DNA of 64,000 nucleotides from Bradyrhizobium sp. CB1015. GTDB taxonomy: Bacteria; Pseudomonadota; Alphaproteobacteria; Rhizobiales; Xanthobacteraceae. The DNA lies in contig NZ_CP104174.1 of NCBI RefSeq assembly GCF_025200925.1, positions 5,456,001 to 5,520,000 on the forward strand. Direction: 5' to 3'. The notes beneath the pieces were generated by a model that saw only the letters and a program-made list of their open reading frames with translations, ran no database searches and had not been told where the DNA came from. Made by a program: the position numbers and the translations under genes. Position 1 is the stretch's first letter. Each line of letters opens with the position of its first letter. Of this stretch, positions 1-64,000 are shown piece after piece.

Positions 1-671
1 CAGGTTACCCTGGCCGTTGGACTGAGTGGTCGGCTCTTCGATCGCGATCGAAGCGGTGATGCCCTGGCCGAAGTCAGCCGTATAGGCGACCTGGTTGATA
101 CCGGTCACGTGGTTGGAACCGCCCGGAATGGTATCGGGACCGCCAGCCGGATAGCTCTGCCACGGCGCGTCGAAGATCGAGACGGTGCGGCCGAAGGTGA
201 AGCCAGCGAACTGGATGAACGCATGGTAGAGGCCGAGCGACGGTTGCCCGGTCGAGAAGGTACCCGGATTGCTGCCCGTGACGTTCAACGTATCATAGCT
301 GAAGATCGTGTCAGCATAGGTACGAACAACGCCGTACTCGGTCGCCGTGCGGGTATCGATATTGAAGTCCAGACGAGCGCGGCTGTAGTAGTAGTTCGTC
401 AGACGGTTGTTCGAGCCACCGTTCACGGTGCTCTGGCTATACCTGAAACCGTAGTCGCCAGCGCCACCGAGAATCATGTCAGCGCGGACGTAACCACCCA
501 GCTTGATGCAGGTGTCGGTGCCCGGGATGTAGTAGAATCCCGCACCGTACAGGGAGCAGATCTTCACGTACTCGACCGCCTTGGCCTTCACGGGGAGATC
601 GGCTGCCTGAGCTCCGCCCACGGCGATCAGACCCGCCGCTGAGCCGAGCAAAAGGCTCTTAACCAACTTCA
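1..671 (-). CDS. Outer-membrane porin, rhizobial type (3' end outside window)
   Basis: General diffusion porin of the alphaproteobacterial Porin_2 family, a trimeric beta-barrel in the outer membrane. The start is an ATG at 671 with a strong Shine-Dalgarno (GGAGG) about 7 bases upstream. The first 22 residues form a signal peptide (MKLVKSLLLGSAAG... ending AQA). The mature protein begins ADLPVKAKAVEYVKICS and continues with GTDTCIKLGGYVRAD, the standard start of Bradyrhizobium porins, with a Cys pair in the first loop. Only about 223 residues are present of a usual 480-530; the rest lies to the left of base 1. It is transcribed away from the window, with a long upstream region (672-1406) that probably carries its promoter. 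Paralogues are numerous in these genomes, so the specific porin cannot be named. Confidence 0.93.
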
Positions 672-1406
672 TGTTAAACCTCCAAGTTGCTCTTCAGGGA
701 AGGTCACTGACCGGACGGCCAATTCCCCAACCCCCTCTAAATCACCGCTTTCGGCCCCTTCGCGCCTTCGGACACACCCGCATGAACGCGAGGGACTTAA
801 GCGAATGACCTAAACGGGACGACCTCGGGATGCCCCCCTCCGTCGCTCAGTCACAATTACCGAACGTCCTTGCACACACAACAAGAGAACGCTCCGAAAC
901 GGGCCGGTACAGCGTGTTTTCCAACGGGTGTTGCACAAATAACACGCAGATGTGATCAGACCGCTCTCGCAACGCATTGTTTAGACTGACGTTTTCGGAG
1001 CGGTTCCAAACGCCATCAAAGTTCCCCACATGAGGCGCCGCGCGCGAGACCGCGGCTTGGACCGGCTTTGACGCGCTCGAATCGTGGAACCAGAAGCAGA
1101 CTCAAGTCGGCAGACATCAACCGCCTCCCCCCTGCGCAATCTGACGCAAACAGGCCCCTGCAATGCCTCGGGCACTCTCTATATGAAGGCCTCGGCCGCG
1201 CGATGGATCGGGCCGGACAGCGCGGCGAGCCAGGATGCAGAAGTGCTAGTCCCTCTCTGCACCTTTGAATTTCCTCGCAAATTCAGCGCCACGCCCTCGT
1301 CCGAGAGCAAACCCGCGTTGTTTCGCAAATCACTGGGAATATTCGAACGAAAACACGCGCTTCCAAATTGACCAGCCCGAGCAAATAGATGCATAAGGCT
1401 CGCACC
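672..1406. other. Intergenic region upstream of the porin gene
   Basis: About 735 bases between the porin start and tRNA-Ser. Open frames here are short, lack credible ribosome sites and have no recognisable products. The segment nearest the porin is AT-richer than the coding sequence around it and probably holds the porin promoter and a 5' leader, but I cannot point to a convincing -35/-10 pair. Confidence 0.5.
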
Positions 1407-1499
1407 GGAGAGGTGGCCGAGTGGCTGAAGGCAACGCTTTGCTAAAGCGTCATACGGTCTCAAGCTGTATCGAGGGTTCGAATCCCTCCCTCTCCGCCA
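1407..1499 (+). tRNA. tRNA-Ser (anticodon GCT)
   Basis: Complete serine tRNA with long variable arm. The acceptor stem GGAGAGG (1407-1413) pairs with CCTCTCC (1489-1495), followed by discriminator G and an encoded CCA (1497-1499). The anticodon stem ACGCT/AGCGT encloses the loop TTGCTAA, giving anticodon GCT, which reads AGC/AGT. The T-arm carries GGTTCGAATCC. The variable arm between the anticodon and T stems is long enough for a class II tRNA. It is a single gene with no tRNA neighbours. Confidence 0.98.
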
Positions 1500-1646
1500 C
1501 CCGCCAGCAGAATCCCGGCAGCAGAATCAAGATCTCTGCATTCTTTCAGCGGAAAGCGATCGGTGGCGCCGACACGAGAGTTCCGGGGAAGGATGAGCCC
1601 GGCGAGCCCGCGCGATTCACGCGCTCCTTATATGTATGTAGCCCAT

Positions 1647-1856
1647 CTAGATGCCGGATCGCCAAACCCGCCAATGCGAGGGCAATATCAGCACGGCCTC
1701 GCCGGCCCAAACGTTGAACCAGATGCCGCCCTTGCGCCGGCATGGAAAGGACCAGGGCACAATTCCCGTCTTGTGCAGACGCCCGAGCTCCAGATCGCAC
1801 TCGTCGGGAGCGATCTGAATCGGCAGCCATCGTCCATTCGTAGCCTGGTTGCTCAT
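1647..1856 (-). CDS. Small hypothetical protein, 69 aa
   Basis: Reads MSNQATNGRWLPIQIAP..., is rich in Trp and Cys, and ends in PSHWRVWRSGI. A composition of this kind, with a closing HWR-W segment, resembles small uncharacterised proteins I associate with Bradyrhizobium; this is memory, not a search. No signal peptide or membrane segment is evident. The ATG at 1856 is chosen over an upstream in-frame ATG because the similarity seems to begin there, although the ribosome site is weak. Function unknown. Confidence 0.5.
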   Translation of the reverse strand: MSNQATNGRWLPIQIAPDECDLELGRLHKTGIVPWSFPCRRKGGIWFNVWAGEAVLILPSHWRVWRSGI

Positions 1857-1949
1857 GCCGTCAGATCTTAGGCGGCGGCATGAAAGAGAAACTTGCTTCA
1901 GCGCAATCGAGCCCACCCGTGCGAATACGGGTCAGAGGCGATTCTCACC

Positions 1950-2216
1950 TCAATGCGCACAGACCCAGGCCCTCGCCTCACGCTGCGCGGCGGAGATCTC
2001 GGCGTCCGACATCTGCCCGGCGACTTCCTGGCGCAACGCCACGGCGTCCTTGCGGCCCTTCAGCGCGGCGAGATTGAACCATTTATGCGCGGCGACGAGA
2101 TCGACGATCCCGGAACGGCCGCTCGCCCAATAGATCCCGCGCTCGAACAGCACGTCCGAGAGCGCGCTCGCGTCGACCGGCGTTGCCGTCTCCAGATCGA
2201 AAGTACCCTGAAACAT
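1950..2216 (-). CDS. Small SEL1-like repeat protein, 88 aa
   Basis: Protein starting MFQGTFDLETATPVDA. It carries one SEL1-type helical hairpin (FERGIYWASGR, then DLVAAHKWFNLAALKGRKDA) and a helical tail (EVAGQMSDAEISAAQREA). SEL1 repeats are TPR-like units that bind other proteins; a single unit suggests an adaptor or a remnant of a longer repeat protein. The ATG at 2216 has AAGGGGA 7 bases upstream; a GTG codon directly before it (2217-2219) is an alternative. It is monocistronic, with no neighbour that explains its role. Single-unit proteins of this length are common in Bradyrhizobium (known by recall). Confidence 0.7.
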   Translation of the reverse strand: MFQGTFDLETATPVDASALSDVLFERGIYWASGRSGIVDLVAAHKWFNLAALKGRKDAVALRQEVAGQMSDAEISAAQREARAWVCAH

Positions 2217-2219
2217 CAC

Positions 2220-3133
2220 GCATCCCCTTTGTTCTTATGCCGCCTCGTCCCCCGAGCGCGGCTCCCGTCCAACTCTGATGTGCATGACCCTTCCCGGGAT
2301 CGCGCACTGTTCAACTCTTCCCCATCGCCGTTTGCCGGCTTGTTGGAGGCGATGATGGCGGGCAAATTTGAATGGCAGTTTAAGTATCGCGATGAAGCAG
2401 ACGTAAACGCGACCACGCGGCGCGCGCGGAAGATTCAAGAAGTCCCCGATTTACAGGCACTTCTGTCATTCGTCAGATTCGGTTTACCCTGAGATTTCAG
2501 GACATCGATAACCATCGCGCGCGGTGGCGCGGGTCGTGTGGTTAGAATGTGAAGGGCGGATGCCTGTCGTGGCCGCACCCCGTGCTGTCATTCCCCGCCA
2601 CCGGGTCTCGCCTTCGGCGAGCCCGATGACAGGCTCCGGCAGGGAATCCAGCACGCCGCAGCTTATCGATTCAATCGCTGCCGTCTGGGAGTACTGGGCG
2701 AATTCAACCGGTCAAGCCGGGCGATGACACCGCGAACGGAGAAGCGGCGTACGAAACCGTGCATCAGGCCGCAGCCCGGACGTGCGCCAAGGCAGTTCGA
2801 GCTAGGGCGCGATGAGCTCGCGCGTTTCAGGTCAGTAATATCGAATGGGGGAAAGGAATGCCGGCAATGCCCCGGCTTCAAGGGAACGAGGGCGTCGGCG
2901 AACACGTCAGGACCAGATTCCACTTTGGCCCGAAGGCCTGTCGTGAAATTGCGGAGCCCGTTTGAGGAGAACCGCACCGAACGAAGAAAACTCGTTTCTT
3001 CTGCCGGACCGCGAAAGAGAACGGTCCGACCGTTGACCTGATGTCTCGCCGACACCCTCTATCGTCGACCAGAACCTCTAGGAGGCGCTGATGACGTGCC
3101 GGCTATCTGGAGCCGGCAACTTCAGAAGCGAAG
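2220..3133. other. Intergenic region with degenerate repeat
   Basis: About 0.9 kb without a convincing gene. Roughly 2583-2727 resembles the intergenic repeat with a 'gtcattcccc ... gggaatccag' core that recurs elsewhere in the window (compare 52355-52492), here degraded. A frame on the minus strand at 2663-3055 is open, but its product has no recognisable features and overlaps the repeat, so it is not called. Confidence 0.5.
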
Positions 3134-3226
3134 TTACTTCTTCTTCTTCGCGACCTTGCGGGTCTTCTTCGCAGTCTTCTTCACTGCGCTCTTCGCCTTC
3201 TTCGCCTTCTTCGCTTTCTTGGCCAT
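3134..3226 (-). CDS. Lysine-rich 30-residue peptide, histone H1-tail-like
   Basis: A 30-codon gene, MAKKAKKAKKAKSA... ending KVAKKKK: 16 Lys, 1 Arg and 7 Ala, with no acidic residue. The composition matches the lysine/alanine tails of H1-like bacterial nucleoid proteins, so DNA or RNA binding is a reasonable guess. The start at 3226 is supported by an excellent Shine-Dalgarno (GGAGGG) 5-6 bases upstream, the main reason to treat it as translated. It stands alone between two gene-poor stretches. The topA product in this window ends in a similar lysine/alanine tail. It is below the cutoff of most gene callers. Confidence 0.65.
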   Translation of the reverse strand: MAKKAKKAKKAKSAVKKTAKKTRKVAKKKK

Positions 3227-3804
3227 GTTGCCCTCCGATGTGTGAGATGGCTTTAATCGCTGCGTGCACTCGGGGATCGAATGCACTTCATCCCGAATAC
3301 ACCAACACGAAGAAAAAAACAGCTTCTCGCTTAAAGAAGTGTTGACGCAGCAAGGCGCGTGCGCTTGGCGGGCGCGACGCACGCGCTTCGTACGACGTGC
3401 ACTTGCGATCATGCAGAGCGCTCGCATCGTCGACGTTCGCGAACGAAGCGATTGCACGAAAACACTATGCAGCAAGTATTTTTTCGCACGCACGCATCGC
3501 GCGCGATCGACGCGACGATGCGCATCGACAATCGCGCGGCTGCCTCGCGAAGGCGTTTCGCGGACTCTGAGTCGCGACTTTTGGCAACGAAAATATTTTC
3601 ATGCTTAACGGCGCGGGCGCTCGCCGGAGCGCGTTCGAGCCGCCGTTTCGGCCGAATCGCGCGGCGGCGATTCGGCCGCCGCATCGCCGTCGATCGGGAT
3701 GAAGTTTGCCGTCGAGGATGCGCGCGAGCGTCGCACCGAGCGCCGGAAGGGAGGTGACGAAACGCGACGAAACGTGTCCGTCACCTCGTTCGAATGCGGG
3801 AGGC
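3227..3804. other. Intergenic region rich in CGATCG/CGCG words
   Basis: About 580 bases between the lysine-rich peptide and gatB. Frames here translate into arginine/serine-rich strings caused by repeated cgcg and cgatcg words, without ribosome sites. I see no gene, RNA signature or clean terminator. Confidence 0.5.
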
Positions 3805-5283
3805 TTAGACGCCGAGCTTGGACTTGAGCAGGTCGTTGACGCTCTGCGGGTTGGCCTTGCCGCCGGACGCCTTCATCACCTGGCCGACGAACCAGCCGAG
3901 CGATTGCGGCTTGTCCTTCACCTGCGCCGCCTTGTCGGGATTGGCCGCGATGATGTCGTCGACCACCTTTTCGATCGCCGAAAGATCGGTAACCTGCTTC
4001 ATGCCGCGGCTTTCGACCGTCGCGCGGGGATCGCCGCCCTCCTGCCAGACGATCTCGAACAGATCCTTGGCGATCTTGCCCGAGATCGTGCCCTCGCCGA
4101 TCAGGTCGATGATCGCAGCCAGCTGCGCGGCATTGACGGGCGAGGCCGTAATATCCCGGCCTTCCTTGTTGAGACGGCCGAACAGCTCGTTGATCACCCA
4201 GTTCGCCGCCATCTTGCCGTCGCGGGCGCGGTTGGCGAGCTTGTCGAGCACCGTCTCGTAGAACAGCGCGCTCTCGCGCTCGGCGACCAGCACGCTCGCA
4301 TCATAGGCCGAGAGGCCGAAATCGGCGACGAAGCGCGCCTTCTTCTGGTCCGGCAGCTCCGGCAGCTTCGCCTTCAGCTCGTCGACGAATTCCTGGCTGA
4401 ACTCCAGCGGCAACAGGTCGGGATCGGGGAAGTAGCGATAGTCGTGCGCCTCTTCCTTCGACCGCATCGAGCGCGTCTCGCCCTTGTTGGGATCGAACCG
4501 GCGCGTCTCCTGCTCGATCTCGCCCCCGTCCTCGAGAATCTCGATCTGGCGCCGCGCTTCGTACTCGATCGCCTGGCCGATGAAGGCAATCGAGTTCATG
4601 TTCTTGATCTCGCAGCGGGTGCCGAGCGGCGCGCCGGGCCTGCGCACCGAGACGTTGACGTCGGCGCGCAAGGAGCCCTTCTCCATGTCACCGTCGCAGG
4701 TGCCGAGATAGCGCATGATCGAGCGCAGCTTGGTCACATAGGCCTTGGCCTGCTCGGCGTCGCGAATATCAGGCTTCGAGACGATCTCCATCAGCGCCAC
4801 GCCAGAGCGGTTGAAATCGATGTAGGACAGCGACGGCGATCGGTCGTGCAGCATCTTGCCGGGATCCTGCTCCAGATGCAGCCGCTCGATACCGATGGTG
4901 GCGGTCTTGCCGCCGTCGAGATCGATGATCACCTCGCCCTCGCCCACGATCGGCGATTTGTACTGGCTGATCTGGTAGCCCTGCGGCAGGTCCGGATAGA
5001 AATAGTTCTTGCGGTCGAACACCGAGCGCAGGTTGATCTGCGCGTTGAGGCCGAGCCCGGTCCGGACAGCCTGCCTGACGCATTCCTCGTTGATGACGGG
5101 CAGCATGCCCGGCATCGCGACGTCGACCAGCGAGACATGGCTGTTCGGCTCGCCGCCGAACGCGGTGGACGCGCCCGAGAACAATTTCGCGTTCGACGTC
5201 ACCTGGGCATGGATCTCCATGCCGATGACCATCTCCCAGTCACCAGTCGAGCCCTTGAGAAGCTTGTGCGTGGCCGTGCTCAT
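3805..5283 (-). CDS. gatB: Asp/Glu-tRNA(Asn/Gln) amidotransferase subunit B
   Basis: GatB of the GatCAB complex, which converts mischarged Glu-tRNA(Gln) and Asp-tRNA(Asn) to the amide forms; GatB holds the kinase site and binds tRNA. The sequence shows the N-terminal signature [13 protein letters not shown], the catalytic-core segment [43 protein letters not shown] and the C-terminal YqeY-like tail domain ending [12 protein letters not shown]. It has 492 residues, normal for the family. The start at 5283 is used because its ATG overlaps the stop of the upstream small gene (ATGA) and is preceded by a GGGAGCAGG ribosome site. It is the last gene of the gatC-gatA-gatB cluster, so expression is probably coupled. 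Confidence 0.98.
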
Positions 5284-5582
5284 GTCCTGCTCCCGAGCAG
5301 CGTGGCAGCGATCCGCTCCCACTCCGCTTCCAATGAATCCTTTGCCGCCGGCTGCCCGGCCTGGCGATACCAATAGCCGGCATTGCCGAGATCGCCTTCG
5401 ACGCGGTGCAAATAGGCATGCACCCAGGCGGCCTCACGGCTGCTCTCGTCCTGAACGATTGTGTGCGCGCGGTCCCAGTCGCCCTTCGCCGCCCACCAGA
5501 GGCCGGCAAGCGGCGCGCTCAAGTCCGGCGCGGGCGCCGCGCCGCCGAGGCTCGCGATGAAATCAGCGACATTCACCACCAC
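5280..5582 (-). CDS. Conserved small protein between gatA and gatB, 100 aa
   Basis: A helical protein with [32 protein letters not shown], a [14 protein letters not shown] segment and [13 protein letters not shown]. The [12 protein letters not shown]...WVHAYLHR...[10 protein letters not shown] pattern is shared with small rhizobial proteins found next to amidotransferase genes (recall). There is no signal peptide or metal site. Starts are GTG codons at 5582, 5579 or 5576; the last overlaps the gatA stop as GTGA and has GAGG 5 bases upstream, so it may be the true start. Its stop overlaps the gatB start by 4 bases. This double overlap suggests translational coupling and production in proportion to GatA and GatB. 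Function unknown. Confidence 0.85.
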
Positions 5583-7048
5583 CTCGCGGGCGTGAAGCGG
5601 CCGGCGGCCTGCTCGATCACCTCGCCGAGCGAGAACAGCGTCTCCTCATCGAACGGACGGCCGATCAATTGCAGGCCGAGCGGCAGGCCCTGCGCGTCCT
5701 TGCCGGCGGGCACCGCGATGCCGGGCAGGCCCGCCATGTTCACGGTCACCGTGAAGATGTCGTTGAGATACATCTCGACCGGATCGGCGCCGCCCTTCTC
5801 GCCGATGCCGAAGGCCGCCGACGGCGTCGCCGGGGTGAGGATCGCATCGACGCCCCTCGCGAAGCAATCCTCAAAGTCCTTCTTGATCAGCGTGCGCACC
5901 TTCTGGGCCCGCAGATAATAGGCGTCGTAATAGCCGGCCGAGAGCACGTAGGTGCCGATCATGACGCGGCGGCGCACCTCCGCGCCAAAGCCTTCGGCGC
6001 GGGTGTTCTCGTAGAGCTCGATGATGTTCTTACCCTGCTCGCGCAGGCCGTAGCGCACGCCGTCATAGCGTGCGAGGTTCGAGGACGCTTCCGCCGGCGC
6101 CACGATGTAATAGGCCGGCAGCGCGTATTTGGTGTGCGGCAGCGACACCTCGACGAGCTCGGCACCGGCGCTCCTGAGCCACGCCGCGCCCGCTTCCCAA
6201 AGCTTCTCGATCTCGGCCGGCATGCCGTCGAGACGGTACTCCTTGGGGATGCCGATCTTCATGCCCTTCACGGACTTGCCGATCGCCGCCTCGTAATCCG
6301 GCACGGGGATATCGACCGACGTCGTGTCCTTGGGATCGTGTCCGGCCATCGAGCGCAGCAGCATCGCGGCATCGCGTACGCTGCGCGCGATCGGACCTGC
6401 CTGGTCGAGCGAGGAGGCAAAGGCGACGATGCCCCAGCGCGAGCAGCGGCCATAAGTCGGCTTGATGCCGACGGTCGCGGTGAACGCGGCCGGCTGGCGG
6501 ATCGAGCCGCCAGTGTCGGTCGCGGTCGCGCCCATGCAGAGCAGCGCCGCCACGGCCGAGGCCGAGCCGCCGGACGAGCCGCCCGGCACCAGCGTCGTGT
6601 TGCTGCCCTCGCGTCGCCAGGGATTGCCGACGGGGCCGAAGCACGAGGTCTCGTTGGCCGAGCCCATCGCGAACTCGTCATTGTTGAGCTTGCCGAGCAT
6701 CACCGCGCCGTCGCGCCAGAGCTGCGAGGTGACGGTCGACTCATACGTCGGCACGAAATTGCCGAGGATTTTCGAGCACGCCGTGGTGCGTACGCCCTTG
6801 GTCGCGAACAGATCCTTGATGCCGAGCGGGATGCCGGCGAGCGGGCCGCCCTCGCCCTTGGCGATCTTCGCGTCCACGGCCTTGGCCATGTCGCGCGCGC
6901 GATCGGGCGTCTCCATCACGAAGGCGTTGAGCACGCGCGCAGCTTCGATCGCGGAAAGATGCGCGTCGGTCAGCTCGAGCGACGTGAAAGTTTTCGCCGC
7001 GAGACCCTTGCGGGCTTCGGCGAGCGTCAGCGATGTCAAATCGGTCAT
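5573..7048 (-). CDS. gatA: Asp/Glu-tRNA(Asn/Gln) amidotransferase subunit A
   Basis: Amidase-signature subunit that hydrolyses glutamine and channels ammonia to GatB. The catalytic elements are visible: Lys in [14 protein letters not shown], the glycine/serine loop [15 protein letters not shown] with the cis-Ser, and the nucleophile Ser in [15 protein letters not shown]. At 491 residues it is full length. Its start codon overlaps the stop of the 70-residue upstream gene (ATGA, 7045-7048), and its own stop lies within the start region of the following small gene, so the whole cluster is translationally chained. Confidence 0.98.
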
Positions 7049-7257
7049 TTATTGATCGGGCTGCAGAAGAACGGAGACAGGGTCTTGTCGTTGGCCGGGT
7101 CGTCTTTTTTGGCGGCGGCTTTCGCGGCCGCCTCGATCTCGTCGAGCACGGCATTGACGGCGACGTTGGGGTCGGCAGCCTTGCCCTGCCGCTCCATCTT
7201 GTCGAGGTAATTCATGTAGGCCTGATAGGCCTTCTCATCGTCGCAAAGCAGGCACAT
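7045..7257 (-). CDS. Conserved small protein between gatC and gatA, 70 aa
   Basis: Begins [20 protein letters not shown] and ends [11 protein letters not shown], with a charged alanine-rich helix between. The N-terminal CxxC and a C-terminal Cys could bind a metal or form a disulfide. AGGTCCG lies just before the ATG at 7257, and the stop overlaps the gatA start. Position and overlap suggest co-translation with GatA. I recall proteins beginning MCLLC...YMNYLD beside gatA in Bradyrhizobium but know no assigned function; an assembly or regulatory partner of GatCAB is only a guess. Confidence 0.85.
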
Positions 7258-7271
7258 CGGACCTAACCTGT

Positions 7272-8712
<1,441 letters not shown>

Positions 8713-8739
8713 GGTTTGCTCACTCTCGTTCTTTCTTAT

Positions 8740-8895
8740 CCTCCCCTGGAGGGGGAGGGTCGATCGCGCAAAGCGCGAGTGGGGTGGGGTGACAGTCCCT
8801 CCACGGTGGATCTGTTCGTGTGGGGAGATCACCCCACCCCGCTACGCATTTCGCTTCGCTACATGCGTAGCGACCCTCCCCCTCCAGGGGAGGGT
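8740..8895. repeat. Large palindromic intergenic repeat (CCTCCCCTGGAGG type)
   Basis: The outer arms (cctcccctggaggg... at 8740 and ...cctccaggggaggg ending near 8894) and inner arms (tggggtggggtga near 8782, tcaccccacccc near 8830) pair to form a long hairpin. The same design recurs at 28026-28190. It sits between two co-directional genes and could act as a terminator or processing site; that role is inferred. Confidence 0.85.
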
Positions 8896-8903
8896 GAAGA
8901 ATT

Positions 8904-9881
8904 CTATGCCGCGACTACCGAATTCCGGCGTCCTTCCAGCAACTGCTCCGCCTCCACCGCGATCCGCTCGACGATCTCCGCCGCCGCTGGAATATCATGG
9001 ATCAGCCCGACCGCCTCGCCGGCGATCACCGCGGCGATGTCGAAATTGCCCGCCGCCCTTGCTGCCGCATACTCGGCCGCGACTGCGGCAGCATTCTGCA
9101 TCAGCTCGACCTCGCGGCCGATCCAGCGCTTCGCATGATCGTTGACCAGGCACCGCCCGGTAAACGGCGCCGGCCATACATTGTTGCGGGAGAGATCGAA
9201 GATGATGCCGCGCACGGTCGAACCCGAGTTTGCTGCGCAGATGCGGCGCTTCGCCTCCTCCGCACCGTTGGCCTCCTGGCTGGCATAGAAGCGCGTGCCG
9301 AGCAGCACGCCGCTCGCACCGAGCATCACCATGGCAGCGAGCCCACGCCCATCTGCGATGCCGCCGGCCGCCACCACGGGAACGCGCCCCGCGGCGAGAT
9401 CGACAATGGCCGGAACGAGATCGACGGTGGTGCGCGAAGCGCCATGACCGCCGGCCTCCGTTCCCTGCGCAATCAGGACGTCGGCACCGGCATCGAGCGC
9501 CTGCCGCGCCATCGCTTCGTCCTGAACCTGGCAGATCAGGCGCACGCCGGCGGACTTGATCTTGGGCGCGAACGGCGCGGGATCGCCGAACGACAACATG
9601 ATCGCATCTGGCTTTGCAGCGAGCGCGACATCGAGAAGCTCGGGCTTTCTAGCGAGGCTCCAGGTGATGAAGCCGATCCCGAACGGTGCACTGAGGTCGG
9701 CGAGCTTCGCCGTCTCCTGCTCCAGCCAGACCCGCTCGCCATAGCCGCCGCCAAGAATGCCGAAGCCGCCGGCGCGGCTCACCGCCGCGACCAGACGGCT
9801 GCCGGCAATGACATCCATCGGCGCCAGCAGGATCGGATGCTCGATCCCCAGCAGCGTGGTCAGCGACGTCGTCATCGGCAT
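8904..9881 (-). CDS. Nitronate monooxygenase paralogue
   Basis: Second FMN nitronate monooxygenase-like TIM barrel, 325 residues: LLGIEHPILLAPMDVIAGS, GGFGILGGGYGE, DVLIAQGTEAGGHG, VPVVAAGGIADGRGLAAM and LGASGVLLGTRFYAS. The GTEAGGHG and AGGIADGRG segments carry the FMN-phosphate contacts. It differs clearly from the neighbour at 7636-8712, so they are old paralogues rather than a fresh duplication. The start may be the ATG at 9881 or the one at 9875; GGAGGAG at 9884-9890 is better spaced for 9875. A LysR gene is divergent from it across about 100 bases and probably regulates it. Confidence 0.9.
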   Translation of the reverse strand: MPMTTSLTTLLGIEHPILLAPMDVIAGSRLVAAVSRAGGFGILGGGYGERVWLEQETAKLADLSAPFGIGFITWSLARKPELLDVALAAKPDAIMLSFGDPAPFAPKIKSAGVRLICQVQDEAMARQALDAGADVLIAQGTEAGGHGASRTTVDLVPAIVDLAAGRVPVVAAGGIADGRGLAAMVMLGASGVLLGTRFYASQEANGAEEAKRRICAANSGSTVRGIIFDLSRNNVWPAPFTGRCLVNDHAKRWIGREVELMQNAAAVAAEYAAARAAGNFDIAAVIAGEAVGLIHDIPAAAEIVERIAVEAEQLLEGRRNSVVAA

Positions 9882-9978
9882 GGCTCCTCCCCGATCTGGA
9901 CAGCGAGACTAGGCGCGACTAGCATTCTCGAAAAATGAATTGTTGCGAACGCTGCAATCTCAAAAGCGAAACGACGCC

Positions 9979-10869
9979 ATGGAACTCAGCGATATCAAGA
10001 CCTTCGCCGCGGTCGCCCGCACCGGGGGCATCACCCGCGCCGCCGAAGAGCTCAACACCGTGCAGTCGAACGTCACCCAGCGCGTGAAGGCGCTGGAGGC
10101 GGAGATCGGCGCGCCGCTGTTCGAGCGGCACTCGCGCGGCATGACGCTGACCGGCGCCGGCAAGCGCCTCCTTCCCTACGCGCAAAAGATGGCGGCGCTG
10201 TCGCGCGAAGCCTTGCTCGCCGCGCGCGACGATGGCGAGCCGAAAGGACCGCTGGCGATTGGCTCGATGGAGACCACGGCTGCGGTACGGCTGCCGCCGC
10301 TGCTCGCCGATTTCCACCGCCGCTTCCCGGCCGTGCGCCTTTCCTTGCGCACCGCGCCGACCGCAGACCTCGTCGCGAGCGTCCTCGACGGCACGCTTGA
10401 CGGCGCCTTCGTCGCCGGACCCATCACACATGACGATCTCACCGCAACGAGCGCGTTCCGCGAAGAGCTGGTGCTGGTGAGCGCGCGGCGCTGGGCTTCG
10501 CTCGCCGAGCTGCGCGCCGGCACGCCGGAGTCGGGTCCGACCGCGCTGGTGTTCCGCACCGGCTGCACCTATCGCCAGCGGCTCGAACAGATCTTCGTCG
10601 AGTTCGGCTGGCCGTCGGCGGCGCGCTTCGAGCTCGGCACGCTCGACGGCATGATCGGCTGCGTCGCCGCCGACATGGGCGTGACGCTGCTGCCGCGCGC
10701 GGTCGTCGAACGCAGCGCGATGAACGGCGCCGTCGCCGTCCACACGCTGAGCCCGTCACATGCACGTGTCGAGACACTCTTCATCCAGCGCCGCGCCGGA
10801 CATGAATACAGTGCGCTGAGCGGTTTTGCCGATTGCCTGAAGAAGGACGAGGACGTCATCGCAGCCTGA
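9979..10869 (+). CDS. LysR-family transcriptional regulator
   Basis: N-terminal winged helix MELSDIKTFAAVARTGGITR, then NTVQSNVTQRVKALEAEIG and PLFERHSRGMTLTGAG, followed by a LysR effector domain. It has 296 residues. It is divergent from the nitronate monooxygenase at 9881, the usual arrangement for a LysR regulator and its target, so control of that gene is likely (inference). The start at 9979 (MELSD) matches the family; an upstream in-frame start would place it inside the shared promoter region. Confidence 0.93.
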   Translation: MELSDIKTFAAVARTGGITRAAEELNTVQSNVTQRVKALEAEIGAPLFERHSRGMTLTGAGKRLLPYAQKMAALSREALLAARDDGEPKGPLAIGSMETTAAVRLPPLLADFHRRFPAVRLSLRTAPTADLVASVLDGTLDGAFVAGPITHDDLTATSAFREELVLVSARRWASLAELRAGTPESGPTALVFRTGCTYRQRLEQIFVEFGWPSAARFELGTLDGMIGCVAADMGVTLLPRAVVERSAMNGAVAVHTLSPSHARVETLFIQRRAGHEYSALSGFADCLKKDEDVIAA

Positions 10870-11065
10870 GCGCCAGCGTTCCCCCCCCGAAATTCGTCAC
10901 AAATCCATCGCGTTTGACTCGACCCGCACTGCGTCCTGCCATCGCAGCCCGCCACTTCGAAAAAGCTTTGAAGCCCGCGCGCCTTCTACGTTAGGATGAG
11001 TGGCTGCCAGCGCGAAACCATCAACGAAGCCAAAACATCGGCAGAAAACATCGGGAGGACTATTG
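10870..11065. other. Short intergenic region
   Basis: About 195 bases between the LysR gene and the cyclase-family gene. No terminator or further gene stands out; the GGGAGGAC ribosome site of the next gene lies at its right end. Confidence 0.4.
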
Positions 11066-12001
11066 ATGCGCAATACGCTCGTGTTGTGCTGCGTCGCCGC
11101 GTTGTCGGCGATTTCAGGAACTGCAAGCGCACAGGACTGGACCAAATCGAAATGGGGGCCGAACGACGAGATCGGCGCCGCCAACTACATGACGCCCGAG
11201 CTCGTGGTGAAGGCGGCATCGCTTGTGAAGACCGGCAAGACCTACGCCCTCGGCATTCCCGTCACATCGCAAACGCCGGCCTATCCGCCGCGCACTTTCA
11301 AGCTCACCATCGTGCAGCCGGGACAGGCCGGCAGCCCGGGCCTCGGTCCGAACAAGGCGACCTACAATGACGACATCCTCGACACCTGGGTCGGCATCGG
11401 CAGCCAGCTCGACGGCCTCGGCCATCTCGGCATCGAGCACGTCTATTACAACGGCAACAAGCTCGCCGACTTCGCCGATCCCAACGGGCTGAAGAAGCTC
11501 GGCATCGAGAAGGTGCCGCCGATGGTCACCCGCGGCGTCCTGCTCGACATGGCCGCCTATTTCAAGACCGACGTGGTGAAGGAAGGCACCGCCTTCAATG
11601 TCAAGGAGATCGAGGAAGCCGCCAAGCAGCAGAACGTCGAGATCCGCCAGGGCGATGTCGTCATCTTCCACACCGGCTGGCTCAGCCTGATCGGCAAGGA
11701 CGACAAGCGCTATTCGGCCGGCGAGCCCGGCCTCGGCGTCGAAGGCGCGAAATACCTGACCGGCAAGGGCGTCGTCGCGGTCGGCGCCGACACGTGGGGG
11801 CTCGAGGTACTTCCGTTCGAAGGCAAGACCGTGTTCGAGGTGCATCAGATCCTGCTCGCGATGAACGGGACCTACATCCTCGAGAACATAGACACCGCCG
11901 CGCTCGCGCGCGACAAGGGCTATGAATTCCTGTTCGTGCTGGGCCAGCCGCGCTGGACCGGCGGCGTGCAGGCGATGATCAACCCGATCGCGATCCGCTG
12001 A
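11066..12001 (+). CDS. Secreted cyclase-family (kynurenine formamidase-like) hydrolase
   Basis: Protein of the putative cyclase family (PF04199), metal-dependent hydrolases that include kynurenine formamidase. A signal peptide MRNTLVLCCVAALSAISGTA with a cleavage site near ASA-Q predicts export. The metal-binding region reads IGSQLDGLGHLGIEH, a variant of the usual GTHxDxxxH, and a later H/D cluster includes VIFHTGW and GADTWGLEVLPFEG. It has 311 residues. The start at 11066 is set by GGGAGGAC 7 bases upstream and by the signal peptide. Members of this subgroup occur widely in Bradyrhizobium and Burkholderia (recall); substrate unknown. Confidence 0.87.
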   Translation: MRNTLVLCCVAALSAISGTASAQDWTKSKWGPNDEIGAANYMTPELVVKAASLVKTGKTYALGIPVTSQTPAYPPRTFKLTIVQPGQAGSPGLGPNKATYNDDILDTWVGIGSQLDGLGHLGIEHVYYNGNKLADFADPNGLKKLGIEKVPPMVTRGVLLDMAAYFKTDVVKEGTAFNVKEIEEAAKQQNVEIRQGDVVIFHTGWLSLIGKDDKRYSAGEPGLGVEGAKYLTGKGVVAVGADTWGLEVLPFEGKTVFEVHQILLAMNGTYILENIDTAALARDKGYEFLFVLGQPRWTGGVQAMINPIAIR

Positions 12002-12011
12002 CGCCACACGC

Positions 12012-12106
12012 GCGTCCGGCGAAAGAAGCCGGGTGAGGTCTTGCAGTGTCTCGATAGAGCGCACCGCTGCCCTCACCCGAACGTCGCGCCGGTTTCGCTG
12101 CTTGGC
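12012..12106. repeat. Palindromic intergenic repeat (CCGGGTGAGG type)
   Basis: The arms gccgggtgagg (near 12028) and ccctcacccga (near 12071) face each other between two convergent genes. They resemble the core of a widespread Bradyrhizobium intergenic palindrome, here degenerate. A bidirectional terminator role is possible. Confidence 0.55.
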
Positions 12107-12119
12107 GAAACAGAGCTCC

Positions 12120-14330
12120 TCAGAGTCGAATGTCCTCGTAGGACTCGATCCGCCGCGGGCCGACCGAGGTCGCCTCGTGCGAATCCGCATCAGTGAGATT
12201 GCCGAAATCCAGCTTGGTCAACCTCGTCAGGTCCGCGATCGAGACCTGGAAGACGCTGACATCCTCCTCGGACATCCGCTCGCGCAGATCCACCTCCTGG
12301 ATGCGATCGATCTCCATGACCTGCTTTCGCTGGCTCATGAGGAAGGCCGCCGCCTTGAGAGCGTCGTCATCCTCGTTGCGTCGGATCAGGATCTTCCAGA
12401 AATATTTCGGGATTTGGACGCCGCCGAAGCTCGGATCCTTGTGCGGCCGGCCCGCCGGATTGGGCAGATCGGATCCATCGGCGTCGGGCCCGTCGAACAC
12501 CGGACCGTTCATGACGATGCCCTTCTCCTCGCCTTCGAGCAGGACATCGCGCGTATAATCCTCCAGTCCCGCCCACAGCTGCTTGCCCTGATTGAACGAG
12601 AAGAACTGCGGCGAGCAATTGGTGAAGTGGAAGGAATCGTCGCCATGCTGCTTGGCCGCAGTGACGGTGTCGCCCCAGGTCGCATCCAGGCGGCGCACGA
12701 GATGACCGCGGTCGAACGGGTTCTTGCTGCGATCCGCCTCGAAGGTGGCCTGCTTGCGGTAGAACTCGTCGCCGATCTGGGCATCGTCGTCGATGCGCGG
12801 ATCGCGCAGCCAGGAATCACCCTCTCGCTTGCCAACGTCCTGCTGCTTGCCGCCGTCGATGTTGACGCAGCTGAAGAAGGCGAGCCGGCGCTCCTTGTTC
12901 ATGACCACGCTGTAATTAAAATACTTCAGCTCGGACTGCCTGGAGCTTCCCTTGAGCATCGCGATCCTGGACTTGAGGGAAGCCGGAATCTTCGGCAAGG
13001 GCACCGCGAATTTGCCGTTGCCGAGGAAGTTCGCCTTGTATCCGGGACGCGATTTCAGCGTGCCCTGATCGATGTGCACGGCCTCCATCGGCAGGCCGTT
13101 TTTCGCACTGATATGAGGCAGCAGGCCGGCCGGCGGGGTGATCAAAGGCGTGCCGCCGTTCTGCGTGCCGCCGTTCGTGGCCCCTCCGTTGCCCCCTACA
13201 GGTCCCGGCGGCACGAACGGGATGTCCTTCTTGAACATCGGCAAGGGCACGCGGATCGGGACCACCAGCGAGGTTCCGTCGAGGGACTGCTCGACCCAGA
13301 CATTGGTGCCGAAAACAGGCGCGGCAGCCGGTGCCCGGACTTTCGCGATCTCTTGCCGGATCGGCGGCTCCTCCTCGTCCAGCACCGGCTTGATCAGCGG
13401 ATGGGAGCCGACGGCAACCCTGAGATCGGCGACGATCGCGCTGATGCGGATGCCTTCATTGGCGATCCAGTCGATCATGGATTCGTCCATCGACGGCTTC
13501 CACACCTTGCCGTCCTTGCTCAGGGTGCGGCCCTGCGCATCCTTGCGGGGAACGCCGCTGTGATGCAGCGCGACCACTTGCCAGAAGCGGTTGAACGCGG
13601 GCGAGCCCGAGGATCCCGCCGTCGTGTCGGTGTTGTACCAGAGGAAGTCGCCGACATATTTGAGCAGCTTGTTCTCACGGACGCAGACCTGCTTCATCTG
13701 CCCGCTGGGATGCTGGATGATGGTGAGGTACTCGCCGGGGTCTGCCTTGCCGGGCGCGCCGCCGAGCGGCAGCCATCCGAAGTCCTCGAGCTCCTCCCCG
13801 CCTGACAGCGAGGTCGGCGCCACCGCGACGACCGAAAAATCCAGCCTGTCGTTGGTGTAGAAGAACTTGCCCGGCTCGAAGCCGAACCGCACCGGCACGC
13901 GCTCCTGCCCGGAGACGTCGAGCTCGTAGTTGAAATCGGCGATCGAGTTGGCGGCCTCGGCCGGCTTGCCGAAGACGTGATGGTTCGTCAGCAACAGGCC
14001 CGGCCCGATCAGGAAGCCCGAGCCATAGCCGAGCAGGTTCGACTTGAGATCCCTGACCTGGATGCGGCAGACCGAGCGCGAGGCGGCGGTCCCCTTGGCG
14101 AGATAGTTGATGCTGTCGAGATCGTTGCCCTGGATGATCCGCTCCAGGCCAATCTCGGCCTTCTCCACGTCCCGCGTCTCGGCCAGCAGCTGGCGCTGGC
14201 GTAGACGCATCTTCTCGACGGACATCTCGATCGGACCGTCGCCCAATTTCCGGTTCAAGGCTTCGGGTGAGAACTCGGCTTGCTTGAATCGCCTTTCTGA
14301 GCCCGCGATCAGGCTTGGCTTGATGAGCAT
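12120..14330 (-). CDS. Trypsin-like serine protease fused to NUC1-type DNA/RNA non-specific endonuclease
   Basis: A 736-residue two-enzyme protein. Residues 1-80 are a charged helical leader. About 85-300 form a trypsin-like protease: GYGSGFLIGPGLLLTNHHVF with catalytic His118, RLDFSVV with Asp164, TDTTAGSSGSP with Ser241. Residues 340-410 are a Pro/Gly/Asn-rich linker containing GGNGGATNGGTQNGG. About 430-700 form a beta-beta-alpha-metal nuclease of the DNA/RNA non-specific endonuclease family: KNPFDRGHLVRR with catalytic His543, and HFTNCSPQ with metal-ligand Asn571. There is no signal peptide, so the protein is probably cytosolic. All catalytic residues are present. I see no immunity protein beside it and the neighbours are housekeeping. 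Such fusions resemble effectors of bacterial conflict systems; the role here is inferred, not shown. Confidence 0.9.
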   Translation of the reverse strand: MLIKPSLIAGSERRFKQAEFSPEALNRKLGDGPIEMSVEKMRLRQRQLLAETRDVEKAEIGLERIIQGNDLDSINYLAKGTAASRSVCRIQVRDLKSNLLGYGSGFLIGPGLLLTNHHVFGKPAEAANSIADFNYELDVSGQERVPVRFGFEPGKFFYTNDRLDFSVVAVAPTSLSGGEELEDFGWLPLGGAPGKADPGEYLTIIQHPSGQMKQVCVRENKLLKYVGDFLWYNTDTTAGSSGSPAFNRFWQVVALHHSGVPRKDAQGRTLSKDGKVWKPSMDESMIDWIANEGIRISAIVADLRVAVGSHPLIKPVLDEEEPPIRQEIAKVRAPAAAPVFGTNVWVEQSLDGTSLVVPIRVPLPMFKKDIPFVPPGPVGGNGGATNGGTQNGGTPLITPPAGLLPHISAKNGLPMEAVHIDQGTLKSRPGYKANFLGNGKFAVPLPKIPASLKSRIAMLKGSSRQSELKYFNYSVVMNKERRLAFFSCVNIDGGKQQDVGKREGDSWLRDPRIDDDAQIGDEFYRKQATFEADRSKNPFDRGHLVRRLDATWGDTVTAAKQHGDDSFHFTNCSPQFFSFNQGKQLWAGLEDYTRDVLLEGEEKGIVMNGPVFDGPDADGSDLPNPAGRPHKDPSFGGVQIPKYFWKILIRRNEDDDALKAAAFLMSQRKQVMEIDRIQEVDLRERMSEEDVSVFQVSIADLTRLTKLDFGNLTDADSHEATSVGPRRIESYEDIRL

Positions 14331-14604
14331 CGTGACCTCTCAAATGACTGGCGAATATTGGACGGGGTCGGCGCCCTAAAAAATTGGCGCCAAGTTGCAG
14401 CGGCGGGCGGACTGCCGGTCGCTGCCGGTCGTTCTGGAAATCGCGGGCATGCACCCGACACTACTTTAGACCTGTATATCTACTGCCACGCAACCACGCG
14501 GCATCATGCCATGGTCTGCAACCTCACCAGTGTGAGATTTCCCACAATTGATCGATGCAGCCGTGCATCACGATTTCGCGCGCTGCTTGCGGCCCTCTGG
14601 CGAT
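14331..14604. other. Upstream region of the protease-nuclease gene
   Basis: About 270 bases separate the protease-nuclease start from the end of the small membrane protein gene. It is lower in GC than its surroundings around 14460-14560 and so may hold a promoter. No gene or clear operator is seen. Confidence 0.4.
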
Positions 14605-14817
14605 CTACGGCTTCAGGTACCACCGCCGCAGCGCCACGAGGGACCAGATTGCCTCGACCAGGCCGAACGGCCAGGCGCCCTGAAGGAAACCGTAGGCCGA
14701 GCCGAGCGCGCAGGACGCGGCGAACAGCAGCACGAACCAGCGGCTGCGATCCTCCAGGGCGTAAGTGACCAGCATCGCCGTGACGGCGAACAGGCCGAAT
14801 AGTGTCAGCGCATCCAT
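14605..14817 (-). CDS. Small two-to-three-helix membrane protein, 70 aa
   Basis: Begins [20 protein letters not shown], with two or three hydrophobic helices: one N-terminal, one around [18 protein letters not shown], and a weaker one around [17 protein letters not shown]. An Arg-rich C-terminus suggests a cytoplasmic tail. It is divergent from ruvX, 47 bases away. Small membrane proteins of this type occur next to ruvX in Bradyrhizobium (recall). Function unknown. Confidence 0.8.
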
Positions 14818-14864
14818 GTTTCCGGGTTCACTCCGCAGCGCGACGCATGATATGCGCTAAGTCC

Positions 14865-15350
14865 ATGCCGGCTCTTATCCTCACCTTGGTCGATGCTGCA
14901 ACCCACTGGCCCGAACGCGGTGCGCTGGTCGGGCTCGATCTGGGCACCAAGACCATTGGCGTTGCCGTATCAGACCCCGACCGCCGCTTGGCCACCGGTG
15001 TCGAAACGATCCAGCGCAAGCAGTTCAAGCAGGACGCCGCCAAGCTGCTTGCCATCGCCACCGAGCGCAAGGTGGTCGGCTTCGTGCTCGGCCTGCCCAT
15101 CAACATGGACGGCAGCGAGGGCCCGCGCGCGCAATCGACCCGCGCTTTCGCGCGCAATCTGGCCGGCCTGACCGCGCTGCCCATCGGTCTCTGGGACGAG
15201 CGCCTCTCGACCGCGGCGGTCGAGCGCGAGCTGATCGGCATGGACGTCAGCCGCGCCAAGCGCGCCGAGGTGATCGACGAGCACGCCGCGATCTTCATCC
15301 TGCAAGGCGCGCTCGATCGCCTGGCAAACCTGCGCAAAGGACCCGGCTGA
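14865..15350 (+). CDS. ruvX: Putative Holliday junction resolvase / pre-16S rRNA nuclease YqgF
   Basis: RNase H-fold YqgF protein, implicated in 5' processing of pre-16S rRNA and annotated as a Holliday junction resolvase. The strand-1 motif [17 protein letters not shown] holds the first catalytic Asp; [15 protein letters not shown] and [15 protein letters not shown] follow, and the final helix has [14 protein letters not shown]. It has 161 residues. The ATG at 14865 is chosen because the fold begins soon after; an upstream ATG at 14847 is possible. It is followed after 4 bases by an AEC transporter gene and is probably co-transcribed with it. Confidence 0.93.
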
Positions 15351-15354
15351 TCCC

Positions 15355-16278
15355 ATGGCCGTCGTCGTCGCGGCGCTGCTGCCGGTCTTCATCCTCATCG
15401 TGCTCGGCGTGGTGCTCCGGCGCAGCCTGATGCGGCTGGACACGCAATGGCACGGGCTGGAGCGGCTGACCTATTTCGTGCTGTTTCCGATGCTGCTGAT
15501 CCAGACGCTAGTGAAGGCGGACCTTACGAAGGTTCCGGTCGCCGGCGTCGGCGGCGCGCTGCTGCTGTCGGCGCTGGCGATGTCGCTGCTCTGCCTCGCA
15601 TTGCGCCCGGCCCTGTCCCGGCTCGACATCGACGGCCCCGCCTTCACGTCGATCTTCCAGGGCGCGACGCGCTGGCAGACCTATGTCGCCCTCTCCGTCT
15701 CCGCCAACATGTTCGGCGATGTCGGGCTGGCGTTGGCTTCGGTGGCGATGGTCGCGATCATTCCGCTAGTCAACGTGTTCAGCGTCGCGGTGCTCGCCCA
15801 TTACGCATCGCCCGAGAAGCAGTCCGGCCGCGCCATCGTCATGACGGTGATCCGCAATCCGCTGATCTGGGCCTGCGCCATCGGGCTTCTCATCAACATC
15901 GTCCATCTGCCGCTGCCGAGGATCTGGCACGAGGTGGCGGACGCGCTCGGCCGCTCCTCGCTCGCCATCGGCCTGCTCGTGACCGGCGCGGGATTGCAGC
16001 TCGAGGGCCTGCTGCGTCCGAGCCTGGGCGCTGGCCTCGGCGTGGCGTTCAAGCTGGTCCTGATGCCCATGCTCGCGCTGATTCTGGCCGCCTGGTTCGG
16101 GCTGTCCGGCAACAGCCTTGCGATCGTCGCGATCTGCGCGGCAGTGCCGACCTCGCCAAGCGCCTATGTGCTGGCCCGCCAGATGGGCGGCGACGCGCCG
16201 CTGCTCGCGCAGATCATCACGCTGCAGACGATCCTGGCCGCGATCACGATGCCGATCGCCATCGCGCTGGTGGCCTAG
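15355..16278 (+). CDS. AEC-family transporter
   Basis: Auxin-efflux-carrier-type permease, 307 residues with about ten hydrophobic helices. The first is VVAALLPVFILIVLGVVLRR; the conserved FQGATRWQTYVALSVSANMF and the TSPSAYVLARQMGGD near the C-terminus are typical of the family. Members export or import carboxylates or amino acids; substrate unknown. It starts 4 bases after the ruvX stop. It ends tail to tail with the CPBP protease gene, the two TAG stops sharing the palindrome CTAG (16275-16278). Confidence 0.92.
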   Translation: MAVVVAALLPVFILIVLGVVLRRSLMRLDTQWHGLERLTYFVLFPMLLIQTLVKADLTKVPVAGVGGALLLSALAMSLLCLALRPALSRLDIDGPAFTSIFQGATRWQTYVALSVSANMFGDVGLALASVAMVAIIPLVNVFSVAVLAHYASPEKQSGRAIVMTVIRNPLIWACAIGLLINIVHLPLPRIWHEVADALGRSSLAIGLLVTGAGLQLEGLLRPSLGAGLGVAFKLVLMPMLALILAAWFGLSGNSLAIVAICAAVPTSPSAYVLARQMGGDAPLLAQIITLQTILAAITMPIAIALVA

Positions 16279-17039
16279 CTCCCCAGCCACATCGTCAGCA
16301 CCACCGCGGTCAGATTATTCAGCGCGTGCAGCGCGATGGTGAGCCACAGCGAGCCGGAGCGGTAGCGCATGTAGCCGAACCACAGGCCGATGCAGAAGAC
16401 TTCGGCGAGGAAGTACATGTCGTATTGCAGGTGGACCACCGTCCAGACCAGCGACGACAGCAGGATCGCACCGGGGGCGCGCAAAAAGCTCGCCGACCAG
16501 CCGCGGTAGAGGAAGCCTCGTGCCAGCACCTCTTCCGACATCGGCGCGGCCACCGCGAATGCGGCCAGCAGCAGCAGCGCCGCTCCCTTGTCGCGGCCCG
16601 ATTTCAACAGATCGGTCATGAAGCCCGGCGTCGCCTCGCGGCCGAGCGCGCGCGACATCGTCTCCCAGAGCAGCACGATCAGGATGAGGCCGACGGCGCC
16701 GAACAGCAGCTGCTTCCAGGACGACCAATGCAGCGCGAGATAATCAACGAAGGAGGCCTTCTTGATGCGAATGGCGAGCCAGACCGCAAGAAGCGTCGCC
16801 GGCAGCCCCATGATCACCGAGAGCGCGAGCGTCTGGGGCTCACGGCCGACGAGCTGAAGCGAGGCAAGGTCCATGGGAAGACCACGCAGCGCCGCCAGCA
16901 CAACGACGGCACCGATCTGCCCGACGAACATCGCAACGAAGATGAAGAGGCCCCACAACGCCGTGCCCCAGAACTTCCAGACGCGTGGCGTCGCTGGCGT
17001 CTCGGTCAGCGGCGGATGATCGGGATTGAGGGAGTCCAT
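16275..17039 (-). CDS. CPBP-family intramembrane glutamic protease (Rce1-like)
   Basis: Membrane protein of the CPBP/Abi family (Rce1-related). The family motifs are all present: EEVLARGFLYRG (EExxxR), VWTVVHLQYD with the catalytic His, and LTIALHALNN (HxxxN). It has 254 residues and about seven or eight helices. The start at 17039 (MDSLNPDHPPL) is chosen because the upstream in-frame extension enters the palindromic repeat at 17082-17204. Function in this organism unknown; family members process or protect peptides and are often linked to bacteriocin immunity. Confidence 0.9.
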   Translation of the reverse strand: MDSLNPDHPPLTETPATPRVWKFWGTALWGLFIFVAMFVGQIGAVVVLAALRGLPMDLASLQLVGREPQTLALSVIMGLPATLLAVWLAIRIKKASFVDYLALHWSSWKQLLFGAVGLILIVLLWETMSRALGREATPGFMTDLLKSGRDKGAALLLLAAFAVAAPMSEEVLARGFLYRGWSASFLRAPGAILLSSLVWTVVHLQYDMYFLAEVFCIGLWFGYMRYRSGSLWLTIALHALNNLTAVVLTMWLGS

Positions 17040-17081
17040 CAGGAGGCTTTCGTTAATAAAACGCAAAACTATCGAGCGATC

Positions 17082-17204
17082 GTCATGCCCGGGCTTGTCC
17101 CGCCTGCGCGGCCGAAGCCGCTTCGGCGAGGCGAAGGCCCGGGCATCCACGTTCTTTTTGCCGCGCAGCAAGACGTGGATGGCCGGGACAGGCCCGGCCA
17201 TGAC
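17082..17204. repeat. Palindromic intergenic repeat (GCCCGGGCTTGTCCCG type)
   Basis: The left arm gtcatgcccgggcttgtcccg and right arm cgggacaggcccggccatgac are complementary. A second pair, catccacgt/acgtggatg, lies inside. The hairpin separates the aidB-like gene from the CPBP gene and may terminate or process the transcript. Similar sequences are dispersed in Bradyrhizobium genomes (recall). Confidence 0.85.
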
Positions 17205-17226
17205 GCCGTGGAAAGACCGTTCCCCT

Positions 17227-18870
17227 TCACGGCAGCGCCCGCTCCAGCAGCGCGCGCACGTCGGCGCTGTCGAGTTCGACCGCGCCATACATGCTGGCGT
17301 GATTGGTCGCGAGGCGCGTGGCGGCAAACAGCTCGGCCTGGCGCGGCGACACGCCGTTGAGCGCCGCGGCCGCAGCCAGCAATGCCAGCTTCTCGACCGC
17401 AAGCCGCGCGACGCGCTCGCCGTCGGCACGCCGAAACGTCTTGCCGATGAAGCTGACCGCCTCGCCCGCCCCCGGCAGCCCCTTGGTCTCGGCCGCCAGC
17501 GCTTGTAGCACCGCCATCGCCGCCTCGCCTTCGCGCGAGAGCGCGCGGAGCACGTCGAGGCACATCACGTTGCCCGAGCCTTCCCAGATCGCGTTGACCG
17601 GCGACTCGCGATAATGGCGCGCCAGAATGCCGTCCTCGACATAACCGTTGCCGCCGAGGCACTCCATCGCCTCAAAGAGGAATGGCGGCGCGCTCTTGCA
17701 GGTCCAGTATTTGATCGCGGGCGTGAGCAGCCGCATATAGGCGGCCTCCGCCGCGTCATGCGGCGTGCGGTCGAAGGCGCGGCAGAGCCGCATCACCAGC
17801 GCCGTGCTCGCCTCCACGTGCAGCGCCATGTCCGACAGCACGGCCTGCATCAATGGCTGATCGGCCAGATGCTTCTGAAACACGCTGCGGTGGCGGGCGT
17901 GGTGCAGCGCATGCGCAAGCCCCGAGCGCATCAGGCCGACGGAGGCGATCGCACAATCCTGTCGCGTCAGCTGCACCATCTGGATGATGGTGCGGATGCC
18001 CTTGCCCTCCTCGCCGACCGTTTCGGCATAGGCGCCGACGAACTCGACCTCGGACGAGGCATTGGAGCGGTTGCCGAGCTTGTCCTTCAACCGCTGGAAC
18101 TGGATGGCGTTGACCGAACCATCCGGCGCGAAGCGCGGCATGAAGAAACAGGTCAGCCCGCCTTCGGCCTGCGCGAGCACGAGGAACGCATCGCACATCG
18201 GCGCCGACATGAACCATTTGTGGCCGGTGATGCGATAGCCGTCGCCGTCGCGCACGGCGCGCGTCATGTTGGCGCGCACGTCGGTGCCGCCCTGCTTCTC
18301 GGTCATGCCCATGCCGAGCGTCATGCCGCGCTTCTGCCACCACGGCGCAAAGCTCGGGTCGTAGCTCTTCGTCGATAGCACCGGCATCACCCGCGCGAGC
18401 AAGTCGGGCTGCATGGCCAAGGCACCGACGGAGGCGCGCGTCATCGTGATCGGGCAGAGGTGGCCGGTCTCGACTTGCGCAGCCATGTAGAACTTTGCGG
18501 CGCGAATAACCTCGGCGCCAGCGCCCGCCGGCTTGCCATCCGCGGTCCAGGTGGAATTGTGCACGCCGGCATGCGCACTGTGCGCCATCAGCTCGTGATA
18601 GGCGGGATGAAACTCGACCTTGTCCCGGCGATTGCCGTTGGCATCGAAGCTGCGCAGCTTCGGCGTGCTCTCGTTCGCCACGCGCCCGCGATCGGCCATC
18701 GCCGCCGAACCCCAATGCCGGCCGAACTCGGAGAGCTCACGCTCCGCCGCCGCGCCGCCATTGGCCCTGACCGCCTCGATCAGCGGCCGGTCGACGGCGA
18801 AAAGATCAACGTCCTCGAATGGCGGCGACTGGTTGAAGACCTCGTGGGTCGCGAATGTGGGCTGGGTCAT
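17227..18870 (-). CDS. aidB: AidB-like acyl-CoA dehydrogenase
   Basis: Flavoprotein of the acyl-CoA dehydrogenase superfamily, AidB branch. In E. coli, AidB is induced by alkylating agents, binds DNA and has weak isovaleryl-CoA dehydrogenase activity. Family features include FGRHWGSAAMADRGR, FHPAYHELMAHS, GMGMTEKQGGTDVRANMT (FAD region), ITGHKWFMSAPMCDAFLVLA and the C-terminal EAMECLGGNGYVEDG with RESPVNAIWEGSGNVMCLD. It has 547 residues, the AidB length rather than the ~380 of catabolic enzymes. No ada-like operator was recognised. Assignment to AidB rests on length and motifs. Confidence 0.9.
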   Translation of the reverse strand: MTQPTFATHEVFNQSPPFEDVDLFAVDRPLIEAVRANGGAAAERELSEFGRHWGSAAMADRGRVANESTPKLRSFDANGNRRDKVEFHPAYHELMAHSAHAGVHNSTWTADGKPAGAGAEVIRAAKFYMAAQVETGHLCPITMTRASVGALAMQPDLLARVMPVLSTKSYDPSFAPWWQKRGMTLGMGMTEKQGGTDVRANMTRAVRDGDGYRITGHKWFMSAPMCDAFLVLAQAEGGLTCFFMPRFAPDGSVNAIQFQRLKDKLGNRSNASSEVEFVGAYAETVGEEGKGIRTIIQMVQLTRQDCAIASVGLMRSGLAHALHHARHRSVFQKHLADQPLMQAVLSDMALHVEASTALVMRLCRAFDRTPHDAAEAAYMRLLTPAIKYWTCKSAPPFLFEAMECLGGNGYVEDGILARHYRESPVNAIWEGSGNVMCLDVLRALSREGEAAMAVLQALAAETKGLPGAGEAVSFIGKTFRRADGERVARLAVEKLALLAAAAALNGVSPRQAELFAATRLATNHASMYGAVELDSADVRALLERALP

Positions 18871-18890
18871 CTTGCGTCCTCGGCGCGGAA

Positions 18891-19664
18891 TCAGTTCCGC
18901 CGCGGCTGGATCGGGAAATCATAGGCCGCCCCGCCCGCCCCCGGCAGGGAAAAATGCCACCACTCCTTCGAATAGTTCACAAAGCCTTGCCTGGCCATCG
19001 CAGCCACCAGCCGCTTGCGCCAGGCACGCTGCTCCGGATTGATCGAGGTTGCGGCGGTATGCCCCTTCGCGTCGGTACAGTCGTAGCCTGTGCCCATGTC
19101 GACGCTGCCCTCCGGCGCCCGCGCCTCGACCGGCGCCGTGCAATCCGCGTAGGTCCTTGCTGGATCGTATTTGGCGGAATTGTCCGCCCTGAGATCGACC
19201 AGCGTGAGATCGAGCGCCGCACCGGTCGAATGCTGCGAGCGGCTCGCAATGTAGCCGAGGCGGAACAGCTCGGTCTTCGCAATCTTCGGGCTGTAGCGCC
19301 GCTCCGCAGCGGTCTCGTGGCCGTTCTGCGACCACTTGACCATGTCGAGCGAGGCCCGCGCCGGCCGGTAGCAGTCGAACATCTTGAGCGAGAGATTTTG
19401 CGCCGCCAGCTCCTGCTGCACCGCCTTCAGCCGCAGCCCCACCTCGCGCTTCACCACGCATTCGCCGGCATTGTAGCCGGCGAGCGGACGGCCGACGAAA
19501 TTGTTCGACGTGGCGTAGCGGATGTCCTGGATGATGCTGGGGTCGATGTCGCGCAGATAGACGAAGTCGCCGGGCAAGGTCTGCGCCCGCACGGGGGCGA
19601 GAAACAATAATGCGAGCAGCGCGACAAGCGCTACGCGCGCCGCAGTTCCGGTCCTTGCGATCAT
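18891..19664 (-). CDS. Secreted D-alanyl-D-alanine dipeptidase (VanX/DdpX family, M15)
   Basis: Zinc peptidase of family M15D that cleaves D-Ala-D-Ala. A signal peptide (RVALVALLALLFLAPVRA, cleaved before QTLPGDF) predicts a periplasmic location. The zinc site is seen as SRSQHSTGAALDLTLVD (His and Asp ligands) and EWWHFSL (catalytic Glu and the third ligand His). MGTGYD and MFDCYRPARA also match the family. It has 257 residues. The start overlaps the stop of the caspase-like gene by 4 bases (ATGA at 19661-19664), so the two are a translationally coupled pair. Likely role: cell-wall peptide turnover. Confidence 0.92.
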   Translation of the reverse strand: MIARTGTAARVALVALLALLFLAPVRAQTLPGDFVYLRDIDPSIIQDIRYATSNNFVGRPLAGYNAGECVVKREVGLRLKAVQQELAAQNLSLKMFDCYRPARASLDMVKWSQNGHETAAERRYSPKIAKTELFRLGYIASRSQHSTGAALDLTLVDLRADNSAKYDPARTYADCTAPVEARAPEGSVDMGTGYDCTDAKGHTAATSINPEQRAWRKRLVAAMARQGFVNYSKEWWHFSLPGAGGAAYDFPIQPRRN

Positions 19665-21070
19665 TGCACCGGATCCGAGTTGACCAGAAGCTTCGTGATC
19701 GCGGTGTCCGCATATTTGTTGCCGGCCCAGACGTCGTCTATGATGAATTGCATCCAATAGGCCGTAATCGGCGTCCGCAATGTCAGCAATTGCGCCGACA
19801 GCTCGTCGTTGAGGATGAATATCCGCGACTCGCCGCCGGAGAACAGCACGCGGATCTGGCGAACCCTGTTGTTCTTGGCGAAGATCTCGGGGTTCTTCTG
19901 GTACCCGTTCTGCACGTGGATCGACTTGACCCGCCGCAAGGTTTCGAACTCGATGGTAATCCATTCGCCGATACCGTTGCCCGAGGCGCCCTCGACCCAG
20001 GCCGTCCCTGTCGAGGCGTCGAACAAATTCGCTGCGCCGTACGAATTACCGAATTGCGGCTTCAGCATCGAGCTGACGCAATAGGTCTCGAAGCCGCTGC
20101 GGGCACAGCTTTCGCCTGCCGCGGAGGGACGCGGCGGACGCGTGGTGGCGCGCTCCGCGACCGCAGGCTTGGCCGGCGGCTTCAGCAGCATGCCCGCCAC
20201 TTTGGGCTCCCCGTTCGAAGATCCCGCATTCCAAAGAAAGATGCGTCCGCCGAGCGTCTGATCGTAATAGGCGGGCGTCTGCTCGTGCGGTGCCGGTTGT
20301 CCTCCGGCATCCGTCGCGGTCAGGGCGAGCGCCGCCACGCGCTCTCGCACCTCGACCGCGAGATCGCCCAGATGCAGCTCGGGCCGCTTGAGCTGCTCGA
20401 CGAAGATCCGCGTGAACACCGAGTTGTGCGCCGTATCGTTGCTGCTGAGCTGGTCGAGCGCGGTCTGGCCGATCCCCGCAGAATAGAGCGTGAAGATCCC
20501 GCGCGCGGGCCGGGCGTCAGCGAGCCCGCGCGTGTTCCCGATCGAACGGCCCGCAGCGCGCGGAAACGGATTGTCACGGCAGGCATCGATGACAACGAAG
20601 GCGACCCGCACCGCCTTGGCCTGAAGCTCCGCAATCACGTCGGGCTCGGCGATCGAGGCCCCGCGCACCCGTGCTTCGGCGCCCTCGTTGACGGTGGGAA
20701 CGTCGCTCGGAACGAGGTAGTTGACCCCCGCGATCGCAACGCCATGTCCGGCATAGAACAATGCGGCGGTATCGCCCGGCTCGAGCCGCGCCGTGAAATC
20801 CGCGAGCCGGTCGATCATGCCCTGGCGGCCGAGATTGGTCCCGAGCACGATGTCAAACCCGAGCGACCTCAGCGCGTCGGCCACGGTCGTCGCGTCATTG
20901 GCGGCCTTCTTCAATTGCCGGTCGGCCGGCAGGTTCGGATAGAGATCGTTGCCGATCACGAGTGCGACGCGTTTTTCGGCCCAAGCCGGTGTCGCGAGGC
21001 CAGCCATGCACGCGGTCGCGAGCGCGGCAACATTGCGCGCCAGTCGATTAAAATACCGCGTGCCCGTCAT
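19661..21070 (-). CDS. Secreted caspase-like (C14) protein with C-terminal NADase-type glycan-binding domain
   Basis: 469 residues. A signal peptide (ARNVAALATACMAGLATPAWA) is followed by a caspase p20-type domain: KRVALVIGNDLYPNLP, then LFYAGHGVAIAGVNYL with catalytic His109, and FVVIDACRDNPFP with Cys164. After a Pro-rich linker (about 310-330) the C-terminal third is a beta-sandwich resembling the discoidin-like 'NADase-type glycan-binding' domain: NSYGAANLFDASTGTAWVEG, GIGEWITIEFE and RVKSIHVQNGYQ. Both catalytic residues are retained, so peptidase activity is possible. The domain set predicts a periplasmic enzyme or scaffold that binds a polysaccharide. It is the first gene of a pair with the D-Ala-D-Ala dipeptidase gene. 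Confidence 0.9.
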   Translation of the reverse strand: MTGTRYFNRLARNVAALATACMAGLATPAWAEKRVALVIGNDLYPNLPADRQLKKAANDATTVADALRSLGFDIVLGTNLGRQGMIDRLADFTARLEPGDTAALFYAGHGVAIAGVNYLVPSDVPTVNEGAEARVRGASIAEPDVIAELQAKAVRVAFVVIDACRDNPFPRAAGRSIGNTRGLADARPARGIFTLYSAGIGQTALDQLSSNDTAHNSVFTRIFVEQLKRPELHLGDLAVEVRERVAALALTATDAGGQPAPHEQTPAYYDQTLGGRIFLWNAGSSNGEPKVAGMLLKPPAKPAVAERATTRPPRPSAAGESCARSGFETYCVSSMLKPQFGNSYGAANLFDASTGTAWVEGASGNGIGEWITIEFETLRRVKSIHVQNGYQKNPEIFAKNNRVRQIRVLFSGGESRIFILNDELSAQLLTLRTPITAYWMQFIIDDVWAGNKYADTAITKLLVNSDPVQ

Positions 21071-21232
21071 GATCCAGCCCGTGACGCAACGAATGGCACG
21101 AGTCTAGCGCAAAGCGGCTGCCCCGAACACAGGCGGGGCGGCGCCTCCCCGCCGCAAAGCGCCGTGGATAAGTCGGGCAGCGGGATTTGAAGCTTGCTCC
21201 CCCCGCCGTCCGCCCCTATAGCTCTGCTTTTA

Positions 21233-22180
21233 ATGACATCGAAATCGACCTTCGTCCTCGGCCACCGGCATTTGCTGGGCATCGAGGGCCTTTCCGCGGC
21301 CGACATCAGCGGCCTCCTCGACCTGTCCGAAGAATATGTCGAGCTCAACCGCCAGGTTGACAAGAAGCGCACCGTCCTGCGCGGGCGGACGCAGGTGAAC
21401 CTCTTCTTCGAGGCCTCCACCCGCACCCAATCCTCGTTCGAGCTCGCCGGCAAGCGGCTGGGTGCCGACGTCATGAACATGTCGGTCGCCTCCTCGTCCA
21501 TCAAGAAGGGCGAGACGCTGATCGACACCGCGATGACGCTCAATGCGATGCACCCGGACATCCTGGTGATGCGCCATCACGCCTCCGGCGCAGTGGAACT
21601 GCTGGCCCGCAAGGTCGACGGTTCCGTGATCAATGCCGGCGACGGCGCGCACGAGCATCCGACCCAGGCGCTGCTCGACGCCCTCACCATCCGCCGCAAC
21701 AAGGGCCGGATCGAGGGACTCGTGGTCGCGATCTGCGGCGACGTGCTGCATTCGCGCGTCGCCCGCTCCAACATCATCCTGCTCAACACGATGGGCGCGC
21801 GCGTCCGCGTCGTCGGTCCGTCCACGCTCTTGCCGCCGGGCATCGAGCGGATGGGCGTCGAGGTGGCGCGCGACATGCGCGAGGGTCTCAACGGCGCCGA
21901 CATCGTCATGATGCTGCGGCTGCAGCGCGAGCGCATGAACGGCTCTTTCGTGCCCTCGTCGAACGAATACTTCCATTATTTCGGGCTCGACCAGAAGAAG
22001 CTCGCCTACGCCAAGCCGGACGCGCTCGTGATGCATCCCGGCCCCATGAACCGCGGCGTCGAAATCGACACCGCGGTCGCCGATGGTGCGCAATCCCTGA
22101 TCCGCGAGCAGGTGGAGATGGGCGTGGCCGTACGCATGGCGGTGCTGGAAGCGCTCGCCCGTAACCTGCCGAACGCGTGA
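21233..22180 (+). CDS. pyrB: Aspartate carbamoyltransferase catalytic subunit
   Basis: Catalyses carbamoyl phosphate + aspartate to N-carbamoyl-aspartate in pyrimidine synthesis. The carbamoyl-phosphate signature [20 protein letters not shown] is present with the key Ser-Thr-Arg-Thr. [13 protein letters not shown] and [18 protein letters not shown] supply further active-site residues, and [12 protein letters not shown] is the aspartate-side loop. It has 315 residues. The ATG at 21233 is chosen because upstream residues look non-coding. No pyrI lies beside it. Its stop overlaps the start of the dihydroorotase-like gene (ATGA), as in organisms where PyrB needs a PyrC-type partner. Confidence 0.97.
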
Positions 22181-23487
22181 TGCCGATGTTGACCGATCGC
22201 CGCCCCATCCTGCTGGCCAACGCCCGCGTCGTCGATCCCTCCAGGGATTTCGACGGGGTCGGCGACGTCCTGATCGCCGACGGCACCATCCGCGAGACCC
22301 GCCGCGGCATCGGCGCTGCCGGCGTCCCCGAGGGCACCGACATCGTCAATTGCTCCGGCAAGATCGTCGCACCCGGCCTGATCGACATGCGCGCCTTCGT
22401 CGGCGAGCCCGGCTTCAGCCACCGCGAGACCTTCGCCTCGGCGAGCCAGGCGGCCGCAACCGGCGGCATCACCACCATCATCTGTCAGCCCGATACCTCG
22501 CCGGTGATCGACAATTCGGCGACGGTCGACTTCGTGATGCGCCGCGCCCGCGACACCGCGATCGTCAACATCCAGCCGATGGCCGCCCTCACCAAGGGCA
22601 TGCACGGCCAGGAGATGACCGAGTTCGGCCTGCTCAAGGCCGCGGGCGCCGTCGCTTTCAGCGATGGTGCCAGAAGCGTGACCAATGCACAGGTGATGCG
22701 CCGCGCGCTGACCTATGCGCGCGATTTCGACGCGCTGATCGTGCATTTCACCGAGGATCCCGATCTCGTCGGCGAGGGCGTGATGAACGAGGGCGAGTTC
22801 GCCTCGCGGCTCGGCCTGATGGGCATCCCGAATGCCGCCGAAGCCGTGATGCTGGAGCGCGATCTGCGCCTCGTCGCCCTCACCGGCGGCCGCTACCACG
22901 GGGCGTCGGTGAGCTGCATCGATTCACTCGACATCCTCCAGCGCGCCCGCGACGCCGGGCTCGCCGTCAGCGCCTCGGTCTCGATCAACCATCTGGCGCT
23001 GAACGAGAACGACATCGGTCCTTACCGTTCGTTCCTGAAGTTGTCGCCGCCGCTGCGCACCGAGGACGACCGCCGCGCCCTGGTGGCGGCGATCGGCTCC
23101 GGCCTGCTCGATGTCATCATGTCCGACCACAATCCGCAGGACGTCGAGGTCAAGCGCCTGCCGTTCGCGGAAGCCGCGCCCGGCGCCATCGGGCTCGAGA
23201 CCATGCTGCCGGCCGGCCTGCGGCTGGTGCATAATGGCGAGATCGAGCTGAAGACGCTGATCCGCGCGATGTCCACCCGCCCGGCCGAGCTGCTCGGGCT
23301 GTCGGGCGGAACTCTGCGCGCTGGCAGCCCGGCCGATGTCATCGTGATCGACCCCGACGTGCCCTGGGTGGTCGATCCCGCCGACCTCAAGTCGCCCTGC
23401 AAGAACACCCCGTTCGACGAAGCCCGCTTTACAGGCCGGGTGGTGCGCACCATTGTCGGCGGACGAACGGTGTATGAGCATGTCTGA
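22177..23487 (+). CDS. pyrC: Dihydroorotase-like protein, probably non-catalytic partner of PyrB
   Basis: An amidohydrolase-fold protein of 436 residues, homologous to class I dihydroorotases but with altered metal ligands. Where active enzymes have GLIDxHxHLREPG it reads [13 protein letters not shown]: both His are replaced (Arg72, Phe74). HFTED stands where an active enzyme has a His-containing HAEE-type motif, and SDHNPQ keeps the Asp. Pseudomonas aspartate transcarbamoylase uses such an inactive dihydroorotase (PyrC') as a structural subunit, and the ATGA overlap with pyrB fits a holoenzyme. A second, active dihydroorotase should then be encoded elsewhere. Databases usually label this protein simply 'dihydroorotase'. 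Confidence 0.9.
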
Positions 23488-23534
23488 GCTGCGGATTCGT
23501 TCGACCTGGAGAATGGGCCTTTGGAGAAGCCGCC

Positions 23535-24131
23535 ATGGGGCTTGAACCGTTTCTGCCGGTAGCCTTCGTCATCGGCTATCTCCTCGGCTCGATTCCGTTC
23601 GGGCTGATCCTGACCAGGCTCGCGGGCACCCAGGATATCCGCTCGATCGGCTCCGGCAGCATCGGCGCCACCAATGTGCTGCGCACCGGACGCAAGAGCC
23701 TCGCGGCGGGCACCCTGCTGTTCGACGCGCTCAAGGGCACCGCCGCCGTGGTGATCGCCGGCTACATCGCAGGCCCCAATGCCGCGATGGTGGCCGGGCT
23801 CGGTGCGTTCCTCGGCCACCTCTTCCCGGTCTGGCTGAAATTCAAAGGCGGCAAGGGCGTGGCGGTCTATATCGGTATCCTGCTCGGGCTGTTCTGGCCG
23901 GGCGCTGTCGTGTTCTGCCTGCTCTGGCTGGCGACCGCCTTCACCACCCGCTATTCCTCGCTGTCGGCGCTGGTGGCGGCGTTCATCACGCCGATGTTCC
24001 TGTGGTGGTTCGGTCATCTCGCATTGTCGACGCTGGCAGCAGTGCTGACGCTGCTGTTGTTCTACGCGCATCGCGAGAACATCAAGCGCTTGCAAGCGGG
24101 CAAGGAAAGCCGGATCGGCGAGAAGGCCTAG
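23535..24131 (+). CDS. plsY: Acyl-phosphate:glycerol-3-phosphate acyltransferase
   Basis: Membrane enzyme making lysophosphatidic acid from acyl-phosphate. The family motifs are [30 protein letters not shown] and [17 protein letters not shown]; the Ser and Gly residues of these loops form the active site on the cytoplasmic side. It has 198 residues and five or more hydrophobic helices. It begins 47 bases after the pyrC-like gene and may share its transcript. Confidence 0.96.
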
Positions 24132-24190
24132 AGCGTTTTCGAGCGAAGTGGATGCCGGTTCGCGCCGAGAAAACGCGGCAAACAAGAATC
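24128..24190. repeat. Short dispersed inverted repeat (AGAGCGTTTTCGAGCGAAGTGG type)
   Basis: The arms gcgttttc (near 24134) and gaaaacgc (near 24168) flank gagcgaagtggatgccggtt. I know this element as frequent between genes in Bradyrhizobium and Rhodopseudomonas. It follows the plsY stop directly and may form a hairpin at the transcript end. Confidence 0.7.
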
Positions 24191-24343
24191 TGAAGTCGGA
24201 AAAAGTACGGATACCGCCGCACCCCTTCCGCAATATATGCCAAATCCTGTTCGCAATTGTCCTGCTAGGCACGGCAGGCTGTAGCGAACAGGTTCCATGC
24301 CTGTCATCCTGACACGGGAAACGGCGTTAGGCGGTTGCTCAGA

Positions 24344-25531
24344 ATGAGCGAGAAGATTGTCGGCGCGAATGACGGGATCGGTTCGCTCGGTGCTTCCGGC
24401 ACTGCAGCAAGCCGGCTGCTCTCGGCGACCAATATCTGGTCCGACGCGGCCGTGCCTGCCCCTGTTTCACGGCAAGCACCGCAGCCCGAGCCCGCCGTTA
24501 AATCTGACATTCCGCTCGACATCGTCATCACCAAGGCTGCACCGGTCGCACCCGCGCAGGCGCATTCCGGCCAATGGTCGCCGCGCAGACTTTCGCTGGC
24601 GCTGCAGGGCGGTGGCACCTTTGCCGCTTTCACCTGGGGCGTGCTCGAGCGGCTGCTCGAAGAGACTGATATCGAGATCGACACCATCAGCGGCGCCAGC
24701 GCCGGCGCCATCAATGCACTGCTGTTCGCTTGCGGCCTGGCCGAAGGCGGCCGCGAAGGCGCCCGGTCGCGACTGAGCCGGTTCTGGGTGCGGCTGATGC
24801 ACGAGGCCTCGTTCCGCTCGCTGATGCTGATCGGCGGCTTCTCGCCGGCGGGGAGCTCGGTCGCGTTCGGCCCGACGCTGCGCTCCGGCCAGTTCGATCC
24901 GTTCGATCTCGATCCGCTGCGGCAGGCGGTCTCCCGCGACATCAACTTTTCCGCCCTGCGCGATACGCGCTGCCCGAAGCTGCTGATCGCGGCGACGCGG
25001 ATCCGCGATGGGCAGCAGCAGATTTTTGGCAACGAGGCCATCACTGCCGACGTCGCGCTGGCCTCGACCTGCCCACCCCTCGTTCACTGCGCCGTCGAGA
25101 TCGACGGCGAAGCCTATTGGGACGGCGGCTTTGGCGGCAATCCGCCGCTGCTGCGTCTGGTGCAGGAGACGGCGGCAACGGATCTGCTGCTGGTCCAGGT
25201 CACGCCGACGCGCGACAGCTACGTGCCGATCACGCTCGCCGCGATCGACCGCCGGCTCGACCAGATCGCGGCCAACGCCGCGCTCAATGCCGAGATCGCC
25301 GCGATCGAATGGGCGCAGGCCCATGTCGCGCCGTCGCTGCGGCTCTCCAGGATCGCGGCTGAAGACACCGTTGACGGCCTGGCGCAACGCTCATCGACCG
25401 ATCTCGGCCGCGGCTTCATCCGTCTGCTGCATCGGAGCGGCCGCGAAGCCGCCGAGCGCTGGCTCGGGCAAGGTGCGACGGCAACTGATGCCCATCGCGC
25501 CTTGCCAGCCATCGAGCCCGCGCTAGCCTGA
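24344..25531 (+). CDS. Patatin-like phospholipase
   Basis: Ser-Asp dyad lipid acyl hydrolase. The oxyanion segment LALQGGGTFAAFTWGVLERL, the nucleophile elbow ISGASAGAINALLFA (GxSxG) and the Asp motif DGGFGGNPPLLRL are all intact. The first ~90 residues are low-complexity and may be a regulatory leader. It has 395 residues. The ATG at 24344 (MSEKIVG) is used rather than a TTG three codons upstream. No signal peptide, so probably cytoplasmic or peripheral to the membrane; some family members are secreted toxins, which nothing here supports. It overlaps the convergent amidase gene by 9 bases. Confidence 0.93.
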   Translation: MSEKIVGANDGIGSLGASGTAASRLLSATNIWSDAAVPAPVSRQAPQPEPAVKSDIPLDIVITKAAPVAPAQAHSGQWSPRRLSLALQGGGTFAAFTWGVLERLLEETDIEIDTISGASAGAINALLFACGLAEGGREGARSRLSRFWVRLMHEASFRSLMLIGGFSPAGSSVAFGPTLRSGQFDPFDLDPLRQAVSRDINFSALRDTRCPKLLIAATRIRDGQQQIFGNEAITADVALASTCPPLVHCAVEIDGEAYWDGGFGGNPPLLRLVQETAATDLLLVQVTPTRDSYVPITLAAIDRRLDQIAANAALNAEIAAIEWAQAHVAPSLRLSRIAAEDTVDGLAQRSSTDLGRGFIRLLHRSGREAAERWLGQGATATDAHRALPAIEPALA

Positions 25532-26767
25532 TTTCGCCAGCGCGTCCTCCAGGAACCAGGCAGACGTCAACGCGACAGCATCATTGCCGAACCGCGCGAT
25601 CACCTGCACGCCGATCGGCAGGCCGCCAACCTTGAGCACCGGCACATTGACGCAAGGATTACCCATCAGCGTCCACAGCCGGTTGTAACGTGGCGAGCCG
25701 GTCGAGGCGAGCTCCTTGGCCGGCGCTGTGCCCGGCGCCGAATAGGTCAGCAGCACGTCGAACCGTTCGAACAGCTCGCCGAGCTCGCGGCGGCCACGGC
25801 GGGCGATGCGGCGCGCATCGTCGTATTCCTTCGCTGTCAGTCCGACCGTCTCATCGAGGCTGGCGCGCAGCAGCGGCGCGATCTCGTCGTGACGCTCGGA
25901 AAACTCCCAGGCCAGCGCGCGATGCGCCTCGAAGTTCTGGATGATGGGATGGATGCGCCAGGCCTCCTGCACCGCCTCGGGCAGATCGATGGTCTGCACG
26001 CGGGCGCCGGCCTTCTCGGCCGCCTTGATCGCAGCCTGCAAGCCCTCCTCTGCCGCCGGCTCCACGGCTTCGGCAAACTCCTGCCTGACCACGCCGATGC
26101 GCGGCGCCTTGGCTGGACCGATGCCGTCGAATTCAGTGCGGCCGGTGATCGCCAGCAATCCGCGCGCGAGATCTTCCGCGCGGCTGCCGAACAGGCCGAC
26201 CGTGTCGAGTGCCCACGAATAACACTTCACGCCGATGGTCGGCAGCATCCGGAACGACGGTTTTATCGCGGCAGCGCCGCAATAGGCCGCCGGCCGGATC
26301 ACCGAGCCGCCGGTCTGGGTACCCAGAGCCAGCGGGATCATGCCGGCGCCGACGGCCGCCGCCGAACCCGAGGACGAGCCGCCCGGCGTGTGACCGGGAT
26401 TGTGCGGATTGAGCGTCGGGGTCGGATCGCTCGAGGCGAATGCAGTCGTGGTGGTCTTGCCGATGATGGTGGCCCCGGCCCGCTTCAGCATCATCACCAC
26501 GGGCGCGTCCGCGCGCGGCTGCCAGCCGCGATAGATCTCCGAGCCCATCTCGGTCGGCATATCAGCGGTGTCGATGATGTCCTTGATGCCGACGGCAATG
26601 CCGCGCAGCGGGCCCGAGGCTTGCGCCCTCGCGGATTTGTCATGCCGGACGAAGGCGCGGACGTCCTTCTCCTTGGCCTCGATCGCCGCATGCGACTGGG
26701 CGATGGCGGCATCGGGCGAAAGCTTGCCCGCTTCGATGCGGCGCTGGAGGTCGGCAAGTGAGATCAT
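25523..26767 (-). CDS. Amidase-signature hydrolase
   Basis: Amidase of the GatA/AS family, not part of GatCAB. The catalytic Lys is in [13 protein letters not shown], the Ser-rich loop is [17 protein letters not shown], and the nucleophile Ser is in [14 protein letters not shown]. It has 414 residues. The start at 26767 is supported by AAGGATG 7-8 bases upstream. Substrate unknown. The gene converges on the patatin gene. Confidence 0.93.
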
Positions 26768-26882
26768 GGCAACATCCTTCTTATTGGGGTCGCTTTTAAC
26801 ATCGCAGCGCGGTCGTGCAAGCACACGTCACTGTTGCGCAACGCCCTCAGGTTGTTCCATGCTGTCCGTGCAAGGAGACGCC

Positions 26883-28088
26883 GTGGACGCCATCAACAGT
26901 AGCGTGGAGCTGACCGAGGCTGAGCGGATCGACCGCCTGCGGCTGATCCGTTCCGACAATGTCGGGCCGCGCACCTTCCGCTCGCTGGTCGATCATTTCG
27001 GCAGCCCGCGCGCCGCGCTGGAGCGGCTGCCTGATCTCGCCCGCCGCGGCGGCGCGGCGCGATCGGGGCGGATCTGTAGCGCGGATGAAGCGAAGGCCGA
27101 GCTCGCCGCGAGCCGCAAGTTCGGCATCGCCTGGCGTGCGCCCGGCGAGGACGGCTATCCGGCGCGGCTGGCGATGATCGACGATGCGCCGCCGCTGCTC
27201 GCGGTGCGCGGCGACACCAAATCCCTGATGCGACCGATGATCGCGATCGTCGGCTCGCGCAACGCCTCCGGCGCCGGCCTGAAATTCGCCGGCCAGCTCG
27301 CGCGCGAGCTCGGCGAAGCCGGCTTCGTGGTCATATCTGGCCTCGCCCGCGGCGTCGACCAGGCCGCGCATCGCACCAGCGTCGAGAGCGGCACGATCGC
27401 CGTGCTCGCCGGCGGCCATGACTGCATCTATCCGCCCGAGCATGGCGACCTGCTCGCCGCGATCCTCGACCATTCGGGCGCGGCGATCTCCGAGATGCCG
27501 CTCGGCCACGAGCCGCGCGCCCGCGACTTTCCCCGTCGCAACCGACTGATCTCGGGCGCTTCGCTGGGCGTCGTCGTGGTGGAGGCAGCGCACCGCTCGG
27601 GCTCGCTGATCACAGCACGCATGGCGGCCGAACAGGGCCGCGAGGTGTTCGCCGTCCCGGGCTCGCCGCTCGATCCGCGCGCCGCCGGCACCAACGACCT
27701 GATCAAGCAGGGCGCAACGCTCGTCACGGAAGCCGCCGACATCATCAACGCGGTTCAGCCGATCATGGAGCGGCCGCTGATGCACCCCGCGGGCGAGCCC
27801 GACAGCGAGCCGTTCGAAAGCGATCTCCGCAAAGCCATGATCGCGACCAGATCACCGCCCTGCTCGGCCCGGCCCCTGTCACGATCGACGACCTCGTGCG
27901 AATGTCTGGCGCCTCGCCTGCGATCGTGCGCACCGTGCTGCTGGAGCTCGAGCTCGCCGGCAAGCTCGAACGCCACGGCGGCGGGATGGTGTCGCTGCTG
28001 TAGAGCGAAAATGAGCTCGAACTCTTACCCTCCCCTGGAGGGCCCTGGAGGGGGAGGGTCGGCTCACATTGAGCGCAGCGAAATGTGA
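26883..28088 (+). CDS. dprA: DNA-processing protein DprA, reading frame broken before the C-terminal winged helix
   Basis: DprA/Smf protects incoming single-stranded DNA and loads RecA. The Rossmann core is intact: [84 protein letters not shown] and [22 protein letters not shown]. Near 27835-27850 the frame shifts. The winged-helix domain ([20 protein letters not shown]... ending HGGGMVSLL, stop at 28003) is in another frame, equal to loss of one base or gain of two. In this frame translation instead runs on through a repeat to 28088. The GTG at 26883 follows AAGGAG by 5 bases; an ATG at 26859 is the alternative. It may be a real mutation or a sequence error. Confidence 0.85.
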
Positions 28089-28416
28089 GACGGGGTGGGG
28101 TGACGGTCTCTCCACATCCAACACTGTCCGTGTTGAGAGATCACCCCACCCCGCTCGCGCTTCGCGCGATCGACCCTCCCCTCCAGGGCAGGGCTATCGC
28201 ATATGACTTGTGACGTCGGCCTGCGCGCACGCCTCGTCCTTCGAGACGGCGCTTACGCGCCTCCTCAGGATGAGGCTAATCAGCGTCAGTGCTCGTTGAA
28301 ACTGCTGCCGCGCACTCCGCCCTCATCCTGAGGAGCCCGCCCAAAGCGGGCGTCTCGAAGGATGGCTGCAGGGAAAAGCTCTCAAATGCGATAGCCCTAC
28401 CCTCCAGGGGAGGGTA
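28026..28416. repeat. Three nested palindromic intergenic repeats
   Basis: The outer arms are taccctcccctggagg (28026) and cctccaggggagggta (ending 28416). Inside lies a complete CCTCCCC-type unit (28026-28190) with tggggtggggtga/tcaccccacccc arms. Next come ggctatcgcat (28192) and atgcgatagcc (28386), and innermost a third palindrome from cctcgtccttcgagacg (28232) to cgtctcgaaggatgg (28365) with cctcaggatgagg/cctcatcctgagg. It reads as one repeat inserted into another. Confidence 0.85.
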
Positions 28417-28442
28417 AAATCGACCTCGCAACATGCTCCGCT

Positions 28443-28883
28443 TCAGCCCTCGTTACGCTGGTCGAACTTCGTGCGCGCAGCCTCGATCTGCTCCAGATGC
28501 GCGATGGCCCACTCGCCAAGCGCCTTCACCGGCTGCTCGAGACCGCGGCCGAGATCGGTCAGCTCATAGTCCACCCGCGGCGGGATGGTCGGAAAGATCG
28601 TGCGCGTGACAAGGCCGTCGCGCTCAAGGCCGCGCAGCGTCAGGGTCAACATCCGCTGCGAGATGCCGTTGATCATGCGCTTGAGCTCGTTGAAGCGCTT
28701 CGGTCCGTCGCTCAGCATCATGATGACGAACACGCTCCATTTGTCGCCGACGCGGGACAGCACGGAGGCGACCCCACGGCAGTCCGCATGGCTGGGATCC
28801 GGCATGGGCCTTGGATCCGGCGTCGGATTTGGCCGCGGCGGAGCAGGCAATTCGGTGTTCGCAGGTTTCAGTGATGTGCCCAT
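28443..28883 (-). CDS. HxlR-family transcriptional regulator
   Basis: Winged-helix regulator of the HxlR/MarR-like group, often a redox or aldehyde sensor with a reactive Cys near the N-terminus. The domain reads ADCRGVASVLSRVGDKWSVF, SDGPKRFNELKRMINGISQR, LTLTLRGLERDGLVTRTIFP and VDYELTDLGRGL. Cys35 stands where the redox-active Cys sits in the family. It has 146 residues with a Pro-rich leader of about 30. It is divergent from the azoreductase gene (start 28967) with 83 bases between, the typical layout for a repressor and its target. Confidence 0.92.
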   Translation of the reverse strand: MGTSLKPANTELPAPPRPNPTPDPRPMPDPSHADCRGVASVLSRVGDKWSVFVIMMLSDGPKRFNELKRMINGISQRMLTLTLRGLERDGLVTRTIFPTIPPRVDYELTDLGRGLEQPVKALGEWAIAHLEQIEAARTKFDQRNEG

Positions 28884-28966
28884 GGCTCAAAAAAGTGCGT
28901 TCTTGCGGGGATTTCGATAGTCACTCATGTAGCGCTGGTTACAAACTTATACCAGGGTGATCCCAC

Positions 28967-29575
28967 ATGAAACTCCTCCATATCGACTCCAGCGTGCTCG
29001 GCCCCCACTCCGTCAGCCGGCAGGTTTCCGCCGCCATCGTCGACCGGCTGCGGCAGGCGGCGCCCTCGCTCGAGGTCGTCTACCGCGACCTGACCGAGAC
29101 GCCGCTTGATCACCTCTCCGGCTCGCACCTCGCCGCCGCGCAAGGCGCCGCCGCGCCGGCGGAGCTCGGACCGGACCTTGCCGCAAGCGCCGCGGCGCTG
29201 GAGGAGTTTCTCGCCGCCGACATCGTGGTGATCGGTGCGCCCATGTACAACTTCACCATTCCGAGCCAGCTCAAGGCCTGGATCGACCGCATCCTGGTGC
29301 CGGGGAAGACTTTTAAGTATGGCGCGGCCGGGCCGGAGGGGCTCGCCGGCGGCAAGCGCGTGATCGTGGCGATCTCACGCGGCGGCTATTATGGCGCCGA
29401 GACGCCCTACGCAGCCGGCGAGCATCTCGAAACCTATCTGCGCTGGGTGTTCGGCTTCATCGGGATCACCAACATCGAATTCATCCCGGCCGACGGCATC
29501 CAGGTCGGGCCGGAGCACCGCGAGAAGGCGATCGCCGGCGCGCTTGAAGCCGCAACCAGCCTGCGCGCGGCCTGA
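28967..29575 (+). CDS. azoR: FMN-dependent NADH:quinone/azo oxidoreductase
   Basis: Flavodoxin-fold azoreductase acting on quinones and azo dyes with NADH and FMN. Starts [18 protein letters not shown] (FMN phosphate loop), with [22 protein letters not shown] (the MYNF flavin loop), [18 protein letters not shown] and ISRGGYYG. It has 202 residues, standard. Transcribed away from an HxlR regulator, which probably represses it until quinone or electrophile stress (inference). An IS630 element lies 80 bases downstream. Confidence 0.94.
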
Positions 29576-29660
29576 GAGCGTATCGACGTCATCGGTCGCC
29601 GCAGGATCATCTGCGGCGGCTGATCGACGGGCTCGTGCGTTCTGCCAACCCTAGAGCATT

Positions 29661-30335
29661 TCACATTTTGATTGAAGCGTAACCGGCGTTAGCGAAGTAG
29701 TTGGCACATTCACGAGGCTGGATGTCCTGGACGAGGTGACCGATGTGGCGCCAAGTGTCCTCGATGGTGCGCTTTTGAGCTTGCCGCATCCAATGTTTGA
29801 TCTTGGAGAAGGCCTGTTCGATCGGATTGAGGTCGGGCGAGTATGGCGGCAGGTACCAGAGCCTGGCGCCAGCCGCCTTGATCATCTGCCTGACGGCTCT
29901 CGACTTGTGGCTTCCGAGATTGTCGAGAATGACGATATCGCCCTCGCGCAGGGTCGGAAGGAGGAGGTGCTTCACGTAAGCGCGGAAGCATTGGCCGTTG
30001 ATCGGCCCATCGAAGACGCAGGGGGCGGTGAGCTGGTCGTGGCGGAGTGCGCCGAGGAATGTGAGGGTACGCCAGTGCCCGTGCGGGGCGAAGCCGCGCA
30101 GGCGTGCCCCTTTGGGGCCCCAGCCCCGCAAGGGGGCCATGTTGGTCTTGATCCAGGTCTCATCGATGAAGACGAGCCGGCCCGGATCAAGTCCGGTCTG
30201 CCAGGACCGCCAACGCTGGCGCCTACGAGAGACGTCGGCGCGAGCCTGTTCGAGCGCGAACAGTGTTTTTTTTGAACCGCAGCCCTTCCCGACGCAGGAA
30301 CAGCCAGACTGCATTGTGTGAGACCTTAACCCCAC
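29661..30335 (-). CDS. IS630 transposase, catalytic DDE frame (OrfB)
   Basis: Catalytic RNase H-like domain with the full DDE triad: VFIDETWIKTNMAPLRG (first Asp), DIVILDNLGSHKS (second Asp) and PPYSPDLNPIEQAFSKIK (Glu). The residues before TLFALEQ are probably not translated from this frame; the real product is expected to be a fusion made by a frame change on the A8 run at 30266-30273. All catalytic residues are intact, so the copy may be active if the frameshift works. Confidence 0.88.
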   Translation of the reverse strand: MGLRSHTMQSGCSCVGKGCGSKKTLFALEQARADVSRRRQRWRSWQTGLDPGRLVFIDETWIKTNMAPLRGWGPKGARLRGFAPHGHWRTLTFLGALRHDQLTAPCVFDGPINGQCFRAYVKHLLLPTLREGDIVILDNLGSHKSRAVRQMIKAAGARLWYLPPYSPDLNPIEQAFSKIKHWMRQAQKRTIEDTWRHIGHLVQDIQPRECANYFANAGYASIKM

Positions 30336-30609
30336 GGGCAGCCAGCTCCGCCTTCAGACCATGCAGCGTCAGGTGCGGCGTCTGAGTGATCCGCTCGACG
30401 ATGAAGGCGCGGTGCGGATCAAGCACAGGCTTGCGGTGACCACCCATCTTGCCAGGCGCTACCGAGCCGGTCGTTCGATAACGCTGCGACCACTTCACAA
30501 CCGACGAGACCGCAACACCAAACCGTGCCGCCACAGAACGGCAGCTCTCACCCTTGGCAACCGCGGATACCGCACGCTTACGTAAATCGTTGGAAATTGG
30601 TCGGACCAT
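30223..30609 (-). CDS. IS630 transposase, N-terminal frame (OrfA)
   Basis: DNA-binding part of the transposase, starting MVRPISNDLRKRAVSAVAKG with the helix-turn-helix VAARFGVAVSSVVKWSQRY and a second helical segment HLTLHGLKAELAARGVKVSH. The frame meets a run of eight A at 30266-30273 (minus strand) after residues RFKK. The catalytic part continues in the +1 frame. One A fewer, by transcript slippage or ribosomal shift, would fuse them as RFKK-TLF. Without it OrfA ends at 30223. Confidence 0.88.
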   Translation of the reverse strand: MVRPISNDLRKRAVSAVAKGESCRSVAARFGVAVSSVVKWSQRYRTTGSVAPGKMGGHRKPVLDPHRAFIVERITQTPHLTLHGLKAELAARGVKVSHNAVWLFLRREGLRFKKNTVRARTGSRRRLS

Positions 30610-30699
30610 GGGATGCTGGCCTCCAGCCCAGCCAGCATCTTGAATCATATTCGCCCCAGATCCGGAATCCCTTCCGATTCAATAAATTCGTGAACCGCT

Positions 30700-30882
30700 C
30701 TAGAACCAGACGCCTTGCATGCCCAGGATCACGGCAACGAGCGAGACGAACAGTCCGATCCCGGAGAACAATGTTACGCCAACGAACTCGGACGTTGAGG
30801 AACGCCTAGCCGGAACGGCAGATCTTTCAGTGAAAACGCGCGGTGATGAAATCGACGCGAAAATACGGGCCGCTTTTGTCAT
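30700..30882 (-). CDS. Small single-helix membrane protein, 60 aa, ending at the IS630 boundary
   Basis: Reads MTKAARIFASISSPRVFTER, then a single hydrophobic helix (FVGVTLFSGIGLFVSLVAVI) and a short tail LGMQGVWF. AAGGGAG lies 7 bases before the ATG at 30882, so translation is likely. Its stop TAG is built from the TA target duplication and the first base of the IS630 element; without the element the sequence would also read TAG, so the insertion left the protein unchanged but replaced the 3' untranslated region. Function unknown. Confidence 0.75.
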   Translation of the reverse strand: MTKAARIFASISSPRVFTERSAVPARRSSTSEFVGVTLFSGIGLFVSLVAVILGMQGVWF

Positions 30883-31037
30883 GACCGACTCCCTTAGATA
30901 GTGAGTCTGTCCCCTGCCCATAGCAAGGTCTTTTCAGCTTGCGCGAAGGTTCAACGCCTCGTCAATGCATCTCAAGACGGAGGAACCGGCAGGCGCAACC
31001 ACACTGCGCCGGCCGCTTCAATTTGCGCTTGATTTGA

Positions 31038-31811
31038 TCAGCCGCGATAGATCGGCGCGCCGCTCGGGGAGGCCACCGCGCCGCCGTCGACGAAGATTTC
31101 CTGCCCCTGCACATGCGCGGAATCATCGGTGGCGAGGAACAGCACCGTCTTAGCAACGTGATCCGTTTCACCGAGGCGGCCGAGCGGCGTCATCAGCCCG
31201 ATCCGCTTCTCGAACACCTTCTCGGCTTCCGGCGTCGCGGTCGCGGGCCCCCAGATCGGGGTACGGATCGCACCGGGCGCGACGACGTTGACGCGGATAC
31301 CGCGCGGCGACAGTTCTGAAGCCATGATCCGCGCCATCGCCCGCACGCCGGCCTTCGCCGCGCCATAGGCCGAGTAGCCGGGAATGCCGAGCACCGAGAT
31401 CACCGAGCCGTTGAGGATGATCGAGGCGTTGTCGTTGAGATAGGGCAACGCGGATTGAACGGTGAAGAACACGCCGGTCAGATTGGTGCTGATCACCTTC
31501 TCGAACACCTCTGGTGTCGCCGATCCCAGCGGCGTGCCGCCGGCGATGCCGGCATTGGCGAACACGATGTCGAACTTGCCGAACTTCTCCGCGCCCTGCT
31601 TGATCGCCGCTTCCGTCGCCGCGATATCCGTCGCGTCGGCTGGCAGCGCAAGCGCGTTCGGCCCGAGCTCCTTCGCAGCCGCCGCCAGCGTCTCCTTGTT
31701 GCGCCCGGTGATCACCACCTTAGCGCCTTCCGCCACGAACAGTTTTGCCGTTGCCAAGCCGATGCCGCTATTGCCGCCGGTGATCAGGGCCGTCTTGTCC
31801 TTCAGTCTCAC
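31038..31811 (-). CDS. SDR-family NAD(P)-dependent oxidoreductase
   Basis: Classical short-chain dehydrogenase. Nucleotide-binding TGGNSGIGLATAKLF, VITGRNKE (Arg favouring NADP), NAGIAGGTP, catalytic Ser in NGSVISVLG and Tyr/Lys in YSAYGAAKAG, and C-terminal GQEIFVDGGAV. It has 257 residues. The start is taken as the GTG at 31811 (coding MRLKDKTALITGG), because GGAGG lies 7 bases upstream; an ATG at 31832 would place that ribosome site inside the gene. It is divergent from an HxlR gene that probably controls it. Substrate unknown. Confidence 0.92.
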   Translation of the reverse strand: MRLKDKTALITGGNSGIGLATAKLFVAEGAKVVITGRNKETLAAAAKELGPNALALPADATDIAATEAAIKQGAEKFGKFDIVFANAGIAGGTPLGSATPEVFEKVISTNLTGVFFTVQSALPYLNDNASIILNGSVISVLGIPGYSAYGAAKAGVRAMARIMASELSPRGIRVNVVAPGAIRTPIWGPATATPEAEKVFEKRIGLMTPLGRLGETDHVAKTVLFLATDDSAHVQGQEIFVDGGAVASPSGAPIYRG

Positions 31812-31931
31812 GCTCGCCTCCAGTAGTTGCATGATGAAACTAAGTTGCCATCTAGGCCATTCGGTTTTATAATGCAACCACACAAGCGCGTGATCGGCGC
31901 TGGCCGTGCGAACGCGACAGGACGAACGAAA

Positions 31932-32399
31932 ATGGTGAAACGGACGAGCTTTGCCGGCGATGCCTGCCCGATCGCGCGGTCGCTGGATGCGCTCGGCGAC
32001 TGGTGGTCGCTCTTGATCATCCGCGAGGCGCTGTTCGGCGTCCGCCGCTTCGGCGAGTTTCAGAACAAGCTCGGAATGGCCAAGAACATTCTGGCGGCGC
32101 GGCTGCGATCGCTGGTCGACCACGGCATTCTGGAGACCGCCCCCGCCTCCGACGGCAGCGCCTATCAAGAATATGTGCTGACGCCGAAGGGCCGCGGCAC
32201 CTTCCCGATCCTGGTCGCGCTGCGGCAATGGAGCGAGGAGTTCGACGACCGCCCCGAAGAGATCGCGACCATCCTGGTCGACCGCGCAAAAGGCCGCCCG
32301 GTGAAGAAGCTCGAAATGCACGCCGAGGACGGCCGCCTGCTCAGCCCTGGCGACACCACGCTGAAGCCACGGCCGGCGCCGCGGAGGCGGTCGGCGTGA
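31932..32399 (+). CDS. HxlR-family transcriptional regulator
   Basis: Second HxlR regulator of the window. Starts MVKRTSFAGDACPIARSLDA with the conserved Cys12, then GDWWSLLIIREALFGVRRFG, KNILAARLRSLVDHGILE and YQEYVLTPKGRG. It has 155 residues. The ATG at 31932 is preferred over one at 31872 as it matches the family N-terminus. It lies 120 bases from, and divergent to, the SDR gene, the same repressor/enzyme layout as the HxlR/azoR pair 3 kb upstream. Confidence 0.92.
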   Translation: MVKRTSFAGDACPIARSLDALGDWWSLLIIREALFGVRRFGEFQNKLGMAKNILAARLRSLVDHGILETAPASDGSAYQEYVLTPKGRGTFPILVALRQWSEEFDDRPEEIATILVDRAKGRPVKKLEMHAEDGRLLSPGDTTLKPRPAPRRRSA

Positions 32400-32420
32400 T
32401 AGTCCCAAGCGGCACCGCAC

Positions 32421-32501
32421 CGTCATTGCGAGCGCAGCGAAGCAATCCAGACTGCCTCTGCGGAAAGACTCTGGATTGCTTCGCTGCGCTCGCGATGACG
32501 G
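32421..32501. repeat. Palindromic intergenic repeat (CGTCATTGCGAGCGCAGCGAAGC type)
   Basis: The arms cgtcattgcgagcgcagcgaagcaatccaga and tctggattgcttcgctgcgctcgcgatgacg are nearly perfect complements around a short loop. The same repeat is found, less complete, at 41580-41662 and 58831-58950. It follows the HxlR gene. Confidence 0.9.
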
Positions 32502-32520
32502 CGTTGATACATATCTATCA

Positions 32521-32661
32521 CCGTCACCCTGAGGTGCTCGTCCTGCAACGCAGGACGAGCCTCGAAGGGCGCCGGCCCGGCGGCGTCAGCGGGGCCGTGC
32601 ATCCTTCGAGGCTCCCGGCGCGATGCCAAGCATCGCGCCGTTCGCGCCTCAGGATGACGGG
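32521..32661. repeat. Palindromic intergenic repeat (CCGTCACCCTGAGG type)
   Basis: The outer arms ccgtcaccctgaggtg and cgcctcaggatgacgg enclose the pairs cgtcctgc/gcaggacg, cctcgaagg/ccttcgagg and ggcgcgatg/catcgcgcc. It is placed directly after another palindrome (32421-32501). It is related to the innermost unit at 28232-28365. Confidence 0.85.
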
Positions 32662-32680
32662 GTAGATAATGAGCGCGCTC

Positions 32681-32920
32681 TCACGAGAGCTTGCGCCTGG
32701 TCCGCAGCCGCAGGTGCTCGTCGGCCTCGAGCTGCGTCATCCCTAAGAGATAATGCAGCACGTCCAGCTTGTGGCGCTCGGCCAGCTTGCGTAAGGCCCC
32801 GGTCTGCTCGGCGATGAAGGCCACGGCTTCGTCCGCGCCGCCCTCCCCCGGTTCCTCGATGCGCGAGCCCCCCGGCACGCCTGACCCAGCGCGCGCCCGT
32901 TTCTTTCCTGGCCTAGTCAC
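32681..32920 (-). CDS. Small conserved hypothetical protein, 79 aa
   Basis: A basic, Gly-rich leader (MTRPGKKRARAGSGVPGG) is followed by an amphipathic helical region: DEAVAFIAEQTGALRKLAER, HKLDVLHYLLGMTQLEADEH and LRLRTRRKLS. There is no Cys, signal peptide or membrane helix. The gene is divergent from topA. I recall homologues in Bradyrhizobium in this position. Function unknown; the helical body suggests a protein-binding partner. Confidence 0.75.
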   Translation of the reverse strand: MTRPGKKRARAGSGVPGGSRIEEPGEGGADEAVAFIAEQTGALRKLAERHKLDVLHYLLGMTQLEADEHLRLRTRRKLS

Positions 32921-33147
32921 CAGACCCCACCCGAATCCATGCCCCGACAGGACATTACGCCCACATCAACCGCAACTCCAAGGTGGTATTTTGCAACTTT
33001 CTCGATATGAAACTTTTCCCATTGCGGCGGCTTTCAACACCCCACGATTTGACAGCGACCGCCTCACCACCCATGTTCGGTTCGAAACGGCCGACCCGAA
33101 TCCTTTCGTTTTCGGCCCAAGATTTTCCCGTAAGTTACTGGAACTAC

Positions 33148-35904
33148 ATGAATATCGTCATCGTGGAGTCGCCGGCGAAAGCCAAGACGATCAACAAGTA
33201 TTTGGGCTCGTCCTATGAGGTTCTGGCCTCGTTCGGCCATGTCCGCGATCTCCCGGCGAAGAACGGTTCCGTCGATCCCGACGCCAATTTCAAGATGATC
33301 TGGGAGGTCGACCCCAAGGCGGCCGGCCGGCTCAACGATATCGCCAAGTCGCTGAAGGGCGCCGAGCGCCTGATTCTCGCGACCGACCCCGATCGCGAGG
33401 GCGAGGCCATCTCCTGGCACGTGCTGGAGGTGATGAAGGAGAAGCGCGCGCTGAAGGATCAGAAGATCGAGCGCGTGGTGTTCAACGCCATCACCAAGCA
33501 GGCCGTCTCCGAGGCGATGAAGCATCCGCGCGAGATCGACGGCGCGCTGGTCGACGCCTATATGGCGCGCCGCGCCCTCGACTATCTGGTCGGCTTCACC
33601 CTCTCCCCCGTGCTGTGGCGCAAGCTGCCGGGCGCCCGCTCGGCCGGCCGTGTGCAGTCGGTGGCGCTGCGCCTCGTTTGCGACCGCGAGCTCGAGATCG
33701 AGAAGTTCGTGCCGCGCGAATATTGGTCGCTGATCGCGACCCTGCTCACCCCGCGGGGCGACGCGTTCGAGGCCCGTCTCGTCGGCGCCGACGGCAAGAA
33801 GATCCAGCGCCTCGATATCGGCACCGGCGCGGAAGCCGAAGACTTCAAGAAGGCGCTGGAACTCGCCACCTACGCGGTCACTGCGGTCGACGCAAAACCG
33901 GCCCGGCGCAATCCGCAGGCGCCCTTCACCACCTCGACGCTGCAGCAGGAAGCCAGCCGCAAATACGGCTTTGCGCCGGCGCACACCATGCGCATCGCCC
34001 AGCGCCTTTATGAGGGTATCGACATCGGCGGCGAGACCACCGGACTCATTACTTATATGCGTACCGACGGCGTGCAGATCGCCCCCGAGGCGATCACCCA
34101 GGCGCGCAAGGTGATCGGCGAGGATTACGGCAACGCCTACGTGCCGGACGTGCCGCGCCAGTACCAGGCCAAGGCCAAGAACGCCCAGGAAGCGCACGAA
34201 GCGATCCGCCCGACCGACCTCTCCCGCCGTCCCGACAGCATGAGCCGCAGGCTCGATGCCGATCAGGCCAAGCTGTACGAATTGATCTGGAAGCGAACCA
34301 TCGCCAGCCAGATGGAATCCGCCGAGCTCGAGCGTACCACCGTCGACATCGCGGCGAAGGCAGGTGGCCGCACGCTGGAGCTGCGCGCCACCGGTCAGGT
34401 CGTCAAGTTCGACGGCTTCCTCGCGCTCTACCAGGAAGGCCGCGACGACGAGGAGGACGAGGATTCCCGCCGCCTCCCCGCCATGAGCCAGGGCGAGGCC
34501 GTGAAGCGGCAGAGCCTGTCCGTCACCCAGCATTTCACCGAGCCGCCGCCGCGCTTCTCCGAGGCCTCGCTGGTCAAGCGCATGGAAGAGCTCGGCATCG
34601 GCCGTCCCTCGACCTATGCCTCGATCCTGCAGGTCCTGAAGGACCGCGGCTACGTCAAGCTGGAGAAGAAGCGCCTGCACGGCGAGGACAAGGGCCGCGT
34701 CGTGATCGCGTTCCTGGAGAGCTTCTTCAGCCGCTACGTCGAATACGATTTCACCGCCGCGCTGGAGGAGCAGCTCGACCGCATCTCCAACAACGAGATC
34801 TCCTGGCAGCAGGTGCTGAAGGATTTCTGGCGCGACTTCATCGGCGCCGTCGACGACATCAAGGATCTGCGCGTCGCGCAGGTGCTCGACGTGCTCGACG
34901 AGATGCTGGGGCCGCACATCTATCCGCCGCGCGCCGATGGCGGCGACGTCAGGCAATGCCCGAACTGCGGCACCGGACGCCTCAATCTCAAGGCCGGCAA
35001 GTTCGGCGCCTTCGTCGGCTGCTCGAACTATCCGGAGTGCCGCTACACCCGCCAGCTCGCTGCCGACGGCGAGACGACCGCCGACCGATCGCTCGGCCAG
35101 GATCCCGATACGGGTCGCGATGTCTGGGTCAAGGCCGGCCGCTTCGGCCCCTATATCCAGCTCGGCGAGCAGAAGGATTATGAGGAAGGCGAGAAGCCGA
35201 AACGCGCAGGCATCCCCAAGGGCACCTCGCCCAGCGACGTCGATCTCGAGCTCGCGCTGAAGCTCTTGTCGCTGCCGCGCGAGATCGGCAAGCATCCGGA
35301 AACCGGGCAGCCGATCACCGCCGGCCTCGGCCGCTTCGGGCCGTTCGTGAAGCACGAGAAGACCTATGCGAGCCTGGAAGCCGGCGACGAGGTGTTCGAC
35401 ATCGGCCTCAACCGCGCGGTGACGCTGATCGCCGAGAAGGTAGCCAAGGGTCCGAGCCGCCGCTTCGGCGCCGATCCCGGCAAGGCGCTCGGCGATCATC
35501 CGACGCTCGGCGCCGTTACCGTGAAGAGCGGCCGCTACGGCGCCTATGTCACGGCCGGCGGCGTCAACGCAACGATTCCGGCCGAGTTCGAGAAGGACAC
35601 GATCACGCTGCCGCAGGCGATCGCGCTGATCGACGAGCGCGCGGCCAAAGGTGGCGCAAAGGGCGGCGGCAAGGCCAAGAAGACTGCCAAGCCGGCCAAG
35701 GCAAAGAAGAGCGTAGAGAAGGCTGCGGACGGCGAGGACGCCGCACCGAAGCCGAAGAAGCCGGCTGCGAAGAAAGCCGCGGCCAAATCCAAATCCGAAT
35801 CCACCAGCAAGGCGCGCGCCGCCGTGCCGTCGACCGCAAAGACGTCGCCGACCAAGGCAGCCGCCACCAAGGCTCCGGCCAAGAAGAGTGCCGGCAAGAA
35901 TTAG
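33148..35904 (+). CDS. topA: DNA topoisomerase I
   Basis: Type IA topoisomerase that relaxes negative supercoils. The TOPRIM domain starts MNIVIVESPAKAKTINKYL and has the acidic LATDPDREGEAISWH; the active-site Tyr is in TTGLITYMRTDGVQIA. One zinc-ribbon (CPNCGTGRLNLKAGKFGAF with GCSNYPEC) is followed by three GRFGPYI/GRYGAYV-type repeats. The C-terminal ~80 residues are a Lys/Ala tail that probably binds DNA or RNA. It has 918 residues. The ATG at 33148 is chosen as the fold begins at once; in-frame codons upstream have no family similarity. rnr starts 8 bases after the stop, so they form an operon. Confidence 0.97.
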   Translation: MNIVIVESPAKAKTINKYLGSSYEVLASFGHVRDLPAKNGSVDPDANFKMIWEVDPKAAGRLNDIAKSLKGAERLILATDPDREGEAISWHVLEVMKEKRALKDQKIERVVFNAITKQAVSEAMKHPREIDGALVDAYMARRALDYLVGFTLSPVLWRKLPGARSAGRVQSVALRLVCDRELEIEKFVPREYWSLIATLLTPRGDAFEARLVGADGKKIQRLDIGTGAEAEDFKKALELATYAVTAVDAKPARRNPQAPFTTSTLQQEASRKYGFAPAHTMRIAQRLYEGIDIGGETTGLITYMRTDGVQIAPEAITQARKVIGEDYGNAYVPDVPRQYQAKAKNAQEAHEAIRPTDLSRRPDSMSRRLDADQAKLYELIWKRTIASQMESAELERTTVDIAAKAGGRTLELRATGQVVKFDGFLALYQEGRDDEEDEDSRRLPAMSQGEAVKRQSLSVTQHFTEPPPRFSEASLVKRMEELGIGRPSTYASILQVLKDRGYVKLEKKRLHGEDKGRVVIAFLESFFSRYVEYDFTAALEEQLDRISNNEISWQQVLKDFWRDFIGAVDDIKDLRVAQVLDVLDEMLGPHIYPPRADGGDVRQCPNCGTGRLNLKAGKFGAFVGCSNYPECRYTRQLAADGETTADRSLGQDPDTGRDVWVKAGRFGPYIQLGEQKDYEEGEKPKRAGIPKGTSPSDVDLELALKLLSLPREIGKHPETGQPITAGLGRFGPFVKHEKTYASLEAGDEVFDIGLNRAVTLIAEKVAKGPSRRFGADPGKALGDHPTLGAVTVKSGRYGAYVTAGGVNATIPAEFEKDTITLPQAIALIDERAAKGGAKGGGKAKKTAKPAKAKKSVEKAADGEDAAPKPKKPAAKKAAAKSKSESTSKARAAVPSTAKTSPTKAAATKAPAKKSAGKN

Positions 35905-35911
35905 AGGTTAA

Positions 35912-38260
35912 GTGAAACCAAAGAAAGACCGTGGCTTTCCCGACAGGCAAGCCATCGTCGCCTTCATCAAGGCAAATCCAGGAAAGGTCGGGACTCGCGA
36001 AATTGCGCGCGAGTTCGGCCTGAAGAACGCCGATCGCGCCGAGCTCAGGCGCATGCTGCGCGAGCTCGCCGACGACGGCATTATCAAAAAAAAGCGCCAC
36101 AAGGTCTCCGAGCCGGACGCGCTCCCGCCGACGCTGCTGGCCGACGTCACCGGCCGCGACTCCGATGGCGAGCTGATCGCCTCCCCCGCCGAATGGGACG
36201 AAGTCGAGAACGGCGAGCCGCCAAAAATCCTCATCGAGATGCCGCGCCGGCCCAAGCCCGGCACCGCGGCCGGAATAGGCGACCGCGCGCTGCTGCGCGT
36301 CGAGCGCAGCGATGATGACGAAGGTCCCGCCTATCGCGGCCGCATCATCAAGGTCATCGACAAGGCCAAGAGCCGCATCCTCGGTGTGTTCCGCAGCCTG
36401 CCCGAGGGCGGCGGGCGGCTCGTCCCCGTCGACAAGAAGTTCGCCGACCGCGAGCTGAACATCGCCAAGACCGACACCAGCGGCGCCGAGGATGGCGACC
36501 TCGTCAGCGTCGACATCGTCCGCACCCGCGGCTTTGGCCTCGCCTCCGGCCGGGTGAAAGAGAAGCTCGGCTCGGTCAAGTCGGAGAAGGCGATCAGCCT
36601 GATCGCGATCTACGCGCACGACATTCCCTTGCAGTTCTCCTCCGCTGCGGAGCGCTTGGCGGAAGCGGCAGAGCCGGCCAACCTGAAGGGGCGCGAGGAC
36701 TGGCGCGACGTCCCGCTCGTCACCATCGATCCGCCCGACGCCAAGGATCACGACGACGCGGTGCATGCCGAGCCCGATCCGGATCCCAACAACAAGGGCG
36801 GCTTCATCGTCAACGTCGCGATCGCCGACGTCAGCTTCTACGTCCGGCCTGGCACCGCGCTCGATCGCGACGCGCTCGATCGCGGCAACTCGGTCTATTT
36901 CCCCGACCGCGTCGTGCCGATGCTGCCCGAGCGCATCTCCAACAATCTCTGCTCGCTGGTGCCGGGCGAGCCGCGCGGCGCGCTCGCCGTGCGCATGGTG
37001 CTCGGCCCCGACGGCCGCAAGCGCTCGCACAGTTTTCATCGCATCCTGATGCGCTCGGCGGCCAAGCTCGCTTACGCGCAGGCGCAGGCCGCGATCGACG
37101 GCCGGCCCGACGACACCACCGGCCCCCTGCTCGATCCGATCCTGAGGCCGCTCTATGCCGCCTATGCCTGCGCCAAGCGCGCGCGTGACGAGCGCGATCC
37201 GCTCAATCTCGACCTGCCCGAGCGCAAGATCCTCTTGAAGAGCGACGGCACGGTGGATCGCGTCGTCGTCCCCGAGCGTCTCGATGCGCACAAGTTGATC
37301 GAGGAGCTCATGATCCTCGCCAACGTCGCCGCGGCCGAGATGCTGGAGAGGAAATCGCTCCCGCTGATCTACCGCGTGCACGACGAGCCGACCTTGGAGA
37401 AGGTCCACGCGCTCGCAGAATTCCTGGAGACGCTGGACGTTCCCTTCGCCAAGTCGGGCGCGCTGCGCCCCACCACGTTCAACCGCGTGCTGGCTCAGCT
37501 CGAAGGCCACGACTATTACCCGCTGGTGAGCGAGGTGGTGCTGCGCGCGCAGGCGCAGGCTGAATATTCCTCGGAGAATTACGGCCATTTCGGCCTGAAC
37601 CTGCGCCGCTATGCGCATTTCACCTCGCCGATCCGCCGCTATGCCGACCTCGTCGTCCACCGCGCGCTGGTCCGTGCGCTCGGGCTCGGCGAAGGCGCCC
37701 TGCCCGACAGCGAGACGCCGGAAACCTTAAGCGAAGTCGCCGCGCATATCTCGCTGACCGAACGGCGCGCCATGAAGGCGGAGCGCGAGACCGTCGACCG
37801 CCTGATCGCCCACCATCTCGCCGACCGCATCGGCGCCAGCTTCCAGGGCCGCGTCTCCGGCGTCACCCGCGCCGGCCTGTTCGTGAAGCTCTCCGAGACC
37901 GGCGCCGACGGCTTGATCCCGATCCGATCCCTCGGCACGGAATATTTCAACTATGACGAGGGCCGCCATGCCCTCGTCGGCACCCGCAGCGGCACCATGT
38001 ACCAGCTCGGCGACGTCGTCGACGTCCGCCTGATCGAGGCCGCTCCCATCGCTGGCGCGCTGCGTTTCGAGCTACTGTCGTCGGAGAGCGACAGCGGCCC
38101 GCGCGAGCGCAGGCCGTTGCGTCCGCAGCGCAAGTCGTCCAAGGCGCATCCCGGACGCAGCCCGGAGAGAAAACGCAAGCCGGAGAAGCAAAAGTCCGGC
38201 AAGGGGAAGAAGGCCAAAGGAAAGAACAAAGGCAAGGGCAAGAAGGGCAAGGCGTGGTGA
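35912..38260 (+). CDS. rnr: Ribonuclease R
   Basis: 3'-5' exoribonuclease of the RNB family that degrades structured RNA. An N-terminal helix-turn-helix (KVGTREIAREFGLKNADRAE) is followed by cold-shock domains, the RNB catalytic centre TIDPPDAKDHDDAVHAE with the Asp cluster, and an S1 domain (GRVSGVTRAGLFVKLSETGA). The last ~60 residues are Lys/Gly-rich. It has 782 residues. It starts with GTG at 35912, 8 bases after topA, with AGAGG directly before it. Sharing a transcript with topA is probable. Confidence 0.96.
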   Translation: MKPKKDRGFPDRQAIVAFIKANPGKVGTREIAREFGLKNADRAELRRMLRELADDGIIKKKRHKVSEPDALPPTLLADVTGRDSDGELIASPAEWDEVENGEPPKILIEMPRRPKPGTAAGIGDRALLRVERSDDDEGPAYRGRIIKVIDKAKSRILGVFRSLPEGGGRLVPVDKKFADRELNIAKTDTSGAEDGDLVSVDIVRTRGFGLASGRVKEKLGSVKSEKAISLIAIYAHDIPLQFSSAAERLAEAAEPANLKGREDWRDVPLVTIDPPDAKDHDDAVHAEPDPDPNNKGGFIVNVAIADVSFYVRPGTALDRDALDRGNSVYFPDRVVPMLPERISNNLCSLVPGEPRGALAVRMVLGPDGRKRSHSFHRILMRSAAKLAYAQAQAAIDGRPDDTTGPLLDPILRPLYAAYACAKRARDERDPLNLDLPERKILLKSDGTVDRVVVPERLDAHKLIEELMILANVAAAEMLERKSLPLIYRVHDEPTLEKVHALAEFLETLDVPFAKSGALRPTTFNRVLAQLEGHDYYPLVSEVVLRAQAQAEYSSENYGHFGLNLRRYAHFTSPIRRYADLVVHRALVRALGLGEGALPDSETPETLSEVAAHISLTERRAMKAERETVDRLIAHHLADRIGASFQGRVSGVTRAGLFVKLSETGADGLIPIRSLGTEYFNYDEGRHALVGTRSGTMYQLGDVVDVRLIEAAPIAGALRFELLSSESDSGPRERRPLRPQRKSSKAHPGRSPERKRKPEKQKSGKGKKAKGKNKGKGKKGKAW

Positions 38261-38694
38261 CGATGAGGACGGCCCCAAAAATCTGGACGCGCGAGAGCGG
38301 CCTCGTCGAGAAGCGCGATGTCATGACGGCAATGAAGCGCGGCTTTCGCGGCCGCTGCCCGCGCTGCGGCGAAGGCAAGCTGTTCCGCGCCTTCCTGAAG
38401 ACCGCCGATCATTGCGCCAAATGCGGCCTCGACTTCACCCCGCACCGCGCCGACGATCTGCCCGCCTATCTCGTCATCGTCATCGTCGGCCACGTCGTGG
38501 TGCCGGCCATCCTCTGGATCGAGACCAATTATTCGACCCCGGTCTGGATCAGCTTCGCGGCCTATCTGCCCTTCACCTTCGTCGCCTCGCTCGCGCTTTT
38601 GCAGCCCGTGAAGGGAGCTGTGGTCGGCTTGCAATGGGCTCTGCGCATGCACGGGTTTGACGACAATCCGCCCGATGGTATTCCGCCTGTGTAA
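38254..38694 (+). CDS. DUF983 membrane protein
   Basis: DUF983 proteins are small membrane proteins of unknown function, often near cytochrome oxidase genes, though not here. The signature is a double CxxC motif before the helices: GFRGRCPRCGEGKLFRAFLK and HCAKCGLDFTPHRADD, followed by two hydrophobic helices (VIVIVGHVVVPAILW and the YLPFTFVASLALL region). It has up to 146 residues. The start is ambiguous: GTG at 38254 or 38257 overlapping the rnr stop, or ATG at 38263. The overlap suggests co-translation with rnr. Confidence 0.9.
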   Translation: MVTMRTAPKIWTRESGLVEKRDVMTAMKRGFRGRCPRCGEGKLFRAFLKTADHCAKCGLDFTPHRADDLPAYLVIVIVGHVVVPAILWIETNYSTPVWISFAAYLPFTFVASLALLQPVKGAVVGLQWALRMHGFDDNPPDGIPPV

Positions 38695-38723
38695 GCAAAT
38701 AAAAGAACAGTTCGGGTGAGGAC

Positions 38724-39476
38724 ATGACCGATATTTCGCAGGCCGAGGAAAAGACCAGGGTCCACGAGGAGAAGGAAGCCGATCATCATCCTTACTTCCG
38801 CCCGAAGGATGCGGCGACGCTGATCCTGGTCGACCGCAGCGGCGCCGTTCCGAAAGTGCTGGTCGGCAAGCGCCACGACAAGGTGGTGTTCATGCCCGGG
38901 AAATTCGTCTTTCCCGGCGGCCGCGTCGACAAGGCCGATTATCGCGTGCCCTGTGCCGCTCCGATCACCGCGGAGTTGGAGGCCAATCTCGCCAAGGGCA
39001 GCCCCAAGACGCCGGCCTCGCGCGCCAAATCGCTCGCCATTGCCGCGATCCGCGAAGCCTGCGAGGAGACCGGCCTCTGCCTCGGCCGCAAGGCGGAAGG
39101 CAAGGTGCCGAAGCTCGACGGCCCCTGGAAGCCGTTCGCCGATGCCGGCCTACTGCCCGATCCCTCCGGCCTGTTCCTGATCGCGCGCGCGATCACCCCG
39201 CCCGGCCGCGTCAAGCGCTTCGACACGCGTTTCTTCACCGCCGATGCCTCCGCGATCACCCACCGCGTCGAGGGCGTGATCCATGCCGATGCCGAGCTGG
39301 TCGAATTGGTCTGGGTCGAGCTCGGCTCGAAGCCGCTCGCCGACCTGCATCCGATGACGCGCAACGTCCTCAACGAGCTCGACAGCCGCCTCGCCACCGG
39401 CCCGCTCGGCCACGACGCGCCGGTGCCGTTCTTCCATTTCTACGGCGGCAAGATGCAGAAGGACATTTTGAGCTAA
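38724..39476 (+). CDS. NUDIX hydrolase
   Basis: NUDIX fold hydrolase cutting nucleoside diphosphates linked to other groups. The Nudix box is split by an insertion: FVFPGGRVDK early, then IAAIREACEETGLCLG with the metal-binding REx2EE core; the long insert between (CAAPITAELEANLAKGS) and the PPGRVKRFDTRFF segment recall the NUDT8/19-like subgroup. It has 250 residues and a charged N-terminus. It follows DUF983 by 29 bases and may be the end of the topA-rnr-DUF983 transcript. Substrate unknown. Confidence 0.92.
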   Translation: MTDISQAEEKTRVHEEKEADHHPYFRPKDAATLILVDRSGAVPKVLVGKRHDKVVFMPGKFVFPGGRVDKADYRVPCAAPITAELEANLAKGSPKTPASRAKSLAIAAIREACEETGLCLGRKAEGKVPKLDGPWKPFADAGLLPDPSGLFLIARAITPPGRVKRFDTRFFTADASAITHRVEGVIHADAELVELVWVELGSKPLADLHPMTRNVLNELDSRLATGPLGHDAPVPFFHFYGGKMQKDILS

Positions 39477-39484
39477 GGGCTCTT

Positions 39485-39572
39485 GTAGCCCGGATGGAGC
39501 GTAAGCGAAATCCGGGGCATCTCCATCGCGGAGAGACTTTCCCGGATTGCGCTGCGCTCCATCCGGGCTACG
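39485..39572. repeat. Palindromic intergenic repeat (GTAGCCCGGATGGAGCG type)
   Basis: The arms gtagcccggatggagcgtaagc and gcgctgcgctccatccgggctac are complementary. The same unit occurs at 63276-63345, and a related element (gtaggatgggtagagcg) at 58272-58358. Just downstream (about 39625-39666) a further short inverted repeat, gattccgggttcgcgcc/ggcgcgccccggaatg, is present. Confidence 0.88.
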
Positions 39573-39775
39573 GGCGCTACGATGCGCAATTGCGCATCTG
39601 AGAATCCATTCATCCGCCGTTCGATGGATTCCGGGTTCGCGCCAAGAGGCGCGCCCCGGAATGACATGCTGAGAGAGCTGCGAAAAACAAAAAATTCTTC
39701 CCGCGTTCCCCCAATGGCGGAGTTCCCGTCCGCACCTATGTCTTTCCGAACGACAATGAAGAAGGACACCGGGCG

Positions 39776-41101
39776 ATGGCACAACGGCAACTCAAGCTTG
39801 GCGCGTTCATGCGCCCGATCAGCATCCACACCGGCGCCTGGCGCTATCCCGGGGCCTGGCCCGACGCCAATTTCAACTTCGGCCACATCAAGACGCTGAT
39901 CCGAAAGCTCGAGGCCGGCAAGTTCGACGCCTTCTTCATGGCCGATCACCTGGCCGTGCTGAACATGCCAATCAATGCGCTCAAGCGCAGCCACACCGTG
40001 ACCTCGTTCGAGCCGTTCACGCTGCTGTCGGCGCTCTCGGCGGTCACCGAGCGCATCGGCCTGATCGCGACCGGCTCGACCACGTTCGACGAGCCCTATC
40101 ACGTCGCGCGCCGCTTCGCCTCGCTCGACCATCTCAGCGGCGGCCGCGCCGGCTGGAATATCGTCACCACCTCGAACCCGGACGCGGCGCTGAATTTCGG
40201 CCTCGAAGATCACATGGAGCACGCCGAGCGCTACAAGCGCGCCCGGGAATTCTACGACGTCGTCACCGGCCTCTGGGATTCCTTCGCCGACGATGCCTTC
40301 GTGCGCGACGTCGAGAGCGGCCTGTTCTTCGATCCCGCCAAGATGCACATGCTCGACCACAAGGGCAAATACCTGAAGGTGCGTGGCCCCCTCAACATTG
40401 CCCGCCCCGTGCAGGGCTGGCCGGTGATCGTGCAGGCCGGCGCTTCCGAAGACGGCAAGCAGCTCGCCGCCGAGACTGCGGAAGCCGTGTTCACCGGCGG
40501 CGGCAGCCTCGCCGACGGTCAAAAGCTTTATGCCGACATCAAGGGCCGCATGGAGAAGATCGGCCGCGACCCCGAGCACCTCAAGATCCTGCCCGGCGCC
40601 TTCGTCGTCGTGGGTGACAGCGTTGATGAAGCCAAGGAGAAGCGCGCTCTGCTCGACAGCCGCGTGCACTACGACAGCGCCATCGCCTCGCTCTCCGTCA
40701 TCCTCGGCACCGACGCTTCCGGCTTCGATCCCGACGGCCCCCTGCCCGAGATCCCCGAGACCAATGCCAGCAAGAGCGGCCGGCAGCGTCTGGTCGATCT
40801 CGCCGCCCGCGAGAAGCTCACCGTGCGCCAGCTCGTCCAGCGCGTCGGCGGTTATGGCGGCCTGTCCTTCGTCGGCACGGCCAAGACCATCGCCGATCAG
40901 ATGGAGGAATGGCTGGTCGGGCGCGGCTCCGACGGCTTCAATATCATGTTCCCGTTCCTGCCCGCCGGCCTCGACGACTTCGTCGACAAGGTGGTCCCGG
41001 AGCTGCAGAGGCGCGGGATTTTCCGCAAAGACTATGAAGGGCCCACCTTGAGGGAGAATCTGGGCCTGCCGCGGCCGAAAAACCGGTTCTTCGAGGCCTA
41101 A
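39776..41101 (+). CDS. LLM-class flavin-dependent monooxygenase (NtaA/SnaA/DszA type)
   Basis: FMNH2-dependent monooxygenase of the bacterial luciferase superfamily, in the subgroup with nitrilotriacetate (NtaA) and dibenzothiophene (DszA) enzymes. Recognised by FMRPISIHTGAWRYPGAW, DAFFMADHLAVLN, SFEPFTLLSALSAVTERIGL, STTFDEPYHVARRFASLDHL and GRAGWNIVTTSNPDAALNFG. It has 441 residues. A flavin reductase is not next to it and must be supplied elsewhere. The ATG at 39776 has GAAGGA 11 bases upstream. Substrate unknown; organosulfur or amine compounds are likely for this subgroup. Confidence 0.93.
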   Translation: MAQRQLKLGAFMRPISIHTGAWRYPGAWPDANFNFGHIKTLIRKLEAGKFDAFFMADHLAVLNMPINALKRSHTVTSFEPFTLLSALSAVTERIGLIATGSTTFDEPYHVARRFASLDHLSGGRAGWNIVTTSNPDAALNFGLEDHMEHAERYKRAREFYDVVTGLWDSFADDAFVRDVESGLFFDPAKMHMLDHKGKYLKVRGPLNIARPVQGWPVIVQAGASEDGKQLAAETAEAVFTGGGSLADGQKLYADIKGRMEKIGRDPEHLKILPGAFVVVGDSVDEAKEKRALLDSRVHYDSAIASLSVILGTDASGFDPDGPLPEIPETNASKSGRQRLVDLAAREKLTVRQLVQRVGGYGGLSFVGTAKTIADQMEEWLVGRGSDGFNIMFPFLPAGLDDFVDKVVPELQRRGIFRKDYEGPTLRENLGLPRPKNRFFEA

Positions 41102-41226
41102 TGGGCCCGATTTGAGCGGTTTCTGCGCCCTGAAACCTTGACTTCCCGCTGTTTCTGGCTAGGTTGCGGGCCAACGCGGGCCGTTTGGCCGGCTCCAGAT
41201 TCCCCTGATATTCTGAGGTTCAGAAC

Positions 41227-41394
41227 ATGGCCAAAGCGGTCACCATCAAGGTCAAGCTCGTGTCCTCGGCCGACACCGGCTTCTACTACGTCGCCAAGAA
41301 GAATTCGCGCACCATGACCGACAAGCTGGTCAAGAAGAAGTACGACCCGGTCGCGCGCAAGCACGTCGAATTCCGCGAAGCCAAGATCAAGTAA
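41227..41394 (+). CDS. rpmG: 50S ribosomal protein L33
   Basis: 55-residue L33: [40 protein letters not shown] and [15 protein letters not shown]. It lacks the zinc-binding CxxC pairs found in some bacteria, so it is the Cys-free form usual in alphaproteobacteria. The ATG at 41227 is chosen by family match, and a clear rho-independent terminator follows 26 bases after the stop (41421-41450). It is a monocistronic unit. Confidence 0.97.
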
Positions 41395-41420
41395 GATCGG
41401 CGCAGCGCCAAAGATCTTTG

Positions 41421-41450
41421 CGGGGCCCTTGCGGGCCCCGTTGTCGTTTT
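41421..41450 (+). terminator. Rho-independent terminator of rpmG
   Basis: The stem CGGGGCCC (41421-41428) and GGGCCCCG (41433-41440) with loop TTGC is followed by TTGTCGTTTT. Strong GC hairpin plus T-rich tail, 26 bases after the rpmG stop. Confidence 0.9.
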
Positions 41451-41579
41451 GGCCGCGTGTCCCAGGGCAACCTCCCAGGCCGTGCGCTGCATCAAGAGCA
41501 CGAGACCAAACTGACGTGGTCCTCTTCCTCTGATCCGTCATTGCTGTCGATGTTCAATAATTCGCTGATTGGATCGCGG

Positions 41580-41662
41580 TGGTCTTGGTAGCGGCGAAGG
41601 CGGAAGCAATCCAGATTGTCTCCGCGAACGCTTCTGGATTGCAAGGCTCCTCGCAATGACGG
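41580..41662. repeat. Palindromic intergenic repeat, degenerate copy
   Basis: gaagcaatccagattgt and cttctggattgcaaggctcctcgcaatgacg are parts of the same repeat seen complete at 32421-32501. The left arm is shortened. It sits between rpmG and the gene for a Gly-rich secreted protein. Confidence 0.7.
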
Positions 41663-41782
41663 CACGTGTGTCGCCCGCTTCTTCGAGCCCATGCGTGCGA
41701 CACTCGGGCGCGGGAAAAGCAAAGAGGCTGCCGGGCAGCACCCGGCAGCCTCCTTGTCCTTGTTAGGCCTCGGTCACGATGA

Positions 41783-42103
41783 TCAGCGGCCGGTGGGATC
41801 CTGGCTCCGGCCCGGACGAACGTTCTGAGGTCCGCCTTGCCCGGCGTTGGTCCCGCCGTTGTTTCCGGCACCTACGGAGCCGCCCGTGCCCGTTGTGCCG
41901 CTGCTGGCCCCAGTGCCAGCCGCACCGGCACCTCCCGTCCCAGTACCGCCCGTGCCAGCGCCAGCGCTTGCACCGCCGGTTCCGCCTGCGCCCGCTCCGC
42001 CGGCTCCGCCCGCTCCACCGCCGCCCGCCTGGGCGTGGGCGAAACCGATCGATGCGCCGGCAAGCAGCGCGCACATGGCCACCGAGAAAATGGTCTTTCG
42101 CAT
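41783..42103 (-). CDS. Secreted Gly/Ala/Thr-rich low-complexity protein, 106 aa
   Basis: A signal peptide (MRKTIFSVAMCALLAGASIG, cleaved near AHAQ) followed by about 60 residues of Gly/Ala/Thr/Ser repeats of the GGAGGTGGAS type, then NNGGTNAGQGGPQNVRPGRS. The ATG at 42103 has GGAG 7 bases before it. It looks disordered in the periplasm or at the surface. No partner gene is near. Low complexity prevents a family assignment. Confidence 0.75.
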   Translation of the reverse strand: MRKTIFSVAMCALLAGASIGFAHAQAGGGGAGGAGGAGAGGTGGASAGAGTGGTGTGGAGAAGTGASSGTTGTGGSVGAGNNGGTNAGQGGPQNVRPGRSQDPTGR

Positions 42104-42331
42104 GTTCAACTCCGTTTGAGGTTGTGCCCGTCAACTGAAGTTGCATGCGGACGTTCCTAAAGCGATGGTGACAAACTGTCGAAACTTGCCAGGAATGATG
42201 CAGCGCGACACGGAATTGTTGCTTGCCCCTCTAACAGCTTAGGCCATTGTTCTTGAGCCACGATCATCAAGCGGATATCTTTCGAGAGCGAGCCTCTTGC
42301 GTTGCCGCTCAGTTGACATGATGGAGATCGC

Positions 42332-42562
42332 ATGCGCACCGCCCTACTGATTGTCCTCATGGTCATCGGATTTGCTCCTGCAGCAAACGCCGAGCGCGAC
42401 TATCCCTGGTGCGTCTTCGGCGGACACCTCGGCTTTCCCGGCGAATGCATGTATTCGACGCGAGAACAATGCCTGGCGTCGGCGTCCGGGCGGTGGAACA
42501 CCTATTGCGATGTGAACCCGCGCGTGAGGTTCAAGCAGCCGGCTCCGCCCCGGCCGCGCTGA
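42332..42562 (+). CDS. DUF3551 secreted protein, first of two
   Basis: Small exported protein of the DUF3551 family, abundant in Bradyrhizobium. A signal peptide (RTALLIVLMVIGFAPAANA) is followed by a Cys-bearing core: DYPWCVFGG, PGECMYSTREQCLASASGR and YCDVNPR. The four Cys probably form two disulfides. It has 76 residues. Function unknown. The stop lies 2 bases before the ATG of a second family member. Confidence 0.88.
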   Translation: MRTALLIVLMVIGFAPAANAERDYPWCVFGGHLGFPGECMYSTREQCLASASGRWNTYCDVNPRVRFKQPAPPRPR

Positions 42563-42564
42563 TC

Positions 42565-42822
42565 ATGAGGCGCGCGCTTGCATGTCTCCTCTTCGCCTTG
42601 ATCACGATGTCCGCGCCCAGTCCAGCCGCAGCACAGCGGTTCGGCGGCAACTCTCCGGTATGCCTTCAGAGATGGGAATGGGGCGGCGTCACCTGGATTT
42701 CGTGCCAGTATCGTTCATGGGACGAGTGTAGAGCGAGCGCTGCTGGCCTTTCGGCCATGTGCCTGGATAACCCTTATGCGCAACGGCCGCCTCATCCAGA
42801 CCGCAGCCCGCGTCCCCGATAG
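42565..42822 (+). CDS. DUF3551 secreted protein, second of two
   Basis: 85-residue paralogue directly after the previous gene. A signal peptide (RRALACLLFALITMSAPSP, AAA-Q cleavage) is followed by SPVCLQRWEWGGVTWISCQY, WDECRASAAGLSAMCLDNPY. It keeps the four Cys and the C-terminal NPYAQRPPHPD-type tail of the family. Identity to its neighbour is low, so this is an old tandem pair. Function unknown. Confidence 0.85.
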   Translation: MRRALACLLFALITMSAPSPAAAQRFGGNSPVCLQRWEWGGVTWISCQYRSWDECRASAAGLSAMCLDNPYAQRPPHPDRSPRPR

Positions 42823-42928
42823 GGCGTCCGAGCCAGAAGCATGATCCGGCCCGGAACGAGCGCCGATCCAGCCATCATCCTCTGCCTTCCGGCCTGCCCC
42901 GCGACGCCAACCTTCTCGGTTGAAACCC

Positions 42929-43828
42929 CTACATGAAACCCGGATTGCGCGGGAGGTAGCTGCCCCAATCTCCGAACGGTCGATTCGACATCAGCAGCAT
43001 CGGGAACGTCAGACGCATCCCGTGGTCGGTCGCCGCCTTGAGCGCTGGCTCGCTCGCGCCCGGCACAAAGGCCGAAATGGTCGGACAATCGCTCTGTGCC
43101 GCGAACGACAACGCGGTGGCAAAAGCGGAGTCAACGAGATCTGGCCTGCGGACTGCAAGCGGACCAATGTGTCCATCCGAAATATAGAAATACCCGACGC
43201 ACTCATTGCCGGCGTGGATGGTGAATCCGCGCGTCGTGCTGTCGCCCAGGAGGAATCGATGATGCTTCTCCCTGGAAACGCCGACAGCACTGATGTCGAT
43301 CGGCGCCAGCTCGTCGTATGCGATTGGGTCGGCCGTGAGAGATTCAAGACGGAGCCGCGGCGCGGCCAACCGTGGCGCCAGGCGATCACGAGGGACGCTG
43401 ACCATGTAGATCGGAAAGCGCGGGAACAGTCCGTGGCGGATGTAGAGGCCTTGAGATACGTTGTTGAACGTGAAGGTGATCAGTGCCTTGATGGGTGCTC
43501 CGCGCATTTCTGCATGCGCGAACGCCTTGTTGATGAGTTGATTGCCAATGCCATCGCTCTGACGATCGGGCGCGACGAACAATTGGGCCAAGAACCAAAG
43601 CTCGCCACAGACCCAACTCCACGCGAAGCCGACAATTTCGCCGTCGTCATCGGCCACCCATAAGCCTTCGGGATCATCCGCGAGCGAGAAGGCCTGAAAA
43701 TTCTGCGGGCGAGAGGATGCCATCTTCCCAAACCCCCGCCGTTCGGTGAGCTCATTGATGCTGGCGACCACGATGTCATCGGCCTGCTTCAAGTCGTCGA
43801 TGCGAGCGGGCCTGCATACGACTGCCAT
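42929..43828 (-). CDS. GNAT-family N-acetyltransferase, two-domain
   Basis: N-terminal GNAT domain with the acetyl-CoA segment LFVAPDRQSDGIGNQLINKA and the later YIRHGLFPRFPIYMV, then a second, more diverged domain with GYFYISDGHIGPLAVRRPD. It has 299 residues. Start at 43828 (MAVVCRPARIDD) with GAGGGACTTGAGG just upstream. Substrate unknown; two-domain GNATs often modify proteins or antibiotics. It lies between the DUF3551 genes and an FAD oxidoreductase gene without clear coupling. Confidence 0.87.
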   Translation of the reverse strand: MAVVCRPARIDDLKQADDIVVASINELTERRGFGKMASSRPQNFQAFSLADDPEGLWVADDDGEIVGFAWSWVCGELWFLAQLFVAPDRQSDGIGNQLINKAFAHAEMRGAPIKALITFTFNNVSQGLYIRHGLFPRFPIYMVSVPRDRLAPRLAAPRLRLESLTADPIAYDELAPIDISAVGVSREKHHRFLLGDSTTRGFTIHAGNECVGYFYISDGHIGPLAVRRPDLVDSAFATALSFAAQSDCPTISAFVPGASEPALKAATDHGMRLTFPMLLMSNRPFGDWGSYLPRNPGFM

Positions 43829-43932
43829 CCTCAAGTCCCTCCCGGGATCAGCTCGCCCCGCCCACGGTGGATCGGGTCGCGGCTTAGTTTCTACTCACAT
43901 CCTGATGAGCGCGAGGAATCGACAGCCGGTGA

Positions 43933-45306
43933 TCAAGCGAGCGGCCGGATGTTCTGGTTCATCCGGAAGAAGTTCGTAGGGTCGTATTTCGCTTTGATCT
44001 GCTGCAGGCGCCGGTAGTTCCGCCCATAGGCAGCGGCAACGGGATCGCCTGTCTCATCATCATCGAGATAATTGACATAGCGTCCGGAAGCAAAGAAGGG
44101 CCGCATCTTTTCATAGGTTGCGCGTGCCCACGAGATGCAGCGGCTGGTATCGCTGGCCTGCGTCCACTGCGCGAGGATCAGGAAATTGTAGCCCTCCTGC
44201 CGATGCACGAACGCCGTATCCTCGGCACCCACGCGGGCCGCCGCACCGTGGATGTGCTCGAGCAGCAGCTGCCCCATCGGAGTCGGGCAGCGGGCGAAAC
44301 ATTCGGTCATCGTCGCAATCGCACCGTCGCTCAGCTCCATGAGAAAGTTCGACTTCCAATAGTTGAAGGCGCCTTTCGGATAGTTGGCGTCGAGCATGCG
44401 GTTGAGCTCGCAATAGGTCATCGGTCCGACTGCATCCAGAATCGGAGTCCCGAACTGTTTCAGCGGCTGCATCGCTCGTTCGGCCTCGGCGACTTCACCG
44501 CAGTGGCTGGTGACCAGGGCCGCGACCTCCCTGCCGGACCCGTCGGGCGCATGGGTCAGGGATGCGAACAGCATGTGCTCGTCCGTGAGCGATCGCGTGC
44601 TGGTCCGGAAAAATTCCAAGACGTCGCGGGAGCGCTCGATAGGGTGAACGATCGGGCCGCCGGTGATGATCGGCCCTACCGTATGGAGGTCGTATTCGAG
44701 GCTGGTGGCGATCCCGAAGTTTCCGCCGCCGCCGCGCACGGCCCAAAACAGATCGGGCTGCTCTTGCTTGCTGGCCCGCACAAACTTGCCATCGGCCGTG
44801 ACGAGTTCGACAGCCCGCAGATTATCCAGTGCGAGGCCGTACTTGCCCATCAGCCAGCCCAGTCCTCCGCCGAGCGTCAGGCCCGCGATGCCGGTGGTCG
44901 AGATCACGCCGCCGGTCACCGCGAGTCCGTGAAGCTGCGTTTCCCGATTGAGCTCGCCCCAGGTGACCCCGCCCTGCGCCCATACCGTCTTGCCGATAGC
45001 GTCGACCCGGACCCCCTTCATGGGTGAGAGGTCGATCATGATCCCGCCGTCGATGGTTGCGCGCCCGGCCACATTGTGGCCGCCGCCGCGAACCGCGACC
45101 TCGAGGCCGAGCTTGGTCGCAAGTCTCACGGCGTCCACGACATCGGCCGCACTGCGGCACCTGGCAATCAAAGCTGGCCGTTTGTCGACCAGCCCGTTGT
45201 GGACCTTGCGCGCCTCCTCGTAGCCCTCGTCCGCTGGCTTGAGCAGTTCTCCTCCGAAGGAGGCGCTAAGTTCGGCGGCAGCGCTGGCAACAGATGCGAT
45301 GGACAT
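43933..45306 (-). CDS. FAD-binding (BBE-type) oxidoreductase
   Basis: Berberine-bridge-like FAD oxidoreductase. The FAD domain has AVRGGGHNVAGRATIDGGIM, where the conserved His takes the covalent FAD, then GGLGWLMGKYGLALDNL and AVRGGGGNFGIATSLEYDL. The C-terminal BBE motif is seen as YGRNYRRLQQIKAKYDPTNF followed by RMNQNI. A Cys for a second covalent bond is not evident. It has 457 residues. Start at 45306 with GAGGAGCCC 8 bases upstream. It is divergent from a LysR gene (45416), which probably regulates it. Substrate unknown: sugars or alcohols are typical. Confidence 0.92.
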   Translation of the reverse strand: MSIASVASAAAELSASFGGELLKPADEGYEEARKVHNGLVDKRPALIARCRSAADVVDAVRLATKLGLEVAVRGGGHNVAGRATIDGGIMIDLSPMKGVRVDAIGKTVWAQGGVTWGELNRETQLHGLAVTGGVISTTGIAGLTLGGGLGWLMGKYGLALDNLRAVELVTADGKFVRASKQEQPDLFWAVRGGGGNFGIATSLEYDLHTVGPIITGGPIVHPIERSRDVLEFFRTSTRSLTDEHMLFASLTHAPDGSGREVAALVTSHCGEVAEAERAMQPLKQFGTPILDAVGPMTYCELNRMLDANYPKGAFNYWKSNFLMELSDGAIATMTECFARCPTPMGQLLLEHIHGAAARVGAEDTAFVHRQEGYNFLILAQWTQASDTSRCISWARATYEKMRPFFASGRYVNYLDDDETGDPVAAAYGRNYRRLQQIKAKYDPTNFFRMNQNIRPLA

Positions 45307-45415
45307 GACATGGGCTCCTCAGCTCGACCTGGGCCATATCCTCGATCGTGGGCTGTCCCAGAGCAAATCCGAAGAATTCAGGTGACGATGAACTGATTTC
45401 ACCTAGACTGGCCGC

Positions 45416-46324
45416 ATGCACAAGCTGCCTCCGCTGATCGAGCTCCGCGCTTTTGAAGCGGCCGCCCGTCATCTGAGCTTCAAGAAAGCCGCGGCAGAGC
45501 TCGGCGTCACGCCGACCGCGATCAGCCACCAGATCGGCTTGCTCGAGCAGTATTGCGGTCGTGCCCTGTTCCGGCGCAGACCACGTCCGCTTTCGTTGAC
45601 CGATGCCGGCGCGCGGCTGTTTCCCGCCATTCGCGGCGGGCTCGAGGCGTTTGCCGCTGCCATTGCGTCCGTCAGGCAGGAAGGTGACCAGCAGCCGCTC
45701 CGGGTGACGACGACCAACGCCTTCGCCAGCCGCTGGCTCGTGCCCCGCCTGCCCCTGTGGCGCAAGTTGCATCCCGACGTGCCGCTGGAAGTGATCGGCA
45801 CTGACACGGTGCTCGATCTGCAGGCCGGAGATAGTGATGTTGCCATTCGCTATGCGACCAGCCGCGTAGCGCCGACAGACGGGATCGTCGATGAGCTCTT
45901 CAGCGATACGTTCTGGCCGGTCTGCAGTCCGGATTTGCTTTCAACGGGACGCCTGAAGAGACCAGTCGACCTCGCAAAGCATGTTCTGATCCACTCCTAT
46001 TGGTCGCCGGCCGATCGCGAGCCACCGACGTGGCAGAGATGGCTTGGTGCCGCCCAGCGCCGGTGGCGCGAGGTGCCCCAATACAAGGACCTGCAGCACT
46101 TGAGCTTCCGGGAAGAACTGCACGCCATCGAGGCGGTGATCAGTGGGCAGGGCGTCGGGATTTTCAGTGATGTGCTCGTGGCACACGACCTCGCCGCCGG
46201 CACGCTCGTGAAGGCATTCTCGCTGCACCTCCCCGGCTATTGCTTCTATGTGGTCAGCAGGCCAAGCCATCCGCGCGCACGGACCATTCGAGTCTTTTCG
46301 CAGTGGTTGCGGTCGAGTACCTGA
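45416..46324 (+). CDS. LysR-family transcriptional regulator (GcvA-like)
   Basis: Helix-turn-helix MHKLPPLIELRAFEAAARHL, then SFKKAAAELGVTPTAISHQI and RALFRRRPRPLSLTDAGARL, as in GcvA-type activators. The LysR effector domain follows, with SGQGVGIFSDVLVAHDLAAG near the end. It has 302 residues. It is divergent from the FAD oxidoreductase gene with 109 bases between them; a regulator-target pair is the most likely reading. Confidence 0.93.
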   Translation: MHKLPPLIELRAFEAAARHLSFKKAAAELGVTPTAISHQIGLLEQYCGRALFRRRPRPLSLTDAGARLFPAIRGGLEAFAAAIASVRQEGDQQPLRVTTTNAFASRWLVPRLPLWRKLHPDVPLEVIGTDTVLDLQAGDSDVAIRYATSRVAPTDGIVDELFSDTFWPVCSPDLLSTGRLKRPVDLAKHVLIHSYWSPADREPPTWQRWLGAAQRRWREVPQYKDLQHLSFREELHAIEAVISGQGVGIFSDVLVAHDLAAGTLVKAFSLHLPGYCFYVVSRPSHPRARTIRVFSQWLRSST

Positions 46325-46524
46325 TCCGGCCCGGAAAGGTACAGCACAAAGTGCGAAGCCGGTGTGGGGAGAGGTCATGCGAAGATAACAACCCGAAGCG
46401 CGACCAGCAGCGCGGACATGCGTCCTCCGCCCACAGAGAAGGCGCTACGGCGGCACAGCGGAGTCGCCAAACCCGAGAACGCTATGGAGCTCCAATGGAG
46501 CGCGCTTACGATAAGTTCCACGTG
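46325..46524. other. Short region between convergent genes
   Basis: 200 bases between the convergent LysR and cyclase/ATPase genes. No hairpin with a T-run and no gene was recognised. Confidence 0.4.
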
Positions 46525-49500
46525 TTACACTCGGAGTTCTTCCAGCAGCGCCTTGCTCTCCTTCAAGTCGCGAAGGTCGAAGCCCTCGTTGAACCAACCG
46601 TAGACCGGCGCGAGAAGACCGCGTGCATCATCACCCCTGTCCTGATCACGCCAGAGCCGGGCGAGACTCACGGCGGAGCGAAGTTCCCAGAGTTTCGCCT
46701 CCTGCTGGTGAGCAATCGCAATGGCGTGGCGAAACTCGGTCTCCGCTTCGCCCTCGGCACCTGGCCGAGCCCTTAGCATCAACTCTCCTCGTCGCCGATG
46801 CAGTTCGGCCTCGAACCATCGCACCCCCGATTTATGGGTCAGTGCCAAGGCCTCGGATAGTTGGCCAAGCCCGGTTTCGAATCGTGCCGCCTTTACCTCG
46901 GCTGCCGCGAGCTGCGCGAGGTAGAATGGAAGAGTCCATGCTGCGCCGGACGCCTGGAATCCCTCGATACCGCGCCGCAGCAAGTCCACCCCGGATTCGA
47001 CGTCGCCGGCTTCTGCCAGCGTCCAGCCGCGATATGCCGTCCCCATCGCGAGAAAGAAAGCAAAGCGCTGCTCGGTGGTAAGCGCAACGAGCTCCTCCGC
47101 CCGTTGCCCAACCATACCCGCATCATCGAGCACGAAATGCAACCGGCAGGCAACGCTCAGCGCGAATGCGAGACTGATCGGGTGCGACGAATCGCGCGCC
47201 TCTGCCAGGGCGTCACTGCTCTGCACGCGCGCCTGATCGGCGAAGCCAAGCAGGCCACATGTCAGCGACAGGAACGAAAGCATCGCTACGCGGGCGTTTT
47301 CTGCGAACAGAGCCGTCAGAGAGCGCTGCTGCGCCGGATCGTAGAGGGCAAGGCCCCGCTCAAGATGGGCGCGCGCCAAAGCCAATCGTCCGCGATGAAG
47401 CCAGCTATCGCCGACAGCCCGATGCCCGGCGACAAGAATGGCCGGGTCGTTTTGTCGTCCAGCCAAATCGAGCAGGTCCTCGGCGATGCGATGCGATCGT
47501 TCCGTTTCACCACGCACGTGATAATGCACGAACTCGCCCCAGAGTGCCTTGAGCAGGTTCGGCGTATCGTTCAATGACTCGCAGAGGCAACGCGCCCGGG
47601 CGTAGGCCTTGCCGGTCTCTTCGGCCGCATGGCCCTTCGCGGCGATCAGTGCGCCGCCGAGCGCGAGTTGAAGGTCAGTTTCCGTGCGCTGGCGCCCGGG
47701 AGTATCCGCCAGATGGGATAGCAGATCGAGTGCCTTTCGCATCTGCGCGATTGCTTCTGTCATCGCCGATCGAGCCTTCGAACGCTCACCAGCCTCCTGC
47801 CAATAGGAAACTGCCTTTTCGATCAGACCCGCATGCCCGCAATGGTGGGCGAGGATCTCCGGTTGCTCCTGGATGCCCTTAGCGAGCCTCTCCTCGAGCG
47901 CGCCGGCGATCCGGGCGTGCAGCTCGCGGCGTTGGCTGCGCAACATTGTGCCGTATGCCGCATCCTGGACCAGTGCGTGTTTGAACAAAAAATTGGCGTC
48001 GGGCGGTTCGCCATGCCCAAACATGAGCTCGGCCTTGATCAGCCGATCGAGGGCCGCCTGCAGCTCGTTGTCGCACCGCTGTACGATCGCGGCGAGCAGA
48101 TCGTAGGAGAACTCGCGGCCAATGGCCGCGCCGACTTGCGCCACTTCCTTAGCTATCGGACCGATTCGGTCGAGCCGAGCCATCAACGAAGCATGCAGCG
48201 TGGCCGGCACAGCAAGTCCGGGCAGCGGTGCGAAGGAGATGGCTCGCGCGATACCCTCTGGGCTCGTTTCGAGCACCGCTTTGGTCAACTCCTCAACGAA
48301 CAGCGGCACGCCATCCGTTCGTTCAGCAATTTCATTGACGATTTCGGTCGGCAGCGCCCGGCCACCTGCCACGCTCCGGATCAGCGCAGCGCCCGCTTTC
48401 TGGTCAAGCCGGTTCAGCACGAGCAAGCTGACGTGCGGCCTTCCGGTCCATACCAACTGGAACTCGGGACGGTAGGTGATCAGGACCAAAACCGGTAGGC
48501 TTGCTACGCGATCCACGGTCCGGTCCAGCAGCTCGCGCGAGCTTGGATCGATCCATTGCATGTCCTCGAACACGACCATGATTGGACGTCTTTGCGCGAG
48601 AGCTTCAAGCTGGCGAACGAGAGCGGCGAAGCTTCTCTCCTTCTTTTGTTGCGGCGTACTCGTAACCGGCAAGTACAGATCATCGTTCGGGATCGACAGC
48701 AACTCGGCCAGGATCGCCACGTCTTCGTCGGACGGCAATGCAGGGGATAGGAGCGCTCGAAGTTTGTCGAGCTTCGCCCTCGGTGTGTCCTCACGATCGA
48801 AGCCAGCCGCTCGCTGGAGTTGTGCGGTAAAAGGGTAAAGCGCGCTTTCCTGATGATGAGGCGAACAGAAGTAGCGCAAGCAGGTGTGCGGTTCCCGCTC
48901 GATACGCTCCTGAAGAGCTGCAACGAGGCGTGACTTGCCGATGCCCGCCTCGCCGACGAGCAGCATGACTTGACCGGTACCCGCCCGCGCATGGCCCCAG
49001 CTCCGCTCCAACCGCGCGAGTTCTTCCTCACGCCCAACCAGCGGGGCGAGGACCGAAGGGTGCAACGCCTCGAAGCGGCTTTCCGCTGTTCCCTCATGAA
49101 GCACCCGCCAGGCTTGCACCGGTGCGGCGAAGCCCTTCAGCGTCACCGCGCCGAGATTTTCGTAGTCAAAGAGCCCGCCGATGAGCCGCCGCGTGTCCTC
49201 GGCGATGACTACTCCATCGGGTTCGGCGAGCGCTTGCAGTCGAGCGGCAAGGTTCGGCGTCTCGCCAAGGACGGCCTGCGCCTCCGCAGCTTCGCTGCCG
49301 ATAAGGTCACCTACGACGACGAGGCCAGTCGCGAGTCCGAGACGCACCCGCAGTTCGAACTCGGGTGGGGCTCCCGGCGCGTGCCTGGTCGCGGCGATCT
49401 CAAGCGCAGCGCGCACTGCGCGTTCGGCATCGTCCTCATGCGCTGAAGGATGACCGAATAGGATGAGCATGCCATCGCCGATGTAGCGGCTGACGGTGCC

Positions 49501-49893
49501 ACCGTACTTGCGGACGACCGCCGCTACGCTGTCGCGGTACTCAGAAATTATGTCCCGTAGATCTTCCGGATCGAGCTTTGTCGCAAGTGCCGTCGAGCCG
49601 ACGAGGTCGCAGAACATCACTGTGAGCTGACGACGCTCGGCGGAAGAACTTGGCGCGGCTAACAAGCCTGCGCGCTTCGTGACCGGTGCCACGATGGACG
49701 TCGATGCGCCGGCCTCAGCTTTCACCTGCGGCGGTACTGTCGGCGTGAGCGCGGCACCGCAGTCGCCACAGAAGTTCTTGCCTGTGGGATTGTCGCCCCC
49801 GCATGCAGGGCAGCGAAAGAACAGCGGCGCGCCGCAATCGCCGCAGACCTTCGTTCCCTCTGGGTTGACTCTGCCGCAATTCGCGCAATCCAT
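46525..49893 (-). CDS. Class III nucleotidyl cyclase fused to AAA ATPase and TPR repeats, with N-terminal zinc ribbons
   Basis: A 1122-residue signalling protein. Two zinc ribbons open it (MDCANCGRVNPEGTKVCGDC and FFRCPACGGD...NFCGDC). A class III cyclase domain follows (about 88-270): LTVMFCDLVGSTALATKL with the first metal Asp and SRYIGDGMLILFGHP with the second. Next is a STAND-like ATPase: MLLVGEAGIGKSRLVAAL (Walker A) and PIMVVFEDMQWIDPSSRE (Walker B). The C-terminal third is TPR-like helices. The fusion resembles the adenylate-cyclase/ATPase regulators common in rhizobia. An earlier ATG at 49923 is possible; neither start has a strong ribosome site. Output and trigger unknown. Confidence 0.92.
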   Translation of the reverse strand: MDCANCGRVNPEGTKVCGDCGAPLFFRCPACGGDNPTGKNFCGDCGAALTPTVPPQVKAEAGASTSIVAPVTKRAGLLAAPSSSAERRQLTVMFCDLVGSTALATKLDPEDLRDIISEYRDSVAAVVRKYGGTVSRYIGDGMLILFGHPSAHEDDAERAVRAALEIAATRHAPGAPPEFELRVRLGLATGLVVVGDLIGSEAAEAQAVLGETPNLAARLQALAEPDGVVIAEDTRRLIGGLFDYENLGAVTLKGFAAPVQAWRVLHEGTAESRFEALHPSVLAPLVGREEELARLERSWGHARAGTGQVMLLVGEAGIGKSRLVAALQERIEREPHTCLRYFCSPHHQESALYPFTAQLQRAAGFDREDTPRAKLDKLRALLSPALPSDEDVAILAELLSIPNDDLYLPVTSTPQQKKERSFAALVRQLEALAQRRPIMVVFEDMQWIDPSSRELLDRTVDRVASLPVLVLITYRPEFQLVWTGRPHVSLLVLNRLDQKAGAALIRSVAGGRALPTEIVNEIAERTDGVPLFVEELTKAVLETSPEGIARAISFAPLPGLAVPATLHASLMARLDRIGPIAKEVAQVGAAIGREFSYDLLAAIVQRCDNELQAALDRLIKAELMFGHGEPPDANFLFKHALVQDAAYGTMLRSQRRELHARIAGALEERLAKGIQEQPEILAHHCGHAGLIEKAVSYWQEAGERSKARSAMTEAIAQMRKALDLLSHLADTPGRQRTETDLQLALGGALIAAKGHAAEETGKAYARARCLCESLNDTPNLLKALWGEFVHYHVRGETERSHRIAEDLLDLAGRQNDPAILVAGHRAVGDSWLHRGRLALARAHLERGLALYDPAQQRSLTALFAENARVAMLSFLSLTCGLLGFADQARVQSSDALAEARDSSHPISLAFALSVACRLHFVLDDAGMVGQRAEELVALTTEQRFAFFLAMGTAYRGWTLAEAGDVESGVDLLRRGIEGFQASGAAWTLPFYLAQLAAAEVKAARFETGLGQLSEALALTHKSGVRWFEAELHRRRGELMLRARPGAEGEAETEFRHAIAIAHQQEAKLWELRSAVSLARLWRDQDRGDDARGLLAPVYGWFNEGFDLRDLKESKALLEELRV

Positions 49894-50361
49894 GGCCGCA
49901 CCCGATCGAATTCCGACCGACATGAGTTGGTGTCGGTCTATGGGCGAATCTTCAGAGCGCGCTCTTTCAAGATTCTCTTCGTCAGCCGCCTACCAAGCGC
50001 CAAGAATGATCAAACTCACAATGGCCAGGAAGTAGACACAGGCGATAGTCGCAGGGAAATGAGCCAGCCGGGTGTCATCGTTGCCTCCCGAGCGGTTGTC
50101 TCGAAAAGCTTAAGCTGGCCGGCGCGACCAGGATTATGAACTGGCTAACACTCTGCAACTCAAGCCCATTTTCAATCTGAGAAGGCTGACCACAGCCTGA
50201 CACGACCCAAACGCGAAATTGGAAGTCCACTAACTACCGCCTGCCGAGTCGACGAAAGGTTCTCTCGCACGTCAGCAATCGAGCGCTTTGGGGCAAATGC
50301 GAATTTGTGAGAGCGGCAGCTCTTGGGTGCAAAGCCAAAGAAAGCGACCACACGCCCCGCC
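49894..50361. other. Intergenic region between cyclase/ATPase gene and MFS gene
   Basis: About 470 bases. Likely holds the promoter of the cyclase/ATPase gene on the minus strand. No gene, RNA or clear terminator was recognised. Confidence 0.45.
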
Positions 50362-51600
50362 CTACGCCGTCCGCAGCACCGGCGTGGGCGGCTGCGACGG
50401 CCTGACAAGCGCGAACGCGACCTGCACGATGCCGCCGGCAAGGCCGAGCGCGACGCCGATGCGCCAGGCCATGGTGTAGGAGCCGAGCGCGTCATAGAGC
50501 AGCCCTCCCCCGTAGGCACCGAGGAAGCTGCCGATCTGGTGGCTCATGAAGGCGAGGCCCTGGATCATCGCCTGCCAGCGCAGGCCGAACATCTCGGCGA
50601 CCGCGCCCGCGACCAGCGGGCCGACGCCCATCCACAAAAAGCCCATGATCGCGCCGAACAGCAGCGTGGAGAACGGGCTTGCCGGCAGCATGAAGTACCA
50701 GGCGAGCGCGAGCGAGCGCAGGATGTAGATCGCGCCCAAGAGCGCCAGCTTGTTCCAGCGCTGGCCGGCCCAGCCGAAGAACAGCGAGCCCAGCACGTTG
50801 AAGCCGCCGATCATGCCGAGGGTCTGCGCGCTCAGCATCGGATCGAGGCCGCAGATCGCGAGGTATGAGGGCAGATGCGTGGTGAGGAACACGAGCTGCA
50901 TGCCGCAGACGAGATAGGCGCAGGTCATCACCACGAAGGAGGCGTTGCCAAACGCCGTCCGCGCCGCGGCCGCGGCCGTGGCGTCGTCGATCTCGTCAGC
51001 CGCCGGCTTCGGCAGCGGGATCCTGTCGACACGGCCGGCATACCAGGCCGCAGGGATCATCAGCACCGACATAATGACGAAGCCCGCGAGCCCGATGCGC
51101 CAGTCAAAGCCCTCGTTAAGCATCTGTCCGATCGGCGCCGACAGCAGCGCGCCGAGCGAGCCCGCGCCGGAGACGATGCCGAGCACCGTCGAGCGCACCG
51201 TCTCCGGCACCGCGCGCGCCGCCACCGACATCGCGATCGCCGCCGCGGTGCAGGCGAGCGAGGTCCCGATCAGCACGCCGGCGCCGATCATGATGCTGAG
51301 AAGCCCGTTCGCCGTTGCCATCAGCGCGAGGCCCGCGATGTACATCAGCGCGCCGGCGATCATGATCGGGCGGAAGCCGTAGCGCACGGTGAGCGCACCG
51401 GCGGGCGGCTGCAGAAAACCCCAGGCGAGGTTCTGCACCGCCAGCGCCAGCGTGAAATCCGAGATCGAAATGTGGATGTCGTGCGTCAGCGGCTGCATGA
51501 AGATGCCGAGCGACTGCCGCAGCCCCATGCTCAGCGTCAACATGATCGAGGCGCCGATCAGGATCGGCAATGTCGGACGCAGGACCTGCAGCAGGGGCAT
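50362..51600 (-). CDS. MFS transporter
   Basis: Major facilitator with about 12 helices, 412 residues. First helix region LRPTLPILIGASIMLTLSMG; the family motif between helices 2 and 3 appears as LTVRYGFRPIMIAGAL. FRPIM, MSVAARAVPETVRSTVLGIV and MGVGPLVAGAVAEMFGLRWQ match oxalate/formate or monocarboxylate-type transporters (OFA-like), but the substrate is unknown. The start at 51600 has GGGAGAAG 9 bases upstream. It is divergent from a TetR gene across 130 bases with a perfect operator palindrome (51662-51679), so repression by TetR is very probable. Confidence 0.92.
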   Translation of the reverse strand: MPLLQVLRPTLPILIGASIMLTLSMGLRQSLGIFMQPLTHDIHISISDFTLALAVQNLAWGFLQPPAGALTVRYGFRPIMIAGALMYIAGLALMATANGLLSIMIGAGVLIGTSLACTAAAIAMSVAARAVPETVRSTVLGIVSGAGSLGALLSAPIGQMLNEGFDWRIGLAGFVIMSVLMIPAAWYAGRVDRIPLPKPAADEIDDATAAAAARTAFGNASFVVMTCAYLVCGMQLVFLTTHLPSYLAICGLDPMLSAQTLGMIGGFNVLGSLFFGWAGQRWNKLALLGAIYILRSLALAWYFMLPASPFSTLLFGAIMGFLWMGVGPLVAGAVAEMFGLRWQAMIQGLAFMSHQIGSFLGAYGGGLLYDALGSYTMAWRIGVALGLAGGIVQVAFALVRPSQPPTPVLRTA

Positions 51601-51661
51601 TTTTCTTCTCCCTTTTGGGCGCGGCACGCATGCCGTCGTCTGCTTTTGCCGATGTTTTTGG

Positions 51662-51679
51662 GTACACAGACCTGTGTAC
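51662..51679. promoter_or_regulatory. Palindromic operator, probable TetR binding site
   Basis: GTACACAG-AC-CTGTGTAC is a perfect 8-base inverted repeat with a 2-base spacer. It lies between the MFS start (51600) and the TetR start (51731), the typical place and size for a TetR-family operator controlling both promoters. Confidence 0.85.
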
Positions 51680-51730
51680 TTAGGCTATAGATGGAAGCCG
51701 CTGTCAAGCGAACAGGACGCTGAGCTCCGC

Positions 51731-52339
51731 ATGGCTCCCCCGCCTGCCCCACAGACGATGAAAGAGCGGATCCTTCAGACCGCCGACAAGCTGTTCTATC
51801 TGCAAGGCATTCGCGCCATCGGCGTCGACACCATCGCGGCCGAGGTCGGCATCAGTAAGCGCACGCTCTACAACCACTTCCCGTCCAAGGACGCGCTGAT
51901 CGCGGCCTATCTCGAGCGCCGCTTCGTCCACGCCCGCCCCTCCGACAAGCCGCCCGCCGAGCAGATCCTCGCCACCTTCGATTCGCTGGAGCGGCGCTTT
52001 GCGGCGAAAGACTTTCGCGGCTGCCCATTCGTCAATGCGGTCGCCGAGCTTGGACCTCAAGACCGCGCCGTGAAGAAGATCGCAATCGCCTTCAAGGAAA
52101 GCCGCCGCCTCTGGTTTCGCGACCGCCTGACCGAGCTCGGCGTTGCCGATGCGGAAGCTCTCGCGACGCAGCTCGTGCTCTTGGTCGACGGCTCCATCGC
52201 CCAGGACCTCGTGCGTGATGATCCGGCGATGGCAAGAGCCGCGAAGGAAGCGGCGAAGGTGTTGTTGCGGAATGCGGGCGTGGATGTGGGGGCGGATGCG
52301 AAGAAGGCGGTGAAGGGACGCAAGCGCGCGCCAGACTAA
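51731..52339 (+). CDS. TetR-family transcriptional regulator
   Basis: N-terminal TetR helix-turn-helix: MKERILQTADKLFYLQGIRA, IGVDTIAAEVGISKRTLYNH and FPSKDALIAAYLERR. The ligand domain contains CPFVNAVAEL with a Cys and EALATQLVLLVDGSIAQDL, as in the TetR_C_33/YjdC-like group. It has 202 residues with a basic tail. It is divergent from an MFS transporter gene; the shared operator (51662-51679) suggests auto-repression and control of the pump. Confidence 0.94.
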   Translation: MAPPPAPQTMKERILQTADKLFYLQGIRAIGVDTIAAEVGISKRTLYNHFPSKDALIAAYLERRFVHARPSDKPPAEQILATFDSLERRFAAKDFRGCPFVNAVAELGPQDRAVKKIAIAFKESRRLWFRDRLTELGVADAEALATQLVLLVDGSIAQDLVRDDPAMARAAKEAAKVLLRNAGVDVGADAKKAVKGRKRAPD

Positions 52340-52354
52340 CCGCTGTCGCCGTAT

Positions 52355-52492
52355 CGCTCGCTGTCATCACCCGCGAGAAAGCGGGTGATCCAGTATTCCA
52401 GAGGCGGTTGTGACTGAACCGAGGCCGCGGCGTACTGGATTCCCCGCTCCAGTGCGCGATTGCGCACAAGGCGGGGAATGACGCCGGAGTTT
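52355..52492. repeat. Palindromic intergenic repeat (TCATCACCCGCGAGAAAGCGGGTGATCC type)
   Basis: The outer arms gctgtcat and gaatgacg, and inner arms cccgcgagaaagcggg, gtgatccagtattcca/tactggattccccgct and cagtgcgcgattgcgcacaaggcgggga are the familiar 'cccgcgaaagcggg..ccagta' intergenic element. Followed at 52494-52514 by a small perfect inverted repeat, gtaggg...ccctac. Confidence 0.85.
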
Positions 52493-52537
52493 GTAGGGCC
52501 GCCGCGACCCTACCAATATGCTCCTGTTTTGCCCGAC

Positions 52538-54226
52538 GAGGCTGGGCAAGAACGTCGTTTTTTGAGAGTTGATGTAGGATTCGTCTTATGGCGAATCGCA
52601 CATTCAAGACCGGCGAGAGCCGGGAGCAACCCAGTCTTCTGCCTGCGCGGATTGAGGACTATGTCGGGCCGGACAATCCGGTGCGGGCAATCGAGAGCTT
52701 CGTTTGCGCGCTCGACCTTGCAAAGCTTGGTTTCGGCCACGCGGATCGTGGCGCGGAAGAAGTCGGGCAGCCGCCGTATGATCCTGCCGATCTGCTGAAG
52801 CTCTATCTTTACGGCTACATCAACCAGGTCAGGTCGTCGCGACGGCTAGAGCGGGAATCTGGCCGCAATCTGGAGCTGATCTGGCTGCTGAAGGGACTGA
52901 AGCCGGGTTATCGGACGATTGCCAACTTCCGCAAGGAGAACTGGAAGGCGCTGAAGGCCGCGAACCGCAGCTTCGTGCTGCTGGCTCGGGAGCTTGGGCT
53001 TGTGGGCGGCACGATCGTAGCGATTGATGGTTCCCTGTTCCACGGCGACGCCAGCAAGGCTTCCATCTTTACGCGCAAGCGGCTTGGCGAGCAGATCGCG
53101 AGGCTGGACCAGGAGATCGAGGCTTACCGCAAGTCTGTTGAAGACAATGATGCGGCAGAGGCCAAGAAGCCGGGGAAGGATCGCGCGGACGGTGATGGTC
53201 GAGGAGATGGCGGTGATATCGCTGCGAAGGTCGCGGCGCTGATGGCGAAGCGTTCACGTGCCGAGGCCGATCTGGCTCGGCTGGAAGAGAGTGGCGAGAC
53301 GCAAATGTCGCTGACGGATCCGGACGCCCGGCTTCTGGTCAAGAATGGTCAGGGCATTGCAGGCTACAATGTGCAGACCGCGGTTGATGACAAGCACAAG
53401 CTCATTGTCGCGAGTGAGGTAGTCAACGACAGCAGTGATGTTCGACAGCTCTCTGCGATGGCCAAGGCGGCCAAAAAGGCTCTTGGAGCCGAGACACTGC
53501 AGGCGCTGGCCGATGAGGGCTATTACAGCAGTGTCGAACTGAAGGCCTGCGAGGACGAGGGTATCATTGCCTATGTACCGCTGCCCGAAGGTAGCGCGCG
53601 GCTCGAGAAGCAAGGCCGCTTTGCGCTCAAGGACTTCAACTATGATGGTGCAACCGACACCTACCGTTGTCCTGCGGGCCAGCCGCTGCATCCGTTCAAG
53701 AGCAGGCAAAAGAACACCAGCGGCCGCATTGAGATCCGTTACGCGGCCCGTGTAGCAATCTGCAGGAGCTGCCCGCTCAAGGTCCGCTGTCTCTCGCCGA
53801 CCACCACCTACCGGACCATTGGTCGCTGGGAGCATGAAGATGTTCTCGAACGCCACCGCGCACGGATGCAGGGTGCGGGCGAGCTGATGCGTCGTCGTTC
53901 GGGGATTGTCGAGCATCCGTTTGGCACGCTCAAATGCCGTGCCGGCTATCGTCATTTCCTGGTCCGCGGCTTCGACAAGGTCCGCGGCGAATGGAGCCTG
54001 ATGGCGCTCTGCTACAATTTCACCCGTGCGCTCAACATCCTTGGATTTGACGGGTTTCTGGCTGCCCTCGCAAAGAGGCTTGCTGTTTGCCAATGTATCT
54101 TCGCAGCCCTCCTCCAGCACATCCTGGTTGCTCCAGAGCCTCTCTGGACCAATATCCGACCGCCGCTCCAAATCGGCCGCTTCGTTCCGGCATGAGCCCG
54201 CCAACGACCAATTCTTGCCCAGCCTC
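52538..54226 (+). mobile_element. IS1182-family insertion sequence, 1689 bp
   Basis: Terminal inverted repeats are a perfect 15 bases: GAGGCTGGGCAAGAA at 52538-52552 and its complement TTCTTGCCCAGCCTC at 54212-54226. A 3-base target duplication GAC flanks it (52535-52537 and 54227-54229). Removing the element and one GAC rebuilds ttttgcccgacgggtcaaa, the core of a common Bradyrhizobium intergenic repeat. One intact transposase fills it. Confidence 0.92.
52588..54195 (+). CDS. IS1182-family transposase
   Basis: 535 residues. The N-terminal part MANRTFKTGESREQPSLLPA, LLKLYLYGYINQVRSSRRLE and LKGLKPGYRTIANFRKENWK is typical of IS1182. DDE catalysis: GGTIVAIDGSLFHGDASK (Asp), ALADEGYYSSVELKACEDEG (Asp after the second strand) and the later helix with LMRRRSGIVEHPFGTLK (Glu region). 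The 4-Cys cluster around YRCPAGQPLHPF and CRSCPLKVRC may bind zinc. It is full length, with no stop or shift, so the copy could be active. Confidence 0.95.
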   Translation: MANRTFKTGESREQPSLLPARIEDYVGPDNPVRAIESFVCALDLAKLGFGHADRGAEEVGQPPYDPADLLKLYLYGYINQVRSSRRLERESGRNLELIWLLKGLKPGYRTIANFRKENWKALKAANRSFVLLARELGLVGGTIVAIDGSLFHGDASKASIFTRKRLGEQIARLDQEIEAYRKSVEDNDAAEAKKPGKDRADGDGRGDGGDIAAKVAALMAKRSRAEADLARLEESGETQMSLTDPDARLLVKNGQGIAGYNVQTAVDDKHKLIVASEVVNDSSDVRQLSAMAKAAKKALGAETLQALADEGYYSSVELKACEDEGIIAYVPLPEGSARLEKQGRFALKDFNYDGATDTYRCPAGQPLHPFKSRQKNTSGRIEIRYAARVAICRSCPLKVRCLSPTTTYRTIGRWEHEDVLERHRARMQGAGELMRRRSGIVEHPFGTLKCRAGYRHFLVRGFDKVRGEWSLMALCYNFTRALNILGFDGFLAALAKRLAVCQCIFAALLQHILVAPEPLWTNIRPPLQIGRFVPA

Positions 54227-54341
54227 GACGGGTCAAATGACGCTGCCGGCGCAAGCCAGCTCGCCACCCGCATAACCCATTGATCCGGCTCGCGCCGGCT
54301 ACTGTGCATGGGGTTGTTTTCGCAACTTTGTGCGGGCGGCC
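54227..54341. repeat. Right part of an intergenic repeat split by the IS1182 element
   Basis: gacgggtcaaatgacgctgccgg...ggctactgtgcatggggttgttttcgcaac is the downstream part of a repeat whose left part (tgctcctgttttgcccgac) lies at 52519-52537. It contains the arms gccggcgcaagcc and ggctcgcgccggc. It ends at the pleD stop codon. Confidence 0.75.
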
Positions 54342-55715
54342 TCACGCCGCCTGCGACACCACCCGATTGCGGCCGTCGTGCTTGGCGCGGTAGAGCGCGG
54401 TGTCGGCGCGCTTGAGCACGTCGACGACCGCCTCGCTCTTCTGCTCCAGCGTGGTGAGGCCGATCGAGATCGTGACCTCGATGCGCTTGGCCCCTTTGTG
54501 GATCGCGAACGGCTCGCCGGCGATCGAGCGGCGCAGGCGCTCGGCGACCATGCCGGCGACGTGGAGATCGGTCTCGGGCATCACGATGACGAATTCCTCG
54601 CCGCCGTAGCGGCAGGCCAGATCAATGCCGCGGATCGATTTGCGCACGCGCACCGCGAACTCGCGCAGCACGTCGTCGCCGGCATCGTGGCCGTAATTGT
54701 CGTTGATCGACTTGAAGTAGTCGATGTCCAGGATCATCAGCGCCAGCGGCTTGCCGCGGGTCGCGGCCTGCTCGGCGAGCGTCGCCAGATGGCTTTCCAT
54801 GTAGCGGCGATTGTGCAGGCCGGTGAGCGCGTCGGTGATCGCCATCTCGATCGAGTTCTGCACGTTGTCGCGCAAATGATCGGTGTAGCGGCGGCGGCGG
54901 ATCTGGGTGCGGGCGCGCGCCAAGAGCTCGGTCTTGTCGATCGGGCGCAGCAGGTAGTCGTTGACGCCGATCTCGAGGCCGCGGAGCAGCCGCGTCGAGT
55001 TCTCGGGGTCGGCGATGGCCAGGATCGGCACATGGCGCGTGCGCTCCAGCGAGCGCGCCTGGCTGCACAGGCGCAGGCCGTCGAAATTGTTGAGGTCGAG
55101 CGAGACGATCAGCAGGTCGTAATTGCCCTCGGCGGCGTGGAACAGCGCCTCCGTCGGGTTCGGCTCGACATCGACGGTGTGCTCGGCGGCGAGGATCGTC
55201 GCCAGGCGCTCGTAGGAGGACTGGCGGTCGTCGACCAGGAGGATACGGCCGCCCCTGCCGGTGTCGGCGATCGCACTGCGCTCAGGCGCCTGCATGCCGA
55301 TCTCGAGCGAAGTGATGGCGCGCATGCGCAGCTCATCCGTCATCATCTTCAGCCGCGTCAGCGAGCGCACCCGCGCGATCAGCACGACGTCGGAGACGGG
55401 TTTTGTCAGAAAGTCGTCGGCACCGGCCTCGAGCCCGCGATTGCGGTCGGCGGGGCTGTCGAGCGCGGTGACCATCACGACGGGAATGTGGTGCGTGGCC
55501 GGATCGGTCTTAAGGCGGCGGCAGACCTCGAAGCCGTCCATGTCGGGCATCATCACGTCGAGCAGGATGATGTCGCATTCGGCACGCCTTGAGATCGCGA
55601 GCGCCTCGGCGCCGTTCGCGGCGGTCATCACGTCGAAATATTCGGCGGACAGGCGGGCCTCTAACAGCTTGACGTTGGCAGGAACGTCGTCGACGACCAG
55701 GATACGCGCGGACAC
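54342..55715 (-). CDS. pleD: Response regulator / diguanylate cyclase PleD
   Basis: Makes cyclic-di-GMP at the pole during the cell cycle. Order REC-REC-GGDEF, 457 residues. REC1 has the phospho-acceptor Asp53 in DIILLDVMMPDMDG. REC2 (about 155-270) reads LLIVSLDLNNFDG, so Ser replaces the Asp and it is a dimerisation adaptor, as in Caulobacter PleD. The GGDEF domain has ACRYGGEEFVIVMPETD, an active GG(D/E)EF site, and the inhibitory I-site RGID five residues upstream. It follows divK by 14 bases on the same strand, so they are co-expressed. Confidence 0.97.
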   Translation of the reverse strand: MSARILVVDDVPANVKLLEARLSAEYFDVMTAANGAEALAISRRAECDIILLDVMMPDMDGFEVCRRLKTDPATHHIPVVMVTALDSPADRNRGLEAGADDFLTKPVSDVVLIARVRSLTRLKMMTDELRMRAITSLEIGMQAPERSAIADTGRGGRILLVDDRQSSYERLATILAAEHTVDVEPNPTEALFHAAEGNYDLLIVSLDLNNFDGLRLCSQARSLERTRHVPILAIADPENSTRLLRGLEIGVNDYLLRPIDKTELLARARTQIRRRRYTDHLRDNVQNSIEMAITDALTGLHNRRYMESHLATLAEQAATRGKPLALMILDIDYFKSINDNYGHDAGDDVLREFAVRVRKSIRGIDLACRYGGEEFVIVMPETDLHVAGMVAERLRRSIAGEPFAIHKGAKRIEVTISIGLTTLEQKSEAVVDVLKRADTALYRAKHDGRNRVVSQAA

Positions 55716-55729
55716 TGTGAACTCACTTC

Positions 55730-56095
55730 CTATCCGATAAAACGCCGGACCGTCTCAATGAATTTGCCGACCGAGATCGGCTTGGACAAATAGGCTTCGC
55801 AGCCGCCCTCGCGGATGCGCTCTTCGTCGCCCTTCATCGCGAACGCCGTGACCGCGACGACGGGAATGGCACGCAGCTCCGGATCGTCCTTGATCCAGCG
55901 CGTCACCTCGAGGCCGGAGACCTGCGGCAGCTGGATGTCCATCAGCACGAGGTCGGGCCGCATCTTGCGCACGAGGTCGAGCGCCTCGTAGCCGTTGCTG
56001 GTGCCGGAGGTCTGGTAGCCGTGCGCCTCCAACAGGTCGCGGAAGAGCTTCATGTTGAGCTCGTTGTCTTCCACGATCAGGACGGTCTTAGCCAT
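55730..56095 (-). CDS. divK: Single-domain response regulator DivK
   Basis: 121-residue receiver domain: [20 protein letters not shown], phospho-acceptor Asp53 in [33 protein letters not shown] with the conserved Thr and [20 protein letters not shown] with the Lys. In Caulobacter DivK links DivJ/PleC kinases to the cell-cycle regulator CtrA. The divK-pleD order is conserved in alphaproteobacteria. The promoter should lie in 56096-56336, shared with the divergent DUF3572 gene. Confidence 0.97.
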
Positions 56096-56336
56096 CCCGC
56101 CCTCCTGATTGGTCCGAATGACCGGTCCATGTGACGCCTCAGACGCCGCTTCCCGGCGTTTCGAAAACTGGATTCAAACTAGCCGCAGATTCGCTTGAGT
56201 TTCGTTAAACCCGACGGCCCACTTTCTGCGATGTGGTTTCCAGCTGCTTGTCGGGGCCGGAAGACTTGAGGACGAGACTCGGGCATGATGATTCCAAATT
56301 AGAGACCGAAAGTTAACGGAAAGGCAAACCGTCCCC

Positions 56337-56648
56337 GTGAAAAAGCCTGTTCACAACCCCCGCGAAGTCGCTGAAATCGTTGCGATTCAGGCCCTGTCCT
56401 TCGTCGCGGGCGAGCCTGAGCGGCTGGGCCTGTTCCTGGCCGAGACGGGGGTCGGTCCGGAGACCCTGCGCAATGCCGCCGCGGACCCCAATTTCCTCCT
56501 CAGCGTGCTCGATTTCGTGATGCGGGACGATGCCACGGTGAAGGCCTTTGCCAAGGCTGCGGAACTGCATCCGACCAACGTTGCGGCGGCGCGGCAGGTC
56601 CTCGGCGATGCCCTCGGCGACCCCTCCTGGGAGCGCGACGTGCCGTGA
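56337..56648 (+). CDS. DUF3572 family protein, 103 aa
   Basis: Small alpha-helical alphaproteobacterial protein: NPREVAEIVAIQALSFVAGE, PERLGLFLAETGVGPETLRN, PNFLLSVLDFVMRDDATVKA and FAKAAELHPTNVAAARQVLG. It starts with GTG at 56337. Its stop overlaps the GTG start of dinB (56645), so both are co-translated. The consistent link to dinB suggests a role in DNA damage tolerance, but function is not established. Confidence 0.88.
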   Translation: MKKPVHNPREVAEIVAIQALSFVAGEPERLGLFLAETGVGPETLRNAAADPNFLLSVLDFVMRDDATVKAFAKAAELHPTNVAAARQVLGDALGDPSWERDVP

Positions 56649-57949
56649 CCACCCCTGAGGCGGCCGGGCCCCGCTGCTTCTGCCGGGATTGTCTGGCCGA
56701 CCTCGACATGGGCGTAAAGAACTTGGGCGTGCGGCGCTGCTCGGCCTGCGGTTCCCCTCGCCTCGTCCGCCACCGCTCGCTCGCCAGCCTGACCATCGCC
56801 CATATCGACTGCGACGCCTTCTACGCGACGGTCGAGAAGCGCGACAATCCAGAGATCGCCGACAAGCCCGTCATCATCGGCGGGGGCAAGCGCGGCGTGG
56901 TGTCGGCCGCCTGCTACATCGCGCGTACCTATGGCGTGCGCTCGGCCATGCCGATGTTCAAGGCGCTCGAGGCCTGTCCGCATGCCACCGTGATCCGCCC
57001 GGACATGGCGAAGTACGTCCGGGTCGGCCGCGAGGTCCGCCAGGCCATGCAGGCGCTGACGCCGCTGGTCGAGCCGCTCTCGATCGACGAGGCCTTTCTC
57101 GATCTCTCCGGCACCGAGCGGGTGCACGGCATGATCCCCGCCAAGGTGCTGGCGCGCTTTGCCCGCGATGTCGAGCGCGACATCGGCATCACCGTCTCGG
57201 TCGGCCTGTCCTGCAACAAGTTCCTGGCCAAGATCGCCTCCGACCTGGACAAGCCGCGCGGTTTTGCCGCGCTCGACCAGGAGGAAGCGCGCGCGATGCT
57301 GGCGGAAAAGCCGGTCGGCTTCATCTTCGGCGTCGGACCCGCCACGCAGGAGCGCCTGGTGCAGCGCGGCTTTCGCATCATCGCCGACCTGCAGAAGGCC
57401 GACGAGATCGAGATGATGCGGCAGTTTCCCAGCGACGGCCGCCGGCTGTGGCGGCTCGCGCGCGGCATCGACGACCGCCGCGTCGAGCCCGACCGCGGCG
57501 CCAAGACGATTTCCAGCGAGACCACGTTCGAGACCGACATCCGCGACTTCGCCACGCTGGAAAAAATCCTGTGGCGGCTCTGCGAGAAGACGTCCTCGCG
57601 CCTGAAGAGCAGCGAGCTCGCCGGCGCCACCGTGACGCTGAAGCTGAAGACCGCCGATTTCCGCCAACGCACGCGCTCGCAGTCGATCGCCGCCCCGACG
57701 CAGCTCGCGGCGAAAATCTTCTCGATCTGCCGCGAAATGCTGGCCAAGGAAATCGACGGCACCGCCTTCCGCCTGATGGGCGCCGGCGTCAGCGCGCTGC
57801 GCGAGGGCTCCGCGATCGACGACACCGACATGCTTGACCGCCGCGCCGCCCACGCCGAACGCGCGGTGGACAGCCTGCGCAAGAAGTTCGGCAGCGCCGC
57901 GGTGATCCGCGGCATTGCGTATGAGGGGCCGGAGAAGCCGCAGGAGTGA
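56645..57949 (+). CDS. dinB: DNA polymerase IV (DinB) with N-terminal Cys cluster
   Basis: Y-family translesion polymerase. The catalytic core starts at about residue 50: IAHIDCDAFYATVEKRDNPE, VVSAACYIARTYGVRSAMPM, PLSIDEAFLDLSG (catalytic Asp-Glu), VGLSCNKFLAKIASDLDKPR and the little-finger domain to residue 430. In front are about 45 extra residues with a Cys cluster, CFCRDC and RRCSACGSP, which looks like a zinc ribbon. It has 434 residues against about 350 in E. coli. GTG start 56645 overlaps the DUF3572 stop. An LexA box was not recognised upstream. Confidence 0.95.
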   Translation: MTTPEAAGPRCFCRDCLADLDMGVKNLGVRRCSACGSPRLVRHRSLASLTIAHIDCDAFYATVEKRDNPEIADKPVIIGGGKRGVVSAACYIARTYGVRSAMPMFKALEACPHATVIRPDMAKYVRVGREVRQAMQALTPLVEPLSIDEAFLDLSGTERVHGMIPAKVLARFARDVERDIGITVSVGLSCNKFLAKIASDLDKPRGFAALDQEEARAMLAEKPVGFIFGVGPATQERLVQRGFRIIADLQKADEIEMMRQFPSDGRRLWRLARGIDDRRVEPDRGAKTISSETTFETDIRDFATLEKILWRLCEKTSSRLKSSELAGATVTLKLKTADFRQRTRSQSIAAPTQLAAKIFSICREMLAKEIDGTAFRLMGAGVSALREGSAIDDTDMLDRRAAHAERAVDSLRKKFGSAAVIRGIAYEGPEKPQE

Positions 57950-57964
57950 TCTGGTCTGCTCGAC

Positions 57965-58120
57965 TCAGTCGCGTTCGAATATCCGTGCACCCGGATAGGC
58001 GCGCCTGGCATACTGAACGACCAACTGCCGATCCTGAGTTTCAAGGAACGGCGTTCGGATCTGACAAGACCCGACGATGAGGTGCCACAAGCCGTTGAGC
58101 TTTCGAATGACGACGTTCAT
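57965..58120 (-). CDS. Small hypothetical protein, 51 aa
   Basis: A short gene converging on dinB: MNVVIRKLNGLWHLIVGSCQ, IRTPFLETQDRQLVVQYARR and AYPGARIFERD. AGAGG lies 6 bases before the ATG at 58120 and the composition is balanced, with a beta-rich first half and a helix. It has no membrane helix. No homologue recalled. The ribosome site and protein-like composition are the reasons for calling it. Confidence 0.55.
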   Translation of the reverse strand: MNVVIRKLNGLWHLIVGSCQIRTPFLETQDRQLVVQYARRAYPGARIFERD

Positions 58121-58364
58121 TTGAGCCTCTTCGCAGTGACCCGAGTGGACTCAAATTGTAAGAATCTCCCGCCGTCGCTCAATTGTACCAGTGTAAGGTC
58201 AGCGCATCAGAAGGATTGGAGGAGATATACAAAGGTATGTTGACCATGGCTTCAACAGCCGCTGGCGCCAAGTAGGATGGGTAGAGCGAAGCGAAACCCA
58301 TCATGCTCCTTCCCCGTAGCGATGGCGATGGGTTTCGCTGCGCTCTACCCATCCTACGGTCACG
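58121..58364. repeat. Gene-free stretch with a palindromic repeat at 58272-58358
   Basis: Holds the arms gtaggatgggtagagcgaagcgaaacccatc and gatgggtttcgctgcgctctacccatcctac (58272-58358), a near-perfect hairpin, frequent in Bradyrhizobium (recall). 58121-58271 is AT-rich, without a gene, and may hold the promoter of the 51-residue gene. Confidence 0.85.
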
Positions 58365-58766
58365 TCAATCCGCAACCGCGACGGCCTCGATCTCGATCAG
58401 CCATTCCGGCGCGGCGAGCGCGGAGACGCCGACGAGCGTCGAGGCCGGCGGCTCCATGCCTTCGAAGAAGGCCGAGCGGGCCTTGCCGATGATGGGCCGC
58501 AGCTCCGGCTTGTAGTTCACCACGAAGGTCGTGATCTTGACGATGTTGGAATAGCTCGCCCCCGCCGCCTTCAACGCGAGGCCGAGATTCTGCATCACCT
58601 GCGTGGTCTGCGCGGCAATATCGCCCTCGCCGACGATCCGCCCTTCCTCGTCCACCGAGACCTGCCCGGAGATGTAGATCGTGCGCGCGCCGGTCGCGGT
58701 GACGACGTGGGAATAGGCGGGATTGTGATGCAGACCGCTGGGGCGGAGATGGTCGAGCTTGGGCAT
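58365..58766 (-). CDS. RidA-family protein (YjgF/YER057c)
   Basis: RidA fold: enamine/imine deaminase that removes reactive intermediates from PLP enzymes. MPKLDHLRPSGLHHNPAYSH, ARTIYISGQVSVDEEGRIVG, IVKITTFVVNYKPELRPIIG and PASTLVGVSALAAPEWLIEI. In place of the catalytic Arg of archetypal RidA (RxxxxV) it has STLVGVSAL, with Arg absent, so it belongs to a divergent subgroup (Rid4-7 type). It has 133 residues. Function probably different from classical RidA. Confidence 0.9.
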   Translation of the reverse strand: MPKLDHLRPSGLHHNPAYSHVVTATGARTIYISGQVSVDEEGRIVGEGDIAAQTTQVMQNLGLALKAAGASYSNIVKITTFVVNYKPELRPIIGKARSAFFEGMEPPASTLVGVSALAAPEWLIEIEAVAVAD

Positions 58767-58830
58767 GGGCTGGCTCCCCGAGTTTGTGGTTGGGGGAAGC
58801 GTAGCTGGAGAGCGAGCGGAGAGCCAGCCC

Positions 58831-59056
58831 CGTCATTGCGAGGAGCGTAGCGACGAAGCAATCCAGAATCTTTCCGCGGACGGACTCTGGTGCTTCGCGG
58901 AGCCTGTCATCGGGCCGCGCTCTGCGCAGACCCGGTGGCTCGCAATGACGACACCAATGAGTGACACAACTCTCGCCGTCATTCCGGGGCGGTCCGCACG
59001 ACCGAACCCGGAATCTCGAGATTCCGGGTTCTCGCTTCGCGAGCCCAGGAATGACA
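58831..59056. repeat. Two adjacent palindromic repeats
   Basis: Unit 1 (58831-58950): cgtcattgcgaggagcgtagcgac... to ...ggtggctcgcaatgacg, related to 32421-32501. Unit 2 (58976-59055): cgtcattccggggcggtccgcacg to cgagcccaggaatgac, with ggaatctcgagattcc at its centre. Together they fill the space between the RidA gene and the eipB stop. Confidence 0.85.
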
Positions 59057-59064
59057 CTCGAAGC

Positions 59065-59910
59065 TCAATTGCAGGGCTTGCTGTCCCTGACGTCGAACTT
59101 GCCCATGGCGCCGGAGATGACGAAGTCGTTGTAGTCGAGCACGAGCTGGCGCGAGACGCCGTTCTCGTAGAGCTCGAACGCCATGGCGTAGACCGGCGTC
59201 TGCTCGCCCTCCTTCTGCTGGGCGTCGCGGTCGAAATAGCTGACGGTGACCGGCCAGCGTTTCAGCGACTTCATGTGCTCGTCCGCGGTCGACGGATCGG
59301 ACGAGGTGGCACGGTCGGCGGGGATCGGCTGACCGATCACGGTCAGCGTGTTGTAGACCTTCTGACCGTCATCGGAGCCGTCATAGACGGAGAGTTCCAG
59401 CAGCGATTTCCCTTCCCTCGCGGCGGCGATGATGCGCTGGATCTGCTCGGTCGGGAACACGATCTTGCCGTCGAGCGTGAACGTCTTCGGCGCCGGCAGC
59501 TTCAGCTTGACGTTGATGTGGTCGCCGTCACGCTCGGCCGAGCCGTCGACGCGGCCGGCATCCGCCTCGTTCATGCGCGTCTCGATCTTGAAACGGTAGC
59601 TCTTGCCGGCGGCATCCTCCCAGGAGTTGGAGCGGAGGTCGCTGAGCGTGACCTTGCCCTCGCCGCTGTCGAGCTCGGAGACCTGGCGGAATTCCGAGGT
59701 ATAGCCCTCACAGGCGTTCCCCGTGAAATTGTAGAGGATCCGACCGCGCGCGCTGTTCACCGAATTGCTGCGCGATTTGACCAGGCTGAGGTCATAGAGC
59801 GCCTGGTGCGCGAGAAACGGACCGTTGGCGGCCTGAGCCCCGCCACCAAAGCCGACACTGGCCGCGACGAGCGCCATCACACCGAGCGAAGTCCGGAAAA
59901 GGTGCACCAT
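59065..59910 (-). CDS. eipB: EipB-like cell-envelope protein (DUF1849)
   Basis: Periplasmic protein of the DUF1849/EipB family; in Brucella EipB keeps envelope integrity. A signal peptide (VHLFRTSLGVMALVAASVGF, cleaved near AQA) is followed by FLAHQALYDLSLVKSRSNSV, ARGRILYNFTGNACEGYTSE and the C-terminal KFDVRDSKPCN. The two Cys (in NACEGY and SKPC) form the conserved disulfide of the family. It has 281 residues. The ATG at 59910 has AGGGA 8 bases upstream; an ATG at 59943 would add 11 residues. Flanked by two RidA-family genes. Confidence 0.93.
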   Translation of the reverse strand: MVHLFRTSLGVMALVAASVGFGGGAQAANGPFLAHQALYDLSLVKSRSNSVNSARGRILYNFTGNACEGYTSEFRQVSELDSGEGKVTLSDLRSNSWEDAAGKSYRFKIETRMNEADAGRVDGSAERDGDHINVKLKLPAPKTFTLDGKIVFPTEQIQRIIAAAREGKSLLELSVYDGSDDGQKVYNTLTVIGQPIPADRATSSDPSTADEHMKSLKRWPVTVSYFDRDAQQKEGEQTPVYAMAFELYENGVSRQLVLDYNDFVISGAMGKFDVRDSKPCN

Positions 59911-60139
59911 GTCTGTTCCCTGAGGAAAGCGCAGATTCGACATTTTAATGACCGCTCCATTGCGCCGCAACTGAGGCCGTACACGTAAAATTACCCCTCC
60001 ACGTTGAACCTGCTGGCCTGCCAACACAATGCGCCCCCTCCGGTTGCTTGCATGTGGCGGCACGATGGGCGAAACAGGGCGCGCCCGGCCATCCAGGGGA
60101 CGCGCCGGAGCGAAGGATTTTTGGACAACGAGGTCGGAC

Positions 60140-60607
60140 ATGGCGGGCACGGTCGAGCAGAAACTGGCGGAGCAAGGCATCAAGCTGCACGAGGCCCCCA
60201 CCCCCGTCGCCAATTACGTGCCCTTCGTGCGCACCGGCAACCTGCTGTTCGTCTCCGGCCAGGTCTGCTTCGACCCCGCCGGCAAGCTGATTGCCAAGGG
60301 CAAGCTGGGCGCCGGCGTCTCGATCGAGGACGGCGCTGCAGCCGCGCGCGGCTGCGCGGTCAACCTGCTGGCCCAGGTCAAGGCGGCGCTCGGCGATCTC
60401 GACAAGGTCGTACGCGTGGTGCGCCTCGGCGGCTTCATCAACTCGGCCCCGGATTTCCTGGACGGGCCGAAGGTGCTCAACGGCGCCTCGGACCTGATGG
60501 TTGCCGCCTTCGGCGACAAGGGCCGCCACGCCCGCACCACCGTTGGCGTCGCCTCGCTGCCCGCGGATGCCGCGGTCGAGGTCGAAGGCGTGTTCGAGGT
60601 CGCCTGA
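60140..60607 (+). CDS. RidA-family protein, 155 aa
   Basis: Second RidA family member: MAGTVEQKLAEQGIKLHEAP, VPFVRTGNLLFVSGQVCFDP, DKVVRVVRLGGFINSAPDFL and RHARTTVGVASLPADAAVEV. Here the catalytic-type Arg is present (ARTTVGVASLP), so imine/enamine deaminase activity is plausible. It is divergent from eipB. The ATG at 60140 matches the fold start. Seven bases after the stop begins a glycerophosphodiester phosphodiesterase gene, probably the same operon. Confidence 0.9.
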   Translation: MAGTVEQKLAEQGIKLHEAPTPVANYVPFVRTGNLLFVSGQVCFDPAGKLIAKGKLGAGVSIEDGAAAARGCAVNLLAQVKAALGDLDKVVRVVRLGGFINSAPDFLDGPKVLNGASDLMVAAFGDKGRHARTTVGVASLPADAAVEVEGVFEVA

Positions 60608-60613
60608 CGCCAA

Positions 60614-61360
60614 ATGCGCGCTCCGGATTGGCTGACAGCGCGGCCGGTCGCCCATCGCGGCCTGCATGACATTTCGCGCGGCATCGTCGAGAACATGCGG
60701 GGCGCGGTGCAGGCTGCGATTGCCGGCAATTTCGCGATCGAGGTCGATATCCAGCTCTCGGCCGACGGCGAGGCCATGGTCCATCACGACCATGCCCTGG
60801 GCCGACTCACCGAGGCCGCCGGCGAGGTGATCTCAAAGTCCGCGGCCGAGCTGAAGGCCGTCAGGTTCAAGGACACCGACGAGCGGATGATGTCGCTCTC
60901 CGACCTCTGCGCCTTGGTCGCCGGACGTGTGCCCCTGGTGATCGAGGTGAAGAGCCATTTCGGCGGCGACCGCAAGCTGGTGAAGCGGATGGCGGAGGTG
61001 CTGACATCCTATGACGGCCCCGCCGTCGGCATGTCCTTTGATCCAGACCAGGTGCTTGCGTTGCGCGAGCTGTTGCCCAACCGTCCCCGCGGCATCGTCG
61101 CGCAGCGGAGCTATGAGGACGAGTACTGGGCCAAGCTCACCCAAGAGCAGCGCGACAGCATGCTGTACCTCCGCCATGGCTTGCAGACCCAGCCGCATTT
61201 CGTCGCCTTCAAGGTCGACCACCTGCCGGCCCCCGCCCCCTGGATCGCCCGCAACGTCTTCGGTTGCGCCCTGCTCGGCTGGACCGTCCGCACGGCGGAG
61301 CAGCGGACGCGGGTCGCGCAATATGCGGATCAGATGATCTTCGAGGGGTTCGTGCCGTAG
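60614..61360 (+). CDS. Glycerophosphodiester phosphodiesterase
   Basis: GDPD/UgpQ-like TIM barrel hydrolysing glycerophosphodiesters to glycerol-3-phosphate and alcohol. Catalytic elements: PVAHRGLHDISRGIVENM (His, Arg and Glu), AIEVDIQLSADGEAMVHHDH (Glu-Asp metal site and second His) and LVIEVKSH (Glu, Lys). It has 248 residues, without signal peptide, so cytoplasmic. It begins 7 bases after the RidA gene. Confidence 0.94.
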   Translation: MRAPDWLTARPVAHRGLHDISRGIVENMRGAVQAAIAGNFAIEVDIQLSADGEAMVHHDHALGRLTEAAGEVISKSAAELKAVRFKDTDERMMSLSDLCALVAGRVPLVIEVKSHFGGDRKLVKRMAEVLTSYDGPAVGMSFDPDQVLALRELLPNRPRGIVAQRSYEDEYWAKLTQEQRDSMLYLRHGLQTQPHFVAFKVDHLPAPAPWIARNVFGCALLGWTVRTAEQRTRVAQYADQMIFEGFVP

Positions 61361-61377
61361 GGCTTGCCCATGTCCCG

Positions 61378-61490
61378 GACAAGCAGCGACGCATCAGCGT
61401 TGCTGCGTAGAGCCGGGGAATTTGCTGCAACATGGGCCCCGGCTCAGCAGCGCACCACTACGTGCTGCGCAGCGTCCGGGGCACAAGAGC
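61378..61490. repeat. Palindromic intergenic repeat (CCCCGG...CAGCG type)
   Basis: cccatgtcccggacaagcagcgacgc and gcagcgcaccactacgtgctgcgcagcgtccggggc form arms about 61378-61486, typical of rhizobial 'ccggggcacgtgc..' elements. It lies before the DUF482 gene; an upstream ATG (61432) that would begin in this repeat was not used. Confidence 0.65.
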
Positions 61491-61542
61491 GAGCCTTCCC
61501 CGCCCCTTGAAGTCGCTGCTGCAATGCACGATCTTGCAAGCA

Positions 61543-62784
61543 ATGGGATCATCCGAAATTACGCTCGAGGCCGTACCATCCATTGGCGAGGTATCGCCGG
61601 AGGATTGGGACGCTTGCGCCAATCCGGGCAAGGCTTGTAATGGCCACGGCGCGGGAACCTCATCCGCTCTTCCAGGCGATTCCGCCAGCATCTTAACACC
61701 CGCCTATAACCCGTTCGTTTCGCACGCATTTTTATCTGCCATTGAGAAATCGGGTTCGGCCACGATCCGGACTGGCTGGGGACCCCGGCATCTGGTCGCC
61801 AAGCTCGATGGCCGCGTCGCCGGAATCGTACCCTGCTATCTGAAATCGCACAGCCAGGGCGAATACGTCTTCGATCGCGGCTGGGCGGATGCCTATGAGC
61901 GCGCCGGCGGGCGCTACTACCCGAAGCTCCAGGTCTCGGTTCCCTTTACGCCGGCGACCGGACCGCGGCTGCTGGTGCGCGACGGCGTCGATCGCGAGCG
62001 CATCACCGAAGCGCTGGTGAGTGGCCTCATAGCGCTGTGCGGCGTCAGCAAGGCCTCCTCCGTCCACGTCACGTTCGCGCAAGAGAGCGAATGGAAGCTG
62101 CTCGCCGAGCACGGCTTCCTCCAGCGCACCGACCAGCAGTTCCACTGGCACAATGACGGCTTTGCAAGCTTCGATGACTTTCTGGCGACGCTGAACTCGC
62201 GCCACCGCAAATCGATCAAGCGCGAGCGGCGCGATGCACTGGCCGCCGGCATCACCATTCACTGGCTCACCGGCAAGGACATCACCGAGGATGCCTGGGA
62301 TGCCTTCTTCGCATTCTACATGGAGACCGGCTCGCGCAAATGGGGCCGGCCGTATCTCACGCGCGAGTTCTTCTCGCTGATCGGCGAGACCATGAGCCAG
62401 GACGTGCTGCTGGTGATGGCCCGCCGCAACAATCGCTGGATTGCGGGCGCGATCAACTTCATCGGCTCGGACACGCTGTTCGGCCGCAACTGGGGCGCCG
62501 TCGAACATCACCCGTTCCTGCATTTCGAGGTCTGCTACTACCAGGCGATCGACTTCGCGATCAAACACGGCCTCAAGCATGTCGAGGCCGGCGCGCAGGG
62601 CGAGCACAAGATCGCGCGCGGCTACCTGCCGCGCACCACCCATTCCGCTCACTTCATCGCCGATCCCGGCCTGCGCCGCGCCATCGACGATTACCTCAAG
62701 CGCGAGCGCGCCTATGTTGCGGAAGCCGGACGAGAGCTCGCCGAGCTCGGCCCGTTCCGCAAAGGGGCCGACGAGGCGCCTTGA
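61543..62784 (+). CDS. GNAT/FemAB-like acyltransferase (DUF482)
   Basis: Member of the DUF482 'peptidoglycan biosynthesis/recognition' group with a GNAT-type double fold: LTPAYNPFVSHAFLSAIEKS, GIVPCYLKSHSQGEYVFDRG, LNSRHRKSIKRERRDALAAG, FFAFYMETGSRKWGRPYLTR, FGRNWGAVEHHPFLHFEVCY and EAGAQGEHKIARGYLP. It has 413 residues with the ATG at 61543; an in-frame start at 61432 would read through a repeat. Function not shown in this organism. It is followed by an HIT gene after 53 bases. Confidence 0.9.
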   Translation: MGSSEITLEAVPSIGEVSPEDWDACANPGKACNGHGAGTSSALPGDSASILTPAYNPFVSHAFLSAIEKSGSATIRTGWGPRHLVAKLDGRVAGIVPCYLKSHSQGEYVFDRGWADAYERAGGRYYPKLQVSVPFTPATGPRLLVRDGVDRERITEALVSGLIALCGVSKASSVHVTFAQESEWKLLAEHGFLQRTDQQFHWHNDGFASFDDFLATLNSRHRKSIKRERRDALAAGITIHWLTGKDITEDAWDAFFAFYMETGSRKWGRPYLTREFFSLIGETMSQDVLLVMARRNNRWIAGAINFIGSDTLFGRNWGAVEHHPFLHFEVCYYQAIDFAIKHGLKHVEAGAQGEHKIARGYLPRTTHSAHFIADPGLRRAIDDYLKRERAYVAEAGRELAELGPFRKGADEAP

Positions 62785-62837
62785 CGCCTCGCCACGGCTG
62801 GTGACAGTAAGCGCAAATCGTCCGAGGAGCCGCCGCC

Positions 62838-63266
62838 ATGACCGCCTACGACACCAACAACATCTTCGCAAAAATCCTGCGCGGCGAGCTGCCCTGCTAC
62901 AAGGTGTACGAGGACGAGCACGTGTTCGCTTTCCTCGACATCATGCCGCGCGCGCCCGGTCACACGCTGGTGATCCCGAAGGCCCCTGCCCGTAACATCC
63001 TTGACATCAAGCCCGACGACTACGCCCATGTCGCCCGCGGCGCGCACAAGATCGCCGCCGCCGCAATGAAGGCGTTTGACGCAGACGGCATCACCGTGCA
63101 GCAGTTCAACGAGCCTGCCGGCGGACAGGTGGTGTTTCACCTGCACATGCACGTGATGCCGCGCCACGACGGCGTCGCCATGCTGCCGCCGGCGAGCCGC
63201 AAGGAAGACGACAAGGTGCTGCAAGAGCACGCGGCGAAGCTGATGGCGGCGTTGAAGGCGGTGTAG
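62838..63266 (+). CDS. HIT-family nucleotide hydrolase/transferase
   Basis: Histidine-triad protein of the HINT branch, 142 residues: NIFAKILRGELPCYKVYEDE, FLDIMPRAPGHTLVIPKAPA and the catalytic triad FHLHMHVMPRHDG (HxHxH). Acts on AMP-linked substrates such as adenylated amines. Regular start at 62838 with GAGG about 10 bases upstream. Confidence 0.96.
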   Translation: MTAYDTNNIFAKILRGELPCYKVYEDEHVFAFLDIMPRAPGHTLVIPKAPARNILDIKPDDYAHVARGAHKIAAAAMKAFDADGITVQQFNEPAGGQVVFHLHMHVMPRHDGVAMLPPASRKEDDKVLQEHAAKLMAALKAV

Positions 63267-63275
63267 TCCTGACCG

Positions 63276-63345
63276 CGTAGCCCGGATGGAGCGCAGCGCA
63301 ATCCGGGACTTTTCCCGCATTCCGCTGCGCTCCATGCGGGCTACG
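63276..63345. repeat. Palindromic intergenic repeat (CGTAGCCCGGATGGAGCGCAGCGCAATCC type)
   Basis: cgtagcccggatggagcgcagcgcaatccggga and cgcattccgctgcgctccatgcgggctacg pair almost perfectly around a short loop. Same unit as 39485-39572. It lies between the convergent HIT and trmO genes, where it may terminate both. Confidence 0.92.
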
Positions 63346-63356
63346 TTCTCCGCCCC

Positions 63357-63848
63357 TCACTCAGCCTCGAAATCGCCCTTCTGCGGCGCGGCCAGCGGCG
63401 TGAACTCGCAGCGGTCTGGCTTGATGTCGATCAGCGGCGTGTTGTCGATGCAGTCGAGGCCGCGCACCAGGATGGCATTGCCCTCGATGCCGACCAGCTT
63501 CACGATCGATGTGCCGATCGGATTGGGCCGTACCGGCGAGCGCAGCGAAAAGGTGCCGCGGGTCTTCTCGTTGTTCTTCGGGCTCTGCAGGATAATGTCG
63601 CGGCGCGACCGGTCGAGCCAATAGAGCACTTCGAGATTGCTGTAGAAGTCGACGCCCTTGATGGCCGGCACGAACGGCTCGAAGATCTCGAGGCGGCAGA
63701 TCGGGCCATCGTGACGCCCCTGCCGCGGCGTCTCCAGCCGCGTCGTCCAGGGCGTGCGGATACGGCCGATGAAGACGAGGCCGGCATCTTGCGTCGGCGG
63801 CAGCTCGATGGCGACCTCGCCCTCGCGGAGCTCCTGTTCGCGAACCAT
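63357..63848 (-). CDS. trmO: tRNA (N6-threonylcarbamoyladenosine-37) methyltransferase TrmO
   Basis: TsaA-like beta-barrel that methylates t6A37 of tRNAs reading ACY codons. VFIGRIRTPWTTRLETPRQG, CRLEIFEPFVPAIKGVDFYS, LYWLDRSRRDIILQSPKNNE, FSLRSPVRPNPIGTSIVKLV and GLDCIDNTPLIDIKPDRCEF. The SPVRPNPIG motif is the SAM-binding signature. It has 163 residues. The ATG at 63848 has AAGGAACAGGA upstream. It follows the azlD-like gene closely. Confidence 0.93.
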   Translation of the reverse strand: MVREQELREGEVAIELPPTQDAGLVFIGRIRTPWTTRLETPRQGRHDGPICRLEIFEPFVPAIKGVDFYSNLEVLYWLDRSRRDIILQSPKNNEKTRGTFSLRSPVRPNPIGTSIVKLVGIEGNAILVRGLDCIDNTPLIDIKPDRCEFTPLAAPQKGDFEAE

Positions 63849-63881
63849 ATGTCCTGTTCCTTAAGCCATTCGCCGGCGGTT

Positions 63882-64000
63882 TTAGCCCAACCACCACTTG
63901 CCGGCCAGCATGAAGACTTCGCCCGTGACGACGCCCGCGAAGATCGAACGGCGGGTGAGCAGGAAGACGACGAGCCCGGCGCCGACCGCGCCATAGCGCA
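63882..64000 (-). CDS. Branched-chain amino acid transport protein, AzlD type (5' end outside window)
   Basis: Only the last 38 codons are present: RYGAVGAGLVVFLLTRRSIF, AGVVTGEVFMLAGKWWLG. A final hydrophobic helix with the TRR-SIFAGVVTG pattern fits AzlD, the small partner of the AzlC exporter. It ends 34 bases before the trmO start on the same strand. The assignment rests on a short segment. Confidence 0.6.
   Translation of the reverse strand, partial: RYGAVGAGLVVFLLTRRSIFAGVVTGEVFMLAGKWWLG

Follow-up and report, generated by a model that had tools for sequence, protein, structure and literature searches.

A 64,000-nucleotide stretch of DNA from Bradyrhizobium sp. CB1015 (hereafter, the window) encodes a protein that joins a trypsin-like protease to an EndoG-like nuclease, and sequence comparisons indicate that it is a fused form of NucA-trypsin System 3. 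By analogy to published systems, and from its sequence, we tentatively read this protein as a latent cytosolic two-enzyme protein that would be activated by assembly, with the protease then freeing the nuclease – an account that we give somewhat less than an even chance.

A single gene encodes two intact enzymes

The gene, its N-terminal helices, and its two enzymatic domains are as follows.

12120..14330, minus strand: protease-nuclease fusion gene, whole ORF (736 aa; from Pfam domains and same-genus copies)
14130..14330, minus strand: N-terminal four-helix region, residues 1–67 (AlphaFold2 model, pLDDT 79–93)
14076..14123, minus strand: conserved helix before the protease, residues 70–85 (family consensus ERIIGxNDLxxxxYLxxGxxAxR; model helix 75–84)
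13377..14108, minus strand: trypsin-like (V8/HtrA/FAM111A-fold) protease domain, residues 75–318 (triad H118, D164, S241; S1-site T236, H256)
12123..13049, minus strand: EndoG/NucA-type (Endonuclease_NS, DRGH) nuclease, residues 428–736 (H543, N571, N580, E590)

The ORF opens with an ATG preceded by GAGAGG, a Shine-Dalgarno-like sequence spotted by eye. Because full-length copies (71–100% identity) are present in 27 of 146 same-genus genomes, its own included, and a further copy split over two frames is present in genome G129, this is no chance ORF.

Pfam identifies Trypsin_2 at residues 103–255 (E 4.2e-20) and Endonuclease_NS at residues 459–714 (E 1.6e-40), both far above the cut-off. We aligned 68 two-domain sequences, comprising the window protein and 67 of 79 loci (of the 12 omitted loci, seven are near-identical orthologues, three have a truncated or frame-split ORF, one is a duplicate, and the last is L162). 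H118, D164, and S241 are each identical in 68/68 sequences; the nuclease residues H543 and N571 are kept in 67/68 and E590 in 68/68, so that both active sites are intact in 67 of the 68. The fusion at locus L108 has lost the nuclease His and Asn and kept the protease triad. A first-pass annotation, made from the sequence alone, had proposed an intact trypsin-like protease with this triad and an intact DRGH nuclease with His543, and both assignments are borne out.

A structure search with the model identified FAM111A (PDB 8s9k/8s9l) as the closest fold of the protease, with match rows mainly covering residues 70–318. The nuclease profile matches EndoG (E 1.1e-18) and also EXOG. The protease carries a V8-type pattern, with a Thr five residues before and a His fifteen residues after the catalytic Ser (positions from the V8 alignment). 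The corresponding residues, T236 (67/68 aligned sequences) and H256 (68/68), agree with that alignment and occupy what we take to be the S1 positions of V8. The fusion protease is thus predicted from its sequence to be acid-specific, with the S1 site of a V8-type glutamyl endopeptidase.

The helical N-terminal leader proposed in the first-pass annotation is recovered in the model as four helices (residues 5–18, 22–29, 38–52, and 55–67). The following helix, at residues 70–85, appears in the model to sit at the place of the FAM111A dimerization helix, an equivalence judged by structural match ranges rather than residue by residue. FAM111A protease is described as active as a dimer, via a helix at the protease start, and its self-cleavage as independent of that dimer (PMC10920703); the latter counts against assembly-driven activation as the best explanation for the fusion.

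Elsewhere in the genome, 12 other proteins match Trypsin_2, none of them inside the window, and the fusion is the sole Endonuclease_NS match. Ten of the 12 were scanned for further domains (E<=1e-5); eight have a PDZ domain, and ATPase, nuclease, and EAD domains are absent from all ten. No defense-protein model in PADLOC 2.0.0 matches the fusion over its length, and the protease domain alone weakly matches RT-Protease_XI (E 4.8e-4 and 2.5e-3). A search for NuiA, the sole inhibitor family searched, returned no match in the genome and none in the controls either.

A conserved motif and a candidate cleavage site lie between the domains

Three features occupy the region between the protease and the nuclease.

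13086..13376, minus strand: interdomain linker, residues 319–415, largely disordered (from pLDDT and dN/dS)
13233..13280, minus strand: conserved beta-strand motif in the linker, residues 351–366, DGTSLVVPIRVPLPMF (from regex and carrier conservation)
13083..13085, minus strand: Glu416, putative self-cleavage position immediately ahead of the nuclease (inferred from relatives and acid-type S1 residues)

As anticipated in the first-pass annotation, the linker is flexible, with pLDDT <50 at residues 327–342 and 365–416. Its dN/dS is 0.29 over residues 301–427 and 0.44 over residues 363–412.

Within the linker is a conserved motif of roughly the form [ILV]-T-[IV]-P-L-x-[IL]-T-[VI]-x-[LI]-G, which we defined post hoc, after inspection of linkers. 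A regex for this motif matches 21 of 44 non-redundant linkers versus 0.17 expected by shuffling, with one of the 21 (L155) being an Ala-Pro stretch that merely overlaps its motif. About half of the relatives are without the strict form, P358 is kept in 41/44 non-redundant linkers, and the motif is present in all 20 Bradyrhizobium carriers and was not found in the Methanosarcina fusions. On reversed sequences, the motif control gave 0/104 matches at 8 bits and 4/104 at 6 bits. Among 6848 other ORFs, the motif occurs in 4, all of them protease-like. At locus L108 it forms the C-termini of both proteases that flank the fusion relative, and at locus L192 it lies inside the linker of a LypC-like fusion; L108 excepted, no adjacent gene bears the motif at >=8 bits among the loci scanned. 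The conserved linker motif is a new observation for the fusion family.

The model of the window protein renders the motif as short strands (pLDDT ~49–62), which leave room for some docking onto a domain. The model of the L105 relative renders it as undocked coil (pLDDT <50). Although a dock missing from a model is no proof, a motif that is conserved yet undocked is what one would expect if it works between molecules.

Of 44 non-redundant relatives, 40 have a Glu 10–18 residues ahead of the invariant G430, against ~17 expected from linker composition, an expectation that takes no account of the local composition close to the nuclease. At the exact aligned position, column 416, Glu occurs in only 23/44 and Lys in 10. 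From these sequences, a Glu shortly before the nuclease is a candidate self-cleavage site, and together with the V8-type S1 residues it yields a concrete self-cleavage prediction. Both the S1 residues and the pre-nuclease Glu are new here.

The fusion resembles systems already in print

The first-pass annotation treated the two domains as effectors known separately; the fusion itself is already in print (PMC7159879, PMC13236601). In NucA-trypsin System 3 (Kaur 2020, PMC7159879), a NucA/Endonuclease_NS nuclease is combined with a trypsin-like peptidase, sometimes in a single protein and mostly in alphaproteobacteria. That account presents proteolytic deployment of the nuclease as a prediction. 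Such fusions had previously been suspected of being cell-death effectors. The window has no second trypsin and the genome no EAD1, yet membership stands because extra trypsins and EAD1 are optional in the original description, where core components are known also without EAD1, as in the window genome. A STAND NTPase with a Death-like domain is likewise optional in System 3, and one LypB-like STAND query found no match in the genome. The distribution found here is wider than the one described for System 3, and the linker motif and predicted acidic cleavage site are absent from that description as drawn on here.

Caulobacter LypC, part of the LypABC CARD-NLR-like system (Banks 2026, PMC13236601), similarly has an N-terminal trypsin-like domain, a flexible linker, and a C-terminal endonuclease. 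LypC is described as operonic with LypA and LypB, whereas the window fusion has neither nearby: adjacent LypA (CARD-trypsin-ATPase) and LypB (NLR-like ATPase-TPR) genes are absent, and the fusion was not filed as a LypABC member. Our sequence comparison with LypC stands on the LypC-like fusion of L192, whose protease is far more divergent, matching the window protease locally over just 17 residues, and whose nuclease is 33% identical over 245 aa. In C. crescentus, the LypC protease serine is essential for lysis, the nuclease residues are dispensable, and one homologue is without the nuclease domain (PMC13236601) – implying that release of the nuclease may not be what matters in that system.

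Nuclease-protease pairs of Hachiman, AVAST, Lamassu, and DRT provide a further comparison, as the trypsin-like protease there activates a latent pro-nuclease (Tuck 2025, PMC12799240). The nuclease of those pairs is described as an MBL-fold enzyme encoded by a separate upstream gene and gated by two loops, whereas the window nuclease is DRGH/EndoG-type and on the same chain. By analogy, these published relatives make a protease-switched nuclease plausible.

The linker motif resembles, by description, the BASS and RHIM-like motifs (PMC7889193, PMC8086366) in being short and beta-prone, in lying within a disordered part of a putative death effector, and, at one locus (L108), in being common to proteins of adjacent genes. 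Unlike those motifs as described, it lies mid-protein between two enzymes and has no NLR partner.

Relatives are widespread and have no recurrent partner

Relatives with both domains are found in many bacterial phyla and in Methanosarcina. In 84 fusions, the protease tree co-varies with that of the nuclease (mirror-tree r 0.65; maximum 0.16 in 500 permutations). In a class-wide search, 21 of 289 alphaproteobacterial genomes (own included) match at E<=1e-10, mostly over one domain; such counts are lower bounds, because only a few candidates were scored per genome. A viral collection yielded 13 pattern stretches, two of which are protease-type relatives.

Within Bradyrhizobium, the fusion occupies a single chromosomal neighborhood in all 20 carrier regions retrieved (27 other carriers are known) and is missing from that site in all 20 non-carriers checked. 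A mobile island or prophage is not supported in this genus, given the neighborhood shared by the 20 regions. The gene is under purifying selection similar to that on neighbor genes, with a dN/dS of 0.095 for the nuclease and 0.120 for the protease versus 0.10–0.17 for six neighbors. On a 41-taxon tree of four neighbor genes, carrier state switches 11 times (300 shuffles: mean 13.9, minimum 9), which indicates that presence is scattered among close relatives. An ancestral insertion that was repeatedly lost, or exchange via the flanks, could each explain this scatter.

The first-pass annotation called for a profile search for the same architecture with tabulation of gene neighbors, and it had noted no sensor gene alongside the fusion. 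Our searches returned many two-domain relatives, and across 83 diverse loci the only recurring neighbors belong to generic families, which suits a stand-alone protein. The small membrane protein raised as a possible companion, a 70-aa ORF at 14605–14817 that lies 274 bases from the fusion, is irrelevant: it is at the same site in 15/20 non-carriers (and 17/20 carriers).

Genome-wide searches for partners gave similar results. EAD1 has no match in the genome (G428 matched as control), and the single LypB-like STAND query has none, while 3/3 other genomes matched, namely G428 (the query source, a trivial match) and two same-genus genomes. None of the loci searched has a LypB-like ORF next to a fusion of the window type. 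L192 has LypA-like, LypB-like, and EAD1-trypsin genes beside the fused protein, in the same order; the Bradyrhizobium loci L067 and L068 have LypA/LypB-like genes beside a separate nuclease.

Possible modes of action

Under our tentative reading, the fusion would be soluble, cytosolic, and normally latent, with both active sites complete on one chain. The pre-protease helix and the linker beta motif would bring fusion molecules together and so control activation, with assembly of copies switching the protease on. The protease would then cut after an acidic residue at the pre-nuclease junction (Glu416), on its own or a neighboring chain, and the freed EndoG-like nuclease would degrade the cell's nucleic acids. 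The result would be a programme of cell death or arrest that carries a cost, perhaps as protection against phage or severe damage, and this would be consistent with a gene that is scattered in presence yet sits at one site under purifying selection. The protein would work like LypC, or like a one-chain nuclease-protease pair, without NLR-like partners.

A more specific version, which we consider unlikely, is a partner-free one-protein death switch. Here the linker motif would be a homotypic assembly element, perhaps of the RHIM-like amyloid type, that clusters fusions (and, in some operons, separate motif-bearing proteases) and activates the acid-specific protease, with the Glu cut freeing the nuclease. 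If true, bacteria would have a compact counterpart of caspase/EndoG cell death in which a signaling motif sits between protease and nuclease.

Other readings differ in which half does the work, and where. The protease could be the working half, cleaving a cellular target to cause lysis or arrest, with the nuclease a stabilizer or late accessory, as the dispensable nuclease residues and nuclease-less homologue of LypC would suggest (PMC13236601). The L108 fusion, which keeps its triad without the nuclease His/Asn and is flanked by two protease-like genes, points the same way, as does the slightly better conservation of the triad (68/68 versus 67/68). Yet in Bradyrhizobium constraint is strongest on the nuclease (dN/dS 0.095 versus 0.120 for the protease), whose catalytic residues are lost in only 1/68 aligned sequences, and we think this reading doubtful. 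It is more improbable that the fusion serves as effector in a system of several proteins, with an NTPase sensor encoded at another place in the genome. The gene contents of L192, L067, and L068 argue for such an arrangement, but the EAD1 and LypB-like searches of the genome were empty, which makes it less likely; the lack of a LypB-like ORF beside window-type fusions at the loci searched and the domain content of the ten scanned Trypsin_2 proteins also argue against it.

The fold matches (FAM111A for the protease; EndoG and EXOG for the nuclease) instead recall an inducible maintenance enzyme for the removal of DNA-protein crosslinks or damaged nucleic acid, tasks that eukaryotes divide between FAM111A and EXOG, and a single chromosomal site with neighbor-like purifying selection in Bradyrhizobium agrees with such a role. 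However, presence is scattered among close relatives, upstream regions of 21 carriers have no LexA-like box, and a non-specific EndoG-type nuclease would be a poor repair tool without tight control; we regard this role as improbable. Least probable is an exported toxin or scavenging nuclease with its own protease. Single-domain relatives are often secreted, the PDB matches include V8, Spl, and Serratia nuclease, all of them secreted enzymes, and a plasmid relative (L048) lies inside a type II secretion gene cluster. The window protein, in contrast, has neither signal peptide nor membrane segment (top 19-residue hydropathy 1.12; peak of 0.21 in the first 60 residues with a 15-residue window), so the first-pass annotation was right on this point. 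The hydropathy peak exceeds 1.8 in only 2 of 104 homologous ORFs examined, and no neighbor recurs in the 83 loci as a possible immunity gene.

If the assembly-activated, nuclease-freeing reading is true, NucA-trypsin systems gain a large branch that spans many bacterial phyla, reaches archaea, and holds switch and executioner in one polypeptide with no adjacent sensor gene, which would simplify its testing relative to multi-gene CARD-NLR systems. The linker motif would offer a precise mutable handle on how the protein is held off or set off, and Glu416 a precise predicted cut. With a nuclease slightly more constrained than the protease in Bradyrhizobium, this orphan branch would be a natural place to probe the nuclease's purpose.

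Evidence bearing on a trigger

The first-pass annotation also proposed that damage or phage infection sets off the protein. We compared PADLOC matches (E<=1e-10) between 110 near ORFs (<=2.5 kb from the fusion; 52 loci) and 110 far ORFs (>=7 kb; 48 loci), picked at random from 246 and 133, respectively. Near ORFs matched 99 families and far ORFs 48, a comparison that is weak because families rather than proteins are counted. Among the 25 near families listed are largely type I restriction subunit models, with one member each, and the two L108 proteases; among the 25 far families listed are CBASS-like and other families. This weak test gave no clear defense-island enrichment beside the fusion relative to distant ORFs. 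With Pfam, Trypsin_2 is found in 3/110 near ORFs, a set that includes the two L108 proteases, and is not among the 25 families listed for far ORFs.

A search with three regex forms for LexA-like direct repeats or palindromes found none in up to 300 bases upstream of the 21 carriers. Given this and the lack of a clear island signal, a phage or damage trigger finds no sequence evidence, and an abortive or antiphage role for the fusion is a putative one. Conserved blocks are present upstream of the fusion in carriers.

A protease-nuclease fusion of known architecture

The fusion gene is real and intact, begins at an ATG preceded by a ribosome-binding-like GAGAGG, and encodes the two domains proposed in the first-pass annotation. 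The features discussed here are:

12120-14330, minus strand: protease-nuclease fusion gene, 736 codons from ATG, intact
Residues 103-255 of the fusion protein: Trypsin_2 (Pfam)
Residues 459-714 of the fusion protein: Endonuclease_NS (Pfam)
14605-14817: predicted membrane ORF of 70 amino acids

The fusion is the sole Endonuclease_NS match in the 8.41-Mb, single-contig CB1015 genome. Ten of the 12 other Trypsin_2 proteins in this genome were scanned (E ≤ 1e-5): eight carry PDZ, one a peptidoglycan-binding domain, and one nothing else. To assess conservation, we aligned 68 two-domain sequences – the window protein and 67 of the best 79 loci from our scan for relatives, after dropping locus L162, a duplicate, seven near-identical orthologues and three ORFs that are truncated or split between frames. 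The catalytic residues picked out from sequence were correct and are conserved, with H118, D164 and S241 kept in 68/68 sequences and both H543 and N571 in 67/68; the exception, a planctomycete relative (L108), has lost both nuclease residues.

The fusion noticed in the first pass has a known architecture. Kaur et al., 2020 (PMC7159879) describe NucA with trypsin, also fused and also without EAD1, and predict that a cascade of proteolysis sets the nuclease to work; the suggested mechanism, a protease freeing a toxic nuclease, was thus already published as a prediction. In two further papers, LypC, which has the same layout as the window fusion, was shown to require its protease for lysis and not its nuclease (Banks et al., 2026; PMC13236601), and proteolytic activation has been shown for an MBL pro-nuclease (Tuck et al., 2025; PMC12799240). 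On the strength of these three sources, we regard the architecture as known and the mechanism as already predicted. The architecture is the ordinary aspect of the window fusion. More than ordinary are its branch's lack of a recurrent partner and very wide distribution, its housekeeping-like upkeep at one site, and a specific linker motif and a predicted cut site; any defence role is putative.

A widespread branch without a recurrent partner

Relatives with both domains occur in many bacterial phyla and in Methanosarcina. Scanning contigs from one genome per species gave at least 581 relatives, some perhaps single-domain; the best 79 of these, with taxa assigned from record titles, include Pseudomonadota, Acidobacteriota, Planctomycetota, Cyanobacteriota, Bacteroidota, Actinomycetota, Chloroflexota, Bacillota, and Methanosarcina. 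Among the matches listed, every one of the closest named loci, at 71-92% identity, is from Bradyrhizobium. Of 289 genomes drawn from the same class, at least 21 hold a match (E ≤ 1e-10), which in most covers a single domain. The protease and nuclease domains co-vary (r 0.65 across 84 fusions). In 17 of 115 matching plasmid records, a single place spans 80% or more of the query; one Cupriavidus plasmid relative (L048, 5093-12988) lies within a type II secretion gene cluster, with gspF on one side and gspG on the other.

We also tabulated gene neighbours, as had been suggested, and found no recurrent partner: the 6-kb surroundings of 83 diverse loci hold 4348 neighbour ORFs, and no family occurs at more than 7 loci. 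By eye, the neighbour clusters resemble ABC transporters, signal-transduction proteins, LysR, SDR and similar, or reflect same-genus synteny or antisense frames. A comparison of near with far neighbour ORFs using PADLOC and Pfam, a weak test, gave no clear defence excess.

One locus from a genome of the window's taxonomic order (L192, 5528-17741) encodes, in sequence, a trypsin-nuclease fusion, a lysozyme-like protein, a trypsin, a 644-amino acid trypsin-containing protein, a 1097-amino acid AAA_16/NB-ARC-like protein, and an EAD1-trypsin – a cluster that looks like the System 3 of Kaur et al. and the Caulobacter LypABC system. In two Bradyrhizobium loci (L067, 12-8887; L068, 91-8969), LypA/LypB-like genes precede a NucA nuclease encoded separately, which appears to be the unfused version of the NucA-trypsin/Lyp system. 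The L192 protease belongs to a very different branch, matching the window protease locally over 17 residues only; the nucleases share 33% identity over 245 residues. Searches of the CB1015 genome found no match to EAD1 (control genome G428 positive) or to the 1097-amino acid protein (genomes G080, G112 and G428 positive). Because neighbours do not recur, neither search matched, and the L192 protease is divergent, we place the window fusion in a separate branch without a recurrent partner. In two viral-collection contigs (L170 and L171, 6201-10729), a lysozyme-like gene adjoins two trypsin-like genes of this type, judged by similarity to the L192 proteins.

The 70-amino acid ORF, which had no match in a Pfam search, goes with the RuvX locus in carriers (genomes with a full-length orthologue there) and most non-carriers alike. 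We rejected it as a partner because 15 of 20 regions without the fusion gene have it.

A resident gene at a constant site in Bradyrhizobium

The window protein has a match (E ≤ 0.001) in 56 of 146 same-genus genomes, of which 27, CB1015 included, hold full-length copies (71-100% identity) and one more (G129) a split copy. The latter gene (L084, 6923-9134) lies in two frames with a break at residues 252/253; either the gene is broken or the sequence is in error.

We fetched regions from 20 of the 27 other carriers. In 20/20 the fusion gene is flanked by NMO/LysR genes on one side and RuvX/AEC on the other, with a cyclase gene on either side of it or missing. The gene is missing at this site in 20/20 regions from genomes without an orthologue, 18 of which have both LysR and RuvX; two (L189, L190) are without LysR and AEC matches. 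Some non-carriers, such as G008, have more distant relatives elsewhere. Median dN/dS is 0.144 for the whole fusion gene, 0.120 for the protease, 0.095 for the nuclease and 0.44 for linker residues 363-412, against 0.10-0.17 for six neighbour genes (20 sequences without the split copy; one neighbour had 19 and another 14). In the neighbour-gene tree, carriers are interleaved with non-carriers (11 changes versus a shuffled mean of 13.9). Given the constant site, neighbour-like dN/dS and interleaved carriers, the fusion gene is resident and evolves under purifying selection, with frequent loss or exchange; it is not a rapidly evolving gene of an island.

In one non-carrier (L185, 2909-9677), ~6.8 kb of other DNA separates the 70-amino acid ORF from RuvX, an insert from which we suppose that the site may take insertions repeatedly. 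Upstream of the fusion gene (14331-14630), carriers conserve blocks around TTGTGG..AATCTCACA and TCTAAAGTAGTG, a possible promoter.

A conserved linker motif and a candidate cut site

Within the otherwise variable linker (residues 319-415), we identified a beta-strand pattern at residues 351-366: hydrophobic-x-hydrophobic-Pro-hydrophobic-x-hydrophobic-x-hydrophobic-x-hydrophobic. After thinning the 68 sequences to <60% identity, 21 of 44 linkers contain the pattern, written after the linkers were viewed, whereas shuffled linkers predict 0.17; in L155, one of the 21, the match only overlaps the motif. Outside linkers there is a single occurrence in 28,321 residues. Pro358 is kept in 41/44 non-redundant relatives, and the motif in 20/20 carriers; the Methanosarcina fusions lack it.

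A profile of the motif reaches 8 bits in 49/104 homologous ORFs (training members included), versus 0/104 of their reversals (4/104 at 6 bits). Among 6848 other ORFs it does so in four, all protease-like and outside the training set: two are the fusions of L192 and L193, and the others are separate proteases on either side of the L108 fusion. At L108 (8661-13479), three protease-like genes are adjacent; the middle one is the fusion with the degenerate nuclease, and the outer proteins (418 and 410 amino acids) each end in the motif. Of the other frames of at least 100 amino acids in the window or the 20 non-carrier regions, none scores as high as 8 bits.

In the window protein model the motif forms short strands (pLDDT about 49-62), and in that of a second relative it docks to neither domain. 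Since the motif is conserved, beta-prone, common to neighbouring proteases and apparently undocked, sequence and models suggest a putative interface between molecules. Its nearest known kind is the RHIM/BASS motifs (PMC7889193). Our search of open-licence papers, which does not prove absence, found no mention of the linker motif.

Thr236 is kept in 67/68 and His256 in 68/68 aligned sequences. By alignment, V8 protease has a Thr 5 residues before and a His 15 residues after its catalytic serine, the same spacing; in V8 the two bind an acidic P1 residue. In 40/44 relatives, versus about 17 expected from linker composition, the first invariant nuclease glycine has a Glu 10-18 residues ahead of it, and the aligned column of Glu416 itself is Glu in 23/44. 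Glu416, at the edge of a disordered stretch in the window model, is our candidate for a predicted cut site before the nuclease.
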